Program-made: the position numbers and the translations under genes | Notes under the pieces: model-generated | The model's input: the letters and a program-made list of their open reading frames with translations, nothing else | The model's database searches: none | What the model was told of the DNA's origin: nothing | NCBI GenBank assembly: GCA_022984795.1 | Contig: JALIHJ010000004.1 | Span: forward strand, 278,853 to 342,852 | From: Fabrea salina | Taxonomy: Eukaryota > Ciliophora > Heterotrichea > Heterotrichida > Fabreidae | DNA length: 64,000 bases | Reading direction: 5' to 3' | Shown here: positions 1 through 64,000 of the stretch, in pieces | Layout of the letters: every line of letters begins with the position of its first letter | Position numbering within the stretch: position 1 is the stretch's first letter

Positions 1-454
1 TTTCAATGTGTTTCCCAGCAGCACTTGAGCACGCTGGGAACTTTGCAAGCATTAGTCTTTCGTATTCCCTGACGTAGTACTTAAGTAGTCTGTCTTCGTT
101 AGTGATTTGGAACAAGTCTTGGATTTTGAGTTGCCCAAGACGCTCTATGTAAATGGGCCTTCCTGACTTGTCAGTTTTGTGGTGCCCGTGTGGGTAAAAC
201 TTCCGCATTTCAACTACTTCTGGAAAACTGAACTCAAGTATGTGGTCTGTGCCGAACTCTTGGCGCCACTGCATGTACTTGTTGAACATGTCTAGGGCTT
301 TAGACACATCGAATTTCCTTGCACGCAAGAACCTCAGAAAAGCATGGTCGTCGTAGCGCACAGGGTCCAAGTTAAAGTGAGCTACGTTTTTTTTAAACTC
401 TTCAAGGGCTTGTTCTTGTACCTGCGTTAAGTTGCCCAAACAACCTGGTTTCAT
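1..454 (-). CDS. Sec14-like CRAL-TRIO lipid-transfer protein, C-terminus cut by window edge
   Basis: About 151 residues are visible from the ATG at 454; the frame is still open at base 1. The start resembles Sec14 proteins (PGCLGNLT followed by a Gln/Glu-rich helix), then the CRAL-TRIO N region RYDDHAFLRFLRARKFDV, and the opening of the lipid-binding domain (GRPIYIERLGQL). The family exchanges phosphatidylinositol and other lipids between membranes and regulates PI-kinase signalling. Only the N-terminal half is here, so substrate and any C-terminal GOLD domain cannot be judged. Confidence 0.85.
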   Translation of the reverse strand, partial: MKPGCLGNLTQVQEQALEEFKKNVAHFNLDPVRYDDHAFLRFLRARKFDVSKALDMFNKYMQWRQEFGTDHILEFSFPEVVEMRKFYPHGHHKTDKSGRPIYIERLGQLKIQDLFQITNEDRLLKYYVREYERLMLAKFPACSSAAGKHIE

Positions 455-463
455 TTATAAAAA

Positions 464-604
464 ATGTTGTGAGGAGGATTTTGTTTTGTGTTCCTGGGCG
501 GGTTCATACTGCAGCTACTGATTGACTTTTTAAACAAGTTAATTAAGAAAGAACCCCTCCAAGAGCCTAGACCTGTCGAAGAACCCTGTCAGAAATCTAA
601 ATGA
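464..604 (+). CDS. possible small membrane-anchored protein with in-frame TGA at codon 3
   Basis: The ATG lies 9 bases from the start codon of the Sec14-like gene on the other strand. Read with TGA as an amino acid, the frame gives 46 residues: a hydrophobic segment (GGFILQLLIDFL) followed by a polar Pro/Glu tail ending PCQKSK and a TGA stop. Without recoding only Met-Leu is made. No 15/16-nt GT..AG intron removes the TGA. It could be a base error, a recoded codon or no gene at all. The hydrophobic-polar layout is the only support. Confidence 0.25.
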
Positions 605-626
605 CAGTAACTGCTGGGTTTCTGAC
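588..626. other. hairpin, 8-bp perfect stem
   Basis: GTCAGAAA (588-595) and TTTCTGAC (619-626) are exact reverse complements across a 23-base loop. The stem overlaps the end of the possible small ORF at 464-604. It may act in 3'-end formation. The loop contains ATGA, but there is no apical stem of the length a SECIS element needs. Confidence 0.35.
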
Positions 627-683
627 AAGTGTAACAAGTGAAGACTGACTTTAAAGTTTGGGTTAGTCAGAGTTACTTAATAA

Positions 684-1112
684 CTAATACTCGTGCTTAG
701 AAGAGTAGTCTCTAGGACTTACAACTAGTCCTTTTCCCTTAGCAGCTCCTCTGTACACGCACTCAACGATGTCAATGAGTTCTTGTTTCTCGCTAAGTGT
801 GAAGTTGAGTTTGTAGTTGTTGCCAGTGCCAAAGTCCACCATGATGAGTTTGTTTCGGAAAAAGAACATTATAGTACAGGGGTCGTAAAGCTCGTACATA
901 GAGTTGAAGTCAGGCACTTCTGTGATGTCTACTAAGTAAAACACAGCGAAGTTCTGAAGGTCGTAAGCTACTGAGTAGATCAGTTCATCCATGTGCATGC
1001 AAGTGGAGTTGTAGTCGTGTCCAAACCTGATGACAACAACTTTGTCGTTTTCTCTGAGTATAGCTTGGTCTACCTCCCAGCCATTGTCCAAGTGAGGAAG
1101 CATGTAAGACAT
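684..1112 (-). CDS. TXNL4A: Dim1/TXNL4A, U5 snRNP 15-kDa thioredoxin-like protein
   Basis: 142 residues, the same length as human TXNL4A and yeast Dib1. Near-identical blocks include MSYMLPHL at the start, VVVIRFGHDY, YLVDITEVPDFNSMYELYDP, FFFRNK and the end GLVVSPRDYSSK. It has a thioredoxin fold without a CXXC active site and is a core component of the U4/U6.U5 tri-snRNP that holds the spliceosome before activation. Its ATG is one base from the stop of the upstream gene on the same strand, so its promoter or 5' end must lie inside that gene. Confidence 0.97.
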   Translation of the reverse strand: MSYMLPHLDNGWEVDQAILRENDKVVVIRFGHDYNSTCMHMDELIYSVAYDLQNFAVFYLVDITEVPDFNSMYELYDPCTIMFFFRNKLIMVDFGTGNNYKLNFTLSEKQELIDIVECVYRGAAKGKGLVVSPRDYSSKHEY

Positions 1113-1113
1113 T

Positions 1114-1950
1114 TTAGTATAATTTTCTTTTACTTAAAAAGACTTTACTAACTCCTTCACTTTTGTTTCTCTTTTTTTTAGTTTTAGGCAAGTCAAGTGA
1201 GTTTATGTCTGGGTCAAAATAAAACTCTTGGGAGAACTTGGACTGTGATGGAAACTCTAAGTGGAGTTTTTCGAACTTAGAACTGGTGGAGTGGTAAGCT
1301 TTTTCCAGAGTTTCTAGAATGAGTGTGTTTCTTTTAAGGTTTTCTTGGAAGTCAGTTCTAACCGACTTAGTAGTTGGCAGCTTAGTGGGCGGGCTAGTTT
1401 TGTTTTCAAGTTTGCTTAGTTGTTGTTTTAGTTGTAAGTTTTCTTGTTGGAGAGTTCTGATTTCTTTGTTTTCAGAAGACAGTTTTTTGTTTTTTTGTTT
1501 GAGTTTGCTGATTTCAGTCTTTAGTTGTTCAAAGTGGGTTTTGTATTCATTTTGGAGGTTAATCATTTCTTGGCGGATTTCGTGGTCTGAGTCTTGACTT
1601 TTTTCTTTGGAGGCTTCACTGACTTGGGACTCTTCTTCAGAAATTAACTTTTCAGTGATGTCCCTAACTTTGTCTTTGTACTTTTGTTGTTCGTAAAAAG
1701 TCCCGCTTGTGTTGCAGCTGTTGATCTGCACACTAGAAGTGTGGACTGAAAAGGGTTTTTCAGGTATTTCTGTGAGGGGCATGTCTGGTCTTTGTTGGGA
1801 GTTCCAGTCTTTAAGGCGTTTGTCAAGTTCGAGTTTCTTTATTTGGTTCTTTTGGTTGAGTTGGTGGCTTTGCTGTACGAGTTGGCGGCTTTTGGCAAGG
1901 GCTTCGTCGAGGTTAGGAATCTTTGTGTTTTCTGTATTTAAAGGTTTCAT
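1114..1950 (-). CDS. coiled-coil protein of unknown function
   Basis: 278 residues from the ATG at 1950. This start is preferred to an in-frame ATG at 1989 because the divergent gene starts at 1963. The first 60 residues are polar. A long heptad-type coiled coil runs from about residue 105 to 190 (blocks such as LQQENLQLKQQLSKLE), and the tail is basic (KTKKKRNK). No family is recognised; it may be structural or cytoskeletal. It ends one base before the Dim1 start. Confidence 0.75.
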   Translation of the reverse strand: MKPLNTENTKIPNLDEALAKSRQLVQQSHQLNQKNQIKKLELDKRLKDWNSQQRPDMPLTEIPEKPFSVHTSSVQINSCNTSGTFYEQQKYKDKVRDITEKLISEEESQVSEASKEKSQDSDHEIRQEMINLQNEYKTHFEQLKTEISKLKQKNKKLSSENKEIRTLQQENLQLKQQLSKLENKTSPPTKLPTTKSVRTDFQENLKRNTLILETLEKAYHSTSSKFEKLHLEFPSQSKFSQEFYFDPDINSLDLPKTKKKRNKSEGVSKVFLSKRKLY

Positions 1951-1962
1951 GCCAAGTATTAA

Positions 1963-2529
1963 ATGGATACCTTTTGCGCCAATCCTCACTGCAAAGGAGC
2001 TGAGTACTTATGCCCCTGCAAGAAGTCTCTTTTCTACATCTGTGACTGCAAGAAAGTACGCTCCAAACATATGGAACACGGGCCTAAAACCATTCCTTAC
2101 AAACAAGTAATAAACTATCTGTCAGCACTAGAACAGAAGTGTTTTGAACAGAAACAAAGCTTAATCAAGAAAACAAACGACTACATCAAAAGTGTTTTGC
2201 AGACTTCTCAAACAATCCAAAGGAACTTAAAAAACATCCGAAAGTTCTGTACAGACTTAAAGCAACAACTCACTTGCATTTCTACTAGGGCTCAATGCTT
2301 CAACTCTAAGTTCGGCGACTTCCGCAAGAAAAAACTTAAGTTAGAAACTGAAAAAGCTGTTTGTTTCCAAGTACACTACTTCAACCCTTTGTTTGGAATT
2401 GAAAAACTGTACCCAAAAGACTTCGAAAGACTCAAAGTTACTTGGGGTGGAACTTCAACACTCCAAGTTCCTTCAAAGTTTACAGCCAGAAAAACCCTTC
2501 CAAACTTCATCGAAAGATTTCTCATTTAA
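1963..2529 (+). CDS. small Cys-rich (B-box-like) zinc-binding protein with helical region
   Basis: 188 residues. The N-terminus holds closely spaced ligands (C5, C10, C17, C19, C27, C29, then H36 and H39), spaced like a B-box or similar treble-clef zinc site. A Lys/Gln-rich helical region follows, residues ~45-130. The last 60 residues are not recognisable. The start is 12 bases from the divergent coiled-coil gene, so both must share one tiny promoter. Function unknown. Confidence 0.75.
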   Translation: MDTFCANPHCKGAEYLCPCKKSLFYICDCKKVRSKHMEHGPKTIPYKQVINYLSALEQKCFEQKQSLIKKTNDYIKSVLQTSQTIQRNLKNIRKFCTDLKQQLTCISTRAQCFNSKFGDFRKKKLKLETEKAVCFQVHYFNPLFGIEKLYPKDFERLKVTWGGTSTLQVPSKFTARKTLPNFIERFLI

Positions 2530-2593
2530 GTTGAGTCAATTCTCAGATGATAATAATTAGTATTACTTAAAAGTTCTTCATGCTAAGTAAATC

Positions 2594-3118
2594 TTACATT
2601 TGTTCAAAGTCTTCGTAACTAATCTGGCCGTTGGTGTCTATATTAGCTAACTCAAACATTTCGTTGACTTCGTTTTCGTTAACAGTGACTTCAAGTTTGC
2701 TTTGCAAAGCACTTTTGATCTCACTTACAGTGGTTTGTCCCTTTTCTCTTTTGTCAAAGATTTTAAAAGTGTCTTTGATTTCCTGTTCTCGGCCTCCAGA
2801 GTGGTACCTTCTAGTGACTATCCCCAAGAGTTCGTTCCACTCCAAAAAGTTGCGTCGGGGGTCAATGTTGTTGTTGAGCAGCTCTTGCTCAAACTCTTTG
2901 CTAGTCATCCGCCAGAACCCGAAGTTCCATAGAATCCCTCTGACGTAGTTCATCTGGATAACTCCTGGTTGGTCCTCTGTTTCGTACAACTTAACTGCTG
3001 TGCTCAAGTCATCTACCTACTTAGGAGTTACTAAGTACTCTGGCAACTTAGGTGCTTGCTTCGTAGTGCTTTTTGAGCTTTGGTTAGTGTTTTTGCTCCT
3101 AATGAAGTTGCGGGCCAT
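2594..3118 (-). CDS. EF-hand (calmodulin-like) protein, one 15-nt intron
   Basis: 169 residues after removing the intron 3017-3031 (sense GTAACTCCTAAGTAG). The splice joins ..LPEYL to VDDLSTAVKLYETED and restores one frame. EF-hand-like helices run through the protein. The last loop (IDTNGQISYEDF) has good ligands, while the earlier ones are degenerate (DKREKGQTTVSEI). It ends at Met in EDFEQM, so no C-terminal lobe follows. The N-terminal 30 residues are basic and polar. It is a calcium sensor of calmodulin/centrin type; the exact subfamily is not clear. Confidence 0.85.
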
Positions 3119-3146
3119 TGCAGTTATTTTAATTTAAGTTAAGAAA

Positions 3147-3788
3147 TTAATATTTACACACCAAGTAACCAAAGCAAGACTTTTTTCGGAGCTGCTTAAC
3201 CAGTCTAGCTACACAGGGGTTAAGTTGTGCGCACCTTTCAATGACTTGGGGTTCCCACTCTAAGTTGAGAACTAGGAACCTAAAAACGTCCACATAGCCC
3301 CACCTAGCTGCTACTTCCAAAGCAGTTTCTGTTTCGTCTTCCAGCACAGAGCTTACTCTGTGGTCAGCTCCTTTTTGAACTAAAAACTTAACTACTTGCA
3401 AGAGTCCGTGCTTAGCTGCTACGTAAAGCAAGGTTTGTCCTTGGAAGTTGCGTCTGTTGAGTAAACTCAAAGGATGGGTGTTAGAAATATACTTAGCGTA
3501 AACATCTTCTTCAAGGTCTTCTTGGAGTTGTTTGAGGTCGTGGGGAGTTCCACGACAGGCACACTCAAATACCCTAAACTCGCGTCTTGAGTCAAGCAAA
3601 GCCAGTGCAAACTCAGAAAAAGGCTTTGGTGAAGAGTCTTTAGGGAACTGGTGGATCTCTGAAAGCAGTGAGTTTAAGTCAGAGTGAAGAGTCACTTCGT
3701 GGGTTCTAAACAAGTAAATTGCTTTGATAACATTCCTAAGCAAAACCCATCTGTTCTTTCTAGGCTTTTGAACAGTGCACTCAGACAT
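3147..3788 (-). CDS. ankyrin-repeat protein
   Basis: 213 residues. Two ankyrin repeats are clear at ~residues 115-180: GQTLLYVAAKHGLLQVVKFL with VQKGAD, and ETALEVAARWGYVDVFRFL. An unrecognised N-terminal helical part (~100 residues) and a short basic, Cys-containing tail flank them. Such proteins are usually protein-binding scaffolds; no partner can be named. Confidence 0.8.
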   Translation of the reverse strand: MSECTVQKPRKNRWVLLRNVIKAIYLFRTHEVTLHSDLNSLLSEIHQFPKDSSPKPFSEFALALLDSRREFRVFECACRGTPHDLKQLQEDLEEDVYAKYISNTHPLSLLNRRNFQGQTLLYVAAKHGLLQVVKFLVQKGADHRVSSVLEDETETALEVAARWGYVDVFRFLVLNLEWEPQVIERCAQLNPCVARLVKQLRKKSCFGYLVCKY

Positions 3789-3843
3789 CTATAAATAGGA
3801 GAAAATTTAAGCAACCATCCCTACCAACTTTATAATTAAGCAT

Positions 3844-4290
3844 CTAAACAGCTTGAGACATAGTTCCTTCTTTTTTGACTTGTCCGAGTAAACTCTTGTG
3901 GATGTGAGGAATCACTCCTCCTCCTGCAATCGTGGCTTTAATCAGTGAGTCAAGTTCTTCGTCGCCCCGGATAGCCAACTGCAAGTGCCTAGGAGTGATT
4001 CTTTTCACCTTCATGTCTTTGCTGGCGTTGCCTGCGAGTTCCAGCACTTCGGCAGTCAAGTACTCCATCACGGCAGCTGCGTACACAGCCGCAGTTCCTC
4101 CTACTCTCTGAGCCGCACTCATTCTTTCTTTTAAAAAGCGGTGGAGTCTCCCCACTGGAAACTGCAGACCTGCCCTTATGGAGCGTGACTTTGGAGTAGT
4201 TTTAGTTTTGACTGGCACTGCTTTGCCTCCTTTGCCGCCTTTGCCACCTTTCCCGCCTTTTGTTTTTGCAACCTATTTAGCACTTACCAT
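3844..4290 (-). CDS. H2AZ: histone H2A.Z, intron directly after the start codon
   Basis: 143 residues after removal of the 15-nt intron 4273-4287 (GTAAGTGCTAAATAG), which splits ATG from the next codon. The exon behind it supplies a Gly-Gly-Lys repeat tail ([13 protein letters not shown]), the likely acetylation target. The core carries H2A.Z hallmarks: [34 protein letters not shown] and [12 protein letters not shown]. This replacement variant marks promoters and active chromatin. Canonical H2A lies at 11476-11874. Confidence 0.96.
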
Positions 4291-4323
4291 TTTTAAATTA
4301 CAAAGCTAGTCTGAAGTTTTAGG

Positions 4324-5319
4324 TTAAATCCTTATAGTGCTGTTGAGGTAACCAGTAGAAGGCACCATAACTGTTGTATATACTGAAGTGGGGTTCAGCA
4401 CTGGGAAAGTTGACAGTACCTTAAAAAGGTCTTCAGGCTCCAAGTTTTCTTGCCCGATTGACTCCAGCATGTCAATAGCAGTTTGCCTGCGTTTGTTGTC
4501 TCTCGCAGGTTCTTCTTCCCAGTGGTCGTAGTTAGTCTGAACTAAGTACCATTTGTCTTCTGTAAGAGGCCAGTAGTCTTCATAAATAAACCTGCCTCTT
4601 GTAATCACACTCCCGTGGGTCTCTACGTCTCCTAAAATGTAGTAAGAAGGAGCTGTGACTTGGGTGTGCTCCAAAAAGTCCACTACTTCTTCGTAGGTGT
4701 TTAGGTTTGTCAAAGCTTTCCGGATCTGCCAAAGGTCCCCTTTGAACCCCATCATGAGAGCTAAGTTGTTCAGCCACCTTTCGTCGTTGTTTCTTTGGTT
4801 GAGACTCACACTGAACACTCCTGGCTTCATTCCAGTGCAAACTCCTAAGTACCAAGCAAACCCTGTGATCTTGAACAGCAGCTTTCCTTGTTGGTAAACG
4901 TCAATGTTCACTGTGGTCCTCCGCAAAAAGTCCTCAATGTCGTAGTCAAGGTTTCTGGCGTGCACAATAGTTCCGTTCTTCATTCGGGCAACAATTGAAG
5001 TGCAGTAAGCATTGTACTCGTACATGTAGTTGAGGAACACTGCTTCGTTGTAAGTGATGTTAGCAGCCTGCGCCAAACCCCTGAGTTCTAGCTTGAACTC
5101 TTCGTCTAAGTAGCCCAAGTCCAGCAACTTAGGGAGTGAGTCTAACTTTTCAGGAGAACCGTAGTGCTCCACGTAGTAGTCAGAGAGCTGTTTTATAGTG
5201 CTTGCAAAAGGCTTTTGGATGTGGACCCAGCGAGTTTCAGGAGGGTCATCTAAGTTGAGGTTAAAAGTTTGGGGAATTTTGTCTGCGAAAGCAAAAGCCA
5301 AAAACACTAGCCACCACAT
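4324..5319 (-). CDS. N-acylethanolamine-hydrolysing acid amidase / acid ceramidase family
   Basis: 331 residues with an N-terminal signal peptide (WWLVFLAFAFA). The Ntn-hydrolase nucleophile is Cys106 in NAYCTSIVARMKNGT, where autocleavage would release the N-terminal chain. HARNLDYD, GVCTGMKPGVFSVSLNQR and VQTNYDHW are family signatures, and it ends with VYTTVM as ASAH1/NAAA do. Secreted or lysosomal lipid amidase cleaving ceramides or N-acylethanolamines; which one cannot be told from sequence. Confidence 0.93.
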   Translation of the reverse strand: MWWLVFLAFAFADKIPQTFNLNLDDPPETRWVHIQKPFASTIKQLSDYYVEHYGSPEKLDSLPKLLDLGYLDEEFKLELRGLAQAANITYNEAVFLNYMYEYNAYCTSIVARMKNGTIVHARNLDYDIEDFLRRTTVNIDVYQQGKLLFKITGFAWYLGVCTGMKPGVFSVSLNQRNNDERWLNNLALMMGFKGDLWQIRKALTNLNTYEEVVDFLEHTQVTAPSYYILGDVETHGSVITRGRFIYEDYWPLTEDKWYLVQTNYDHWEEEPARDNKRRQTAIDMLESIGQENLEPEDLFKVLSTFPVLNPTSVYTTVMVPSTGYLNSTIRI

Positions 5320-5343
5320 TTACCGAACTGGTACAATAAAAGC

Positions 5344-6840
5344 ATGGTTTTTTCGAAGCTCAGAAGAATAATTCAAGAATGGGGCATTAAAGCCCAACTT
5401 GAAGGATTTTTGATTTTGACGGTAACGTTGAGCACATTGATCTTTCTTTTAATGACGATGGGAGAAGTTCAATGGTACAAATCCCAGATTGAAGCTGAAA
5501 CAAAGGACATAATTGAGTCAAGGATCAAAAGCACGACAAAAACTCTACTGCAAGTAAGAGAACTCAATGTAAAGAACTTTTTTGAAAGTAAAGTAAACTT
5601 TTTAAACACTTACAAGCAACTGTTCAATGGCACATGAATCGTGTGAAGAAGAACCTACATGGCATGAAGATTATGAAAAAGCCGAATGTGGAGTCTTCTA
5701 CATCAGCAGTCTAGTTGACGAAAGTACAAATGCCACAGACCAAGCAAAAAATTTCCACTGAAGCATGCGATGCTATTCAAAAAGGACTGACTCCACAAGT
5801 TGATAAGTTTTTTGTTGGCTTTGAAAATGGGCTACTGTATCTTTACCCTGGAGATGAGGATAGAAGGAGATGAATTGATTCCAATAGAAAGGGAATGGTA
5901 CTACGGATCCATAAACGAAAAAAACGACACTTACAATATAACTGAACCCTACGGAACTTATGAAGACGAAGAAAAACTTGTAATTACCCTTTCTAGTAGA
6001 ATAGATCAAGATAAAGTTGCTGGAATAGACATTAAACTAAAAGAACTCGAAGATTTCTTAAGTGTAGAGCCTTACTGGTTTCCCAGGTCACTTAAAGAAG
6101 AACTAAAAGAAATCCAAACTTTTGAAGATGAAAACTGGGTATTTGAAATGCTTGTAAGTGAAAGAGGCCTTATAGTTACCAACCCTTCCAAAGTCAGCAA
6201 CGCAACCTCAGTTGACGAACTCAATGAAAGATTCAATTCAACTAACTTCAACAAAAACTGCACTGACATGGATGATTACCAATATGGCCAGAAGAACGTG
6301 GCTTACGAAGAAAAAGACTACAAGGTCATTTGCAAGGAAGTTAAGTTCCCTAACTACACCTACTACTACTTACTACTAGTTAACCAAACAAAAATAGAAG
6401 AAAAGTACAACAAGATCATAGAAGGCAACAACTACCTAAACACAAGTTTCTACTCAGTACTGGCAGTTATAGTCTTCTTGTTGCTTTTAATGGTGCTCCT
6501 AATATACTGGATAGTGGGAAACATCGTTAGGGAACTTGAAATAGTGCAGAAAATCCTTGAAAAAATGATTAAAGGAGGACTGTTTGGGAAACTTACAAGT
6601 GACTTACGCGGAGATGAATTCGAAGAACTGAAAAACGGAGTCCCTGACTTAGTTGAGTCAATTAAGTACAAAATAACCCAAATCAACCAACAAGAAGACG
6701 CCTTCCAAAGGTTTCGCTGGAGAGTGACTAGACCAAGTGATGAAATGTTATACGACAACTGGGAAACCACCATCTACTCCCGCAACGAGCTACGACTGGA
6801 CTACCGTTCTATCCGCAAAGTTATCCAAGAAATTAACTAA
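5344..6840 (+). pseudogene. dCache-HAMP transmembrane receptor, frame broken by three +1 shifts
   Basis: The pieces read as one ~497-residue receptor. A transmembrane helix (ILTVTLSTLIFLLMT) starts it. An extracellular double-Cache region follows (FVGFENGLLYLYPG, EREWYYGSINEK, ITEPYGTYEDEEKLVITLS), then a second transmembrane segment (VLAVIVFLLLLMVLLIYWIV) and a HAMP-like linker. Little more than 100 residues lie beyond TM2, with no kinase, cyclase or methyl-accepting domain. The frame must move by +1 three times: before the TGA at 5635-5637, around the six-A run 5746-5751, and before the TGA at 5871-5873. No 15/16-nt intron with the usual features explains them. Assembly insertions, a decaying gene or recoding are possible. 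Confidence 0.75.
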
Positions 6841-8382
6841 CTACTGTTTAAGCAATTTATAAATTAAGAAGTTGCACCTTGCCAGAACAAATTCTTCAGA
6901 CTGGACTCCGGGTTTGGTGAACTCTAGAGTCTTTTTGGTTTTTATGTTTGTGAGTGCTTCTAAAAGGGCCAAGTCATCTGTGAGTTTCCAGTTACTAGTT
7001 TCTTGGACCTTGAGTTTCTTTAGTTTACTGAGTTTTTGTGACTTAGTTAATTGACCAAACTTAGCAAGAGCTCTGGTGATACTTGCAAGTGTTTTGAGTT
7101 TCTGGAAGTCCAAAGTAGCTTCTCCAAGCATTATATCTGTTGCGTTTAACTTGGAAGCTTCAGTTAAAGCAGTGAAGAGTTCTAAGTAATGTTTTTGTTT
7201 AGACAGGAGTTTTTGGAAGTTTTGGCCAAGAGTGCAGGAAACCTCCACAATTAACGCAAAGAAACTGCTGTAGTTATGCATTGCTTCTTTGGAAATAAGG
7301 TCTTTCTTTCTAGTAATCAAATGCTCAGGCTCGTAAAAAAGGTGCAGTAAAAGTTCGTTTTTCTTTTCAAAAGGAACTTTGAGCTCCCTGTGTCTTTTAG
7401 CTGCTTTTTTAGGAGGAGAACTTTGAGTTGTGTTAGGTCTTTTAAGCGGAAGGTTTAGTTTCTGGTGGAACTTTTCTAAGCTTTTGAAGGAGAAGTGCTT
7501 AAGGAAGTACTTAGTTTCTACTGAGTGTTCTTTTTCCCACCTTACTAAGTAAAAGTCTTTGTTAAATACTTGCTTGTAGGAAATTATTTCTTTGAGTTGG
7601 GGTTCAGCCAAGGTAGACTTGGGGAACTTAGCAAACTGCTCTTCTTCTACCCACAAAGTGTAGTGGGGCGAAAACCCAAGGTACCTTACAAGGCAGCTTC
7701 GGTTGGGCTTGACACTGTAAACATTAGCTACTTGGAGGCACTCGTTTCTGCATAAACAACAAAACCCGAAGTAGGGCCTCTTAGCTAGTTCAGGTTCACA
7801 GGAAACGTGGAACTTGGACAAGCACCTACTGCATTTGGTGCTTTGACTGCTTAGTTGGCTAAAACACTTCTAAGTAAGAGTTACCATGCAGTTCTTAGTG
7901 CACACAAAGCACCTTTGGTTATTAGGTAGACAGGAACTGTGGTAAGCTCTTTTGCAGTAGTTGCAAGTTAAGTTTGGAGATTCCAGTCTGCACAAGAAGC
8001 AGTTTGTGAAAAAAGAACCCTTGAAGTAGTTTACAGTTGGAAACACAGAAGGCAGCTTGTAAAGCGACTTTATGGGAGGCAGAATTATTTTTCTTTCAGA
8101 TTGGAAGAGTTCTTTGCAGTCTATTTGGAGAGGAAAGTTAAGTTCTGGGCTTATTCTGGGAGTTTGTGAGCTTTCAAAGTAACTTACGGAACTTGGAGTG
8201 TTAAGGGCTAATATGTCCAAGGGGGGCTTTTCTAAAGGGGAGTCTTTAATGGAGTAGGCCAAAGGAAGTAGAGGTTTCAGAGTCACTTCAAAGTGGTGCA
8301 AGTCATTAGGATTCAGAACTTTTTCCAGAATAGAAAAGTCAACTATTTGGAACCAGCTGTCAATAGATATACTTTTGCCCAT
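6841..8382 (-). CDS. PHD-finger and tandem-chromodomain-like chromatin protein
   Basis: 508 residues after removing the intron 7870-7884 (GTAACTCTTACTTAG), which sits between two halves of a Cys-rich region. Joined, it shows a PHD finger (CFLCRLESPNLTCNYCKRAYH..C) and a second one (CSRCLSKFHVSCE ... FCCLCRNEC). Two chromodomain-like segments follow (CLVRYLGFSPHYTLWVEE and DFYLVRWEKEH), arranged as in CHD3/4 N-termini but without a helicase. The C-terminal half is helical and basic. Probably a histone-mark reader; the chromodomain call is weaker than the PHD call. Confidence 0.8.
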
Positions 8383-8409
8383 TTATATAGTGATTAATCA
8401 TTTATAGTA

Positions 8410-9183
8410 ATGGCTTACGAAACTAACTTTGAGAAGTTCTTGATGCTAATTATAACGGGAATAACTAACTTTGCTTCGCTCCCGGGACTCTACATACTGT
8501 ACCACAAAGGGATGTTTCTTCACTTCCATATAGGAATGTTCACTATGGCAACTTCGTTTCTTTACCACTCACTTGAAGCGGTGCAGTGGGAGCAACTCTA
8601 CCTGAACCAAGGAGGCTGGCACAAACTAGACAATATAGGGTCGATCTTGTGCTTCATACTGTTGATGGTTTACTGGATGGATAACTTACAAAAGAAAAAG
8701 GGGAACATTTATCACTCCAAAAACACCTGCACTACTGATATCCACCTTATCATGGGAGGGACTGCTTTAACTTTGACCATGCAGGCCAAGCACCCCTGGC
8801 TTATCGAAAACACGGTAGTTCCTATCCTGGTGTTTTTGGTTTTACTTCTGATTAAGCTGGCTGTAGTAGGAACCAGTCGGCTCAATAAAAGGTTCTTCTT
8901 CAAAGGAATGCTTTTCATGGGGTTTGGAGTGATGTGCTTTGTAAGGGGCTTAGACGACCAAACTGATTACTTAAGGTTCTGGCACGGGTGCTGGCACTGT
9001 GGAGTTGGACTCAGCAGTTTCTATTTGTGGCAAAGCATCGACAAAGACAGGGAACTCAAGGGGTTCAAAGTAGCTAAGTACAAAAAGCAGAAGCGCTATA
9101 AGTTCTTGCCGGTGCTGAAGAACTTAGTGACTTTCAGGTTCTTCACCGATGTGCCTGAAAAGCCTGAAATAAACAAAGTTTAA
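8410..9183 (+). CDS. multi-pass membrane protein of the TMEM8/myomaker (CREST) family
   Basis: 257 residues with about seven hydrophobic segments. The CREST superfamily metal-site pattern is visible: H and S in FLYHSLEA, D in HKLDNIGSI and HxxxH in FWHGCWHCGVG. These match TMEM8/DUF3522 proteins, relatives of alkaline ceramidases and adiponectin receptors, which are predicted zinc-dependent lipid hydrolases. The C-terminal ~50 residues are basic and cytosolic. Substrate unknown. Confidence 0.8.
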   Translation: MAYETNFEKFLMLIITGITNFASLPGLYILYHKGMFLHFHIGMFTMATSFLYHSLEAVQWEQLYLNQGGWHKLDNIGSILCFILLMVYWMDNLQKKKGNIYHSKNTCTTDIHLIMGGTALTLTMQAKHPWLIENTVVPILVFLVLLLIKLAVVGTSRLNKRFFFKGMLFMGFGVMCFVRGLDDQTDYLRFWHGCWHCGVGLSSFYLWQSIDKDRELKGFKVAKYKKQKRYKFLPVLKNLVTFRFFTDVPEKPEINKV

Positions 9184-9186
9184 TGA

Positions 9187-9456
9187 TTAAACACGCCACT
9201 CTAGAGCTTTGTCGTTTTTAGAGTACTTTTCAGCTTCTTCAAGTTTCTTTTTTTTGATTTGGGTTTCTGCGTAGCTCTTTTTGGAGAGTCCTTTCATTTG
9301 GTTCTCTTGCTGGCGGTTTTCAGCGGCTTCAAGGGCTTTTTGGCGCCTTTCTTCTCGTTGGGCGTCAGTCATCTTTTTGTTGTGGTACACTGGAGCCAAG
9401 TCTTTGTTGTTGTTGCCTTTGCTTGACTTTTTGGACTTAATGCAGCAAGATCCCAT
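9187..9456 (-). CDS. SVIP: SVIP-like small p97/VCP-interacting protein
   Basis: 89 residues. MGSCCIKSKK is a strong N-myristoylation plus palmitoylation signal, as in SVIP (MGLC). Residues ~37-49 (RRQKALEAAENRQ) fit the VCP-interacting motif R-x5-A-A-x2-R exactly, and the end LEWRV resembles the LRWTV end of vertebrate SVIP. The family binds the p97 N-domain at ER and lysosomal membranes and inhibits ERAD. The family call is made by eye and is good but not certain. Confidence 0.8.
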   Translation of the reverse strand: MGSCCIKSKKSSKGNNNKDLAPVYHNKKMTDAQREERRQKALEAAENRQQENQMKGLSKKSYAETQIKKKKLEEAEKYSKNDKALEWRV

Positions 9457-9468
9457 TTATAATTATAA

Positions 9469-10255
9469 TCACTGATTCATAGGAACTAAACTTAAAAGTT
9501 CTTGGTAGAACTTGGCAATCCACTGTTTGGCTTTTTTAGCTTCGTTTTTGATGTCTAGAATCTGGGTGTCTTGCATCACCATTTCAATAAGGGTGTTGTT
9601 TGAGTTTTGCCACACAAAGAACCCTAGCACTGACTTAGACCCTTTCACCCAGTCTTCTTCTTCTGGGTTTAAGTCTGAGAAGTTCATAACTACTAAGGCC
9701 CCTTTGTAGAGTCTTACTACACGAGTTACCTCAGTAGGGGTTTTGGCTCCCTTTTTGGTTGTTTGTAACTTAGCGTCTAACAAGGAAGACCCCCCAAGTA
9801 ACTTGATTTCGGTGTAACTTGTATCCCAGAGCAGCCTGTGTTCGGGTTCGTTCAGGACCTTCAGAATCAATTCTGAAGGAAGTGTTTCTTTAAAGTTGAG
9901 TTGTATATAAATAGCAGAGTCAACCTGCGAAAAGTACTTAAGTTGGAACCAGTCCTTCTGCACTTCGTGAGTCCACTCGTAGTGGATAAGTAAGTGCTCC
10001 AAGTGCTTGATGCTTTTTAGACTTTGAGAGCCCTCTTCCAACTCAGGGATGCTTTTAGATATTGATAAAGGAAGTTCTCCTGTGAGTTCTGGCAAGAAGA
10101 AACTGACTTGTCTAGGTTCTGAGTTAGGAGTTTTTGGACCTTTGGTTTTTAAGCACCTGAACAGGGTGCAGCTTCCTGATGCCTTTCTGTTCAGGAATAT
10201 ACGGGTTAGGTGTTCCCTAAGTGAAGTTTACGTCTCTAAGTTCGCAGCAGCCCAT
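9469..10255 (-). CDS. lipid-anchored START-domain protein, two mini-introns
   Basis: 251 residues when introns 10217-10231 (GTAAACTTCACTTAG, 15 nt) and 10187-10202 (GTATATTCCTGAACAG, 16 nt) are removed. The 16-nt intron is what restores the frame, and the total is divisible by three. MGCCELRD at the N-terminus predicts myristoylation and palmitoylation. The START domain fills the C-terminal ~170 residues (VLNEPEHRLLWDTSYTEIKL, VVRLYKGALVVMNFSD). It would bind and move a lipid at a membrane surface. It is divergent (20-bp gap) from the LSm6 gene. Confidence 0.85.
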
Positions 10256-10275
10256 TTATGCGTTTTTTACTATAA

Positions 10276-10479
10276 ATGAACGAGCCTAGTGAGTTCCTTA
10301 AAAAATTAATAGGCAGCCAAGTCAAGGTGAAACTTTTGGACGGAGAAGAACTAGAAGGAGTCTTGGAATCCCTGGACGCGCACCTGAACACTGCTTTGCG
10401 GGACGAAGAGGGCCTTGCAGTCATCAGAGGTAACAACGTGCTGTTCATTACTCCACTTGCACAAAAAAGGAAACCCTAA
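10276..10479 (+). CDS. LSM6: U6 snRNA-associated Sm-like protein LSm6
   Basis: 67 residues. Sm1 is SEFLKKLIGSQVKVKLLDG through LESLDAHLNTAL, and Sm2 is IRGNNVLFI; SDFLK-type starts and RGNNVLYI are LSm6 signatures. The loop between the motifs is shorter than in human LSm6 (80 aa). It belongs to the LSm2-8 ring on U6 snRNA and the LSm1-7 ring in mRNA decay. Confidence 0.93.
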   Translation: MNEPSEFLKKLIGSQVKVKLLDGEELEGVLESLDAHLNTALRDEEGLAVIRGNNVLFITPLAQKRKP

Positions 10480-10529
10480 GTACTTGTAAGGCTAAGTTAT
10501 TAAAACACCTAATTGGCTTCACAGAAAAT

Positions 10530-11363
10530 ATGGACAAAGTATCAGAAGTGATAGTTCATCCCTTAGTGCTGCTCAGTGTAGTGGACCACTTCAACCGTGT
10601 TGCCAAAGACACCAACAAAAGAGTAGTTGGGTTGCTTCTGGGAGAAGCTTGGAAAGGACGCTTGGACATTTCTAACTCGTTTGCTTTGCCCTTTGAAGAA
10701 GACCCTCAGGACTCCAAAGTGTGGTTTATCGACCACGGGTACCTAGAGAGGATGTTCCACATGTTCAAGCGAATCAATGCCCGCGAAAAAATAGTAGGCT
10801 GGTACTCCACAGGCCCAGGAGTGAAAGCTCCCGACATCCAAATCAACGAAACTATGCGCAAGTACACTTCCAACCCTATTTTAGTGGTGATTGACGTAAG
10901 TTCAGCTGAAAGTCTCGAACTGCCCGCACAAGCCTACTACGCTAAAGAAGACGTCAACGAAGAAGGCAGCATCGTCAAAAACTTTGCACACCTACCTACT
11001 ATTTTGGGTGCCTCTGAAGCCGAAGAAGTGGGGGTGGAGCACCTCCTCAGAGACGTGAGGGACGTAGCTGCTACTAACTTAGCCACTCAAACTCAAAACA
11101 AGATTGCAGCTCTTAAGGCAATGCTTTCTAGACTGCAGGTGATCCAAGACTACATACAGGAAGTTCTAAACGGAGCCAAACCCAACCACGAGATCCTTTT
11201 CAAACTCCAGGAAGTCTTCAACCTAATTCCGAATACCAGTGTGCTGAACCAAGCCTTTGCAGTGGACCAAAACGACAGTTACTTAACGCTGTACTTGGCT
11301 TCAGTAACTAGGAGTGTGCTAGCTCTTCACTCCTTGATAAATAACAAGACTCAGTCAGCCTAA
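10530..11363 (+). CDS. RPN8: 26S proteasome regulatory subunit Rpn8/PSMD7
   Basis: 277 residues with an MPN domain lacking the JAMM zinc ligands, as expected of Rpn8. Signatures: VIVHPLVLLSVVDHFNR, VVGLLLGE, FEEDPQDSKVWFIDHGYLE, IVGWYSTGP and PILVVIDV. The C-terminal helices (LLRDVRDVAATNLATQ ... LKAMLSRLQVIQDYI) form the lid helical bundle. It heterodimerises with the deubiquitinase Rpn11. Confidence 0.97.
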   Translation: MDKVSEVIVHPLVLLSVVDHFNRVAKDTNKRVVGLLLGEAWKGRLDISNSFALPFEEDPQDSKVWFIDHGYLERMFHMFKRINAREKIVGWYSTGPGVKAPDIQINETMRKYTSNPILVVIDVSSAESLELPAQAYYAKEDVNEEGSIVKNFAHLPTILGASEAEEVGVEHLLRDVRDVAATNLATQTQNKIAALKAMLSRLQVIQDYIQEVLNGAKPNHEILFKLQEVFNLIPNTSVLNQAFAVDQNDSYLTLYLASVTRSVLALHSLINNKTQSA

Positions 11364-11393
11364 CTAACTATTTTTCTAGTATCCTTTTTGGGT

Positions 11394-11413
11394 CCAATCT
11401 TGAATTTGATTGG
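11394..11413. promoter_or_regulatory. inverted CCAAT-box pair upstream of histone H2A
   Basis: CCAATC (11394-11399) and GATTGG (11408-11413) form a perfect 6-bp inverted repeat around 8 bases, ~62 bp before the H2A start. CCAAT elements are usual in histone promoters of other eukaryotes. The gap before H2A (112 bp) is longer than most gaps here. Inference only. Confidence 0.35.
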
Positions 11414-11475
11414 CTGATAAGTATCCATATCTAAGGAGCCAAAATTTAAATGAGGAGTTGAGTTATAAAAATATA

Positions 11476-11874
11476 ATGTCAAGCGTTGGAAAAGGAAAAG
11501 GAAGTCGCGGGAAAGCCGCTACTATTGCTAAAACTTCAAGATCACAGAAAGCTGGACTTCAGTTCCCAGTAGGACGTATTTCGAGATTTATGAAACAGGG
11601 CAAGTACGGGGAAAGAGTAGGAGCAGGCTCCCCTGTGTACTTAGCTGCAGTCCTTGAGTACCTTGCTGCTGAGGTACTCGAACTCGCTGGAAACGCAGCT
11701 AAAGACAACAAAAAAACTAGGATAGTCCCTAGACACATCCAACTAGCAATCAGAAACGACGAAGAACTAAACAAGTTGATGTCTAATACCACCATTGCAA
11801 ACGGAGGAGTCATGCCTTACATCCACCAAGCTTTGCTTCCTGGGAAAGCCAAGGAAAAGGAAGCTGAATTCTAA
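11476..11874 (+). CDS. H2A: canonical histone H2A
   Basis: 132 residues from the ATG at 11476, directly behind an A/T-rich TATA-like stretch. An in-frame ATG at 11410 would add a non-histone leader and is rejected. Core motifs are [56 protein letters not shown] and [13 protein letters not shown]. The tail ends KEKEAEF, with no SQ(E/D) H2A.X motif. Confidence 0.97.
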
Positions 11875-11920
11875 ATCAATGCTAATTTGAAATTTATTTT
11901 ACTTGTGTTTGTTAATAAAT

Positions 11921-12244
11921 ATGTCAGAACAGAAACCCAAAACCAAGTTGCCTGAAGGAGTTGAGTGGGACCAAGGAAAGCCCAAACAAAAAGTCAGTCA
12001 ACACAAAGGACACTACCAAAACATGCCCATCAAATCAGGTTCCTACCAAGCACAAACCATTATAAAAGGAGACTCCCAAAGAGAACTAGCCCCTGACCCC
12101 CGCACTAAGTTCACTCCCCCAAACCACCCTGACAAGTGTCTTGAGGAAGCTGGGAACTACCTCAACTGCACCAAGACTCACAGCAAAACTGAATGCCAGC
12201 AGTCTGCTGAAGAACTCGAAAGGTGCAAACACAGATATGAATAA
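11921..12244 (+). CDS. twin-CX9C (CHCH) mitochondrial intermembrane-space protein
   Basis: 107 residues. The C-terminal part has two CX9C motifs (C-LEEAGNYLN-C and C-QQSAEELER-C), the helix-turn-helix oxidised by Mia40 in the mitochondrial intermembrane space. The first ~65 residues are polar and Lys/Pro-rich. Start chosen at 11921, behind AATAAAT. A second twin-CX9C gene follows 15 bp downstream on the same strand, so the pair may be an old tandem duplication. Confidence 0.85.
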   Translation: MSEQKPKTKLPEGVEWDQGKPKQKVSQHKGHYQNMPIKSGSYQAQTIIKGDSQRELAPDPRTKFTPPNHPDKCLEEAGNYLNCTKTHSKTECQQSAEELERCKHRYE

Positions 12245-12259
12245 TGTAAATAAATAGAA

Positions 12260-12469
12260 ATGTCTACAGAGAGTTCTGATGCAAAGATCACCTTCAAAGA
12301 AAAACCCAATAACTGGAAAGGACCCCAGCACTCCAAACACTCCAAAGTGCCTTGTGAAGAGTACGCACTAGAGTACTTAAGTTGCTTGAAAAGCAAACAC
12401 GAGGAGCCTAGTTCCTGTCAAGAAATCATTCAAGACTACAAAAACTGCAAACAGAAGCATAAAATGTAA
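12260..12469 (+). CDS. small twin-CX9C (CHCH) protein
   Basis: 69 residues with C-EEYALEYLS-C and C-QEIIQDYKN-C, two exact CX9C motifs. It is a compact Mia40-substrate protein, like small respiratory-complex assembly factors, whose size and layout it matches. The exact orthologue is not recognised. Confidence 0.85.
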   Translation: MSTESSDAKITFKEKPNNWKGPQHSKHSKVPCEEYALEYLSCLKSKHEEPSSCQEIIQDYKNCKQKHKM

Positions 12470-12492
12470 ATAAGTTGGTTGAAGAATTATAA

Positions 12493-12999
12493 ATGTGGAA
12501 AACTTCTAAAAGGAGAATATTGTTTTTGCCCGACTTCGAAAAAGGAGGCATCTTGCCTTACCTAGAAGTAGGCCTTGCAGCGTTAGTGACACTGTAAGTC
12601 TCACTTAGAGTTGTAACAGTTTATGTCATTAAATGCTTACGAAAAAAACACAAAAGAACTAAAGTTTCTAAAGCCAAGCCACAAAACCCCTCGAATGAAA
12701 CTACTTTTGAAGAAACTCAGCAGTGCGCTCTTCCAGAAGACATACTCAAAATCAAAGTTACTGATGGACTTTTTGAGTCTGAAGAAACTTACTACATTAG
12801 GTCCCAAGCTGTGGAGCGAATCCCTGACAGGTTCACAGTGCTCCAGGTGCAGGGTGCAGTATCTATTCTCTGCAGTATTTGCTCCCAAAGGTAAGTTTTA
12901 GACAGACTTGCATTGCAGGACTGTGTTCTGAGGTGTAGTTGTCTCAAAGTAATGCACTTGAGTTGCTGGAGTGAAGACAAAAAACAGTGCTCTGAGTAA
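12493..12999 (+). CDS. single-pass membrane protein with Cys/His-rich C-terminus, two 15-nt introns
   Basis: 158 residues from three exons. The introns are 12594-12608 (GTAAGTCTCACTTAG) and 12891-12905 (GTAAGTTTTAGACAG); removing both leaves one open frame. A transmembrane helix spans the first splice (EVGLAALVTLVVTVYVIK). The tail has CSICSQRLALQDC and CSCLKVMHLSC, reminiscent of RINGv fingers in membrane E3 ligases, but the last Cys pair is reduced to one. The RING call is tentative. Confidence 0.75.
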
Positions 13000-13048
13000 G
13001 CTTTACTTAGATGTTTGAGAGTGCTGAACCTTTGTTGATAATTAATTA

Positions 13049-13654
13049 CTACTTACAACACTTCTTCTTTTTAGTTTTGGGGTCTTTTACTCCTAGTTTG
13101 ACTCCATAGTTCTCGATTTTGGGGTCTACTCTTAAGCTCTCTACCTTGTCAATGATTTGTTCTCCTACTGCCAAAAAGGCTTCTTGAACGTTGTGTCCAG
13201 TCAGTGCAGAAGTTTCTAAGTAAACAAGCCCATTAGCTTTGGCAAAGGCTTCAGCTTCAGAGTACTCTACTTGCCTTTCTTCTTCTAAGTCCAGTTTATT
13301 GCCTACTAAGACTATCACCATGTGGGGGTTTCCGTTTTCCAAAGTTTCCTGGAGCCAGTCACTGAGTTTATCGAAGCTGTCGCGTCTAGTTAAGTCAAAC
13401 ATGAGCAGTGCCCCTGCAGCACTTCTGTAGTAAGCCCTTGTTATGCTTCTGAAGTTTTCTTGCCCAGCAGTGTCCCAAATTTGCAGGTGGATCTTTTTCT
13501 CTTTGATATCTATGAGCTTTGCGCCAAATTCAACTCCTATGGTGAGGTCGTGGTCTTTGCGGAACCGGTTGTCAGTGAACTGCAGGAGGATGCAGGACTT
13601 ACCCACCCCTGAATCGCCAATTATGATTAGCTTGAATAAATAATTGTATGACAT
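13049..13654 (-). CDS. RAB2: Rab2 family GTPase
   Basis: 201 residues. P-loop GDSGVGKS (13-20), switch I DLTIGVEFGA, switch II WDTAGQENFRSITR, GNKLDL and ETSAL complete the GTPase. YNYLFKLIIIGD and the RSITRAYYR segment are Rab2-like. The C-terminus is KKKCCK, a CCX prenylation signal instead of plain CC. It acts in ER-Golgi and lysosomal traffic. It is 23 bp from the divergent GRAMD1-like gene. Confidence 0.93.
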   Translation of the reverse strand: MSYNYLFKLIIIGDSGVGKSCILLQFTDNRFRKDHDLTIGVEFGAKLIDIKEKKIHLQIWDTAGQENFRSITRAYYRSAAGALLMFDLTRRDSFDKLSDWLQETLENGNPHMVIVLVGNKLDLEEERQVEYSEAEAFAKANGLVYLETSALTGHNVQEAFLAVGEQIIDKVESLRVDPKIENYGVKLGVKDPKTKKKKCCK

Positions 13655-13677
13655 TGTTTAGCGAACAATTTCTAAAA

Positions 13678-14883
13678 ATGTCTAAGCCACCAAACCCAAG
13701 AGTGAGTTCCCAACAAGTAGTGCGCAAGCTCTTTTCGCTGGCAGAAGAAGAAGACGTGCTTGACGACTTCAGTTGTGCACTGCTGAAGAAAGTACTTATC
13801 CACGGGAGGCTCTTTTGCACTGACAACTACATATGTTTCTACGCAAACATCATGGGCTTCAAAACCAAACAAGTGATTCCTTTCAGAGAAGTCACTGCTA
13901 TCAAGCGCCACAAAGGCTCCATCTCTAACTACATCGAAGTTGAGTGCACCAACAAGAAGTGTTACTACTTTGGGTCCTTTTTGCGCAGAAACGAAGCCTT
14001 TTCTTTCATCTACAACTTGTGGCGGAACTCTGGGTACTGCGACGAAGACCAAGACACAGGCTACTGGAGCGACAACGAAGACCCTCCTCAAATGGAGGAA
14101 GAGAAGGAAGGAATCACTATGCTCCCAGTGGACGACACCGGCGATACTTATGAAACCTTGAAAGTAATCATTCCAATATCCCCCCAGAAGTTTTTTGAGT
14201 TTTTCATTGCAGACGGAGCTGTGTTCTCCTTCGAAGACCACTGCCGACTTAGAGGAGACACTGAAATCGAAACTACTCCTTGGGCCGAAAACGAAGACCT
14301 AGGAGGCCACTCTAGAGAAATCAAGTTCCGCACCAAAATAAACGGCCCTTCCATAGGCCCCAAAACCACCAGGTGCCACAGAGCCCAGGTCTACAAGTGG
14401 GAAGACTCAACTCTAATTCTGAAGTCTTCAAACAAGGCCTTAGACGTTCCTTACTCGTCTTACTTTGTTGTGGAAGACGAGTGGAACATTTCTGAAGTAG
14501 GTCCTGATAAGTCTATTTTGAAGTGCACCTGCACAGTCAACTTCTTGAAAGCCACCATGTTCAAAGGCACCATTGAGTCCCGCACCAAAACTGACGTAAC
14601 TCGAGATGTCGAGGGTTGGTTGCGCGCGGCCCGAAGTAAGTGCTTGGGAGAAGCCCAGTCTTCCCAAGAAGAAGAAAAGCAAGTCCACCAACTCGCTAAG
14701 TACGAAGAAGTAGACCTAAAAGCTTACCGGGACAAGGTCCAAAAAACAGCTCCTGCTTCAAAAGGACTTAACTCTTTGATGCTGCTTAACTTCTTATGCA
14801 TAGTGCTGCTTATTTTTTACCTGAGGCACCTACACTCAAGAATCAACGACACTCTTACTTTAGCTGAGAACCCTAAATGTTAA
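13678..14883 (+). CDS. Aster/GRAMD1-type sterol transfer protein (GRAM-VASt-TM)
   Basis: 401 residues from the ATG at 13678; an upstream in-frame ATG at 13648 would overlap the Rab2 start. GRAM domain ~25-110 (HGRLFCTDNYICFYANIMGF, VIPFREVTAIKR). VASt/StART-like domain ~155-330 (FFEFFIADGAVFSFEDHCR, ATMFKGTIESRTKTDVTRD). One transmembrane helix near the C-terminus (MLLNFLCIVLLIFYL). This is the architecture of ER-anchored Aster/Lam proteins moving sterol at ER-plasma-membrane contacts. Confidence 0.92.
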   Translation: MSKPPNPRVSSQQVVRKLFSLAEEEDVLDDFSCALLKKVLIHGRLFCTDNYICFYANIMGFKTKQVIPFREVTAIKRHKGSISNYIEVECTNKKCYYFGSFLRRNEAFSFIYNLWRNSGYCDEDQDTGYWSDNEDPPQMEEEKEGITMLPVDDTGDTYETLKVIIPISPQKFFEFFIADGAVFSFEDHCRLRGDTEIETTPWAENEDLGGHSREIKFRTKINGPSIGPKTTRCHRAQVYKWEDSTLILKSSNKALDVPYSSYFVVEDEWNISEVGPDKSILKCTCTVNFLKATMFKGTIESRTKTDVTRDVEGWLRAARSKCLGEAQSSQEEEKQVHQLAKYEEVDLKAYRDKVQKTAPASKGLNSLMLLNFLCIVLLIFYLRHLHSRINDTLTLAENPKC

Positions 14884-14888
14884 TTAAC

Positions 14889-16910
14889 TTACTCCTTTTC
14901 TACCAGTATTTCAGGCTGGCTTGTAGGGAACTCGTAAAGGTTTTCTTGTTCCAAAAAGTTCTCCATAAGACTTGTGCTGAGATGCTTGTGTATTATTCTG
15001 TTCAGCATGTTTCTGGAAACCAAATACAGTACAACAGAAGCCACTAAAAACAAGAACCCGTAGACTACGTAAAAGGTAATAGAAGTCAGAGCAAAGATCA
15101 CTCCTGTGACTATCTGGAACATCAGAACTCCTAAAATCATAGACTTGAAAATCAAAGGCGCAGAGTTACTCCCTACTTGTGGAGTGAAGTAAAGGCACAA
15201 AAAGTCATACTTAAGCACAAAGTACCTTATTCCAAAAAACATCACAGCAAAGGGCAGTATAAGCGGAAAGATCACACTGAAAGTCAAAGCAATGATGTAG
15301 CCTGTAAGTCCTATAGAGTACTCAAGCGGGAAAGGAAACAAGTCTGCTTCGTACGCCAGGATCTTTTCTTTGTCCGTCACAGCGTTGCTTTGTTTCAACT
15401 TGACTGAAACTATTCTGCCTATTGCTAGCAAAAGCGACCCGTTGGACAAAAAGGCAAAACCTATCACAAGCACAGTGAAAAAGATACCTGAGTTGGTCAG
15501 TCTGGTCATCATGAACTCAGCAAAGTCCTCCGTGTCTCCTTCTGCAGCTTTAGAAACTATTTCAATAGCCTGCATGCCTATAGCTGGAACCAACAGCATG
15601 TGAATCACGTTGAAAACCAAAAACAGCTCCATAGCCCTTATAGTTACTACGCTTTCTGAAAGGTGCTTCTCAGTGTCTACAATGTAACTGATCACCAAAG
15701 GAAGAAACACAGACTGGTAAACTATAAGCAGGATTGTCGGAAGGTACTGACCTAGAAGTCCGACAACTAAATCGGCTATTCCAAGTTCTTCAAGCACTGC
15801 TTCTGCGTAGTTCAGAAAAGCTGTTGGAGTCACCAAAAAGGCAAACACCACTATGAAACTAGCTGACAAGCAGACCCTTACAGACTTCATTTTGCGCTGG
15901 TTCACGTTTAGGTTCTTCCAAATGATGTTCTGCGGAGTGTCTGCTGGAAAAAGTTCCCACAAAAAACTGTTGACTTCGTCCCTGTGTCCTTTGAAGTTCT
16001 TAAGAGCAAAAGCGACGTCAGTCGAGGACTTAAAGATCACAAAAGCCACTCCTGCATTAGGCAATTCGCTTTTTTCCAACAAAGCGTCTCTCTTTTGAGT
16101 GAGTTCTGGAAGCTTGTGTTCGTAGAACTCAATGGCGTCTACTTTGTTGCAGCACATCATTTTAGTGGCTACTTTGGCCCGTTTGCCTTTGTAGGTTTGG
16201 TAGTTCTTGAAGTGTTCAAGTCTTTCTTGACAAGCTTCGATTTCTCTTTCTAAAGAGTAAACTTCACACATGTCCTTCGGCACATAGCACCTTAGGACTT
16301 CTCCGTACTTCTGCATGGTCTGGGTTACTTGTTCACTTAAACTCTGAGAATCGAAGTTCCTGGGAACTCCGTCTATGCACAAAGTGTATTGGCTAAGGCT
16401 CTTTTTGGCTTCTCCGCTGATTTGCAAACTCTTCTTCAAAAACCAAAAAGCCATGTAGTACCCCAAGCCACTGAAAACTAAACTCATTATCAAAGGACAC
16501 ACCAGCAAAGCAGAGTCCTCTCCAATGTGGTTGAAACTTATCACTCCAATGTCTGAGTCTGCTTGGCCTTCTCCTGAAGCATAAGTCGGAACCAGTACTG
16601 CAAAAGCCAAACCACTCAGAATCAAAGTCAGCCAAAACAAAGACTTGTGCAGGAGAAGCATTACCTTAGCTTCTGACCCGCAGTAATTGTCAAGTTCTCC
16701 AAGAGGCATCTTAAACACCTTAGACAACAAGTCTCCTAAGTCTGCGTCGGACTCAGAAAAAGGAGGTACTTTTGGTTTTTCACCTGGCAACTCAGCTCCG
16801 ATGTTCCTGGAACGGTACTTTCTGTAAAAAGTAAACAGCAAAATAAACACTAAAAACACCACTAAGTTTATGACTACTGAAGAAACTAGTCCCGATGTTT
16901 CGTCGTCCAT
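14889..16910 (-). CDS. OSCA/TMEM63 (CSC1-like) mechanosensitive cation channel
   Basis: 673 residues with about eleven transmembrane helices. An N-terminal TM precedes a cytosolic linker. The OSCA cytosolic domain includes YTLCIDGVPRNF, a helical pair and AFVIFKSSTDVAFALK with FPADTPQNIIWKNLNVNQ. The conserved pore region has the YFVLKYDFLCLYFTPQ segment. Family members are calcium-permeable channels gated by membrane tension or osmotic stress. Complete at both ends. Confidence 0.93.
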   Translation of the reverse strand: MDDETSGLVSSVVINLVVFLVFILLFTFYRKYRSRNIGAELPGEKPKVPPFSESDADLGDLLSKVFKMPLGELDNYCGSEAKVMLLLHKSLFWLTLILSGLAFAVLVPTYASGEGQADSDIGVISFNHIGEDSALLVCPLIMSLVFSGLGYYMAFWFLKKSLQISGEAKKSLSQYTLCIDGVPRNFDSQSLSEQVTQTMQKYGEVLRCYVPKDMCEVYSLEREIEACQERLEHFKNYQTYKGKRAKVATKMMCCNKVDAIEFYEHKLPELTQKRDALLEKSELPNAGVAFVIFKSSTDVAFALKNFKGHRDEVNSFLWELFPADTPQNIIWKNLNVNQRKMKSVRVCLSASFIVVFAFLVTPTAFLNYAEAVLEELGIADLVVGLLGQYLPTILLIVYQSVFLPLVISYIVDTEKHLSESVVTIRAMELFLVFNVIHMLLVPAIGMQAIEIVSKAAEGDTEDFAEFMMTRLTNSGIFFTVLVIGFAFLSNGSLLLAIGRIVSVKLKQSNAVTDKEKILAYEADLFPFPLEYSIGLTGYIIALTFSVIFPLILPFAVMFFGIRYFVLKYDFLCLYFTPQVGSNSAPLIFKSMILGVLMFQIVTGVIFALTSITFYVVYGFLFLVASVVLYLVSRNMLNRIIHKHLSTSLMENFLEQENLYEFPTSQPEILVEKE

Positions 16911-16942
16911 TTTGTATACAAGAATTAAGTCCGAATGGTTAC

Positions 16943-18127
16943 TTAAAGTTCGTGAGAAAGATCCTTAGGGATTTCCCAGGTGAAGTCAGTGGAATCTTCC
17001 CTTCCGAAATGACTGTAGGCTGCAGTAGGCCTGTAGATGGGTCTGAGTAAGTTCAAGTCTCTAATTATGCAGCCGGGTCTCAAGTCGAAGTTCCTAAGGA
17101 CAATTTGCAACAAGTCTTTGTCCTGCTTGCCGTTCTTGACAGTTCCGTAGGAGTCAACGTGCACTGACAAGGGCTGGGCAACACCAATGGCGTAGCTGAG
17201 TTGGACAAGCACTCTGTCGCAGAGACCTGCTTTGACCAAGGATTTAGCTACCCACCTTGCAGCGTAAGCAGCAGATCTGTCTACCTTGGAGGGGTCTTTC
17301 CCTGAGAAAGCTCCACCTCCATGTGCTCCCCATCCTCCGTAAGTGTCGATGATGATTTTCCTGCCTGTAAGTCCAGCATCTCCGTGGGGACCTCCAATGA
17401 TAAAGCGTCCTGAAGGGTTTAAGTGATAAATAGTTTTGTCGTCCAAAAACTCAGCAGGGATGATTGGCTTGATGATGTGCTCTTTAAGTTGGGCTTGGAT
17501 CTCTTCGTTGGAGATGTCGGGGTTGTGCTGGGTGGAAATGACTACAGTGTGGACTCTGACAGGGATTGTTCTGCCAGCTTCTCTCTTGTACTCCACACTG
17601 ACTTGGGTTTTGCCGTCAGGCCTCAACCAGGGAAGAGTTCCGTTCTTCCTGCATTCTGTGAGTCTTTTGCCCAACTTAGTGGCCAAAGAGTGTGAAAGGG
17701 GCATTAAGTCAGGTGTTTCGTTGGAAGCGTAACCAAACATGTGGCCTTGGTCTCCAGCTCCGATGTCTTCGGGGGCTTTGTTTTCATGCACAGCTTGTGC
17801 AATATCAGGAGACTGAGTTTCAATGGCAACCATCACGTTGCAGTTGTTGGCGTCAAGTCCAATATCGGGGGAAATGTACCCAACTTCGCGAGCGGTGTCA
17901 CGGATGATTTGTTCGTAGTTAATAGTGGCCTTGGTAGTGATCTCTCCAAGTATCATGAGCATGTTGGTTTTGGTGACGGTCTCACAAGCAACTTTGGAGT
18001 TAGGATCTTGAGCTAAGCAAGCATCCAGAATAGCGTCTGAGATGCAGTCGCACAGTTTGTCAGGGTGTCCTTCGTTTACACTTTCGGAAGTGAACAAGAA
18101 GTGTCCAGCAGGGAGTTGTTGCGCCAT
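16943..18127 (-). CDS. MAT: S-adenosylmethionine synthetase
   Basis: 394 residues, normal length. [21 protein letters not shown]-type start, [32 protein letters not shown] and [22 protein letters not shown] are the ATP-, Mg- and Met-binding blocks. It makes SAM from methionine and ATP. AHCY, which clears the methylation by-product, lies at 36637-38088. Codon use is strongly biased to C/G-ending codons, as in highly expressed genes. Confidence 0.98.
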
Positions 18128-18203
18128 TAAATTTGTTTATTATTTCGTTCCCCAAATGCCCATTTAACTTAGTATGAGGTTTTAGGGAAAACTCAGTGCA
18201 GCA

Positions 18204-18260
18204 TTATGGCTGAGTCTTTAAAGCTTTTATTATTACTAAAAGTCCTATTGCAGCCCCCAT
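18204..18260 (-). CDS. possible 18-residue membrane microprotein
   Basis: ATG at 18260 gives MGAAIGLLVIIKALKTQP and TAA. The peptide is short, hydrophobic then basic, like tiny single-pass subunits. It lies in the 140-bp gap between SAM synthetase and the next gene, 7 bp from that gene's start, a spacing usual for divergent genes here. Length alone makes chance occurrence likely. Confidence 0.2.
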   Translation of the reverse strand: MGAAIGLLVIIKALKTQP

Positions 18261-18267
18261 GTAATTC

Positions 18268-18675
18268 ATGAATCCAAGAACTCCAACCAACTCCCCAGCT
18301 AGTTGCAACTTGACTGTCCAACTTTTTAACCCAAAGCCCTTAGTCATCGTAGAAGTCCAAACCACTCTTAACTCTCAAAAAAAACCTTCTTTACTCCCCA
18401 AAACTCCTAAGTTTGCCAAAGTTTTTGTCGAACTAACCAAGTCCTTACTTCCTCTCAAAAGAAAACCCAAGAACCCAGCAGTTCTTGTAAGCTCTCAAAA
18501 AAGACAATTAGTTAACCAGTACTCTAAGAGCAACTTAATAAACCAGTTCGAACTCCTCAAAAGTATCTGCAGTCTTAGAAGCACTAAAGCCTTGACCTCC
18601 AAAGAAGTTCTAGACCAACTCCAAAAAAACACCGGAAACGCACTTAAAACAATAAAGGACTTCTCTAGTAATTAA
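18268..18675 (+). CDS. small basic protein of unknown function
   Basis: 135 residues, rich in Lys, Ser, Leu and Pro, with no recognised domain, signal or membrane segment. A weak helical stretch lies at ~90-125 (FELLKSICSLRSTKALTSKE). Codon use matches neighbouring genes, and the end abuts the convergent enoyl-CoA isomerase gene, which support a real gene. Confidence 0.65.
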   Translation: MNPRTPTNSPASCNLTVQLFNPKPLVIVEVQTTLNSQKKPSLLPKTPKFAKVFVELTKSLLPLKRKPKNPAVLVSSQKRQLVNQYSKSNLINQFELLKSICSLRSTKALTSKEVLDQLQKNTGNALKTIKDFSSN

Positions 18676-19380
18676 TCATAACTTAGGTTGAAAGTTCTTC
18701 CTCACCACCTTTTTTTCAGCTTCGTCAAACACAAAGTTCCTGCACCGGTGAATAAGGCCGCCGTACATGTTTTGCTTGAACACCTTCATAAGGGAAACGT
18801 CTTTGCCCAGCCAACTAAGTTCCTTGCCCAGTTCTTTGGCTCGCTTCAAGCAGTCCTCAGTTACTTCATCCAAAACTCCCCTTCTCAAAGCTTCTTGGGC
18901 GTCCATGCGCTTTCCCCTGATTAAGAAGTCCCTTTTGGCGTCTTCAGTTACTTTGCACCCCAGCAAGTCGCAGGCTTCTTTAGGAAGAGTCATTCCTATT
19001 TCGATTTCAGACATTCCAACAATACAACTAGGCGAAGCAATTCTGTAGTCAAAAGCACACGCAATAAGTAGTCCTGCAGCTATAGCTGGGCCGTGCATAG
19101 CAGCAATCGTGGGGATTCCAAGTGCAAGTACTCTTCCTAGGAGTTTAGTCACTAAGGTGAACAAGTCAAAGCCTGAGTCGATCCCTTTGGACTGGAGTAG
19201 TTTAAGGTTCATTCCTCCGTTGAAGACTCTTGGGTGGGAAGAGGTCAGAATTAAGGCTTTGGGACCTTCTTGGTTCTCTACTTCGTCTAGTTTCTGGGAA
19301 ATCGTTCCGATTATCTCTGGAGTGAACACGTGGGGGATCTTCAGGATGTAAAGGTCTTCTTCCTTAACTAGTTCTACCAT
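18676..19380 (-). CDS. enoyl-CoA delta-isomerase/hydratase (crotonase) family
   Basis: 234 residues, the short single-domain form typical of plant and protist ECI. Oxyanion-hole segments are HPRVFNGGMNLKLL and GPAIAAGLLIACAFDYR. SEIEIGMTLPKEA supplies the acidic region used by isomerases. It would convert 3-enoyl- to 2-trans-enoyl-CoA in beta-oxidation of unsaturated fatty acids. No C-terminal SKL is present (ends FQPKL), so a peroxisomal site is not shown. Confidence 0.88.
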   Translation of the reverse strand: MVELVKEEDLYILKIPHVFTPEIIGTISQKLDEVENQEGPKALILTSSHPRVFNGGMNLKLLQSKGIDSGFDLFTLVTKLLGRVLALGIPTIAAMHGPAIAAGLLIACAFDYRIASPSCIVGMSEIEIGMTLPKEACDLLGCKVTEDAKRDFLIRGKRMDAQEALRRGVLDEVTEDCLKRAKELGKELSWLGKDVSLMKVFKQNMYGGLIHRCRNFVFDEAEKKVVRKNFQPKL

Positions 19381-19421
19381 TTATACGTAATGAGTTCATT
19401 TAGCCGTTAAGAAGGTCCAGC

Positions 19422-20567
19422 CTAGTAGTAAGATTGGTAAAAGTGCTTTTGGCTGTAAGGAGAGACTTTTGGCTTAAGTATAGGGTTCCCTTTGGCCATG
19501 ATGGACTTTTGGTCGTAAGTGATGCTTTTTTTCTGCTTGTTTGCCAAGTGCTTTGGCTTAATTATGTGCGGAAGTTTAGTAATGTTAGGCATGATCCCAG
19601 CTGCCCGGTCAGCTGTGGGTGCAGGCAGTGTCGGAGTAGGCAGATTGCTTGTAACCTTTTCGTTTTCCCGAATGTCTCTGAAGTAGGGGTGCTGAAGTGC
19701 TTGTCTAGCAGTGATTCTGTCTTCTTCGATGTAAGTCAGCATCTTAGACATCAGGTCTTTGGCTTCAGCTGACACGTGGGGTATCAGTTGGGTGAACCCA
19801 CTTCCTTCTTGCTTTGGGAAGTTAAAGTCCATGTGAGAAGCCCTTTTCTGGAACTTCTGCAAAATATCGGGCGGAGGCGTGCCTAGGATGTTGTGGATTT
19901 TGTGGACCTGGTCCAACTCATTCTTGCCTGGAAACAAAGGACACAAGGCCAAAACTTCGAAAAACACACAACCTACACCCCAAATGTCCATTTTGTAGCT
20001 GTAGTAACCGTCTGTGAGCAGACACTCTGGAGGACGGTACCAGCGAGTGGAAATGTACTCTGTGAAAGGCTGTCTGGAGTAAATGCCTCGGCAGGACCCG
20101 AAGTCAGCAAGTTTAAGTGAGTCTGTGGAAAGCAGCACGTTTTCAGGCTTGATGTCTCTGTGGAAGATTCCGTTTCTGTGCATGTGGTCGATGGACTTGA
20201 GGAGTTGGTGCATGTAGTACTTAACTTTGTTTTCAGGGGTGTTGCTGCGTCTTCCACGAATCCACTCATAAAGGTTGAGTTCCATAAGTTCAAAGACCAA
20301 AGCCAAACGCCCTGTAGGTTCGTCACTAGATAACTTTTACTATAGGATTTCAATGAGTTTGACGATGTGCGGGTGTGGGGAAAGCCGCCGGAGGGCTTGG
20401 ATTTCACGGAGTTTATTGACTTGTTCGAGGTTCTTAAAGTGGTTCTTCATACATTTGATTGCAACGTATTTCCCGGTTTTGATGCTTTGTGCCTTTAAGA
20501 CCTCCGAAAAAGTGCCTTCACCTTTTTTGGAAATCAATCGATATTCTGCTTAGAACTTACTGTGCAT
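19422..20567 (-). CDS. MOK: MOK (RAGE) family protein kinase, two 15-nt introns
   Basis: 371 residues after removing 20546-20560 (GTAAGTTCTAAGCAG) and 20326-20340 (GTAAAAGTTATCTAG). The joins give MHKYRLISKKGEGTFSEV and KLIEILYDEPTGRLALVFEL. Kinase motifs are all present: VAIKCMK, HRDIKPEN, DFGSC and a TEY activation loop (PFTEYISTRWYRPPE). LREIQALRRLSPHPHI is diagnostic for MOK. MOK belongs to the RCK (MAK/ICK/MOK) group acting at cilia. The tail is short and basic. Confidence 0.95.
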
Positions 20568-20730
20568 AGTTAAGTATTTATAATATCATTTAAATTGCCC
20601 AGAGTTAAGAAACTTTCTGCACAGCGGTTAATCTCTCCAAGAATTCAAATTCAAAGCACCAAACAACAACTAAGCACCAACTAGTAACGCCAAGACTTAA
20701 CTTAATACGCAAAGTTTAAAACAACAATAA

Positions 20731-21579
20731 ATGGAGAGTCAAGAACTAGATGACTCTGTTAACTTCTACGAGAGTCAACAACAACTTGAGGAGTACTACG
20801 ACCAAAGAGACATTAAGGCTTGGCAAGACGACTCCAACTGCATCATTTGCAGCTTAAACTTCGAAGAAGACGGAGTCCCTCTAATTCCTAAGAATTGCTG
20901 CAAGTTCTGCTTCCGAGGAGTCTGTGACGCGTGCTCCCAAAAAAGACTCCCCCACCCTGTTTTAGAAGGCCTCCAAAGAGTCTGCAACGACTGCTTTCCT
21001 CTCCAGGAGTCTCGAAAGCGCAGCTTAAACAACTCCAAAACTTCCAGTGACTTCTCAGAAGAAGACCCTAGACAAAGAAGCATCTCTGTAGTTCAAAAAC
21101 CAAGTGCTTACCAGTTCCCCAGCAGTCCTAACAAGAACCTAAACGAACCCAACAAGTTCCCAGGAGCCATTAGAGTTGACGGCAACTACGGCCAAGAGTC
21201 ACCTTTTTCTCCCACAAACCACGAGCAAATCAGAGCTATCATCAGGGAAAACGAGTCACTCAAACAAGAACTCTCAGAACTGGACGATACCCACAAACAA
21301 CAGATCAAAGAACTCCTGGAAGCCCTTGAAATACTTAAGCACCAGTTGTCCCACGAAGAAAGAACCTACTCTGTGAACTCAGTAACTGAGGGAGTAGACA
21401 TTCCTACTTTACTCAAAGAAAAAGAACAACAAGCCAAGCGCATTAAGGAACTCCAGGATGAACTCCAAGTTAAAGAACAGCAACTACAAAGACTCAAGTA
21501 CTCTGCTGCTGAAAAAAGCATGGACGAACTCTCTATGGACCCTGTTTCTCAAGACAAATGCAAGTGTTCTATTTTTTAA
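20731..21579 (+). CDS. FYVE-finger protein with coiled coil and CaaX end
   Basis: 282 residues. A FYVE-like double zinc finger at ~residues 35-90 (CIICSLNFEEDG.., KNCCKFCFRGVCDACS, QRVCNDCF) with RGVCDAC in place of the usual R(R/K)HHCR basic motif, so PI3P binding is uncertain. A linker and a coiled coil (~170-270) follow. The C-terminus KCKCSIF carries a CaaX box (CSIF) for prenylation. Probably an endosomal tether. A 163-bp gap separates it from MOK. Confidence 0.85.
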   Translation: MESQELDDSVNFYESQQQLEEYYDQRDIKAWQDDSNCIICSLNFEEDGVPLIPKNCCKFCFRGVCDACSQKRLPHPVLEGLQRVCNDCFPLQESRKRSLNNSKTSSDFSEEDPRQRSISVVQKPSAYQFPSSPNKNLNEPNKFPGAIRVDGNYGQESPFSPTNHEQIRAIIRENESLKQELSELDDTHKQQIKELLEALEILKHQLSHEERTYSVNSVTEGVDIPTLLKEKEQQAKRIKELQDELQVKEQQLQRLKYSAAEKSMDELSMDPVSQDKCKCSIF

Positions 21580-21621
21580 TTAACTTAAATACCAATTTTG
21601 AATGGACGTTAGAATACTTAA

Positions 21622-22141
21622 ATGAAAGCCTACTTTCTGATATCCTTAATTCTGAGCTCAGCTTTTAGTTTACCAGAGTCTGGCAAGCCAACTGATGAAG
21701 ACTCTGAAAGCACAGGGTGGAAAACTTATGCATGTGGAGCTTTAGCGGGGGTTGGAGCTGTGGGAGCTGGAGCAATAGCACTTGGATTTGCTCCTGCAGG
21801 AATAGTTGCAGGGTCTGTGGCTGCAGGTGTGCAGGGGTCTATAGGAAATGCAGCAGCTGGTTCATTATTTTCCTTGGCCCAGTCCGCAGGGGCTAGTGGT
21901 ACGTTTACATGGCTTTCAGGTACTGGATTTGGAGGTTGTGCAGCCTTACTTACTCCTGATATGTACAATCTGGTTTTCTGGTGAAGAAGATAGCAAAGAA
22001 TCTGACCAAAGCACTTCTGACTCCGAAGATAGCAAAGAACCCCCAACAACAGAAAAGAAAGTTGTTACTGAACCAAAAACCGACAAAGAACCCCCAAAAG
22101 CAGAAAAGAAAATCGCTGCTGAGTCAAAATTTAATAAATAA
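21622..22141 (+). pseudogene. IFI6/IFI27 (ISG12)-like membrane protein with signal peptide, one +1 frame shift
   Basis: Signal peptide YFLISLILSSAFSLP, then GWKTYACGALAGVGAVGAG and a Gly/Ala-rich hydrophobic ISG12 core (ALGFAPAGIVAGSVAAG, IGNAAAGSLFSLAQSAGASG). The frame stops at TGA 21982-21984. Skipping one base near 21971-21977 continues into an acidic, Lys-rich tail with EPPTTEKK- and EPPKAEKK-type units, ending 22141 (172 residues). The paralogue at 22596-22997 is one base shorter at exactly this point, so the extra base is real relative to it: assembly error or inactivating indel. Confidence 0.75.
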
Positions 22142-22165
22142 AAAAGCTATATAGAAGACGAAGAT

Positions 22166-22513
22166 ATGCCCAAAAGCTATTCTTCCCAAGAAAATCACCA
22201 AGAAGCCCCCGAAGATTATGACTTTGACGAAAGTAAATGGGGAGACTATGAATGTATGGGTTTAGCAGGAGTACTGGCAGCTGCATATCTTGCTGGATTT
22301 ACCATTCCAGGTGCAGGGACCCAAATACCGCCTTCTTTACTTAAGTTTGTCTTCCCAGGTTTAAGCATAGGAATGCAGCATTTAGCTGGTGGTGTTTTGA
22401 TGCATTGTTTGGGCTTTCCTGGAATTAGATCTTCTGTTTTTGAGTCTCCTAGAGATAGTATACTTAAGGGCTCATGTTTAAGTTCACATTCAGTCTTTAT
22501 TTGCAATTCGTGA
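22166..22513 (+). CDS. divergent IFI6/IFI27-like membrane protein
   Basis: 115 residues. The acidic N-terminus (PEDYDFDESKWGDYEC) carries the W-x-x-Y-x-C-x-x-L-A-G-V pattern shared with the copy upstream. A hydrophobic Gly/Ala/Pro-rich region follows (LAGVLAAAYLAGFTIPGAG, LKFVFPGLSIGMQHLAGG). The C-terminal 35 residues have no match in the other copies. No signal peptide. A diverged member of the cluster. Confidence 0.6.
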   Translation: MPKSYSSQENHQEAPEDYDFDESKWGDYECMGLAGVLAAAYLAGFTIPGAGTQIPPSLLKFVFPGLSIGMQHLAGGVLMHCLGFPGIRSSVFESPRDSILKGSCLSSHSVFICNS

Positions 22514-22571
22514 TTTGAAGTCACCCTAACTTAGAATTAACTAAATAGAAAAACTAAATTCAAATATAACC

Positions 22572-22595
22572 ATGAATTAGAAATCTATTTCTGAT
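22572..22595 (+). pseudogene. vestigial signal-peptide coding start of the next gene
   Basis: ATG-AAT-TAG at 22572-22580 aligns with the ATG-AAA start of the paralogue at 21622 and stays in frame with the downstream protein. The third codon is a TAG stop and the hydrophobic signal sequence has eroded. Translation must begin at 22596, giving a protein with no signal peptide. Confidence 0.6.
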
Positions 22596-22997
22596 ATGGC
22601 TGATTCTGCATCAAATTCTAGCTTGTCAGAGTCCAAGAAGCCAAATGATAAAGATTCTAGAAACGCAAGGGGATGGAGAACTTATGCATACGGGACTGCT
22701 TTAGTAGTCGGAGCTTTGGGAGGTGGAGCGATAGCACTTGGATTTGCTCCTGCAGGAATAGCTGGAGGGTCTCTGGCTGCAGCTTGGCAGGCATCTATAG
22801 GAAATGCAGCAGCTGGTTCAGTATTCGCTACACTCCAGTCTGCGGGAGCTACTGGTACGTTTACATGGCTTTCGGGTACTGGATTTGGAACTTGCGGAGC
22901 CTTAGGTGCTGCTGATATCTACAATTCACTTTCTGGGAAAAAATCCAAGACAACAGAAGGGGAAAGTAATGCAGAGTCTGAATCTAAGGATCTTTAA
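22596..22997 (+). CDS. IFI6/IFI27 (ISG12)-like membrane protein without signal peptide
   Basis: 133 residues. Polar N-terminus, GWRTYAYG, then the ISG12 core in full (LGGGAIALGFAPAGIAGG, WQASIGNAAAGSVFATLQ, SAGATGTFTWLSG), and an acidic Ser/Glu tail. Long stretches are identical in DNA to the copy at 21622, so the duplication is fairly recent. In animals the family sits in mitochondrial or ER membranes and modulates apoptosis and antiviral responses. Its protist role is unknown. Confidence 0.85.
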   Translation: MADSASNSSLSESKKPNDKDSRNARGWRTYAYGTALVVGALGGGAIALGFAPAGIAGGSLAAAWQASIGNAAAGSVFATLQSAGATGTFTWLSGTGFGTCGALGAADIYNSLSGKKSKTTEGESNAESESKDL

Positions 22998-23058
22998 TCT
23001 AATTCAAGAATGAGAGATTTGAAGTTGTGTTAAGTCGAAGATTATTGTAACCACGTGT

Positions 23059-23418
23059 TTAGTCATTGTTTCTGATGAACTCAAGAACTTCTTCGTGGCT
23101 GTCGATTCTCTGGATTTCTTGTCCCTTTTCCTTCATGAGGTCTTCTACTGTGGTGGAGTTGTCTCTGAACCAGCCGAGGTTGTCTGCAACCAAGTGTAGG
23201 CTTTCGCACCCGTCGCACCTAATTAGAACTACTCCAGAGTGGTAAGAGTCTTTAGAAAAGGTTTTGCTGCCTCTAGTGTTGCATTTGTTGCAGGTGAAAA
23301 ACATTGCGTAGAGTCCTTGGGTGTTGTTTTTGACTCCCTTGATCTTAGAAAGTGCCTGCCAATCTTCTGGCTTCAACTGGGCAAAGTTCCGGAAAAGCCT
23401 TGTGAACCTCGACAACAT
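23059..23418 (-). CDS. DNLZ: DNL-type zinc finger protein (Zim17/Hep1/DNLZ)
   Basis: 119 residues. Mitochondrial presequence-like start (LSRFTRLFRNF), then TCNKCNTRGSKTFSKDSYH, VLIRCDGC and DNLGWF: the four zinc Cys and the DNL motif. It keeps mitochondrial Hsp70 soluble for protein import and Fe-S cluster assembly. It interrupts the IFI6/27-like cluster on the opposite strand. Confidence 0.94.
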   Translation of the reverse strand: MLSRFTRLFRNFAQLKPEDWQALSKIKGVKNNTQGLYAMFFTCNKCNTRGSKTFSKDSYHSGVVLIRCDGCESLHLVADNLGWFRDNSTTVEDLMKEKGQEIQRIDSHEEVLEFIRNND

Positions 23419-23429
23419 TTATTAACTAA

Positions 23430-23687
23430 TTACCTTTTTCCCCCTTTGGAGCTGTGCCCTTTAGAAGAGCCTCCTTTGGCAGAAGTGTGCCCTTTAGAAG
23501 AGCCTCCTTTGGCAGAAGTGTGTCCTTTAGAAGGGGTGCTTCCTTTGGCCGCGTTGGATTGGAGTGTGGAAAAGGCCGACCCAGCCGGCACATTCCCAAG
23601 TGATGACTGTACAGACGCAGCAACAGAACCCTTGGCTACTCCGGATTCTTTGAATCCCATCGAGTTTGATGCTTTCTGATGATCCAT
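23430..23687 (-). CDS. hydrophilic IFI6/27-derived protein with SKGH repeat tail
   Basis: 85 residues from the ATG at 23687; an in-frame ATG at 23723 would overlap the next gene's start. GFKESGVAKGSVAASVQ, SSLGNVPAGSAFSTLQ and NAAKG align residue for residue with the ISG12 core of the copy at 22596 (GFAPAGIAGGSLAAAWQ, SIGNAAAGSVFATLQ), but charged and polar residues replace much of the hydrophobic face. The tail has two perfect 11-residue units (KGHTSAKGGSS) and a partial third. It cannot span a membrane in the same way. Confidence 0.65.
   Translation of the reverse strand: MDHQKASNSMGFKESGVAKGSVAASVQSSLGNVPAGSAFSTLQSNAAKGSTPSKGHTSAKGGSSKGHTSAKGGSSKGHSSKGGKR
23453..23518. repeat. two perfect 33-bp tandem repeats
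   Basis: 23453-23485 and 23486-23518 are identical, and a shortened, diverged third unit follows. They encode the KGHTSAKGGSS units of the protein on the minus strand. The perfect identity suggests recent slippage or unequal exchange. Confidence 0.85.
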
Positions 23688-23721
23688 TTTTACTATGGCA
23701 GTTGGAATACTATAATAATTC

Positions 23722-25116
23722 ATGGAATTTCAAAACGAAGTAGATAAAATTCAGCTAGCATGTCGCTTGGGCGACATAAAACTGCTGAAAGCCGCCTTGA
23801 GCTCAAGTCCTTCAAGCGTTAACGAAACTGATTCTAAACTAGGGTGGACTCCTGTGTACAGAGCTGTGATCTGCGGCCACCTAGACACTGTGAGGTTCTT
23901 ACTTGAAGAAGGAGCCGACCCAAACATTCCTAATAAACTTGGAGAAACTGCTTTGCACCAAGCAGCTGACAACAACCAAGTGCGAATTGCGCAATTACTT
24001 CTTTCGCACAACGCTGACCCTAACCTTCAGCAAAGCGACGGAGACACTCCACTCCACCACGCTGCTTACAAAGGGAACTACCAAATGGCTAGTCTCCTAC
24101 TGAACTACAACGCTGACCCCAACATTTTAAATTCTGTGTTCGGAAGAAGTCCTTTGCACTACGCAGTGGAGCACTCCACCGGAAAGCTAGCCAGGCTTAT
24201 GGTGAAACACGGAGCAGACCCCTACCTTAAAGACTTAGCTGGCAAGTCCTCAGTGGACCTAGCTACTTCTGAAGAAGTCCTTAACTCTCTGAAGGAACCC
24301 TACAAAAGCCCTAAGTCGGTCTCTGAGAACTCAACTACTAATTCGCCCTGTGTAAAGCCAGAACCCCTGCAAGAAATTCCTCCCATTCCCCAAATATCCT
24401 TTGAAAAGGTGTCTTTAAGTCCCCACTCTGCCAAAAGTGAGTCTAAAAAAGAAGAGTCCAAAAGCTTCTTTTCAGCCACTGAACCTGAAGCAGAAAAAAG
24501 CGAAATCAACAACTCTTACCTTCTGCGGAAAGAAACCTTTTCCTTCGGAGGCGACCAGTCAGCACTGTACAACTGGCTGAGTTCTCACAAACTAGAGGAA
24601 CTCTTTGAGTGCTTAGCAGCTTCAGGCTGCGACTTAGAAAGCATACACTCGATCACCCTAGAAGGACTAGAGTCCCTAGGCATCTACAAACCCGGACACA
24701 GAAAACGCCTCATTGCTGCTCTGAAGGAAGAAAAACAACCTAATAAACCAACAAACACCCTTGCGTGCTGTGCCAAACCTGTTTCAGGAAACCACACACT
24801 AAATCAACTGCCTAGTTTGGAAATGTGGCTCAAAAACATCAGTTTGGAGTACTTGTACGGGAACTTTGCAGAGTCAGGCTACGAAGACCTAGAGCACATG
24901 CTTGCACTTATGCACACCAACCTAAGCATTGACGAGTGGGTGCTTGAAAAAGAAGTAGGCATTGCCAAACAAGGCCACAGGCACAGAATCCTTTCCAAAC
25001 TCAAAGAGGACTGTTCCCAAGTCACTTCCTTCAAAAAGCCACCCTCTTTGCGCCCTGAGTTAAGAATTGAGTCTGCTGGCAATGTCACTCCCTGTAGAAT
25101 GTGCACCTTAATGTGA
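23722..25116 (+). CDS. ankyrin-repeat protein with two SAM domains and CaaX end
   Basis: 464 residues. About five to six ankyrin repeats (residues ~5-190: LGWTPVYRAVICGHLDTVRF, GETALHQAADNNQVRIAQLL, GDTPLHHAAYKGNYQMASLL, FGRSPLHYAVEHS). A Ser/Pro/Glu-rich linker follows, then a SAM domain (ALYNWLSSHKLEELFECL ... KPGHRKRLIAALKE) and a second SAM-like domain. It ends CRMCTLM: CTLM is a farnesylation-type CaaX box. Likely a membrane-bound scaffold. It ends in TGA. Confidence 0.88.
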   Translation: MEFQNEVDKIQLACRLGDIKLLKAALSSSPSSVNETDSKLGWTPVYRAVICGHLDTVRFLLEEGADPNIPNKLGETALHQAADNNQVRIAQLLLSHNADPNLQQSDGDTPLHHAAYKGNYQMASLLLNYNADPNILNSVFGRSPLHYAVEHSTGKLARLMVKHGADPYLKDLAGKSSVDLATSEEVLNSLKEPYKSPKSVSENSTTNSPCVKPEPLQEIPPIPQISFEKVSLSPHSAKSESKKEESKSFFSATEPEAEKSEINNSYLLRKETFSFGGDQSALYNWLSSHKLEELFECLAASGCDLESIHSITLEGLESLGIYKPGHRKRLIAALKEEKQPNKPTNTLACCAKPVSGNHTLNQLPSLEMWLKNISLEYLYGNFAESGYEDLEHMLALMHTNLSIDEWVLEKEVGIAKQGHRHRILSKLKEDCSQVTSFKKPPSLRPELRIESAGNVTPCRMCTLM

Positions 25117-25127
25117 TGTTATAAATA

Positions 25128-26018
25128 TTACTCGCTGTGGACTACGTGTATCCAGTCTTGTCTTGTTTCGCCGTCAGCCCACAACTCCAACTTAATTCCA
25201 GCTTCCGGCAGAAGAGTTTCGATCATATGGTACACATACTTTTTGGGCTTCTCAAAGTCAAAAACCACGTCGCAGGTTCTTTGGTGGCGGAGTTCTAGTC
25301 TGCCAGGACTGACTTTCCTAAACATCAGCAAAGTGAGATGCGAATTAGAAAAAGGCCAACTCTTTTCCTTTTTAAGCAAGTTGGGAGTGAAGTCTGTGAG
25401 GGAGTCCAGCCCCCCGGCTTGGTCAACTTGGGTTTTATCTACCTTGACCCAAGCTAAGTTCTCCACGTACTGGAACTTCATTTTGTCAAAGCAGTCAATC
25501 CACTCCTTAATTTCTTGTTTGGGACTCCAGAGAAAAACAAGTCCTTGGTCCATACAGTGCTTCAAAAACTTAAGTCTTGCTTTGTTTCTGGGAGTCATCT
25601 CAGCAGGGGGATTCACCAGCACTGCTTGGAACTTTTCTGAAAACTTAGCAGTGAATATGTTCGTTTGGATAGTTTGGCCTGGGCCTGCACCTACCTGCAC
25701 CTGCAGGTAACTCTGTGTGACGGGGTCTATGTACTTGACTGTGCGGTTGGGCGACTCGGAGTCCGAAGAAGACTCTGGAGGAGTTTCTGCAATCAGTCCG
25801 TAACTGGGTTTGAAGACATTGCTGATGTTTCCAATCTCAGTAGTGGAAAACAGTTCGCGGCAATCCTCAGATGTTAAGTTTTCCCTACCTACCTTGGACT
25901 GGTAGTCCTCTAGTTGTTTAAATTTCTTCATGATCTTTTCGACTGGCTCGTCGTCTTCCACGTAACCGAGTAGGTACTCGGGTTCGGGGAGCCTTTTTCT
26001 AAGAGACCTCCTCGCCAT
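25128..26018 (-). CDS. MT-A70-family protein with degenerate catalytic motif (METTL14/MTA9-like)
   Basis: 296 residues from the ATG at 26018; longer versions need a non-ATG start. The MT-A70 methyltransferase fold fills residues ~110-290: the loop VLVNPPAE stands where active enzymes have DPPW, followed by LVFLWSPKQEIKEWIDCF, ENLAWVKVDK and RTCDVVFDFEKPKKYVYHMIE. Loss of the DPPW motif suggests an inactive partner subunit, like METTL14 or Tetrahymena MTA9 in the MTA1 DNA N6-adenine methyltransferase complex. Choice between RNA and DNA complexes is inference. Confidence 0.82.
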   Translation of the reverse strand: MARRSLRKRLPEPEYLLGYVEDDEPVEKIMKKFKQLEDYQSKVGRENLTSEDCRELFSTTEIGNISNVFKPSYGLIAETPPESSSDSESPNRTVKYIDPVTQSYLQVQVGAGPGQTIQTNIFTAKFSEKFQAVLVNPPAEMTPRNKARLKFLKHCMDQGLVFLWSPKQEIKEWIDCFDKMKFQYVENLAWVKVDKTQVDQAGGLDSLTDFTPNLLKKEKSWPFSNSHLTLLMFRKVSPGRLELRHQRTCDVVFDFEKPKKYVYHMIETLLPEAGIKLELWADGETRQDWIHVVHSE

Positions 26019-26104
26019 TATAAGTCCCGCCTTTGGCAAATCAAGCACAGACCCCAGAATTAAGCATATGAATAATAAGCTGTTCTTAAACAATAAAATC
26101 TAAA

Positions 26105-27361
26105 ATGTTTGAGTTCCAGTCCCACAAAAGATCCTACTCCAACAGTTTGCTCCACTCCAAAAAACCTTTTCAAACTAGCAAAAGCCCCTCTAAACTTTCA
26201 ATAGGACGGAGCATAAGACACTCCAAAAACCGGAAAAGTGTAGCTTGGCGTGCCCCCATGAGCCCCAAACAAAGCCTTGATGAAAACCAGCGCCTTGTGC
26301 CCACAACAGCTTCTGAAAAAGCAAGTAGTCCTCGGAACGTTAACTTGAGACTCCCCCGACTGCACTCTCCCGAAGCAGAACTTAAGTCGCCCCTTTCTCC
26401 CAAAATCAACAACAGAATTGTGTCAGCAAACCGAAGAACTAACTCCTTTGTCCCTAGCTTTGCCCCCCAACCAAAAACTTCAGTGCAGAACGCAGTCACT
26501 CGCTGTGCTTACAAAACCCGCGGAGGAAGCATAATGGGCAGACCCAAAAAGTTCAACCAGGACTCTTTTATCATCCAGCCTTTCTTGCAGGGAGTCAAGG
26601 GCCAGTACTTGTTTGCAGTCTGCGATGGACACGGAGTGCACGGCCACCAAGTCTCTAGTCTCATCAAAGAAAAACTCCCCAAAGCTGTAGAAATGCTTAT
26701 GCAGGAAAACTCCACCCAAGACGAACTAGTTAGAGCTCTGAAGTTCGGCATTTACGAAGTCGACAGACAAATACACAGAAGCAATGTAGATATTTCTTTT
26801 TCAGGGTCTACTTTAGTGGCTCTTTTGGTAAGGGGAAACACAGTAGTTTGTGCCAACATAGGCGACTCGCGAGTTGTGCTTGGCAGGAAAACCGAAAACT
26901 GGCAAGCTCTGGACCTTTCGAATGACCACAAACCTGAACTTCCTGCTGAAAGGTCCAGAATTCTAGACTCGAACGGAAGAGTTGAGCCTTACTACGACGA
27001 TGAAGGAGAAGCCATGGGGCCCTGCCGAGTGTGGTTGAAAGACCACAACATTCCAGGACTAGCTATGTCGCGCTCTCTGGGGGATTCTGTTGCTGCAATG
27101 GCTGGAGTTGTTTCTGAGCCAGAAGTAAGTACCTTTACTCTTTCAGTTTGTGACAAGTTTTTGATTCTGGCTTCTGACGGAATTTGGGAGTTCATCAGCA
27201 GCCAAACTGCAGTGGAAATAGTACAGAGTGCTTGGGAGAGCGGACGCACAGAAGTTTGTTGCGAAGTGCTGGTGAAGGAAGCCCTTCAAAGGTGGAAGCA
27301 ACTAGACGATACTGTAGATGACATAACAGTGATTGTTATTTTCTTAAATGTTAATAATTGA
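26105..27361 (+). CDS. PP2C-type Ser/Thr protein phosphatase
   Basis: 418 residues. A basic Ser-rich N-terminal ~135 residues, then the PPM catalytic core: NQDSFIIQ, FAVCDGHGVHGH, FSGSTLVALLV, ANIGDSRVVLG, LSNDHKP, MSRSLGD, LILASDGIWEF and DDITVIVI. All metal-binding Asp residues are present. Targets unknown. It ends TGA-TAG. Confidence 0.95.
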   Translation: MFEFQSHKRSYSNSLLHSKKPFQTSKSPSKLSIGRSIRHSKNRKSVAWRAPMSPKQSLDENQRLVPTTASEKASSPRNVNLRLPRLHSPEAELKSPLSPKINNRIVSANRRTNSFVPSFAPQPKTSVQNAVTRCAYKTRGGSIMGRPKKFNQDSFIIQPFLQGVKGQYLFAVCDGHGVHGHQVSSLIKEKLPKAVEMLMQENSTQDELVRALKFGIYEVDRQIHRSNVDISFSGSTLVALLVRGNTVVCANIGDSRVVLGRKTENWQALDLSNDHKPELPAERSRILDSNGRVEPYYDDEGEAMGPCRVWLKDHNIPGLAMSRSLGDSVAAMAGVVSEPEVSTFTLSVCDKFLILASDGIWEFISSQTAVEIVQSAWESGRTEVCCEVLVKEALQRWKQLDDTVDDITVIVIFLNVNN

Positions 27362-27383
27362 TAGTTGTATATTTAATAGTAAA

Positions 27384-28877
27384 ATGGAACTAAGACACCC
27401 CGAAGAAGAATGCCTGGAAAACAAAGCTTGGTGCTGGAGTAACGTGCCTGTGCAGTCAGCCCCTCCTTGCCAAAGGTCGTTGCACACTGGGGTTGTTTTG
27501 GAGTCTAACCTTTACGTTTTCGGGGGATACGACGGAGTCCAACGTACTAATGACTTCTTTAAGTTCTGCTTCAAAACCATGAAGTGGAGTCAAATCCGGG
27601 CAAACGGAGTAGTTCCTTCTCCCAGAGACAGGCACGTCGCAGTAGTTAACAAAAGGTGTGTTTACATCTATGGAGGGTACGACGGAAACAACCGCGTGAA
27701 CGACTTCTACGAGTACAATGTTGACTCAAACACCTGGAGAGAACTGCATAACTCTGGAACTTCGCCCTCAGCAAGGCACTCGCACGCAGGAGTGGTTTAC
27801 GAAGGCAGTATGTACATTTTTGCAGGCTACGACGGACTTTACAGAAATGACTTCCACAAGTACGACTTTGCAACCAAAACTTGGTCAGTAGTAAACGACT
27901 CCTTAGGAGTAAACGAGCACTGGCCAAAGCCTAGGTACAGAACCACTGTCACTGTAGTAGGCAACCAAATGGTAGTTTTTGGAGGACATGACGGAGCTAG
28001 GCAGCTCAACGACTTCTACGCCTGGAGCTTTGGAAACGAGTCCTGGACAGAAATAGAAATGATTGGCAGTCCTCCAAGTCCTAGGGACTCCCATGTAGCT
28101 GTAGCTTACAAAAACTCCCTTTTTATATTTGGAGGCTCCACAGGAAATGCCAGAAGTGACTTTTACGAGTACAAGTTCGAGGAACAAAGGTGGATTCCAG
28201 TGGTACCTACAGGAGGGACTCCTCCTACTTCTAGGTTCTGCCACATAGGAGTGACTCACTCTAAGTGCTTTTACGTGTTTGGTGGCTACGACGGGGCTTC
28301 GCGACTGAACGACTTCAAGCAGTTCAGGTTCGAAACAGAGGTTTCAGATGTCCCTGAAAGCACCCTTACTTCAGAACTTGAAGTCTACGTAAACAGTGAC
28401 AAGTTCAGTGACATTTCTTTAGTAGTGGAAGGAAAAGCAATTCCAGCACACAAAGTTTTCCTTTGCAGGTCGAAGTACTTTTCAGCGATGTTTTCCCACA
28501 ACATGAAAGAAAGTGCTTCGACTGAAGTGAGACTTAGCAACATTTCTTACAACTCAATGCTGATTGTACTGAAGTACCTGTACACTGACCAAGTAGAGGT
28601 AACTCTGGACAACGCACAGGAACTTTTGTTTGCTGCTGACATGTTTTGTATAGAGCGGCTCAAAAAACTGTGCGAACAAAAAATCCTGGACTCCATTGAC
28701 GTAGAAAACGCTGCCAGCATCCTCGAGGCTTCTGACGCACACGGAGCTTCCAATCTCCGAGAAGCTTCACTCCGGTTTATTTTAACAAACTTCGACAGAG
28801 TGAGTAAAACTCATTCTTTTAATGAAATGGCCCGGGCTAACATAGAACTAGTGCTAGAAATCTTGGCCCTGAGGTAA
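27384..28877 (+). CDS. Kelch-repeat BTB protein (LZTR1-like)
   Basis: 497 residues from the ATG at 27384. Six kelch blades (VFGGYDGVQRTNDFFKF, IYGGYDGNNRVNDFYEY, VFGGHDGARQLNDFY, VFGGYDGASRLNDFKQF among them) fill ~30-325. A BTB domain follows (DISLVVEGKAIPAHKVFLC, FSAMF, LKYLYTD), then BACK-like helices. Kelch before BTB is the LZTR1 order. These are cullin-3 substrate adaptors; the substrate is not known. Confidence 0.92.
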   Translation: MELRHPEEECLENKAWCWSNVPVQSAPPCQRSLHTGVVLESNLYVFGGYDGVQRTNDFFKFCFKTMKWSQIRANGVVPSPRDRHVAVVNKRCVYIYGGYDGNNRVNDFYEYNVDSNTWRELHNSGTSPSARHSHAGVVYEGSMYIFAGYDGLYRNDFHKYDFATKTWSVVNDSLGVNEHWPKPRYRTTVTVVGNQMVVFGGHDGARQLNDFYAWSFGNESWTEIEMIGSPPSPRDSHVAVAYKNSLFIFGGSTGNARSDFYEYKFEEQRWIPVVPTGGTPPTSRFCHIGVTHSKCFYVFGGYDGASRLNDFKQFRFETEVSDVPESTLTSELEVYVNSDKFSDISLVVEGKAIPAHKVFLCRSKYFSAMFSHNMKESASTEVRLSNISYNSMLIVLKYLYTDQVEVTLDNAQELLFAADMFCIERLKKLCEQKILDSIDVENAASILEASDAHGASNLREASLRFILTNFDRVSKTHSFNEMARANIELVLEILALR

Positions 28878-28908
28878 TGCTAATAATGTGAAATAAGTAA
28901 TTTAAGAA

Positions 28909-30102
28909 ATGCAGAATAGGTTTGCTGAACCCTTAACAGCTAGGAAAAACGCCAGACTCAACTTCCTCCAAAAACAGACACTTAACTTGCGCACTTACAA
29001 AAGCGACCTTGAGTACTGTGTACTTAACTCCAAACAAACACTCCAACAACTACTCTCTAGCAAACTAGTGTCCTCAACCAGGAACTTAGATCTTTCTGCA
29101 GAAACAGACCACTCCTCGCACGTGCCTCTGCGAGTATTCGAAGCTGCTTTGGCAAAAAACAAAGAACTCTACAATGAACTCAAAAACATCTGGGAACAAA
29201 ACGAGCACCAAGAAGCACAGTGCTTGATCACTGAACAACTTACTAACGAAAACCTCAACAAAGAAGAAGAACAACTAGAGGAACTCCAAGAAGCCGTTGA
29301 TGACCTTAAGTACCTCCTCGAAAAAAAGCAAGAACGCATCAAACTCCTGAATAGGAAAAATTGGGACTTGAAAGAACGTATGGCCCTCCTCAAAGAAAAA
29401 AGAATCATAATTCTCCCTCTTTCAGAAGACTACCTTTCAAAGCACAACACCCTTCAAACAATCAAGTCCAACTTAGCTAGTCTCTCCAAAAAACTCCAAA
29501 TTACTGAAATGCAAAAAGACCAACTTGTGGAGTACCGCGAGTTCTTAGCCTCAAAACTCAAACCCTACAAAACTTTCTTCAGAAACTCAAAAAGCCTCAA
29601 AACTAACTTCAGTTACCAGCTGGAGTTCCCTAATGACAGCTATAGTTTAGAGGAGCTTTCAGAAAACTTCCAGTCTAGTCCTGCAAAAAGTCCCTCTTTG
29701 CCCAAGTTGGACTTTTCTAAAATCACTTCTGAAGAACAGGACTCTTCCAACCAAGCCTTTGCTACTATCCAACACCTCGAAAGGGTCTGCCAAGAAAAGT
29801 CCCAGTACCTCGAAACTCTGCGTTCCCAAGCTATTGAATTGCTGAACCAAAAAAAGCAACTCTCCAAAAAATCCCCTTACACAGAGACTCCCTTCAAGCC
29901 TCTCAAAAAGACCAAACCCAAAAGTAACACCCGGGACTACTTTTGCAAGTCAAAGTCTTCCAGAAAACTTAGTTTGGCTTCTGAAGAGTCTTCAGAAAAG
30001 AACCCCAACGACATTTCGAGCCTCATGGAAAGTTATGTAATGAGTTTCGAGGACCTTGAGCCTGACAGTGTACTTGTGGACTACTTAGACCAAATCATTT
30101 AG
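28909..30102 (+). CDS. coiled-coil protein of unknown function
   Basis: 397 residues. Coiled coil dominates residues ~70-260 (NKEEEQLEELQEAVDDLKYL, KERMALLKEK) with a second stretch at ~270-320. The tail is Ser/Lys-rich and then acidic. No recognised domain. Size and composition fit a cytoskeletal or basal-body protein, which is inference from composition only. Confidence 0.75.
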   Translation: MQNRFAEPLTARKNARLNFLQKQTLNLRTYKSDLEYCVLNSKQTLQQLLSSKLVSSTRNLDLSAETDHSSHVPLRVFEAALAKNKELYNELKNIWEQNEHQEAQCLITEQLTNENLNKEEEQLEELQEAVDDLKYLLEKKQERIKLLNRKNWDLKERMALLKEKRIIILPLSEDYLSKHNTLQTIKSNLASLSKKLQITEMQKDQLVEYREFLASKLKPYKTFFRNSKSLKTNFSYQLEFPNDSYSLEELSENFQSSPAKSPSLPKLDFSKITSEEQDSSNQAFATIQHLERVCQEKSQYLETLRSQAIELLNQKKQLSKKSPYTETPFKPLKKTKPKSNTRDYFCKSKSSRKLSLASEESSEKNPNDISSLMESYVMSFEDLEPDSVLVDYLDQII

Positions 30103-30128
30103 CTACAGATAATTTAATTAACTTGTAA

Positions 30129-31148
30129 ATGGACGATTCCCTTCGGTTCAAAATCATCAGCAACGACGGCAGCCGTGAGAACATGGTTAGTCTCATTAAA
30201 CTCAAAAACATCTTCAGAAAGCAACTTCCCAAGATGCCAGGGGAATACATTGTGCGTTTGGTGCTGGACAGGAAACACAGTTCGATGGTTGCTACTAGGG
30301 ACGAAGCTATCATTGGCGGGGTTTGTTTCCGGACTTTCGAAGGCAAGAACTTTGCTGAAATAGCTTTTTTGGCAATAACTTACTTAGAACAAGTAAAGGG
30401 GTTTGGAACTCAACTCATGAACGCTTTCAAAAACTACATAATGAACCAAGGAATCAGGTACTTCTTGACTTACGCAGACAACTTTGCTTTGGGGTACTTC
30501 AAAAAGCAAGGCTTCACAGCTGACGTGCAGAGTGTCCTGCCTGAGGCTGTTTGGAAAGGCTACATCAAAGACTACGACGGAGGCACTCTTATGGTGTGCA
30601 AACTCGACGACTCAGTTGACTACACTATTATTTACGACACAGTCAAGCAGCAATTGGGCTTTGTAAGGACAGTAGTTGACAAAGTATCCCCTCACAAAAT
30701 ACTTCGCAGGCCCAACTCCAAGTTACTTGAAGAGGGCAGCTGCAACTACACAGAAGTGGAAGGCCTAGCACAAGTAGCTTACGAGCCCTCTTTAGAAGTC
30801 TCTATGGAAGAAGAAGAAAAGGACGCGAAAACTGCGTGCTTCCACTTCATTCTGGACCAAATGACGGCTGACAACTCTTCCTGGCCCTTTAGAGAACCTG
30901 TAAGTAACGAAGTAGCTCCGGACTACTACGAAATCATCAAAGACCCAATTGACCTCAAAACAATGCGGGGAAAAGTCAACGTTGGTTACTACGACAACAT
31001 AAAGAAGTTCGTAGAGGATATTGAAAAAATGTTCAGTAACTGCAGGATTTACAACAAGAAGGACACTGTTTACTACAAAATGGCAGATAAGCTTGAGGAG
31101 TCCATCAAACCCTTCATTGAGCAACTCAAAGAATTTACCCAGTGCTAA
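30129..31148 (+). CDS. GCN5: GCN5/PCAF histone acetyltransferase with bromodomain
   Basis: 339 residues, the minimal form without the long animal N-terminus. The GNAT domain (~1-165) has KMPGEYIVRLVLDRKHSSM, the catalytic Glu in FAEIAFLAI, acetyl-CoA loop QVKGFGTQLMN and YADNFALGYFKKQGF. The bromodomain (~235-335) has WPFREPV, APDYYEIIKDPIDLKTM and NCRIYNKKD with the acetyl-lysine-binding Asn. The SAGA-type H3 acetyltransferase, like Tetrahymena p55. Confidence 0.96.
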   Translation: MDDSLRFKIISNDGSRENMVSLIKLKNIFRKQLPKMPGEYIVRLVLDRKHSSMVATRDEAIIGGVCFRTFEGKNFAEIAFLAITYLEQVKGFGTQLMNAFKNYIMNQGIRYFLTYADNFALGYFKKQGFTADVQSVLPEAVWKGYIKDYDGGTLMVCKLDDSVDYTIIYDTVKQQLGFVRTVVDKVSPHKILRRPNSKLLEEGSCNYTEVEGLAQVAYEPSLEVSMEEEEKDAKTACFHFILDQMTADNSSWPFREPVSNEVAPDYYEIIKDPIDLKTMRGKVNVGYYDNIKKFVEDIEKMFSNCRIYNKKDTVYYKMADKLEESIKPFIEQLKEFTQC

Positions 31149-31163
31149 TAAGAATATAATAAA

Positions 31164-31715
31164 ATGTCGTTACTTTACACTAACGAGCACCTGGCTTGGA
31201 AACAACGAGTCCAGAAAGAAGTGTTCGCCAACTCTAACTTTTACACGTAAGAACTACTCAGCACCTACTCTTCTTTCCCCAAAACCACCCAAAATTTCTA
31301 CAAGGCTCCTCGGTCCAAAAGCAGTTCCCGGAGGAAAGTGTCTCCTAGAAGGAGTGTTCCTGACCTCCAGAACTATTCTGTTTATGCAGAGTGCAGAGGC
31401 AAGTACGCCAGACCTCCTCCCATAGCCCGTCCTCAAAACGTTGAAGTTGACCCTGAAATTCGGTTGTCCCGGAGAAGCAGCCTTCCTCCTGGATCAAAAG
31501 CCTCAAGTCGGAAGTCTGAACTTCCACAGAAGTCATTGGTTAACGAACCCAACAACCCAGAGGAGCAAGAAGTCAACCAGGATGACTCGGCCTCCCAAAA
31601 ATCCTTTGTCACTACTAGTTCTCAGAAAAAGTACATTGAAGAACTTGAAGGACTTCTCAAGGAAGAAAGGATGAAAAGGATCCAGGCCGAAAACTCCATT
31701 AAGCAGAATGCTTGA
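31164..31715 (+). CDS. basic Ser/Arg-rich protein of unknown function, one 15-nt intron
   Basis: 178 residues after removing 31247-31261 (GTAAGAACTACTCAG), which joins NSNFYT to TYSSFPKTTQNFYK. The middle is rich in Arg, Ser and Pro with an RPPPIARPQ segment. A short coiled coil closes the protein (KKYIEELEGLLKEERMKR). No family recognised. It ends with TGA followed by A. Confidence 0.75.
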
Positions 31716-31784
31716 ATATTTAACTCCATTAGTTTAAGCTAAGAATTCTTGAATTCAAACAAATCATTAATTCCATATTCAGTT

Positions 31785-33230
31785 ATGCTGCAAGCAGAAA
31801 AAGAACGAGTTTACATTGAGTTCTGTGTAAATTGCAACTCCCACCAGTACTGCACTAAACACGATGAGTCCAAGTACAAATCTTACTACGACGCTTGCTT
31901 TTCTAAAATCATGCTTACATGTCCTGAAGTCCAGGTCGTCCCCAATCAAATACCTGTTGCTTTCCGGAAGAACTTCACTACTTCTGAAGGAAAACCCAAA
32001 CCCTGGGCAGGCAAAATGACCTTTCCTCGACTGGGGGCTTTTGAAGTCTTTTACAAGGACAAACTGATTTTCTCGAAACTCGAAAGTGGCAAATGGCCCC
32101 AGGCTGCCAAAGTCGCAGAACGCATTCGGGAAATCCTAGACAAGCCCAAACAAGAACCCCCTAAGTCCGTAACGTCCCAGTCTAAACCTAGACGCAAAAA
32201 GCTCAGAAAAAGGAAGCTTCGCAAAACCAACAGGTCCACCAAACCCAACTCCAAGAGAAGGGCCAAAAAGACTGCCTCCGATCAAGAAGACATTGTAGTC
32301 ACTTCCAACCCTAAGTTCCAAGTATTTAACAGACAACCTGAAGAAAAGTCCTCTGAACTAGAGTCCCCTGCTTTTCCTGAAAGCTTCAAAGAAGAAACCT
32401 ACCCTCCTCAATACCTAGAAAAGCAAAAACCTAACAAAGGACAGTTTGTTTTTGACAAAAGTTCTAGTGGCAGTTCTGGCGAGGAAACAGACCCAAAAGA
32501 AGCAACTGCAAAGTCCCAAGAAAGTGGACAACCCAACCACTCTAACTTTGACCTTAGTCTAGGCAACCAAGAGTTTAACTCTGACAAAGTCCAGAAACTC
32601 ATCCAAGACTCCTTAAAACCTGACGAAAGCAGTGGCTACTCTTCTTACGAAGAAGACTTTCCCGAAACAAATCTAGAAAAAGTTCTGGACCAGCAAAGTT
32701 CGCAGTCAGAACCAAGCAACTACGAAAACGAATTTGAAGAGTCAGAAAAAGAAGAGGAACCTAAAGACTCCCAAAACTCAGAAGAACCCCCAAAACCCCT
32801 AACACCCCAAAAACCTCAGGAACCTCAAGAACCCCCTCAAGAAAAACAATCAGAAGAAAGCTACAAAAGCGAACCATTTGATGCAGAAAACGAGTCTGAC
32901 TACTCTTCTTCTGAAGAGAGTACTGAAGAAAAACCCAAAAGGGAAGTTACTAAGAGTTACGACCTTACCTTGCCAGTTAACCAAGTCTCTAACAAGAAAA
33001 TAACCTACCAAAACAAAACTTCAGAAACTTCAGAGTTCTTTTTGTGGTCAAGTGAACCCAAAAAAATGGGACTTAAGGACAACATTGTAGTGATCCAGCC
33101 TGAACAAAAGGGGAAGTTCCAACTTAGGTTCAACGAAGTGGGCTTCCCTCACGACCAAACTTACTACTTGTATGTGGACAGGAACGGAGAACCTTGGGAG
33201 TGCATTCAACTCAACATCACTTACCAGTAA
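31785..33230 (+). CDS. Rdx (selenoprotein W-like) domain fused to acidic linker and Ig-like C-terminal domain
   Basis: 481 residues from the ATG at 31785. Residues ~1-115 are a thioredoxin-like Rdx domain (IEFCVNCNSH with a CxxC, PRLGAFEVFYKDKLIFSKL, WPQAAKVAERIREIL). A basic stretch and ~220 residues of Ser/Glu/Pro-rich low-complexity sequence follow. The last ~85 residues form a beta-rich domain (FFLWSSEP, KFQLRFNEVGF, YYLYVDRNGEPWECIQLNI) resembling the MSP/Ig-type domain at the nephrocystin-4 C-terminus. That last similarity is tentative. Role unknown. Confidence 0.78.
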   Translation: MLQAEKERVYIEFCVNCNSHQYCTKHDESKYKSYYDACFSKIMLTCPEVQVVPNQIPVAFRKNFTTSEGKPKPWAGKMTFPRLGAFEVFYKDKLIFSKLESGKWPQAAKVAERIREILDKPKQEPPKSVTSQSKPRRKKLRKRKLRKTNRSTKPNSKRRAKKTASDQEDIVVTSNPKFQVFNRQPEEKSSELESPAFPESFKEETYPPQYLEKQKPNKGQFVFDKSSSGSSGEETDPKEATAKSQESGQPNHSNFDLSLGNQEFNSDKVQKLIQDSLKPDESSGYSSYEEDFPETNLEKVLDQQSSQSEPSNYENEFEESEKEEEPKDSQNSEEPPKPLTPQKPQEPQEPPQEKQSEESYKSEPFDAENESDYSSSEESTEEKPKREVTKSYDLTLPVNQVSNKKITYQNKTSETSEFFLWSSEPKKMGLKDNIVVIQPEQKGKFQLRFNEVGFPHDQTYYLYVDRNGEPWECIQLNITYQ

Positions 33231-33244
33231 CTGTTTAATATTAT

Positions 33245-35299
33245 TTAAGAATTAGGTTTTTTCTGGACCCAAATGCTAATGAGGTCTTTGGGAGTAAAAG
33301 TCTTCCTGAGGGTCGAAACAGGGTCAGGGTTGGAAACTCGTTTCTTCTGTGTTTTTTTGTCCTTTTCGATTTGCCACTGTGTGTTAAAGGTGTCTATCAC
33401 AAAAGCCACCATTAAGTTCAAAGCAATCAGCACAGCCAAGAAGTAGTAAGCAATAAAGTAAAACTTCCAGTAGCCAGAAGTTAACTTAGTAAGCATCTGC
33501 ACAGTCACCCACCAGTTGTTAACAACCAGTAACTCAAACAAAGTCAAGAGTCCACTTCCAAAGTCATTAAAGTTGTTGTGCACGTAACCAAAAGGAATAC
33601 TTGGGTCTGAGTAGATTAAGGGATTCTCTGGGTAAACAAGCCCTCCAAAGACTTCTACCCCTAACAGGTTAAACAAGTAAAACACCACTGCCATAACCCC
33701 AAGCAAAGTCCCGAAAATAGGCAGTAAGCTAAAAAAAGTTCTGAAGATTATTGAGTACTCTTTGACCTGGCCGATGAGTTTCAAAACCCTAAACAGTCTC
33801 AAAACAGTGAGGTACTTTATGTACTCGTAGTTGTAACCGTCTTGAGAAAAGTAAACAACTAGCATGACTCCACAAGTTATGTTCAAAAGAGTGTCCAGCA
33901 CATTAAGCATTTGTCTAAAGTACACTGAAGGCCCAAAAGTAAGGATCTTCAAAACCATTTCTGAAAAATATATGCCCAAGTACACTAATTGCAAATATAC
34001 CCACCAAGTCTTTAGGTAGTAGTTAAGCATCTCGTCAAGGAGCTCAGCCAAAAGGTTACTTGCACTGACAATATTGATGGCTGCCTCGAAGTAGTTGCTT
34101 TCCAGAACTCTACGCAACTTGCCAAAGAAGTTGTCTTCTCTGTACCAGTTAGGAAACTTCTTCATAAAGAAGTGGGGTAACTGGGGCTTTTCAATTCCAA
34201 TAATGTTAAGCACGTTGAAGAGTTGCTCAAACTCTTCTCGAGTGATCACTCCGTTCTGGTGAAAGTCAAGTAACTCAAAAACTTCTAAGTACTGTTGTTT
34301 TTCTATATTCAAGTCCTCGCTTAGAGCATCCAGCAACTCGTAAAGAGTGACTGAGTCTATAAAGCCCTTCTGATTCTCGTCAAGTATCAAAAACGCGTTC
34401 TCCAAAAAGTTGCTTCTTTCAGCTACAAAGTTTTCTGCAACTCTTTCAATTTCACTGCGGTAGTTGTTGTAAAACACAGCAAGCACCAAGTTCATCAGAA
34501 AAAACAACCCCAAAATCAAGTAAGTAATAAAAAACAAAGCATACCACCTACTTTGGGCGTAAGCAGGCAGCATGATGTCAGGGAAGTTAGAAGTGGTCAG
34601 CAACACCAGCATGTTCCAAAAACTGTCCTCTAGAGAACTGAAGTAAGTTTCTCCCTCAGCTGTTCCTTTGAACAAAACTAACCCCAAATACCCAAAAAAG
34701 ACCACCTGCAGTGCTAACAAAAAGGCTATAGAAACAGCTTCTTTGATAGACTCGTATATTCTTTTGCAACACTCCCTTACAGACCTTACAAACAACACAA
34801 AAACCAAGGGCCGAATGAAGTGGGCTACGTAAGTCCTTCCTTGAGTAACTATCACAGCAATGTTGTCTGCAACTGCTGCTAAACACCCTGCCACTAGCAA
34901 GTACTTCCTGAGTCGGGAAGTTTTGCTTTCTTGGACAAAACTGTGCCTGAACAGCACTATTGCTAAAATGAACCCTAAACAAACTACTTCAACAGGATGC
35001 AAAACGCGCTGGGGGAGCTTAGGAATGTTGGACCAAGGGACTCCCACTTGCTGGCCGTTTGAAAGTTCTACTTTACAGCTGAACCAAAAAGAGTTGTCTC
35101 TGCACCAACTAGGTTTTTCAAAAAAAGACAAACTCAAGTAAACAAGCATCACCAACACCTTTAGCCAGTGCAACTTGTGGTAGACTTTCCTGCGGTTTTT
35201 GCTTTGTTCGTTTGCTTTGAGACGGTTTTGTCCCTTTATGGCATTCTTCACGAAGTTTGCTGCCAAAGACACTCTTTGATCCTTGGTGGAAGTTTCCAT
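33245..35299 (-). CDS. TPC1: two-pore channel (TPC1-like) with central EF-hands
   Basis: 684 residues from the ATG at 35299. Two six-helix voltage-gated-channel repeats; the first pore lies near YFSSLEDSFWNMLVLLTTSN, the second near NDFGSGLLTLFELLVVNNWW. Between them lie two EF-hands (ILDENQKGFIDSVTLYELLD and LDFHQNGVITREEFEQL), the plant TPC1 layout that animal TPCs lack. Domain II S4 keeps Arg residues (LRLFRVLKL). An endolysosomal or vacuolar cation channel likely gated by voltage and calcium. Confidence 0.93.
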   Translation of the reverse strand: METSTKDQRVSLAANFVKNAIKGQNRLKANEQSKNRRKVYHKLHWLKVLVMLVYLSLSFFEKPSWCRDNSFWFSCKVELSNGQQVGVPWSNIPKLPQRVLHPVEVVCLGFILAIVLFRHSFVQESKTSRLRKYLLVAGCLAAVADNIAVIVTQGRTYVAHFIRPLVFVLFVRSVRECCKRIYESIKEAVSIAFLLALQVVFFGYLGLVLFKGTAEGETYFSSLEDSFWNMLVLLTTSNFPDIMLPAYAQSRWYALFFITYLILGLFFLMNLVLAVFYNNYRSEIERVAENFVAERSNFLENAFLILDENQKGFIDSVTLYELLDALSEDLNIEKQQYLEVFELLDFHQNGVITREEFEQLFNVLNIIGIEKPQLPHFFMKKFPNWYREDNFFGKLRRVLESNYFEAAINIVSASNLLAELLDEMLNYYLKTWWVYLQLVYLGIYFSEMVLKILTFGPSVYFRQMLNVLDTLLNITCGVMLVVYFSQDGYNYEYIKYLTVLRLFRVLKLIGQVKEYSIIFRTFFSLLPIFGTLLGVMAVVFYLFNLLGVEVFGGLVYPENPLIYSDPSIPFGYVHNNFNDFGSGLLTLFELLVVNNWWVTVQMLTKLTSGYWKFYFIAYYFLAVLIALNLMVAFVIDTFNTQWQIEKDKKTQKKRVSNPDPVSTLRKTFTPKDLISIWVQKKPNS

Positions 35300-35306
35300 A
35301 TATAAT
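35300..35306. promoter_or_regulatory. 7-bp divergent intergenic region with TATA-like core
   Basis: ATATAAT is the entire space between the start codons of the two-pore channel (minus) and the PB1-kelch gene (plus). Promoter and 5' ends of both must lie here or inside the opposite coding region. Similar A/T-rich TATAA-like strings sit next to most starts in this window. Confidence 0.5.
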
Positions 35307-36461
35307 ATGGGTTGTTGTTCTACTAAAAACAAGCCCAGGGTAGTTGAGCCTAGTTCCCCAATTGTAGTTAAGGACGAAGAAGGCAACAGTCGAGTTATTT
35401 CAGGCCACAACCTGTCCCAAGTGATTTCTCAAATCCAACAAGAACGACCTGAAGAAAGGTTTGAACTTAGTTACTTAGACCCTGAAGGAGGGCAAGTACC
35501 CATAACTACTCAGGAAGAATTCGACAAGGTTATGAGTAACTCCAAAAACAAACTTAGTTTGCTAGTTAGAAGTGTAGGTGCTCCTCTAAGTTACTTGCAG
35601 AAAAAAATCTACAAGAAAAGACTAGAAACTGAAGAGTACCTTCAAGAGTACCCTGAGGAATACCTAGAAGAAACCTCTTTGCAGCAAGAAGAGTCTATTG
35701 ATCGCAACTTCGACGTTTTTGACGACTACGTTTGTAGAGTCTTTGACGGGTTTTTGAAAGTTTTGAATGTAAGGAGTTTGAAGTTTTCTAGGTACAACCA
35801 CCCTTTGTATGACAGGTCCAGCCGAGTAGTTGTACTTTCAAACACTGACTTAATAATAACAGGTGGCTCCAAAAAGCCCTACAGTGCTATGCAGGTTACT
35901 CTTGCTACAGGCAAAGTCACCCACTTGCACTCCATGCCTACACCAAGGGCAGACCACGCAAGTGTAGTTCTTGATGACAAAGTTTACGTATTTGGGGGTA
36001 GAGAAAATGCACCACTGGCTGCCTGCGAAGTCTTTAAAGACGGAAACTGGCAATTGCTTCCTGCTTTGAACTACGCAAGGTTCGGACACTCAGCCACTAC
36101 TATGGGGCACAGAATTTACGTAGTAGGAGGCACGCGCGAAGACACTATAGAAATGCTGGAGTCAGACTGCTGGGAATTGCTGCAAGTTAAGCTCTACAGT
36201 GGACTTTCTGGGTGTGGAGTAGTAAGTGTTTCACAGGAAGATATCTTAGTTTTTGGAGGCAGCAGTTCTCTTTGCAGTGAGAGAGTTTGGAAAGTGAATG
36301 TTTCTGAAAACACAATTGAAAACAAAGGGGAACTGCCTAAGTATGACTCTTTCAACAGTCAAGGTTACAAAACTGGGGGCAAGTTTTTGTTTATGGGAGC
36401 TAGTTCGTGCTTTTCGCTAGATCTGAACACTTTCCGTTGGAAACTGCTATGCAATAATTAA
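35307..36461 (+). CDS. lipid-anchored PB1-like/kelch protein
   Basis: 384 residues from the ATG at 35307. MGCCSTKN predicts myristoylation and palmitoylation. Residues ~18-92 look like a PB1/ubiquitin-like fold (VVKDEEGNSRVISG ... VPITTQEEFDKVMSNSKN). Kelch-type blades occupy ~165-384 (DLIITGGSKK, VYVFGGRENAPLAACEVF, IYVVGGTREDTIEM, ILVFGGSSSLC). Likely a membrane-bound adaptor. The PB1 call is less sure than the kelch call. Confidence 0.85.
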   Translation: MGCCSTKNKPRVVEPSSPIVVKDEEGNSRVISGHNLSQVISQIQQERPEERFELSYLDPEGGQVPITTQEEFDKVMSNSKNKLSLLVRSVGAPLSYLQKKIYKKRLETEEYLQEYPEEYLEETSLQQEESIDRNFDVFDDYVCRVFDGFLKVLNVRSLKFSRYNHPLYDRSSRVVVLSNTDLIITGGSKKPYSAMQVTLATGKVTHLHSMPTPRADHASVVLDDKVYVFGGRENAPLAACEVFKDGNWQLLPALNYARFGHSATTMGHRIYVVGGTREDTIEMLESDCWELLQVKLYSGLSGCGVVSVSQEDILVFGGSSSLCSERVWKVNVSENTIENKGELPKYDSFNSQGYKTGGKFLFMGASSCFSLDLNTFRWKLLCNN

Positions 36462-36488
36462 CTCTTCCTCATTAAAATTATAAATTTT

Positions 36489-38088
<1,600 letters not shown>

Positions 38089-38114
38089 GCTAATTCCTTC
38101 CATTTAATTTGCCA

Positions 38115-38813
38115 TTACTTAACTGTAAGGTCGTCATTGTAGTAGAGGTGAACAGCTGGAATGTAAAAGTCTTCGTCAATGCCTAGTTTCTTGTACTCTT
38201 CAGTGTCATCGTTGATTCCGTTTTCTTCCAGAGTCAACTCCATGTCTAAGGGCCTGCCCAGGCGTTTCCAGGTGTAACTCCCAGCATGTTCGTTAAGCTG
38301 CAAGTAGCGGTCTAGGATTTCTTCAAGTAGTTCTTCACTAGCTACTTGGATAATGTCGTCTTGTTTGCTGAGCATGTTGATGAGTCGCAATTTGCGGGGC
38401 TTTTGTGTTAGCTTGCCAATGCAGTACTTTTCTTTGTCCTTCCACCAAGGCAGACTGAAACTCATGTCAAACGAAGCCGAAGGGTCCACAGGAGGCACGT
38501 GGAGGTACCTTCCCCAAGGACAATAAACTGCTTCTAAGTTGGAGTGCGGGTCTATGAAAGTTTTGGGTTCTTTAGTTTTTGAGTCAAACCAGTGCGAAAT
38601 GTCAGTTCCAGCTGCTTGGATAATAGGCTGGCACAGTGGGTCTCCTAAGTAACAGTTACCTCTGTACTCGTGCAGTAAAGGAGTCAAATCGTACACTTCA
38701 TTGAAAAAAGACACCCAGCAGTCGTATGCTGTGTTGTGGACCTCCACGTCAGCAGGAATGTAGTACCTTCTTTTCTTGTACTGTTTGGGAATCCACTTTC
38801 CTTCTTCACTCAT
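38115..38813 (-). CDS. CYB5D1: cytochrome b5 domain-containing protein 1 (ciliary CYB5D1)
   Basis: 232 residues. The b5-like haem domain (~15-110) opens with RRYYIPADVEVHNTAYDCWV and has FFNEVYDLTPLL, AAGTDISHWFD and TFIDPHSN; PW(G)RYLHVPP then begins the C-terminal ubiquitin-like half typical of CYB5D1. In algae and animals CYB5D1 sits in motile cilia near the radial spokes and affects beating. Confidence 0.93.
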   Translation of the reverse strand: MSEEGKWIPKQYKKRRYYIPADVEVHNTAYDCWVSFFNEVYDLTPLLHEYRGNCYLGDPLCQPIIQAAGTDISHWFDSKTKEPKTFIDPHSNLEAVYCPWGRYLHVPPVDPSASFDMSFSLPWWKDKEKYCIGKLTQKPRKLRLINMLSKQDDIIQVASEELLEEILDRYLQLNEHAGSYTWKRLGRPLDMELTLEENGINDDTEEYKKLGIDEDFYIPAVHLYYNDDLTVK

Positions 38814-38829
38814 TTTGATTATAGTGTAA

Positions 38830-40116
38830 TTATTTAATTTGGAGTTTGGGCTGGGTCTTGCTTTTTGAAAGAAACTCCCCTCGGTTGAGTTGAACTAGTT
38901 TAGAAGCAATTCCTTGGTTAGGAGATCCTACACTTTCAAGAGCTTTCACCCAGTCCCTAGAAAACCCGTGCCCAGGAGCCTTACTCAGCATTTCTATTAA
39001 CTGCTCTTTTTTCACTTGGGGGTTTTCGGTCTTTTTGGGTCTGTTGCGAGTTCGGTTTGTAAAGGCTTTGCTTGAACGACTTACTACAGAACGGGCTTGC
39101 TCGTGGGGCTGCAGGGGTTTTTCGTAAGTAGGGGCTTCTTTCCCCAAGAAGTGCTGGAACTTTTTAGAAGCTTCTTGAAGGCGTAGTTGGAGTTGGAGTT
39201 TTTCGCGTTCTTTTTCTTTCAGAAGTCGGCTTTTCTGGGAAGCTTCTAGTTCGAGTTTGCGCAGCTGTGCACGCATTTGCTGGTTGGCTTCTGCAGGGGT
39301 GAGTTGGTTGGGGCAGTTTTCTTTAGAGCTGATTTCTTCAATGATGCTGTCAAGTTCTTGTTGGAGTTGTTCTTGTTCTTGGAGTTCAGAGTCGCGTTCT
39401 TGTTGGAGAGTTTGGCAAAAATCAATTAACTCCTGCACTTTAGTTTTGCCAGTTTCGTCGTGTTTCTTAGCTAGTTTGGTTTTGCTCCGGTTTAGTTGTT
39501 CTTTAAGTGACTCGATTTCTTTTTCCTTACTAGGAATGACGGACTCTAACTCCTTGATTCGCGACTTGATTCTGTCTTCTTGCGAAAGAGAGTTAGTGAT
39601 ATTGGCGTACTCTTTGCGCAGTTCGTTGCGGGTGTTTTCGATTCCTGCAAGGGTGTTTTTGAGGTGTTTGTTTTGGGACTTCACTTGAATCACTTTCTTT
39701 TTGAGGAAGTAAAGTTTAGGGTTTTGTTCTTTAAGGACTTCTAAAGACATTTCCTGTTTTCCCCTCACAAGTGCTTCGTAGTGTTCGCGCAAGTCCTGGT
39801 TTTCCTGGAGAAGTTCTTGGTACCTTTGCTTCAGTTCTTGAGTTTCAGGAGCTTCTTCAGCCTGTTTGTGCTTGAGACAGTCCAGTTCAACTTGAAGTTT
39901 TCGGTGAGTGTCTTTTTCTTCCAGGATTTCACTGTTGAGTCGAGTGATTTCTTCCTGACACTCACTGACTTGCTTATCTTTTTGCTGGGCTTCGTAAGCA
40001 TCTTCTTGAGGCTGGGGCTCCATGGCATTTTCCAACCGGGTCTTCAAAATGTACACTTGCTGCTGCATAGCCTCTAGAGTGCTTTTGTACTGCGCCAAAA
40101 GTTCGTTTTGATCCAT
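38830..40116 (-). CDS. long coiled-coil protein of unknown function
   Basis: 428 residues, coiled coil over most of ~5-320 (Gln/Glu/Leu heptads such as ITRLNSEILEEKDTHRKLQ and LKEKEREKLQLQLRLQEA). The C-terminal ~100 residues are basic, ending in a small folded-looking segment (QLIEMLSKAPGHGFSRDWVK). It may be a centrosomal/basal-body protein. The strand-opposite neighbour 65 bp away is CFAP43, but no shared role is shown. Confidence 0.78.
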   Translation of the reverse strand: MDQNELLAQYKSTLEAMQQQVYILKTRLENAMEPQPQEDAYEAQQKDKQVSECQEEITRLNSEILEEKDTHRKLQVELDCLKHKQAEEAPETQELKQRYQELLQENQDLREHYEALVRGKQEMSLEVLKEQNPKLYFLKKKVIQVKSQNKHLKNTLAGIENTRNELRKEYANITNSLSQEDRIKSRIKELESVIPSKEKEIESLKEQLNRSKTKLAKKHDETGKTKVQELIDFCQTLQQERDSELQEQEQLQQELDSIIEEISSKENCPNQLTPAEANQQMRAQLRKLELEASQKSRLLKEKEREKLQLQLRLQEASKKFQHFLGKEAPTYEKPLQPHEQARSVVSRSSKAFTNRTRNRPKKTENPQVKKEQLIEMLSKAPGHGFSRDWVKALESVGSPNQGIASKLVQLNRGEFLSKSKTQPKLQIK

Positions 40117-40181
40117 TTAATTATAAGAATCATGGCTAGGTTTTGTAAGAAATTTAAATAACTGAATTCATACTTATAAAA

Positions 40182-43100
40182 ATGAGTTTGGAGCTGCAGT
40201 CTTGCTTAACTTGTAACACCAGTCCTATCACTAACTTCAACAATGAAACCATTGCCTTCGCAGCAGCCAACAGTGTGGTGCTGTGGAGCACTGCTTACAA
40301 CCGGAAGGAAGTTATTTGGCACGGACCCATCACTACATGTGCCGCCAAAGCCGAGTCGCTTGCAATTGGAGAAGAAGGCCTAAACCCCAAAATCGCTATT
40401 TACAAGAACAAACGCCAAGTAACCAAACTCGAAGGAGGAGCCTCCATGATGTACTCTGCCTTAGCCTGGGATTCTTCACGGTTAGTATCTGTTGGAGACT
40501 ACCCCAAGTTCCAACTCAAAGTTTGGGAAGGCGAAACTTGCCTAGCAACTGAAGACCTGCTCCAAGAACCTACCAAAGTAATATGTAGGGATGCTGTTTT
40601 GCTTTTGATGAAGCACGAAATCAAACTACTCCGTGTTTACAAAGGCTTCCAAGTTCCTTACTCAAACGCAAATGAACTTCGTGAAAAGTGGAGGTCCAGC
40701 ATTTCCAAGTACGACTTAAAAGACTCAGTGCCCCTTGATGCTACCTTTGACAAGTACGATAACATTTACGTGTCCACCAACGCTGGAGAACTACTAGTTC
40801 TTTCTATGGACTTGAAGAACCTAATAGCAGTTCAAAACTACGACTTCAACATCTTGTCGATGGCCCTCACTCACAGGTACTTACTAGTGGCAACCACTGA
40901 GTCGAAAATACAGTGGCTTAACATCTACATTCCCCCCGAAGAAGAAGACCCTAGACTTGAAAAGGACCTTAACTTCAAGCCTCAAAAAGAACTGTTGCTC
41001 GAAGACAGTCAGCAAATTGTGCAAATGCTCTACACAGAGGACATGCTGCGACTAGTCTTGGTAAGTGCTCGGGGCAAACTTCAAGTCCTCCACCAGTCTG
41101 CAGACCCCGACTTCGACGTAGAAGACGAAGAAGAAGAACAGGAAGACGAAGAACTTAACGAAGACGCAGAGTACGAAGACCAGCCCCGCAAACCCAAAGT
41201 TCTCAACTTGGTTCCTCAACTTCTGGGTGAATTCCACGTTGAGAACCTTAAAGCTGCAGTGCCTTTGGGGGAGTCTTCCCAAGTTGCTACAATAGCTGAA
41301 GACTTGCGTGTTTGGGAAGTTGTAACTGGAGAAAACCTTTTCAACTACCCACCTCTAGAAGCTGTTTTTACTAGCTTAGACTCAAACTTTGCAGGGACTT
41401 TAATAGCTGTAGGAAGTGCAGCTGGGGTATTGCGTATGTTCGAAGTTGCAAACAGAATGTTTCCCAGACTGTTGGTGGTGCACAAGATCCTAGAAAGCCC
41501 TATTACCCAAGTACTGTTTGGAAGCGACCAAAAGTTAATAGCTTGCGCCTCTGATGCAAGCAACCAAATCTACTTTTTAGAAACTAGCAAGTTCCGGGTG
41601 ATTGGGCATGTGCAAATGGAAGAAAAGGTAATTAGCATGTGCTGGAGCAAAAACTATGTTTTGGCTCTGCTCCAAAACGGACTCTTGGCTTACTTCGAAG
41701 CCCCGCGTCCTGACGAACCCTCTAAGTTAGAACCTTTGCAAGTCCAAGTTAAGTTCAGGTACATCGAAGGTAAACAAGTTGCTACCAACCAAACCCAAGT
41801 CTACGTTGCAGGGGCTTCCAAACAAGTTTACATTTACGAGTTGCCCTCCCAGTCTTTATCTGAAATAGACATGCGGAAGAGTCCACCTCAGCCCTACGAC
41901 AACCTTCCAGCACACGAAATAATGACCAAGAGTCTAGCAATTTCGTTGGAAAACAGGTACTTAGCTGTGGGGTCCAAGGACGGAAGTTTGAAACTGATAG
42001 ACTTGGTTTCTCAAAACTCAGAAGTTAAACTAGCACACAGCAGTGTGGAGTGGTTGCGTTTCTCAAATGACTCTGGGCTTTTGTTGAGTGCTGGCAAAGA
42101 AAGGGACTTTTTTTGCTGGAACTTAGGAGAGAAACCACTTGAAAAGCCTTTGACCTTAGAACTGGAAGAAGACCCCTCTTTGGCTTCGTTCCAAGAAACT
42201 GAAGACTTCCAAGACAACCAACTAACTCTGGCTTCGGAACTTTTAAGAAGAAACTTAGAAAAAGAAGAAGCCAAACAAGTTGCTGAAGTAAAGCAAAACC
42301 TCAAAGACAAACTAGTTGGCATCCAAGAAAAACTAAGAACTATGCTGGACATGAACGAAAAGGTCCCTGAACTTGAGAAACTCGACAGGGACGAGTTTGT
42401 GTTGGATCTGGCAAAAAAACAAGAAATTGAACAACAAGGACAACTTGCTGCAGACGCTTTGAGGGAAAAGGCAAAACGAGAGAACTTAAGGAAAGAAATT
42501 CTAAAAGAAAGAATCAAGCACAAAACAATCAACGCTATGCAAGTGAACTCAAAAGTGATTGCAAGTCTGAACAGTAAGTTCGAAGTGTACAACTTCACTT
42601 TGAGGAAACTAAACAAGCAAGAAGAAAACATTTGGAAGAAAGTGAAGTCTCTGAGACTCATGGAGTTCAGAGAACAAAAGTTGCGTCAGGAAAAAGGAGT
42701 TTCAGACCCTATTAAACCTGAGCAGTTCCAAGTAGACTGGATCATCGGAATAAAGCCTGAAGAGTGGAAAAACCACCCCCTTCTCAAAGAACTCACCCAA
42801 AGAAGAGAAGCCGAAGCAAAAGAAAACGACCCTAAACTCTTGTTTGAGTGGGATTTGCTGTACAGTGGTCCCCAAGTTTACACCACTTCGCGGAAAAGAC
42901 TGCAGATATACCTTCTGCACATGCTTTGTCGTGCCTTCAAAGAAGGGTTCAACCTGGAGTTTGAGAAGTTAGAAAACCTCAAAGAAAAACAACTAGAAAG
43001 CATAGAAGAAAAGAACGCCTTAATTGCAGAGAAGCAACAAGAACTCAACACAGAAATAAACATTTTCAAGGCTGAGTCCCACCCTCTAGAAGACCCCCAA

Positions 43101-44942
43101 GAAATGCTTAAAGTCAAGGAAGAAGAAATCACAGTGGAGAAGTACCTCACTAAAGAAGAAAAAGCAGCCCTTGAAGATAAACGCCGCAAAGAAGAAGAAC
43201 GACTCAGACTGCTGAACTCAGACGACTCCAAAAAACAAGCACTCTACAACATGATGTGGGGCACCATTGAAAACAAAAGCACCAAGTGGTCCATGCTAGA
43301 CAAAGAACTTGTGAGGGAAGAGTGGATGGACACCTTGACCTTGCAGGAAATGACTGAAGAACAACGCCAAAAACTCAAAGAGTTCGAAGAAAAACAGAAA
43401 AAACTCGAAGAAGACAAAGAAAAACTCCGCAAAATCCTAGAAGGCGAACTCAAGAAACTCCAAAACGAAGTTATGGAAATCCACAAAAACTTCGACGAGA
43501 AACTAGAAGAGTTGTTTTTGCTGAGACTCAACACTGAGTACGAAGTTTACCAAATGGAGCTGATGATTGCCAGACTCACGCTAAGCATCATTGGAGACTC
43601 TAAGAAGAAAAACGACGTCTCTGAGATGCAAACTCAAAAAGCCAAGTGGGAAAAAGTCCACTCTGAAAAAGAAAATGAACTCAACGAAATCAAAGAACAC
43701 ATAGAACGACTCAGGAACAAAGCTGGAAGCCGTTCTGAAGACGCCAAAAACATCGAAAACAACTTTAAACAAACACTGCGCAAAGACTACCCCAACTTCT
43801 CAGAACGCGACAGAGCAATGTCCCTTCTCAGAGAAGGAGTGGACAAAAGGTCCTCTATCTCGAAGTCCCAAAACTTAGTAGAAGTCGACAAGAAAATCAA
43901 CTCACTCAACCCTCTCAACCCCTTCACTCCCTACATGAAGAAAAAGATCCTCCAAAATGCACCTGCCCCTCCTCCCAGAGAAATCGACCCCTCCGACAAA
44001 GCTTTATTTCCCCCTGCAATTGGCGAAATGCTTGAAAAAGAAAGGAAGAAGAAGGTGGCCTACGAAAAGGATATCAGGGAGTATGAGAAGTACGCTTCAG
44101 AAGTTGAGTTCCACAAGTCCTGGATTGAAGAGAAGTCCAACAAAGCAAAGGGCAAAGTCTCCCAGTCCCAAGAGAAACTTGCTGAGTTCGAGTCTGCGGC
44201 TGAAAAGCAACTCTACAACACTGACTTGTTGCTTTCTATGAAACAAGAAATCCTAGAAGTTGCCCAAATGCCAGTGGTGACTGACTACTCAGACGCCATC
44301 CTAATCAACACTGACGTCGTGGAAACCCGCAACCGGTCCATAAAAGACATTGGCTCCCAAAAAGTAGAAATTCTGCGCAAAATTGCAGAGTCCAAGATCC
44401 TGTTCACAAAGGTACAGTGGGAAGAACAACTACTCAAACTGGAAACTGACGACTTCATTGAAAGCGAAGGAGACCTTAAGATGCTTAAAATCGACAAAAG
44501 AATCCAAAACATCCTTTCTGGAAGAGGCCTTGACGAAAACCAACAACTTGCAGAACGAATGCGCATCCAGATCGAAACCCTCAACTCCAACACTGAAAAC
44601 AGAGTGAGACAACTCAGGGAAAAAAGAATGAACCTCCAAAAGTCCATTGAAGAACTTAGAAGGGACAACGAAGTGCTTGACAACGAAGTCTACGAAATGA
44701 AAAAACAAGAAGAACAAAGAGAACAACTCATACAACTCAGAGGAGCCATTTCTGACCAAGCCCGAGACGACCCCAGAGGCAAGTTCAAGCAAGTCTCCAA
44801 CATCAGGAGAATGATGGACACTATCGAACAGTACAGAGAAGAAATGGAGTTCCTCAACGACGAACTCGACCGTCTCAGGGCCAAAACCTTCCCTTCTTTT
44901 GCCCACTTGCAACCCTACCCCGAACTCCCTGATGAAGTTTAA
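40182..44942 (+). CDS. CFAP43: cilia and flagella associated protein 43 (WD40 + coiled coil)
   Basis: 1586 residues, close to the human length. WD40 blades form two propellers over ~10-680 (VVLWSTAYNRKEVIW, LRVWEVVTGENLF, LAVGSKDGSLKLIDL). The remainder is coiled coil and helical, including KKQALYNMMWGTIE and LKKLQNEVMEIHKNFDEKL ... LFLLRLNTEYEVYQMEL, characteristic of CFAP43. With CFAP44 it forms the tether of the inner-arm dynein f (I1) motor heads. It is the longest gene here and reads through without introns or frame breaks. Confidence 0.93.
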   Translation: MSLELQSCLTCNTSPITNFNNETIAFAAANSVVLWSTAYNRKEVIWHGPITTCAAKAESLAIGEEGLNPKIAIYKNKRQVTKLEGGASMMYSALAWDSSRLVSVGDYPKFQLKVWEGETCLATEDLLQEPTKVICRDAVLLLMKHEIKLLRVYKGFQVPYSNANELREKWRSSISKYDLKDSVPLDATFDKYDNIYVSTNAGELLVLSMDLKNLIAVQNYDFNILSMALTHRYLLVATTESKIQWLNIYIPPEEEDPRLEKDLNFKPQKELLLEDSQQIVQMLYTEDMLRLVLVSARGKLQVLHQSADPDFDVEDEEEEQEDEELNEDAEYEDQPRKPKVLNLVPQLLGEFHVENLKAAVPLGESSQVATIAEDLRVWEVVTGENLFNYPPLEAVFTSLDSNFAGTLIAVGSAAGVLRMFEVANRMFPRLLVVHKILESPITQVLFGSDQKLIACASDASNQIYFLETSKFRVIGHVQMEEKVISMCWSKNYVLALLQNGLLAYFEAPRPDEPSKLEPLQVQVKFRYIEGKQVATNQTQVYVAGASKQVYIYELPSQSLSEIDMRKSPPQPYDNLPAHEIMTKSLAISLENRYLAVGSKDGSLKLIDLVSQNSEVKLAHSSVEWLRFSNDSGLLLSAGKERDFFCWNLGEKPLEKPLTLELEEDPSLASFQETEDFQDNQLTLASELLRRNLEKEEAKQVAEVKQNLKDKLVGIQEKLRTMLDMNEKVPELEKLDRDEFVLDLAKKQEIEQQGQLAADALREKAKRENLRKEILKERIKHKTINAMQVNSKVIASLNSKFEVYNFTLRKLNKQEENIWKKVKSLRLMEFREQKLRQEKGVSDPIKPEQFQVDWIIGIKPEEWKNHPLLKELTQRREAEAKENDPKLLFEWDLLYSGPQVYTTSRKRLQIYLLHMLCRAFKEGFNLEFEKLENLKEKQLESIEEKNALIAEKQQELNTEINIFKAESHPLEDPQEMLKVKEEEITVEKYLTKEEKAALEDKRRKEEERLRLLNSDDSKKQALYNMMWGTIENKSTKWSMLDKELVREEWMDTLTLQEMTEEQRQKLKEFEEKQKKLEEDKEKLRKILEGELKKLQNEVMEIHKNFDEKLEELFLLRLNTEYEVYQMELMIARLTLSIIGDSKKKNDVSEMQTQKAKWEKVHSEKENELNEIKEHIERLRNKAGSRSEDAKNIENNFKQTLRKDYPNFSERDRAMSLLREGVDKRSSISKSQNLVEVDKKINSLNPLNPFTPYMKKKILQNAPAPPPREIDPSDKALFPPAIGEMLEKERKKKVAYEKDIREYEKYASEVEFHKSWIEEKSNKAKGKVSQSQEKLAEFESAAEKQLYNTDLLLSMKQEILEVAQMPVVTDYSDAILINTDVVETRNRSIKDIGSQKVEILRKIAESKILFTKVQWEEQLLKLETDDFIESEGDLKMLKIDKRIQNILSGRGLDENQQLAERMRIQIETLNSNTENRVRQLREKRMNLQKSIEELRRDNEVLDNEVYEMKKQEEQREQLIQLRGAISDQARDDPRGKFKQVSNIRRMMDTIEQYREEMEFLNDELDRLRAKTFPSFAHLQPYPELPDEV

Positions 44943-44945
44943 TAG

Positions 44946-45482
44946 TTACATAAAGTTACAAATTTCCTTCACTATACTTTTTGGAAGGCTGTTGTACTTA
45001 GTTTTGGGATGCAACCAAAGCAACTTCTTCCAGTCGTGCCAAGGGTGCTTAGCCCAAGGTCCATGTTTTTCGTAGTAAGACAGCATTTTTTCGCAGGAAG
45101 AGTTCCTAATGAATGCAATGCCCTTAGGAGTCACTCCTGCTGTTGACTTTTTGGAAACGTTAGCACCTTTGAGACACAGATACTCAGCTATGTCCGTTGC
45201 TGTTCTAGATCCACTCCAAGCACACTTGTGCAAACAGGTTTCTCCGTCTAGGTCTTCGTGGTTAACATCAACTTTGCACTCTTCTACCAAAAACCTCACA
45301 ACTTCGCTTTGCTCACACACACATGCTAGCATCAAAGGACTCCATAAGTTGTCGTTGACTGGCTTCTCTTTGAAGTAAGGTCTTTTGTCCAAGAACTCAA
45401 CCAAGCCAGGAATGTCTCCTCTTTGCACCAAAGCTGAAAAGTGGTTAGATGGCGAATATGGTTTACTGGAACTTTTACCCAT
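44946..45482 (-). CDS. myristoylated ankyrin-repeat protein
   Basis: 178 residues. MGKSSSKP is a myristoylation signal. Ankyrin units: HFSALVQRGDIPGLVEFLDK, SPLMLACVCEQSEVVRFL and ETCLHKCAWSGSRTATDIAEYL. The C-terminal 50 residues (KHGPWAKHPWHDWKKLLW) are not recognised. Likely a membrane-bound scaffold. Confidence 0.82.
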   Translation of the reverse strand: MGKSSSKPYSPSNHFSALVQRGDIPGLVEFLDKRPYFKEKPVNDNLWSPLMLACVCEQSEVVRFLVEECKVDVNHEDLDGETCLHKCAWSGSRTATDIAEYLCLKGANVSKKSTAGVTPKGIAFIRNSSCEKMLSYYEKHGPWAKHPWHDWKKLLWLHPKTKYNSLPKSIVKEICNFM

Positions 45483-45525
45483 TTAGGTGTTAAAATTGCA
45501 TATTACTTTACAAAATAGTCTAAGT

Positions 45526-46110
45526 TCACCTTAGTTTCTTTGTAGGAAAAGGTCTTTTAACTACCATTCTAATCGGAGGAAGTTTTTTTTGTGTTAGCAT
45601 TTTTTGCAGTCTGTTGTAGAGTTCAGGAGGTTCGAGTTTTTTGCCACTCAGTAGTTTAGGTTCTGTAAGGAGCAAGTTGGGTGAAGGACTTGCAGTGGAG
45701 TTAAAAAACATTTGTTGTGTTCTTTTTTTGGGACTTGGTGAACTAAGTGTGCAGTAGGGTGAGTTGCATTTCTGGGAGTAACTACTGAGTCTTTCACCAC
45801 ACTTGCAAAGAAGCCTTTTTTGGTTTTCTAGTTTGTCTATTCTGAGAACTTGGGGAGTCAAGCGTGGGTTTAAGTAGTATTTGGGTTTATACTCAGACTC
45901 CAAGTTAGTGTGCAAGTTTACCTTTCTGCATGAAGCTTGGATTCTAGTTGGGGAGTTAGACTTAGTGATGCACTTTCTTGGAACTCTCAAATTCTTGGAA
46001 ATTGAAACTCTTAAGTTTTCTCGTGGGTATATTTCCCAACCCTCCAAGTCATCTACTTGGTTCCCCCTGCTCACTAGAGTGCGTTTCATTTCAAAGCTGT
46101 GTTCTAGCAT
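45526..46110 (-). CDS. basic protein with small Cys cluster, function unknown
   Basis: 194 residues, strongly basic. A short cluster LLCKCGERLSSYSQKCNSPYC (four Cys: CxC and CxxxxC) could bind one zinc ion. The rest is Pro/Ser/Lys-rich, probably disordered. A second in-frame ATG at 46089 is also possible as start. No family recognised. Confidence 0.65.
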   Translation of the reverse strand: MLEHSFEMKRTLVSRGNQVDDLEGWEIYPRENLRVSISKNLRVPRKCITKSNSPTRIQASCRKVNLHTNLESEYKPKYYLNPRLTPQVLRIDKLENQKRLLCKCGERLSSYSQKCNSPYCTLSSPSPKKRTQQMFFNSTASPSPNLLLTEPKLLSGKKLEPPELYNRLQKMLTQKKLPPIRMVVKRPFPTKKLR

Positions 46111-46132
46111 AATTTATTATTGAATGAGTAAC

Positions 46133-47014
46133 TTAATGGTTAAAGTCCAGTCTAAAACCAAACTTAAAGTCGTTGATCGAATTTGAAGAAACCTTTTTGG
46201 CGTCTACTTGGGAAGCTACTGTGATGCCCAAAGAGTCACTAAGTTGTTTTTTGTAAGCCACTGACACTATTCCGTTAGTAGCTACTTTCCCTTTGAGTTT
46301 GGTGGACTCGTCTAGTTTGTAGCCACCACCGAATTCAACGGAGGTTGTTTTGTTGTGGGTGTTGAAAGAAACTGAACTGCCTATGTGGGTTTTCGAGTCT
46401 AGTTTTTGATAGTAAGAAACCAAAACATCTCCAAACTCCAGAGTTTCTGGGTTGTTGCTCAGGTGTTTGACCACTATTTTTCTGTGCTTGCGGAACCAGT
46501 ACAAAGCAGCGTTGTAAGTTGTGAGTTTTTGAGAATTGAGGTCAAACTTAGTGTCCACCGCAAGTCCGTACTCAGGGTACCCTAATGTCAAAGCACCCTT
46601 GAGAGTAAGTGGGGAGTCTGAAATACTGAGTTTTCCACGCGCGTTGGGGTGGCAGTACTCCACAAACCCTGAGTTTTCAAGTTTCTGAGTAGGCCGGGTC
46701 AACTGGGATTCAGCCCCCAACTTGAGTTCCTTTGCCAAGGCTTCAGGCACGTACTCAATTGAGTAGTTGAAGACACCCTCTGTACTGCGTTTGAACTTAA
46801 AAACACTAGTGTTTTGTTTGTACTCTATAGAACTTGAACCTGCCACTAGCAAGTTCTTTGAAGGACCAGAAGACTGAGAACCACGTGCTTTGAAACAAAA
46901 CTCTGGCTTTTGGACTTTGAAGTAAGCCATAGCTAAGGCCCCAAAGCAGTAGTTCTTTTTCAAAAGGTCTTCTTGTTTCCTGGTGAGTCCACTGAAGCTT
47001 TCGAGTTTTGCCAT
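46133..47014 (-). CDS. VDAC: mitochondrial porin VDAC
   Basis: 293 residues, family length ~280-290. The N-terminal helix region is followed by alternating amphipathic beta strands with the eukaryotic-porin pattern (LTLGYPEYGLAVDTKFDL, VEFGGGYKLDESTKLKGKVATNG) and the closing strand FKFGFRLDFNH. It carries metabolites across the outer mitochondrial membrane. Divergent in sequence but the strand layout fits. Confidence 0.88.
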   Translation of the reverse strand: MAKLESFSGLTRKQEDLLKKNYCFGALAMAYFKVQKPEFCFKARGSQSSGPSKNLLVAGSSSIEYKQNTSVFKFKRSTEGVFNYSIEYVPEALAKELKLGAESQLTRPTQKLENSGFVEYCHPNARGKLSISDSPLTLKGALTLGYPEYGLAVDTKFDLNSQKLTTYNAALYWFRKHRKIVVKHLSNNPETLEFGDVLVSYYQKLDSKTHIGSSVSFNTHNKTTSVEFGGGYKLDESTKLKGKVATNGIVSVAYKKQLSDSLGITVASQVDAKKVSSNSINDFKFGFRLDFNH

Positions 47015-47057
47015 TGGTTAGTTAGAATTATTATGCATGTCAGTGCGATTGGAATTT

Positions 47058-47100
47058 AATCAAGAAATGACTTGATTCCAAGTGGGTTCAGTACTTGGAA
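47058..47100. other. two consecutive hairpins in the VDAC-CDT1 intergenic region
   Basis: AATCAAG (47058-47064) pairs with CTTGATT (47071-47077) over a 6-base loop. TTCCAAGT (47076-47083) pairs with ACTTGGAA (47093-47100) over a 9-base loop. They sit in a 161-bp gap that is long for this genome. Could be a small structured RNA or a bipartite regulatory site; no known RNA family is recognised. Confidence 0.3.
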
Positions 47101-47175
47101 CAAAAGCCATTCTCATGTGCGGTGTTCATCATTTTTATTATTATAAACCCCCTTTAAAACCATATTTACGCGCAA

Positions 47176-48468
47176 ATGAAACAAACGCTAATATCTAAGC
47201 ATTACACATCAACCAAGCCTGACCCTTACACTCTCAAGCGCAAAAGAGCTCCAGACGACTCTGCTGAAGGCACTAAAAAAAAGGCTCCTAACTTGCCCAA
47301 GCACCAAGACAAACCAGTTGCAAAGGGAAAACTAAAGGTAAAAGAAATGCTCCAGTCACTAACTAAAGTCCCCCCGCTTTCATCCAGCACTCAAGAGTTA
47401 CTCAGCACCATCAAACCCAAGTCTGAAAATCCCACCAAAAAGGCAGAAGAAATCCTTAACTCAAAGCCCGCCAAAGATAAATTTGCTAGCTTGTTGAGTC
47501 CAGAAAGAGGTTTGGTTCTTCCTTACTCCTACAAAAGACTTTTGGCAGTCTTCGAAGCAAACGACTCCACTTTGAATTTTGCCAAGTTCAGAAGGATCCC
47601 CTGCACCTTTGAAAACATAAAGGCGGGAATAGAAGAAACCCATAAAATTCGCTACGAGCTTTCCCAGTTAAAGCAAATTTTGTATGTAATGCCTAGTTCT
47701 TACCAAGTTTCTTGGGCTCCCAAAAACTCGCTCGAGTTCCAACTCATGTTTGACTTCCCTCCTCAACTCCCAAAAGTCCACTCTCAGGTTGCCAAAAGTG
47801 ACTTGGACTCCCGGAAGTCTGACTTCCGAAACAACTTAATTACCTTAGCTAAGCACCACCACCAAGAGTTCCTCCAAACCAAAGGACTAGTTCTCAATTC
47901 AAACAACCTTAGCTCCTGGCACCCAGAATTCGACCCCAACTCTTTAAAAACCCTTCCAGAAGCAGAACTTCCCCAAAAACCCCAGCCCAAAAAGAAAATC
48001 CCTGACGTTTTTGACACACCCCCTAAAAAGGTGCCTGAAACCCTCCAGGAAACTCCCAAATCTAATGTTTCCCAAATCAAAGGACTCTCTCCTTTCATAG
48101 CAGAGCAGGTCAGGGCAAGAGCTATGGACACAAAAATCAAACAAATGCAAACACTTGACTCCCAAACTATAGCCAATCACGCCTACTCCCAAAAACTCTG
48201 TGCTCTTTGTGAGGTCTTAAGGGCCTTGTTCAACTCCCAAAGAACTCCAAGTATATTCCTTAAAAACTTGTTGAAGAAACTTGAAGGCAACCAAAACCTA
48301 CCTAACTCCAAACAAGTCACAGAGAGTTACCTGCGGGACTTAATTTCGATGTTTCCTGACTGGCTAGTTAGCATCCAAACGAACTCTGGTGAAGTCATTA
48401 GAATGAACAGGCAATCAAACTTCACTTTAAGCGAACAGAAGGAATTCATACTAAGCAAATATAATTAA
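47176..48468 (+). CDS. CDT1: DNA replication licensing factor CDT1
   Basis: 430 residues. Basic disordered N-terminus; a geminin-binding winged-helix-like region at ~105-235 (LVLPYSYKRLLAVFEANDST, FENIKAGIEETHKIRYELSQ, LKQILYVMPSSYQVSW). A Pro-rich linker follows, then a C-terminal MCM-binding winged helix at ~335-430 (LCALCEVLRALFNSQR, SYLRDLISMFPDWL). It loads MCM2-7 at origins. Family call made from conserved spacing and motifs. Confidence 0.85.
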   Translation: MKQTLISKHYTSTKPDPYTLKRKRAPDDSAEGTKKKAPNLPKHQDKPVAKGKLKVKEMLQSLTKVPPLSSSTQELLSTIKPKSENPTKKAEEILNSKPAKDKFASLLSPERGLVLPYSYKRLLAVFEANDSTLNFAKFRRIPCTFENIKAGIEETHKIRYELSQLKQILYVMPSSYQVSWAPKNSLEFQLMFDFPPQLPKVHSQVAKSDLDSRKSDFRNNLITLAKHHHQEFLQTKGLVLNSNNLSSWHPEFDPNSLKTLPEAELPQKPQPKKKIPDVFDTPPKKVPETLQETPKSNVSQIKGLSPFIAEQVRARAMDTKIKQMQTLDSQTIANHAYSQKLCALCEVLRALFNSQRTPSIFLKNLLKKLEGNQNLPNSKQVTESYLRDLISMFPDWLVSIQTNSGEVIRMNRQSNFTLSEQKEFILSKYN

Positions 48469-48484
48469 GCATGCTTATTTACAA

Positions 48485-49228
48485 CTACTCTAAGTAACCA
48501 ATCTTCTTGTCTAAGAATCTAGAAAACTTCCCACTGACTATCCAGATGTAGTGTGCAAAAACGATCCCACTAATTAAGTCAATTGTGTAATGTCCTCTCA
48601 GAACCACCATCACAAAAAACTCAAACACAATGCTGAACACAGAAACCCAGGCCAGCAAGTAGTTTTTTGCTTTGTGGTTTTCTAAGGCACAAAAAGTAAC
48701 AACGCCCAGGTGGCCTGAGTAAAAGAAGTCCGAAGTCAAAGCATAAGAAACAGTCAAGGAAGGAAAGGGCGGACGGTCCCAAGCAAGTCCTTCTGGGAAC
48801 TTCATCAAAAACAAGCCTTGAATCACAGCCCTGAACCCGTAAAAACCCACTAAAAACACAAGCTCCCTACAGGACTTCCCAAACATCACATACCTCACTG
48901 CAAAGCTTAACAACAAAAAGTCTACTATCATCGAGGAAGATATAAGTAAACTGTGTCTTGCGTAGGCATTCTCTGCAAAGTAAGCGTTCAAAGGAGCTGA
49001 AACTTCGTGCAAAGCGTCCCAGTAGCACGTTTCGATGGACTCTTGTGGTAGTGCCACACCAGTTATCGCGTTTGCACAAGCACCTAGAGCCAGAACACTA
49101 ACAAATCCCAATCGGATCCCGAATAGCAACTTTGAAGTTGTGTGTGAAAGGTTCTGGTACCTGAATTTTTCTTTCCAGTCTGAGTAAGTAAAGACCTTTG
49201 TTCCTGTCAGCAAGTGTCTGTTTGACAT
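48485..49228 (-). CDS. PAP2-related phosphotransferase (ROD1/PDCT or sphingomyelin-synthase-like)
   Basis: 247 residues with about six transmembrane segments. The lipid-phosphatase motifs C2 (FYSGHLGVV) and C3 (RGHYTIDLISGI) carry the catalytic His and Asp. RGHYTID is the form seen in phosphatidylcholine:diacylglycerol cholinephosphotransferases and sphingomyelin synthases. Predicted to transfer phosphocholine between lipids; the acceptor cannot be told. Confidence 0.82.
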   Translation of the reverse strand: MSNRHLLTGTKVFTYSDWKEKFRYQNLSHTTSKLLFGIRLGFVSVLALGACANAITGVALPQESIETCYWDALHEVSAPLNAYFAENAYARHSLLISSSMIVDFLLLSFAVRYVMFGKSCRELVFLVGFYGFRAVIQGLFLMKFPEGLAWDRPPFPSLTVSYALTSDFFYSGHLGVVTFCALENHKAKNYLLAWVSVFSIVFEFFVMVVLRGHYTIDLISGIVFAHYIWIVSGKFSRFLDKKIGYLE

Positions 49229-49239
49229 TTTTATTTATC

Positions 49240-50076
49240 TCAACTATAAAGGTTCTTAATTGAAGGCCTAACTAAGAAATCCACTCCGTAGACGTCTTGG
49301 GTCCTAGACTTTTCTTCTAAGAAGTAGTCAGAAGTCCTCATTCCAATCATCCGCAAGTGCTGGCCCTTCTTCAGCATAGTAGTGTAAGTTTTTGTTCTCT
49401 TGTTTTCAAGAACTTTAAGTTCTTCTTCAAGTTCTTTTACCTTAAGTTTGTACCTTTTGCCAAACGACTCTATATTCCTTTGGAGTTTTTCTAGCTTCTT
49501 CTGTCTAGCTTGGTACGTTTTGTTCAGAATGCTAGGTTTCTCTGGCCCAACTAGTTGCTTCAACTCCGAGTAGTGGGTTTCTAGTTCTTTAATCTTTAGG
49601 TCGGTTTTTTCTTTCGACTCTTGGTTTTTCTCTAATTGTAGTTTAATCTTCTGAATACTGTTTTTGTATCTAACTAATTCGCTAGTAAGTACTTTTTCGC
49701 TTGAGTAGGTTTCTTTCCTCTGCTTGGGAGTAGCTGCAAGTTCTTTGTTGAGTCTTTCATTTACTTTAATCAAGTTTTGGAGTTTACTTTCTTGTTCTTT
49801 TATTTTCAACTCCAGAGAGTAACTTCCAGGAGACTCTAGTTGTTTACACAGTTTCTCCTTTAAGTGCTGCCTTTCGTTGTCTAGCAAATCCAGTTTCTTC
49901 AAAGCATTACTCAAAGTCGATGACTGCAGAAGTTGGGTTTGAGAAGACGGAGTTGGAGTTATTTGACTTTGAATGCTTCTGAACTTCTGAGTTAAGTCGT
50001 TAAGTAAGTTTCGTAACTTAGAGTTTTGGAGTTTCAGAGACTCAATTATCCTAATTATTTCTTACTCGCTTTCCAT
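49240..50076 (-). CDS. coiled-coil protein, one 15-nt intron
   Basis: 273 residues after removing 50051-50065 (GTAAGAAATAATTAG), which splits the fourth codon (MESE..). Without the splice the ATG-started frame stops at once. Coiled coil covers ~70-235 (KIKEQESKLQNLIKVNERLN, KVKELEEELKVLENKRTK). The tail (YFLEEKSRTQDVYGVDFLVR) is not recognised. Confidence 0.78.
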
Positions 50077-50089
50077 TTATTACTAGTCA

Positions 50090-50615
50090 TCAACTATACT
50101 TGCCCATAATCAAGTTAGCTTCTCCAGCAAAGTTTTCTAGCTTTGACTTTTGTTCGTTTACTTCTTGTTGCTGCAGCAATTGCTTTTCTGCAGCCACCTT
50201 ACTAGCTTCCTCTTGAGCTAGTTTCTTTTTAGCTTCCCTTTCTTCTTTAAGTTGGTTCAGTTCTTGTTCGTTGGCTTTTTGAGTTTCAAACTGTTCTAAA
50301 TTAGATTCTTCTTTATGAGAGTTTTCAGGCTTAGCTTGGTGTTCTATAGCACCAAAGGCTTCAAAAGGCACTTCTGATTTAGTATGGATTTCTTGGTTGG
50401 CTTGATTTTCAGTTTTTGGGTGCTTTTTACCCTTTAGGCCATTGGAATGCCTTTGAGGAGTGTAGCCATCCTTCAAAACGTTTGCAAACCCTGCAAGGAC
50501 TTCAGGGGGCAGTTTCTGTTTAAGGTCTAATTGTTTACTTACTTCTTTGTTGTACAAGTAGGTTTTTGGGATCACTTGCTTGACCTTGGGAATTCTTAGA
50601 ACTTCCGCAGCCCAT
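50090..50615 (-). CDS. lipid-anchored Gln/Glu-rich protein, one 16-nt intron
   Basis: 169 residues. MGCGSSKN at the start predicts myristoylation and palmitoylation. A 16-nt intron, 50527-50542 (GTAAGTAAACAATTAG), joins LLVQQRN to LKQKLPPEVLAGFANVLKDG and restores the frame; the spliced length is divisible by three. After a Pro-containing helix the protein is Glu/Gln/Lys-rich with a C-terminal coiled coil (QLKEEREAKKKLAQEEASK). Family unknown. Confidence 0.75.
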
Positions 50616-50637
50616 TTCTTATAATTAGTTATGTACA

Positions 50638-50997
50638 CTATTTATGTTGCTTATGATGCAGATAGGCGTAGACTCTGTTGTGTTGGTTCAGACAAGAATT
50701 CAACTCGTTCAACTTCCCTGAACACTTTTCTGGGTGGTCTGGGTTGTTGTTTAGGCACACTGTGTATGACTTTTGATAGAACTCACATGGGGTGACAGGA
50801 TTGGATATTTGGTGTTTGGTGTTCTGAGGGTGGATTCCTTTTTCTATGAATTGTCTTCTTTCAGCTACTCCTATGTCGTCTATGTGTTGTCCTTGTGCAG
50901 CATGCACAGGGTTGCTTTCTGGAAACATAATGTTTTCTTTAGGTATGTTCAGCTCGGCAGCTCTTTGTTCTGTTCTTTCTCTTTCCGATCTGTGCAT
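50638..50997 (-). CDS. twin-CX9C (CHCH) protein with N-terminal extension
   Basis: 119 residues. Residues ~70-105 have C-EFYQKSYTV-C and C-SGKLNELNS-C, a complete twin CX9C, so a predicted Mia40 substrate of the mitochondrial intermembrane space. The N-terminal ~65 residues are charged with no family recognised. Third CHCH gene in this window. Confidence 0.82.
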   Translation of the reverse strand: MHRSERERTEQRAAELNIPKENIMFPESNPVHAAQGQHIDDIGVAERRQFIEKGIHPQNTKHQISNPVTPCEFYQKSYTVCLNNNPDHPEKCSGKLNELNSCLNQHNRVYAYLHHKQHK

Positions 50998-51006
50998 TTT
51001 TATTAG

Positions 51007-52035
51007 TTATAAAGTAGGATTCTGGGGAGTCAACCTAACAATCATTTTCCCTTTGTTCTCGCCACTAAACAGCATGGCAAGGGCACGTGGTGCATTTTCT
51101 ATTCCTTCGATAATGTGCTCTTTGTACTTAATTCGGCCTTCTTGGACCCACTTCGAAAGTTCTTTTATAGCAAGTTCAAACCTGTTTTTGTAGTCCCAAA
51201 CAATAAACCCTTCTAGAGTTGCTGACTTCCGAGTGAGGAGACTAAATAAAACTCACGGGTAATTCCGAATGCCTTGTGCTCTCTTCAAGTTGTAGGAAGA
51301 AATAGCTCCGCAGAGAACTATTCTAGCGTGCCTGTTGATGTTTAAAAGAACTTGGTCTAGTAGTTTGTCTCCAACATTGTCTATGAAAATGTCAACTCCT
51401 TTCGGACAGCTTTCTGAAATGGCTTTTTCCAGATCAACTTCCGTTTTATAGTTAATCACCGTGTCCACTGCTTGGTTTTCAAGTAACCAAGAAGCTTTTT
51501 CGTGGCTGCCTGTGATTCCAACCACATAGCATCCCTTCATCTTAGCGAGTTGACAAGCTATTGAACCAACAGCTCCCCCAGCTGTAGACACTAAAACAGT
51601 GTCCCGTCTAGAGGGTTTTGCCAAGTCAGTAATTACAAAGTAAGCCGTAAGTCCTGTTATCCCTAGAACCCCCAGGTATAGTTGAGGGTTTTCGTAAGAA
51701 GGCAGTTTAGTGAGTTCTTTGGCGTTGACTTTAGCAAATTCTTGCCAGCCCAAAAACCCACTCACGTAGTTGTTGACTTTAAAAGCGGGACTTCGAGAAT
51801 TAACTACTATCCCCACTCCAATCCCTTTGACTACACTTCCTATAGTCACAGGGTCTAGGTACGACCTTGCTCCTGAGATCCAAACTCTAATTGCAGGGTC
51901 AATTGATAGCCACTCCACTCTCACTAAAACTTCACCTCTCTTCAAAACCTGACTGATTGGCTCTTCCACTAACTGGAAATCTTCCTTTTCTGGAATTCCA
52001 AAAGGCCTTCTAACTAGTATGATCTTTCTGTTCAT
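51007..52035 (-). CDS. medium-chain NADPH-dependent reductase (prostaglandin/alkenal reductase-like)
   Basis: 337 residues after removing 51242-51256 (GTGAGTTTTATTTAG), which joins GIRNYP to LLTRKSATLEGF. The MDR signature includes EWLSIDPAIRVWI, GFLGWQEF, LGVLGITGLTAYF and the cofactor site VSTAGGAVGSIACQLAKMKG; no zinc ligands are visible. Closest in style to leukotriene B4 dehydrogenase/prostaglandin reductase, reducing alpha,beta-unsaturated carbonyls. Confidence 0.92.
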
Positions 52036-52040
52036 TTATT
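52036..52040. promoter_or_regulatory. 5-bp divergent intergenic spacer
   Basis: TTATT is all that separates the start codons of the reductase (minus) and the gene at 52041 (plus). Transcription start sites must overlap the opposite coding region, or the 5' UTRs are nearly absent. Confidence 0.5.
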
Positions 52041-53037
52041 ATGCTAGGGTTGCTCAAACTAACTAGGTCCTTCGGAACCTTCCACTCACAACTAGCAGCC
52101 ATACACGACTACCTGAAACTAGATGTTGAGACTTTGAAAGACTACCCTCCTCCTCTCCAAGAATTCAAGCTCATCTTGGAGACCCAGGACCGGTTGACCT
52201 ACATAAAAACCATACTCAAGTACAGAAACAGTTGGAAACTCTTTGCTTACTCTGAAGAGTTCAAAGAAACCTACTTGAAAGAACTTGAGTTGCTTAGTTT
52301 AGAAAACAAGAAAGAACTCATTGCAAGTCTGCTTGAGCTAGGAATCAGCAAAAAGGTTTTTCTTGAAAAGGACAACACAGTCATTCTAAACCACGCCAAC
52401 CAAATCTCAAAGCTAGACTGGGGACTAATCAAGAAACTAAGTCTCTTCATGAAAGTCAACAATTTTTACAATTGGGCACTTGTTGACAGAATCGCACAAA
52501 AGTGCCTTTCAGAAAAGCCCCAAATAAGCACTCTGGTTTTGTTTTTGCGATGTACTTGGAAAAACGGTCCCGTTAACTACGAGTTAGAACAAAACTTCAG
52601 AGAAAGAATTGCCCATGAACTTGATTATGTTAGCAAAACTGATATCTCCACACACTTTAACTCTGCTTCTGCGTTCAGGAGTCAAGCATCAGATGTTCCC
52701 TATCCTGAAGTTACTCAGCCAAGTAACTCCCGACTACATTGAATCTCTTAAATCCCACCAACTGCTTCTAGTGCTTTTTAGCCTTGTGAAGTGCAGAAGG
52801 TACCAAATACAGGTTCCAGACAACCTCTTTGAAGTCATTAGTTGTCAAATCAAAGACTCAATCCACCAAAGGAACTCCAAACAAATCGACATTATTGCCA
52901 AGGGGTTCAGTGAAATTAACTTTAAAGACGACCACTTGTACCACCAACTAAAACAAAAAGCAGAGTCTTTGGGCGACCCAAGTGAGTTCTTGCAGTACCT
53001 GATTGACTCAGTCCAGCCCTCAATTGAAACAATCTAA
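52041..53037 (+). CDS. helical-repeat, probably mitochondrial protein with one frame break
   Basis: Two overlapping frames read as one ~330-residue protein. The start (MLGLLKLTRSFGTFHS) looks like a mitochondrial presequence. Helical repeats follow (ELIASLLELGISKKVFLE, DWGLIKKLSLFMKVNNFYNW), reminiscent of FAST-kinase-like or PPR-type RNA-binding proteins; no family is certain. The first frame ends at TGA 52740-52742, but helices continue in the +1 frame (HQMFPILKLLSQVTPDYIES). A 16-nt GT..AG candidate at 52695-52710 would fix the frame but lacks the usual intron features. An inserted base is more likely. Confidence 0.65.
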
Positions 53038-53049
53038 GTTTTAAGAAAA

Positions 53050-53391
53050 ATGGGAAAAGTTTACCTGTCTTACATAGAAACATCTGAAATCTACGTGTGT
53101 GGTTACTGCGGAGTGCACCTTTCTTGCAAAGCAGATAGAATATCTAAGGACTTTTGGGCAGGCACAGGCAGAGCATATTTGTACGATAAAGTTCACAACA
53201 CCAGAATTGGAGAGCCCCAAGAAAGAATGCTTAGGACTGGTTTGCACTGTGTAAGGGACTTGTTCTGCTTAAACTGTGCTTCGAAGCTGGGGTGGAAGTA
53301 CGACTGGGCTCTGGAGTACAACCAAAAGTACAAAGAAGGCAAGTTTATTTTAGAAAGGAACTTAATCTCTAAAGCAGAATGGAAATCCTGA
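53050..53391 (+). CDS. YPEL: Yippee-like zinc-binding protein
   Basis: 113 residues. The Yippee fold shows two CxxC pairs (YVCGYCGVHL and LFCLNCASKLGWKYDWA) plus FWAGTGRAYLYDKV and RMLRTGLHCVRD. LGWKYDWALEYNQKYKEGKF is a near-consensus ending. YPEL proteins are linked to centrosome/spindle function and to the CTLH ubiquitin ligase in other eukaryotes. Confidence 0.92.
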   Translation: MGKVYLSYIETSEIYVCGYCGVHLSCKADRISKDFWAGTGRAYLYDKVHNTRIGEPQERMLRTGLHCVRDLFCLNCASKLGWKYDWALEYNQKYKEGKFILERNLISKAEWKS

Positions 53392-53427
53392 GTACTTAGT
53401 TTCCATAGTTGTAATTTAATAAGTATT

Positions 53428-53880
53428 ATGGGCAACCAAGGATGGTAGTGTTTATTTAGGCTGGAGCTCTTTGTAATTTTAGTATACGTAGCAATCTTTT
53501 TCATTGGGCTTTTCTTCCGGAGTCTACTTGAGTATGATATACTTAGATGCAACTTCCAGTATAACATTTGGCTGTTAATATTCTCTGGAACAGGCATACT
53601 TTCAAGGATTTTGCTGAAGTTGATTCTTTACTACTCACTGAACTTAAACTGCTTAGCATTAGTTGTTTACTGGTTAATGGTAGTCCTACTCTGCTTTATC
53701 ACTTGTTGGGGCATAACCGGGCTTGTGTACTTTTCCCAACTTTTGGCCGAGCAACAGCACTGTGGAAATGCTTTTGAAAGCTCAGTTTTGGGCTTTTCAA
53801 TACTTTTTTCGCTAGTTTACTCTGTCATTTTAGCAAAGCAACTTACAAAGACCTACAGATTGCTAGTATGGTATATTTAG
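53428..53880 (+). CDS. four-TM membrane protein, one 15-nt intron
   Basis: 145 residues after removing 53445-53459 (GTAGTGTTTATTTAG), which lies in codon 6 and removes an in-frame TAG. MGNQGW may be a myristoylation signal. Four hydrophobic helices follow (LFVILVYVAIFFIGLFF, IWLLIFSGTGILSRILL, LNCLALVVYWLMVVLLCF, SVLGFSILFSLVYSVIL). No family recognised. The base composition is less C/G-rich at third positions than nearby housekeeping genes. Confidence 0.72.
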
Positions 53881-53934
53881 AGGTATCTCAGGCGTAATTC
53901 AGCCTTAAACAACCTTTTACAGTCAAACAGGGAA

Positions 53935-54174
53935 ATGGACTCAGCAAGTCTGACCTATGACGAACTGAATTCTTTGCCTGTGTTCAGAAAGACTTCTGAA
54001 GAAAATGCTTTCATGTGTGCCATATGCATCAACAAAATTGAGTCTCAAGAACTCTTCAGAATACTGCCCAACTGCAATCACAAGTTCCACAAGCACTGCA
54101 TAGACCAATGGCTGATGATTGCTCCCAAGTGTCCTGAATGCAGGTCTAATCTTAGATTACTCCTAAATAACTAA
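53935..54174 (+). CDS. small RING-H2 finger protein
   Basis: 79 residues, mostly one RING-H2 domain: CAICINKI, NCNHKFHKHCIDQWL and CPECRSNL give the C3H2C3 ligand order. Trp in the IDQWL segment is the usual E2-contact residue. A predicted ubiquitin E3 ligase without substrate-binding domain. Confidence 0.9.
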   Translation: MDSASLTYDELNSLPVFRKTSEENAFMCAICINKIESQELFRILPNCNHKFHKHCIDQWLMIAPKCPECRSNLRLLLNN

Positions 54175-54182
54175 CTTATAAA

Positions 54183-55145
54183 ATGTCTAAGTTACAAATA
54201 GTCATAGGGACTTACTCTGGTGGCTTGATAGGACTTGAAGGCAAAGTCAACAAACTAAAGACTTCTTTTGCGTTTAAAGCAGCAAACAACTGCATCAAAA
54301 GTCTGAGCATAGTCTACCCACTTTTGGTAGCAGGAGACTACGAAGAAATGCTGAGGATTTACAACTTAGAAGAAAAGAAAGAATTCGGAAGTTTGTTAGA
54401 AGGCATGGGAGCTATCAATGCTCTGCACTCCACCAACACCCACTTGTTGTCAGCCAACGAAGAAGGAAGAGTTGTTATTTGGCGCACTAAAGACTGGAGC
54501 CAGCTCCACTCACTCAAAGGCCATAAAAGGGGTGTAAACGACGTAAAGTTCCACCCCTCTTCAAGACTTGCTCTCTCAGTTGGCAAAGACAAAAAACTCA
54601 TTCTGTGGAACCTCCTAAAAGCCAGGGTTGCTTTCAAGTCCAGATTCAAGTTTAACTTGGAACAAGTTGAGTGGTCTCCATGCGGAAACTTCTTTCTGGT
54701 GAGGAGTTCCAGAAGTATTTACTTATTTAACACAGACTCGAACATCAAAGAAGAGTACATTGAATTCAAACACAAAACCCAAATTAGTGCCTTAGACTTC
54801 GCAGGAAAGTCTAACCTTTTAGTTACTGGTGACAACTCTGGCAGTCTTTTTATCTGGAACACCAACAATTCACACATTAGCTTCAAAGCCCATTCACACA
54901 GAATTATTGTAGTCAAATACATCCAAATCGAAACTGCTGTAGGACTCAAAGGTCTCTTGATTTCCTTGACTTCTCAAGGTGAACTCTCACTATGGAACGC
55001 AGACCCACTTGCAAGTTCTGCTGCCCAACTTGAGCCACAAACCTTCCAGGAACTTGAAAACTTCAACGATGTTTTGGTTTGGAGCATCCAACTCAAAGTA
55101 AGGTGTGCAAGCCTAACTGCTTTTTTCAAGAGCAAACCAATTTAA
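54183..55145 (+). CDS. MAK11: WD40 ribosome-biogenesis protein MAK11/PAK1IP1
   Basis: 320 residues, one seven-blade propeller. Diagnostic stretches shared with PAK1IP1: VAGDYEEMLRIYNL, SLKGHKRGVNDVKFHPSSRL, ALSVGKDKKLILWNL, VEWSPCGNFF and FKAHSHRIIVVKYI. It acts in 60S subunit maturation, in Rlp24-linked pre-60S particles in yeast. Confidence 0.9.
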   Translation: MSKLQIVIGTYSGGLIGLEGKVNKLKTSFAFKAANNCIKSLSIVYPLLVAGDYEEMLRIYNLEEKKEFGSLLEGMGAINALHSTNTHLLSANEEGRVVIWRTKDWSQLHSLKGHKRGVNDVKFHPSSRLALSVGKDKKLILWNLLKARVAFKSRFKFNLEQVEWSPCGNFFLVRSSRSIYLFNTDSNIKEEYIEFKHKTQISALDFAGKSNLLVTGDNSGSLFIWNTNNSHISFKAHSHRIIVVKYIQIETAVGLKGLLISLTSQGELSLWNADPLASSAAQLEPQTFQELENFNDVLVWSIQLKVRCASLTAFFKSKPI

Positions 55146-55147
55146 GC

Positions 55148-56086
55148 TTATTCAACTGATAAAAATCTTTCTGGGTCTTCTAGGATCTCTTTTGTTCTGT
55201 TTTGCAGTTGCGCTGCCCTTGTTCCGTCAATAAACCTGTGGTCTCCAGTAACGCACACGTTAAGGACCTTTTCAATCACCACTTGTCCGTTTACAGCTAT
55301 TGGTTCTTCTTTAATGCTAGGCAACACTATAAGCAGTGGAACCCTCAGCAAACTCGGAAAGGGTGCATACGCCACATCAACACCCATCATTCCTACATTG
55401 GTGACCACTGCCACTCCAGCGGGATGCCTTTTGATATCAATTAAGGAAAGGTTCAAGCCCAAAGGTACTGCCAGCCATGAACATATTTCCATAACAACTC
55501 CTCCAATGCAGGTAGGCATATAATAAAAGGGCGAACTTGCTTTTTTCAACTTCTTAGCGTCTTCGCCGTTCCTGACAGAGTCAACTCGCTTTGAAGCTTC
55601 TTCAGCCAACACAGCAACTGATTTTTGATCAGCGTTTTCAAAGGTCACGAAACCTAAGTCTTTACCTTCTTCTCTAGCTACTAAGCAAGAAATGTCGACT
55701 CTGTCGTAGGGCACATAGCACCCAAAACTCAACTTCCCGTTGATGTCGGGGAACTCCTTGATCGCTTCTGCTAGGGCTTTGCACATCATGTGGGTTATTG
55801 TAATCTTCTTGCCTGTTTTTCTTCGGGCTTTTTCGATGAACTCTAAGGTTTTAGAAACCCTGACCTTTGCCGTTCCGAATATCTCAGGCGAGGTTGGGTC
55901 TGTCCAGGTGCAAATCTGTATTTTCCTTCTGGGTGTGTTGTACTTCCTGGCTGAAGAAGGAACAAAGATAAAAGAAAGCAAGAAATAACCACCAACTACT
56001 CCCAGGTAGATCCAAACAAAAGTATGATTGAAGAATACTGAGTAAATTATCGTTGCTATTATGAAACAAATAGCTAGGCCGTTCAT
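55148..56086 (-). CDS. membrane-anchored stand-alone 2-oxoacid dehydrogenase acyltransferase (E2) catalytic domain
   Basis: 312 residues. Two N-terminal transmembrane helices (AICFIIATIIYSVFF and VWIYLGVVGGYFLLSFIFV), then only the CoA-dependent acyltransferase domain: VRVSKTLEFIEKARRKTGKK, HMMCKALAEAIKEFPDING, GVAVVTNVGMMG and the active-site motif DHRFIDG with catalytic His and Asp. No lipoyl domain and no E1/E3-binding domain, so it cannot work as a normal dehydrogenase-complex E2. Substrate unknown. Confidence 0.85.
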   Translation of the reverse strand: MNGLAICFIIATIIYSVFFNHTFVWIYLGVVGGYFLLSFIFVPSSARKYNTPRRKIQICTWTDPTSPEIFGTAKVRVSKTLEFIEKARRKTGKKITITHMMCKALAEAIKEFPDINGKLSFGCYVPYDRVDISCLVAREEGKDLGFVTFENADQKSVAVLAEEASKRVDSVRNGEDAKKLKKASSPFYYMPTCIGGVVMEICSWLAVPLGLNLSLIDIKRHPAGVAVVTNVGMMGVDVAYAPFPSLLRVPLLIVLPSIKEEPIAVNGQVVIEKVLNVCVTGDHRFIDGTRAAQLQNRTKEILEDPERFLSVE

Positions 56087-56329
56087 TTATATACTCATCT
56101 TGAGTGTCTCAGTCCGGGCTTTATTAGAAGCAAACTTTTATTATCTATAGAAGCACTTCTTCAGCTGTGTCTACTGAGATTCCTGAAGTAATTGACCCAA
56201 ACTCAATTCTTCCTGAAGAGTCAAGTGCAAGTCACTGTCTAGTCATTGACAATCAGAACCAAAGTGACTCAGATTCTGAACTGGCTTTGGCAGTAAGTGC
56301 TTTAACTGGCTGATCAAGTTGTTTAGTGA
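56087..56329. other. intergenic sequence with an ATG-less open stretch
   Basis: No complete gene seen. An open reading stretch on the plus strand (about 56140-56313) encodes acidic Ser/Asp-rich sequence (DNQNQSDSDSELALA) but has no ATG and no neighbouring exon that can be joined with a 15/16-nt intron. It may be a gene remnant. Confidence 0.3.
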
Positions 56330-56625
56330 ACCCCAACTTGATGTTGTTGAAGTCAAAAGGTCCGTAGCCTTATGACCCCGTTTAGTGTTTCAGGAAGAAA
56401 TTCAATGAATAGATGGAAGGTCATCTGAGTTCGAATCCTGAAGATTCCTAATCGCAAGGAGACTGATGGCCACTGCCCTATTAAAGTATTTTCGACGTAG
56501 AGTAGCGTGGCAGATCCGCTACCTCTGGAGAGTTAATCTGGAAGCGGTCGCTGTGAAAGATTCACCCAAAATCAATTCTTTAAGGACAGTATCCTACCGT
56601 CATAGGGTCAAATTTAAGGTTTTAG
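56330..56625 (+). ncRNA. candidate structured non-coding RNA
   Basis: GC-richer than its surroundings and without coding potential. AGAGTAGCG (56499-56507) pairs with CGCTACCTCT (56517-56526) with one bulge; CCGCT/AGCGG, GTGAA/TTCAC and ATCCTA/TAGGGT (56591-56608) add further stems. GTTCGAATCC (56429-56438) matches a Pol III B-box, but the flanks do not fold as a tRNA T-arm. GGAAGGTC (56415-56422) resembles part of the RNase P CR-I segment, weakly. Ends and family are unknown; strand is assumed from the B-box. Confidence 0.3.
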
Positions 56626-56835
56626 AATGCTAAAGAAGCTTAAGCGACTGAAACAAATAGGCCATTTGCAATAGATGATTATACTGCTTGGCCTTTGTCA
56701 TCTAAACAATATGCAATTAAAGGAGAAACAATTGGTACCTCAAAACTGCTGTAAAAGACTAGAAGAGCTGTTTCTGGGTCAAGTCCACTACTAACTTGAA
56801 CAAATTAAACAAATCTACCTGGAGTAATAATAAAT

Positions 56836-58506
56836 ATGGACTGTCTCAATTGCAAACGCGCTCTCAAGGACACCTACGCTGTTTTTATGGGTCATAGACT
56901 CTGCATGGATTGCCATAAAACTGGGCAGTATCAGAGTGAAGAAGAAAAGTGCTTTGAGTGCCAGAATATTTTGGCAAAGACAATGCTTTTTTACTGTGAT
57001 GACATGCAGTTCAGATGCACTAAATGCAAAGCAGTAGAAAGCCAGGGCCCGTGCAGTAAGTGCGAGGAAAGCAAAAGCAACAAAATCAACTTCTTCCATA
57101 AAAATCAAATATTCTGTATCAGCTGTTGTTCTTCTTTCGAAGTATTTGAGTGCTTTATGTGTGGAATCAGCATGGCTTACAGTAAGACCAGCACTGACTC
57201 AGAAATGAACATCCTTTGCTTTCCTTGTCACAATCAGGTGGAACTTACTGAAACCAAGTGTAGGGTGTGCAACTTCAGTATGAGGAATTACTTTGTGCAC
57301 ACAACCACTACACTTTGCTTCAAATGCTATGACTGCACTCCTGCTAAAGTGTGCTTTAAAATTCACGGACACCGAAACCTGCTTCCTACTCAACTCGACT
57401 CAGAGGAAAAGGTTTTGTGCCAGGTGATGAGTGAGATCGACTTAACTCTTTGGTCACTCACTAAGTACATTTCAGACTCTTCAAAGTCACTAGAAATGAG
57501 GGCAAAGAGAAGAAGAGCAATTAAAGAATTCAGCCAAAACCTAAGAAGAAACTACCCTCAGGTGTTTGAGCAGTGCAGTCTTGAGGAATTCACCTACTAC
57601 AAAGGAACTGCCTTAGTAATCCAGACACTCTTCAATAAGCTGGATGAAGAAGACTTCCTCAGCTGCAGAGTTGAAGACTTTGGAGTCACCTGGAACTACA
57701 TGCAGCAAGTCAGTTTGTTAGGAATCTGGCTTAAGATCAAAAGCATTCAAGACAGACTCATGGAAATCTTTTTCTGTGACAGATTCCTGTACTACTTTGA
57801 CTTCAGGTGTCCAATAGCCTACATGTTCGAAACTACACTTCTCAAGCTAGAACGCCACAACTCCTCCGTGACAAAGCCTATTCCAGAAAGCACCAAGAAC
57901 TCAATATTCAGTGTCATGAACACTGAGTTTGTGAAGCAAAAGTACCTTGAAGAGTTGGAGCTAGAGAATAACTACACCCAAATACTTCAAGCTACTCTAG
58001 ACAAGACTTTCTTGTGCGACTACAATGTATTTGGGATATGCGGAGTGTCCTTGATGACTGGCAACTTAATCATCAAGGACTACCTAAGTGCTCCCAAAGA
58101 CTCTAACTCTGGTGAAGCTCCGTGTAAGAAGCCTAAGTACGAAGAAGATACTGACTTAGGCACTGCTTCAATTCTGATCTGCTTCATACACGAGTTTGCT
58201 CATGTCCTGGCTAGAGCTAAACTGGGCAGAGGAATTGACTTTGTAAGACTCGAAAACTCACCAGACAACTTCAAGTACAACCAAAAGAAAAAGGAAACTG
58301 GATTCTACATGGAGGAGAAACTACTAGGAGAACAAGAAACAAGGTCCCAAGTAGTGGTTGAAGACGCAGCAAGGATGATCCTGGACCCCAACAGTTGGGT
58401 TGATGGAATTGACCAAAGATTCCAACAACTCAACATGGACAGAAGCAACAAACTCAGTATGACTCTCAAACACAGAGACAGGCCCTTCTGTGGATTGCAT
58501 GAGTAG
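56836..58506 (+). CDS. LIM/Cys-rich protein with HEFAH zinc-metallopeptidase motif
   Basis: 556 residues. Residues 1-180 hold repeated CxxC pairs (CLNCKRAL, CMDCHK, CFECQNIL, CTKCKAVE, CFMCGIS, CRVCNFS) spaced like tandem LIM or related zinc fingers. A long helical middle follows. At H452-E453-H456 lies ILICFIHEFAHVLARAK, a zincin HExxH motif, with downstream Glu residues (YMEEKLLGEQE) that could supply the third ligand. The LIM-then-HExxH order recalls plant DA1 peptidases, but the rest does not match clearly. Subtelomeric and lower in GC than the housekeeping genes. Confidence 0.75.
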   Translation: MDCLNCKRALKDTYAVFMGHRLCMDCHKTGQYQSEEEKCFECQNILAKTMLFYCDDMQFRCTKCKAVESQGPCSKCEESKSNKINFFHKNQIFCISCCSSFEVFECFMCGISMAYSKTSTDSEMNILCFPCHNQVELTETKCRVCNFSMRNYFVHTTTTLCFKCYDCTPAKVCFKIHGHRNLLPTQLDSEEKVLCQVMSEIDLTLWSLTKYISDSSKSLEMRAKRRRAIKEFSQNLRRNYPQVFEQCSLEEFTYYKGTALVIQTLFNKLDEEDFLSCRVEDFGVTWNYMQQVSLLGIWLKIKSIQDRLMEIFFCDRFLYYFDFRCPIAYMFETTLLKLERHNSSVTKPIPESTKNSIFSVMNTEFVKQKYLEELELENNYTQILQATLDKTFLCDYNVFGICGVSLMTGNLIIKDYLSAPKDSNSGEAPCKKPKYEEDTDLGTASILICFIHEFAHVLARAKLGRGIDFVRLENSPDNFKYNQKKKETGFYMEEKLLGEQETRSQVVVEDAARMILDPNSWVDGIDQRFQQLNMDRSNKLSMTLKHRDRPFCGLHE

Positions 58507-60051
58507 TAATAATTCTATCTACTTTAAGTAATTCAGTAAGAGTAGTTAAATGCATGCTTGAGAGTCTACTTAGCACAAGTACTTTCAAAGTTATTGTTGT
58601 CTTTGCTACTTGATGTTGTTTAGCTATCAAGTGTTTTGCATTACTCTTAATAGACTACTTAGGGTGTTTAGTTTATTGATTTGATGAAGCATCCAGAAAG
58701 CTTCTTCATCTTGAATGACTTCTGTTCTTTATCAATTCCTTGTTTGTAGTTCTTCCTGAAACTTTCTAGAGATTCATTCCAATTAGGATTATGCAGTACA
58801 AACTCAGCTAGTTCTTGAACCCTAATAACTGAGTCTCTAACTGGTTACCATTTACTTTCTTGAGTCTCTTCGAAGGTGTTACTGAGTGTTCTTTTTGAGG
58901 AAGTTTCTGAGTCATTGTAATTCTTGGAGATAGACCAAACAAATGTACCGAGTGAGTCTTTACACACCTCTGAGTCTAATGCAAGTACTGGGTTACTTTC
59001 CATTTACGTAAAGACTAAGGATAGACAATATTCAGAGTTTGATTGCTTGTATGTAGAAGTTAGAACACTAGTATTTATACTAATATTCCCACTCCTTTTG
59101 ATTGAATGCTATTAGTGTTAGGGTTCTTAAATCCCAAGCTTAAAGCATCCACACTGCAATAGACTTACATACTTTAGAATTAGAACTCAAAGTTAAGAAG
59201 TTTTTAATGAGTTGTTATTCTGTTTGTTTATTGCTTCCTTATTGTTAGGGTGTGCTTTCACTAGGTCTCTAAAAACCTTGCTAGAATTAGTAAGTTATTT
59301 CAACTGAACAAAAACCTTTAGACTTCAGTCTAGGTACAATCCATCCTACCAGCATTTGTTGTTTCCTTCTTTTTAATACTCTAGTGTTAGCTTCCTTGGT
59401 TGTTCCTCGCTTCAATCCCCTTTCTTTTGTTGCAATCTGTGTGTGTTTGCCTTTTGCTTCTTTGTGAAGAAGTTCCCAGTGGTTTTAAACCCCTGCTAGT
59501 TAACTCAATAGCCCTTCACACAACTAGTCACGACATCAAGCTCTTCTTCTAACTACCTTGCAAGCATACGCTCTACAAAGCAAAGTCTAAGCATTGCAAA
59601 GTCCATCAAATCATTTCTTATTTTGACTACTTTAAGAATTATTCAACCAATACAGAGAAGTAACTATTCGTCTTCTCGTATCAATCTGTTGTCTAAGTTT
59701 TAAGTTCTGTTAGGTGAGACTCAGAGTTGTCTTCGTTGATTTCTTGCTTTGTTTGTACTGTGCATGAACATTGTGATTACTAGCTTAGTATGCAGATGCT
59801 CTAATTACTTATTCACAGCTATGTTCTCTTCAGACTTCTCTCTGATGGGTGTCCACTCATAACCTTCCAAGTTTACTCACTGCCTCCAGCCTTCTATGTC
59901 CTAGACTTTAACTTAGTAAACTCACATTGCTAATCAGAATCCCGTAGACTGTGACTCTAAGATCATCTTTCAGACATCACCCTAACCTATTGATTAATTC
60001 AACCAAGTCCTAGTTGCTATAACCCAGTCAAACTCATATCCCCCTAATTCA
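58507..60051. other. gene-poor AT-rich region with telomere-like fragments
   Basis: About 1.5 kb with no supported gene. It contains short telomere-like strings: TTAGGGTGTT (58659-58668), GTGTTAGGGT (59115-59124), TGTTAGGGTGT (59243-59253) and the C-strand form CACCCTAAC (59978-59986). A 63-codon ORF at 58924-59115 has no support. The repeated short motifs (variants of GAGTCT, AGTACTT) are typical of non-coding subtelomere. Confidence 0.55.
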
Positions 60052-61515
60052 ATGGCTAATAAAATGTTCAGTCGAGTCGTCCGCAACTTCCACAAGCTCA
60101 GAGTTCCCCAGGGATACTCCGGAGACTTGAGACTTTACAAGTTCAGATTCGAAAGGTTCACCCAGGGAGAGAATATCGCTGAAATAGGCGGAAAGTCCTT
60201 ATTCGCAAGCGGTGACGGCATTGTGTGGAAAAAGCTCAAGCAAGACAACCTCACTGTTGAGGAAGGTACAGAAATCTACGAAGTCGTCAACTTCCCTCCT
60301 TGGTTAAGAATGATTCCTCCGAATGCAGCTATATCCTTCCTCGCAGTCTTTGTAGCCTACCTGACCTACATGAACCAAAGGAAATTCAATAAAGAACAAC
60401 TTCAAAACAATAATATAGAGATCGGGCTTAAAGACCCCCAATTCAGCGTCCAAAAAATCAAAGAGACTCTGATCCAGCCCAAGCTAGCACCTAGAAGTAG
60501 AAGGTCCCTTGATTGAAAACCCTGAACTTACTCGAGAGTGGATCAACCACCTTGAAAAGCCTATCCGAAGGGGGGTTGACGTGGTCTACGGACCCAAAGG
60601 CATAGGCAAGTCTACCTTTATGGAGAGACTTTGCCATGTGCTGAGCAAACCTGACATGCTCAAAAAGTACTCAGACACTAAGACCCAGTTTGTTTCTGTG
60701 TACTTGGCAATGAAAAAACAACAAACAGGTGTATGGTCAACTTTCTACAGAGGATTGGGAGTAGAGGGTAATTCAACCAACGACGAAGTCCTGCTCCAAA
60801 AGTCTCTTAGGGAACTAATCGATCAAGGAAAAAAACCCGTTCTAATACTCGACGACCTCCAGAATATACTACCCAGAATTGATGACGATGTCAGAAGGTG
60901 CCAACTTCATCAAAGACCTGATACTCAGGTTTCACTGCAAGGGGACTAGCCAAAGTGATCCTACTCAGCAGTGATCAACACCTTCCGAGCCGAATTGGAT
61001 CACTCAGTACGATTGATGAAGGATGCGATGTGCATGACTTCTTGTTTAGTTACCAAGAAGGAGAAGAAGCTATCAACTGGATGAAACAAGTAGCACAAAT
61101 GTATGGGAGATCACCAACTACTGAAGAGTTACAAGTCTATTTGAAGTACCATGGATCTCTGAGAAAGTTCTACGAGTTCTGTGTTTACTCCAATGAAATG
61201 ACCTTGAGGGAGTACTTAAAAGAAAGCATCAAAAAGCGCTTAACTACACTGGAGACTCAAATCAATGATTCAAAAGTTGACGAATCTGAATTGGAAGAAT
61301 TGGTTAAGCCTCTTTTCCAAAACTCAGTAATGAAAATTCCCACCGATATGAAAAACTTGTTTCTAGGGCTTATTGAAGACAATTTGATGAGGAGACTAGA
61401 CATAAGGTCTATAACATTCAACTCAAGAGTCTCTGAATCAGCTATGAGGGTTTACTTCGGAGAGCACGGTGACTCGGAGTTCTTAAAAGAATTAATTAAC
61501 GAGCAAGATAACTAA
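60052..61515 (+). pseudogene. membrane-anchored P-loop ATPase, frame broken by three +1 shifts
   Basis: Pieces form one ~486-residue protein. A mitochondrial-presequence-like start (MFSRVVRNFHKLR), a transmembrane helix (AAISFLAVFVAYLTYM), then an ATPase domain with Walker A YGPKGIGKST and Walker B PVLILDDLQ, continuing to VILLSSDQHLPSRIG (sensor-like) and a helical C-terminus. The frame moves +1 near 60493 (KLAP to EVEGPLIENPELTREW), +1 near 60889-60893 (to EGANFIKDLILRFHCK) and +1 at the GGGG run 60941-60944. Either a decaying subtelomeric gene or base insertions in the assembly. Domain class resembles archaeal-type/STAND-like ATPases; exact family unknown. Confidence 0.7.
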
Positions 61516-63386
61516 TCTTACTAATTATCCAATTATTGATTAACTTGTTCGGTTGCTGGGTCTTGATGCATAATGATTTAGGGATATTCAGCAACAACTA
61601 CTTGGGTCAATCCGATTTAATACTAAACTAACATTACTATAACAAGTGTTTGATTCTGCAGTCTTTAAGTAGCATATCACGACTTGAGTTCTTTAAGCTA
61701 ACCGCTAAGTTGTATTGAGTGTTCTTTTTCAGTTACTTCTGAGTCCTTCTTTGTTAAACTCAACAACTTCTTTGTCATGCTTTGATTTTGAGTTCTAACT
61801 CAAGTACTTTATGGATGCTACACCCAGTTCATCTCTACAGAGTTCAGATTATCCAAAACTGAATTGGATTTAAAGTCTTCATTTACCTACCCTTAATAAT
61901 ACACCAGAAGTCTGTGATAGTATGCTTTGTTCAGTACCACTTTCTATCCTAGCTTCAGAAGTACTTGTTTGGAGCACCTAAAATTAGAAAACCTGTTAAG
62001 TACTTATGGAGTCTATTATTGACTGTACCTGGTTCTTGTCTTTTAGAAGACTCAGATAATTTAGGTTGCACTGTTACTTAATACTTCCTTCGAAATTCAC
62101 TCTAAGATCAAGGACATTTAGATCTACCAAACTTCTCTAACTTGGAATTCCTTTAGTGTGTGTTCTGTTTCTAGTTACCAATTAGGACATTACACACTAT
62201 GTAGTTTTTGTTCTTGTCTACCTATAAGTCTAGTACCAATGCATTCATTACACAACCCAAAGGACAAAATGCAGATAACTAGATGCTTTACTACTTGTTT
62301 ATGGTAGTTACTTCTTCAGTCTCTTTGATTTTGAGTTCTTCTTCAGGATCATGATCTTTGTTGCCAGAGTTTCTGAGCCTAAAAGTACTAAGATCTATAG
62401 TGTGCAGAAAATATGTTAGTTTAAAACTTAACTGAATACTTTCGTTTTTGAAGGTGCATAACGTTTAAAGGTACTCACAGTCTTAACTTTTGTTCTCTAG
62501 AAAACCCTTGAAGAATACTTAATCAAACAACCCAATGCAGCCTTTTGAAGTGTTTTGAATACTTTCTTTCAATACTCAGAACAACTGAAGAGACTTTGAA
62601 TTAACTTCATTGAACATTGATGACAACTAAAGACTTAGACCAAAGAACACTAATCCTGGAGAAGTACTTGACTGCTGAGAGAAGTGCATTGTCAAAGCAA
62701 TCAACCAACAAGACTCTAAAGAACTCTTTGGAGGTATTTAATAGAGTCAAGTTTGAAGTGAGTGCTTTGAATGTTACTACTTAGTAGTCATTGACTAATT
62801 GATTCCTTTTGTAAGTCTCTAAACTGCTTATATTCATGAGAAGGAACTATGTTGAGTGACTAAGTATTCAAGATTGCTAGGGTTTAGACTTCCCACTCAC
62901 TACTCAATTTAATCCTACTTCAATTAAACACTCAATCACCAATTATTATTGATGACTAGAGTGTCTTCTACTGAGTAACATTCAGAACTCACCATCTAAT
63001 AGACACTGCCTTAGTTATCTCTTAGTGATCTACTAAGTAACTACTTAACAACTCATTACTTAAGACTCCAGTGCTTGCTTTAGTTCACAGACATACCAAT
63101 ACTCTTATTTAGTAACCAGGTTATTGTGAGTGATGAGCAACCTTGTATCTGCCTCTCTGTTACTTGTGCATTCTACTTAGTCTTGTAGACTGTATTCAGA
63201 CATTCTAGTTTACTCACAAACTATTGAATGCTTTAAGTCATTCATATTCCATGTACTTATTCATTGCTTAGTTCCAACACTGTTGTTTACTCTAAGTACT
63301 CAGAAATTACTTCATCTACTTTACTGATTTAAACTATGTCTCATACTTGATCTATAAACTAACTTACAATACTCCATTACTATTTA
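61516..63386. other. non-coding subtelomere
   Basis: About 1.9 kb of AT-rich sequence with no open frame of note, no tRNA signature and no large repeat seen. It joins the telomere directly. Confidence 0.7.
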
Positions 63387-64000
63387 GTTAGGGTGTTAGG
63401 GTGTTAGGGTGTTAGGGTGTTAGGGTGTTAGGGTGTTAGGGTGTTAGGGTGTTAGGGTGTTAGGGTGTTAGGGTGTTAGGGTGTTAGGGTGTTAGGGTGT
63501 TAGGGTGTTAGGGTGTTAGGGTGTTAGGGTGTTAGGGTGTTAGGGTGTTAGGGTGTTAGGGTGTTAGGGTGTTAGGGTGTTAGGTGTGTTAGGGTGTTAG
63601 GGTGTTAGGGTGTTAGGGTGTTAGGGTGTTAGGGTGTTAGGGTGTTAGGGTGTTAGGGTGTTAGGGTGTTAGGGTGTTAGGGTGTTAGGGTGTTAGGGTG
63701 TTAGGGTGTTAGGGTGTTAGTGGTGTTAGGGTGTTAGGGTGTTAGGGTGTTAGGGTGTTAGGGTGTTAGGGTGTTAGGGTGTTAGGGTGTTAGGGTGTTA
63801 GAGGGTGTTAGGGGTGTGGGTGTTAGGGTGTTAGGGTGTTAGGGTGTTAGGGTGTTAGGGTGTTAGGGTGTTAGGGTGTTAGGGTGTTAGGGTGTTAGGG
63901 TGTTAGGGTGTTAGGGTGTTAGGGTGTTAGGGTGTTAGGGTGTTAGGGTGTTAGGGTGTTAGGGTGTTAGGGTGTTAGGGTGTTAGGGTGTTAGGGTGTT
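63387..64000 (+). repeat. telomere, (TGTTAGGG)n
   Basis: About 77 copies of an 8-base unit (TGTTAGGG, i.e. CCCTAACA on the other strand) run to the window end, G-rich strand 3'-ward, as at a right chromosome end. Three variant patches occur: a shortened TAGG then TGTG around 63580-63590, TTAGTGGTG around 63717-63724, and GAGGGTGTTAGGGGTGTGGG at 63801-63820. The repeat is the one described for heterotrich ciliates such as Stentor and Blepharisma. Confidence 0.97.

Follow-up and report, generated by a model that had tools for sequence, protein, structure and literature searches.

Relatives of the interferon-inducible IFI6/IFI27 family at a single locus of a ciliate genome

The IFI6/IFI27 family, also named FAM14, corresponds to the Pfam family Ifi-6-16 (PF06140), and one of its members, IFI27, is mitochondrial. 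Ciliates are not known to possess an interferon system, and ciliate members of this interferon-induced family would show that interferon is not required for the domain to exist. The available portions of PMC5850085 and PMC8228428 describe virus restriction by animal members and a possible bearing on cell death, and the shrimp protein LvIFI6-16, a member linked to antiviral activity and cell death, is up-regulated by virus (excerpted text of PMC9144789). In human IFI6, the order of regions given in the excerpt of PMC10687481 is a signal peptide, a hydrophilic region, a transmembrane segment, a connecting region, a second transmembrane segment, and a hydrophilic region.

Outside animals, a fungal secretome protein, KKA29592.1 of Thielaviopsis punctulata, is annotated with PF06140 in the accessible part of PMC10051545. 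This protein has 316 aa with a Ferritin_2 domain joined, and its likeness to the ciliate genes is one of annotation, not of sequence. Keyword searches of the literature found no reports on the family in protists or Dictyostelium; among the matches listed for the family with ciliates, the titles concerned airways, lung, or respiratory viruses, and the matches for the family with fungi were, by title, not on fungal members. The spread of the family outside animals may already stand in public databases, and the step forward made here is therefore modest.

Family membership of the four genes

The window, i.e. the whole 64,000-nucleotide stretch analysed, carries four neighbouring genes that a sequence-only reading had placed in a ciliate and described as sharing one family core. 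The host assignment agrees with the CCCTAACA-type telomere and an intron of 15 nt, both of which fit a heterotrich ciliate, and with the use of TGA as a stop; in the long frames, TGG serves for tryptophan (20 ORFs, 123 codons).

Against PF06140, for which the curated cut-off is 29.1 bits, gene 3 (22596-22997, + strand, 133 aa) and gene 4 (23430-23687, - strand, 85 aa) scored 35.4 bits (E = 9.9e-9) and 39.9 bits (E = 3.9e-10), respectively, and gene 1 (21622-21984, + strand, 120 aa as assembled) scored 24.1 bits (E = 3.4e-5), below the cut-off. Gene 2 (22166-22513, + strand, 115 aa) had no Pfam match at E ≤ 1. The profile test that had been proposed was thus positive at E ≤ 1e-3 for three of the four genes, two of them above the cut-off, and negative for gene 2. 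Two further matches, of gene 3 to DoxD (NCBIfam, E = 0.89) and of gene 1 to SctB2 (Pfam, E = 0.82), were taken as chance.

A profile built from genes 3, 1, and 4 matched human IFI27L1 (FAM14B, ISG12c; 2loq) at E = 1e-5 over positions 21-104 of 126, in an alignment spanning both hydrophobic segments, and no other of the 177635 distinct PDB chain sequences reached E ≤ 10. Gene 3 alone reached IFI27L1 at E = 0.64, gene 4 alone matched no PDB chain, and the profile of all four genes reached IFI27L1 at E = 0.099, followed by a pair of exonuclease chains at 0.15-0.16. A DNA core pattern, hand-written from these genes and human sequence, had two matches in the window, one in gene 3 and one in gene 4, and none in 100 shuffles; gene 1 does not fit it. 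These results show that genes 1, 3, and 4 are true relatives of the IFI6/IFI27 family, having the family domain in common with human IFI6 (FAM14; G1P3, 6-16).

The single core ascribed to all four genes is upheld by Pfam and the IFI27L1 profile for genes 1, 3, and 4, and was not confirmed for gene 2. Of the motifs named for it, an intact GNAAAGS occurs only in genes 1 and 3; the motif reads GNVPAGS in gene 4 and is represented in gene 2 by similar DNA in another frame. The WxxYxC/G start is found as W..Y.C in genes 1 and 2 and as W..Y.Y in gene 3, and gene 4 has no W..Y. This start had also been regarded as a feature of the animal core; the aligned part of human IFI27L1, however, contains neither W nor Y, and as far as this comparison goes the motif does not belong to the animal core. 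IFI27L1 also carries five extra residues before the G.AAGS motif. The described variation in N-terminus, membrane content, and tail reflects real differences between the copies, and the four genes, as compared here, are not variants of one core.

In the 18.3-Mb assembly, the family is confined to this locus with three sure copies (genes 1, 3, and 4), and searches with the Pfam family and with genes 1, 2, 3, and 4 detected no further members in the genome. The four genes do not form an unbroken array of one core, since gene 2 lies between genes 1 and 3, and a DNL zinc-finger gene (23059-23418, - strand; Pfam zf-DNL, 104.1 bits), a neighbour from outside the family, lies between genes 3 and 4. 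Our best explanation, taken jointly with all its parts and considered fairly likely, is that the locus represents a small FAM14/Ifi-6-16 family on a macronuclear chromosome, in which duplication, indels, and partial loss have left their mark. A genome with so few sure copies, all at one locus, would offer a simple setting in which to ask about the domain's own role.

Layout of the genes and predicted properties of their products

For gene 1, a signal-peptide-like start, judged by eye, is followed by an acidic linker with W..Y.C and then by hydrophobic segments, which were assigned from hydropathy only (peaks of 1.86, 1.19 in the signal region, and 1.17; most hydrophobic 19-residue windows, 44-62 and 61-79). 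A charged K/E/S/P-rich tail (21985-22141, + strand), probably belonging to gene 1, follows in a different frame that stays open up to 22141. Its codon log-odds in this frame is 0.33, and it contains a 51-bp tandem repeat (17 codons; 22033-22129, 1.9 copies). Relative to gene 3, the tail is offset by one base somewhere in 21970-21980, which may be an assembly error. Two frame-keeping candidates for an intron (13, 16, or 19 nt) joining gene 1 to the tail were unconvincing; one is of 13 nt, and with the other, half of the conserved core would be exchanged for different sequence. Counting the tail, the predicted order of segments in gene 1 is that of human IFI6 as given in the excerpt of PMC10687481, from which gene 1 differs in its acidic linker with W..Y and in having the tail out of frame as assembled.

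For gene 3, which carries the full domain with W..Y, no signal peptide was seen. An ATG-AAT-TAG lies upstream at 22572-22580, the usable ATG being further down, and the stretch that corresponds to the signal peptide of gene 1 has changed frame, with the first five codons of gene 3 out of phase with the signal-peptide codons. The hydropathy peak is 1.81, and the second hydrophobic segments of genes 1 and 3 (1.17 and 1.02, respectively) are weak for a membrane span. AlphaFold gave a mean pLDDT of 43.2 for gene 3 with a three-sequence alignment, and the predicted hairpin is therefore unsupported by the model.

For gene 2, the W..Y.C and a hydrophobic segment (peak of 1.66) are kept without the GFAPAGI and GNAAAGS core; the W..Y.C and an LAG are in common with gene 1. 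A search of the genome with gene 2 returned only itself, and its profile score was equalled by 3 of 1865 scored shuffles. At the protein level, shuffles as good were found in 1/1000 cases against gene 1, 285/1000 against gene 3, and 93/1000 against gene 4. At the DNA level, where gene 1 was taken through to 22141, none of 400 window controls was as good as the gene body against gene 3 and 2/400 were against gene 1; against gene 4, 395/400 were, i.e. chance or worse. Gene 2 is probably a scrambled relative of genes 1 and 3.

For gene 4, the Pfam match covers profile positions 17-80 of 84, on a 99-aa open frame at 23430-23729. The first membrane segment is absent (hydropathy peak of 0.68, net charge of +10), and the tail is a basic SAKGGSSKGH repeat, with a 33-bp repeat at 23453-23533. 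The protein is identical to that of gene 3 at 22 of 42 positions. Its DNA is barely separable from chance against gene 3 (1/400 controls and 2/400 codon shuffles as good) and not separable against gene 1 (69/400 window controls as good). Gene 4 is a diverged, probably soluble partial domain.

From these features, we infer that the short products of genes 1 and 3, each with two hydrophobic segments, are most likely inserted into an intracellular membrane as a helical hairpin. The signal peptide of gene 1 would direct its product into the secretory pathway, and the product of gene 3, without one, would be inserted in some other membrane. The product of gene 4, with its basic tail, would probably be soluble, and gene 2 would be a scrambled copy. 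Proteins of this family would most likely act by altering endomembrane stability or permeability in some stress or developmental state. A broader proposal, which we regard as distinctly unlikely, is that FAM14 is an old eukaryotic membrane-stress module predating interferon, in which frame-changing indels re-aimed the ciliate pair as a secretory and a non-secretory form, another copy lost its membrane segment and became soluble, and animal IFI6 (ER) and IFI27 (mitochondrial) repeat the split.

Divergence between the copies

Genes 1 and 3, a pair of near-tandem paralogues, are identical at 69 of 102 positions (68%). Their dN/dS is 0.64, with a 95% bootstrap interval of 0.36-1.19 that includes 1 (101 codons, one pair). 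In the last 25 compared codons, dN (0.18) exceeds dS (0.12), and the N-terminal and tail differences arise largely from small indels and frame changes.

The sequence-only reading had taken the differences as rapid diversification at the locus, of the kind seen in defence genes. Neither the dN/dS of 0.64 nor the small number of sure copies (three, all at one locus) supports this, although, with 1 inside the interval, some diversification may have occurred. A family serving defence or membrane death, whose copies diversify under viral or bacterial pressure and act like IFI6/IFI27, would be in keeping with the shared family, the virus-restricting animal members (PMC5850085, PMC8228428, and PMC9144789, each as excerpted), the differing N-termini and tails, and the dN above dS in the last codons. 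However, no excess of amino acid changes is shown over the whole comparison, the copies are few, and the neighbours with Pfam matches in the scanned part of the window are of housekeeping or signalling types, and nothing among them points to a defence island. We therefore consider this reading very unlikely.

The indels and frame changes at both ends are equally compatible with relaxed constraint or decay. Genes 1-3 might form a decaying island, i.e. pseudogenes or near-pseudogenes of one working gene, with gene 4 as the sole conserved member. The one-base offset of gene 1, the upstream ATG of gene 3 followed by AAT-TAG, the scrambled core of gene 2, and the low GC3 and poor codon fit of genes 1-3 are consistent with this, and if all three are decaying, no function is left to explain. 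On the other hand, the frames of genes 1 and 3 are open across the whole domain, gene 3 scores above the Pfam cut-off, and 36 of the 45 four-fold codons compared between the two genes are the same, with dN below dS overall (the interval includes 1). Codon log-odds are below 0 for all four ORFs, each in its own frame, and the synonymous-codon fit of gene 4 is also poor (3/120 window chunks as low), so that poor codon fit is not specific to decayed copies. Decay of this kind is judged unlikely, and the reading that we hold to be reasonably probable remains one of birth and death among small genes for membrane hairpins.

Codon composition and origin

The GC3 values of genes 1-3 (0.25-0.27) lie below the amino-acid-matched expectation of 0.39-0.43; for genes 1, 2, and 3, values as low were found in 11, 0, and 0 of 5000 simulations, and 11, 0, and 2 of 271 genome chunks were as extreme. 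Such composition could be the trace of a horizontal transfer of genes 1-3 from another eukaryote.

No donor was confirmed in viral or prokaryote contigs or in the genomes of one bacterial phylum. The 31 pattern matches in viral contigs and 206 in genome contigs, considered for a prokaryote or virus origin, included none confirmed by alignment. The DNA core pattern had one match in viral contigs and three in genomes, and their ORFs were judged by eye as chance: one match falls inside a protein of 1030 aa encoded by an IMG/VR contig, and for each of the remaining three a longer ORF (461, 467, and 322 aa) runs along the opposite strand. The Pfam family was found in 0 of 3 pattern-matched genomes and, among 398 genomes of the phylum, gave no match above the cut-off and two weak ones below it; the prokaryote search returned 0 matches from 14 control genomes, and such silence is not proof of absence.

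Conversely, the GC3 of gene 4 (0.43), like that of the DNL gene (0.58), is not low. The ordinary GC3 of this related gene suggests a resident family, in which case the domain would predate interferon, and transfer of genes 1-3 is regarded as highly improbable.

Family membership and neighbourhood of the four genes

The four neighbouring ORFs, gene 1 (21622-21984, + strand), gene 2 (22166-22513, +), gene 3 (22596-22997, +), and gene 4 (23430-23687, −), had been described in a sequence-only reading as an IFI6/IFI27-like cluster. Comparison with the Pfam Ifi-6-16 profile bears this out for gene 3 (35.4 bits, E 9.9e-9) and gene 4 (39.9 bits, E 3.9e-10), both above the cut-off of 29.1, and partly for gene 1 (24.1 bits, E 3.4e-5), which lies below it, whereas gene 2 gave no Pfam match at E <= 1. 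In NCBIfam, three of the four genes had no match, and the one match of gene 3 was at chance level. The profile of genes 3, 1, and 4 recovered a single entry among all PDB chain sequences, human IFI27L1 (2loq, E 1e-5). This entry was matched more weakly by gene 3 alone (E 0.64) and, with two exonuclease chains alongside, at E 0.099 by the profile of all four genes; gene 4 alone matched no PDB chain sequence. These results indicate that the Ifi-6-16 family assignment, itself of modest interest, is real. The "cluster" would more aptly be described as a pair of full members accompanied by a partial member and what is probably a wreck.

When the genome containing the window was searched in six frames, a method that disregards introns and gives lower bounds for large families, the family profile matched genes 3 and 4. 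Of the protein queries (E <= 10), those with genes 1, 3, and 4 each found genes 1, 3, and 4, and that with gene 2 found only itself. No relative was confirmed by an alignment scan of viral and prokaryote contigs, and when 398 genomes from a single bacterial phylum were searched with the Ifi-6-16 Pfam profile, 2 weak matches appeared, none over the cut-off. A fungal secretome table contains one protein with an Ifi-6-16 domain (PMC10051545).

A DNL zinc-finger gene (23059-23418, −) sits between genes 3 and 4, and the cluster is flanked by the genes for a FYVE-like protein (20731-21579, +; 27.1 bits, slightly short of the 27.8 set by Pfam) and an ankyrin-SAM protein (23722-25116, +), the latter divergent from gene 4. 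From the FYVE-like gene through to the ankyrin-SAM gene, successive genes are separated by 42, 24, 82, 61, 11, and 34 bases, when gene 1 is taken with its tail, to 22141. Both flanking proteins carry CaaX-like C-termini, CSIF (FYVE-like) and CTLM (ankyrin-SAM), which would suggest prenylation.

Divergence among the four genes

Genes 1 and 3 share 69 of 102 aligned amino-acid positions and, over 101 codons, 79% of their bases; the third base is the same in 36 of the 45 comparable four-fold codons. The estimated dN and dS were 0.218 and 0.339, respectively (dN/dS 0.64, bootstrap 0.36-1.19), values that show no general excess of amino-acid change. By region, dN was steady (0.18-0.26) and dS fell from 1.18 (N-terminal end) to 0.12 (C-terminal end), which partial gene conversion would perhaps explain. 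In the last 25 compared codons (21895-21969 versus 22851-22925), dN exceeded dS, with 9 amino-acid and 2 silent changes, these regional counts being small.

The two genes also differ at their ends. Gene 1 begins with a stretch judged by eye to be signal-peptide-like, MKAYFLISLILSSAFS. The matching DNA of gene 3 opens ATG-AAT-TAG at 22572; its first usable ATG is at 22596, and the frame that this ATG opens matches the phase of gene 1 only after five codons. Within 21970-21980, gene 1 has one base more than gene 3, the exact base not being fixed by the alignments. Gene 1 stops at 21984, and a charged tail, containing a 51-bp repeat, is open in another frame to 22141. This offset may reflect a mistake in the assembly or a genuine mutation, or the protein may truly end here.

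For gene 2, the protein alignment with gene 1 spans P.D.D...W..Y.C..LAG (1 of 1000 shuffles as good), and that with gene 3 is not above chance (285 of 1000). In gene-body DNA, gene 2 scored 36.5 against gene 3, equalled by none of 400 window controls and none of 400 codon shuffles, and 31.5 against gene 1, equalled by 2 of 400 in each set. The profile of genes 1, 3, and 4 gave gene 2 6.4 bits, a score matched by 3 of the 1865 scored shuffles (2000 made). Where the DNA of gene 2 aligns with the codons for the core motif GNAAAGS, it is similar but lies in a different frame. Judged from these alignments, gene 2 is probably a scrambled copy.

Gene 4 shares 22 of 42 positions with gene 3, and its frame covers Ifi-6-16 profile positions 17-80 of 84. 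It lacks a membrane-like segment (hydropathy peak 0.68) and has a net charge of +10 and an SAKGGSSKGH repeat tail. A missed upstream exon carrying its missing first part is unlikely, because just 34 bases separate the start of gene 4 from the ankyrin-SAM gene, which runs in the opposite direction.

At most, this anatomy would allow small endomembrane proteins, one pair of which differs in entry route. A defence role would have to be transferred from animal members: IFI6, an ER protein, is reported to hinder the formation of flavivirus replication organelles (PMC8228428), and shrimp IFI6-16 is described as up-regulated by virus (PMC9144789). In the ciliate, nothing observed at the locus points to such a role, which would be an extrapolation and which we consider quite improbable.

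Codon use

GC at third codon positions (GC3) was 0.27, 0.255, 0.248, and 0.434 for genes 1-4, respectively. Among matching-length window chunks from 27 ORFs, none was as low as genes 1-3 (0/83, 0/88, and 0/75), and 30/120 were as low as gene 4. Across 17 sampled 10-kb genome stretches, the lowest GC3 of the 69 ORFs that were 250 aa or longer was 0.34, and 1 of 271 genome chunks of 120 codons had GC3 <= 0.27. The amino-acid-matched expectations for genes 1, 2, and 3 were 0.39, 0.43, and 0.40, with 11, 0, and 0 of 5000 simulations as low; 11, 0, and 2 of the 271 real chunks were as extreme, and 170 for gene 4. Gene 1 alone, with 11 such chunks, is therefore only mildly unusual.

Synonymous-codon fit was low for all four genes (2/83, 0/88, 2/75, and 3/120 window chunks as low), so gene 4, unremarkable by GC3, is unusual by its codon choice. 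Scored in their own frames, the four ORFs had negative codon log-odds (−0.16, −0.16, −0.14, and −0.09), all lower than the 5th percentile of 81 control chunks (0.10), and in no case was the own frame the best of six. Given these values, the coding status of genes 1, 3, and 4 rests on homology rather than on codon bias. The three low-GC3 ORFs occupy ~1.4 kb (21580-23050) of a gene-dense region in which long ORFs have GC3 of 0.38-0.54.

Chromosomal setting

The window covers positions 278853-342852 of a contig of 342,852 bases, so its right end is a contig end, in a genome of 18,328,466 bases and 103 contigs, and is capped by a telomere array of 76.4 copies of GTTAGGGT (63387-64000). Read on the opposite strand, this unit is a permutation of CCCTAACA, which is described as the telomere repeat of the heterotrich Blepharisma (PMC9942806). 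The window is a macronuclear chromosome end. Tryptophan is read as TGG 123 times in 20 long ORFs, whose stops are TAA (16), TGA (2), and TAG (2); this supports the standard code weakly, because the ORF list was itself drawn up under that code. In a protein kinase gene, removal of a 15-nt intron, GTAAAAGTTATCTAG (20326-20340, −), joins two kinase frames; Blepharisma introns are reported to be predominantly 15 and 16 bp (PMC9942806).
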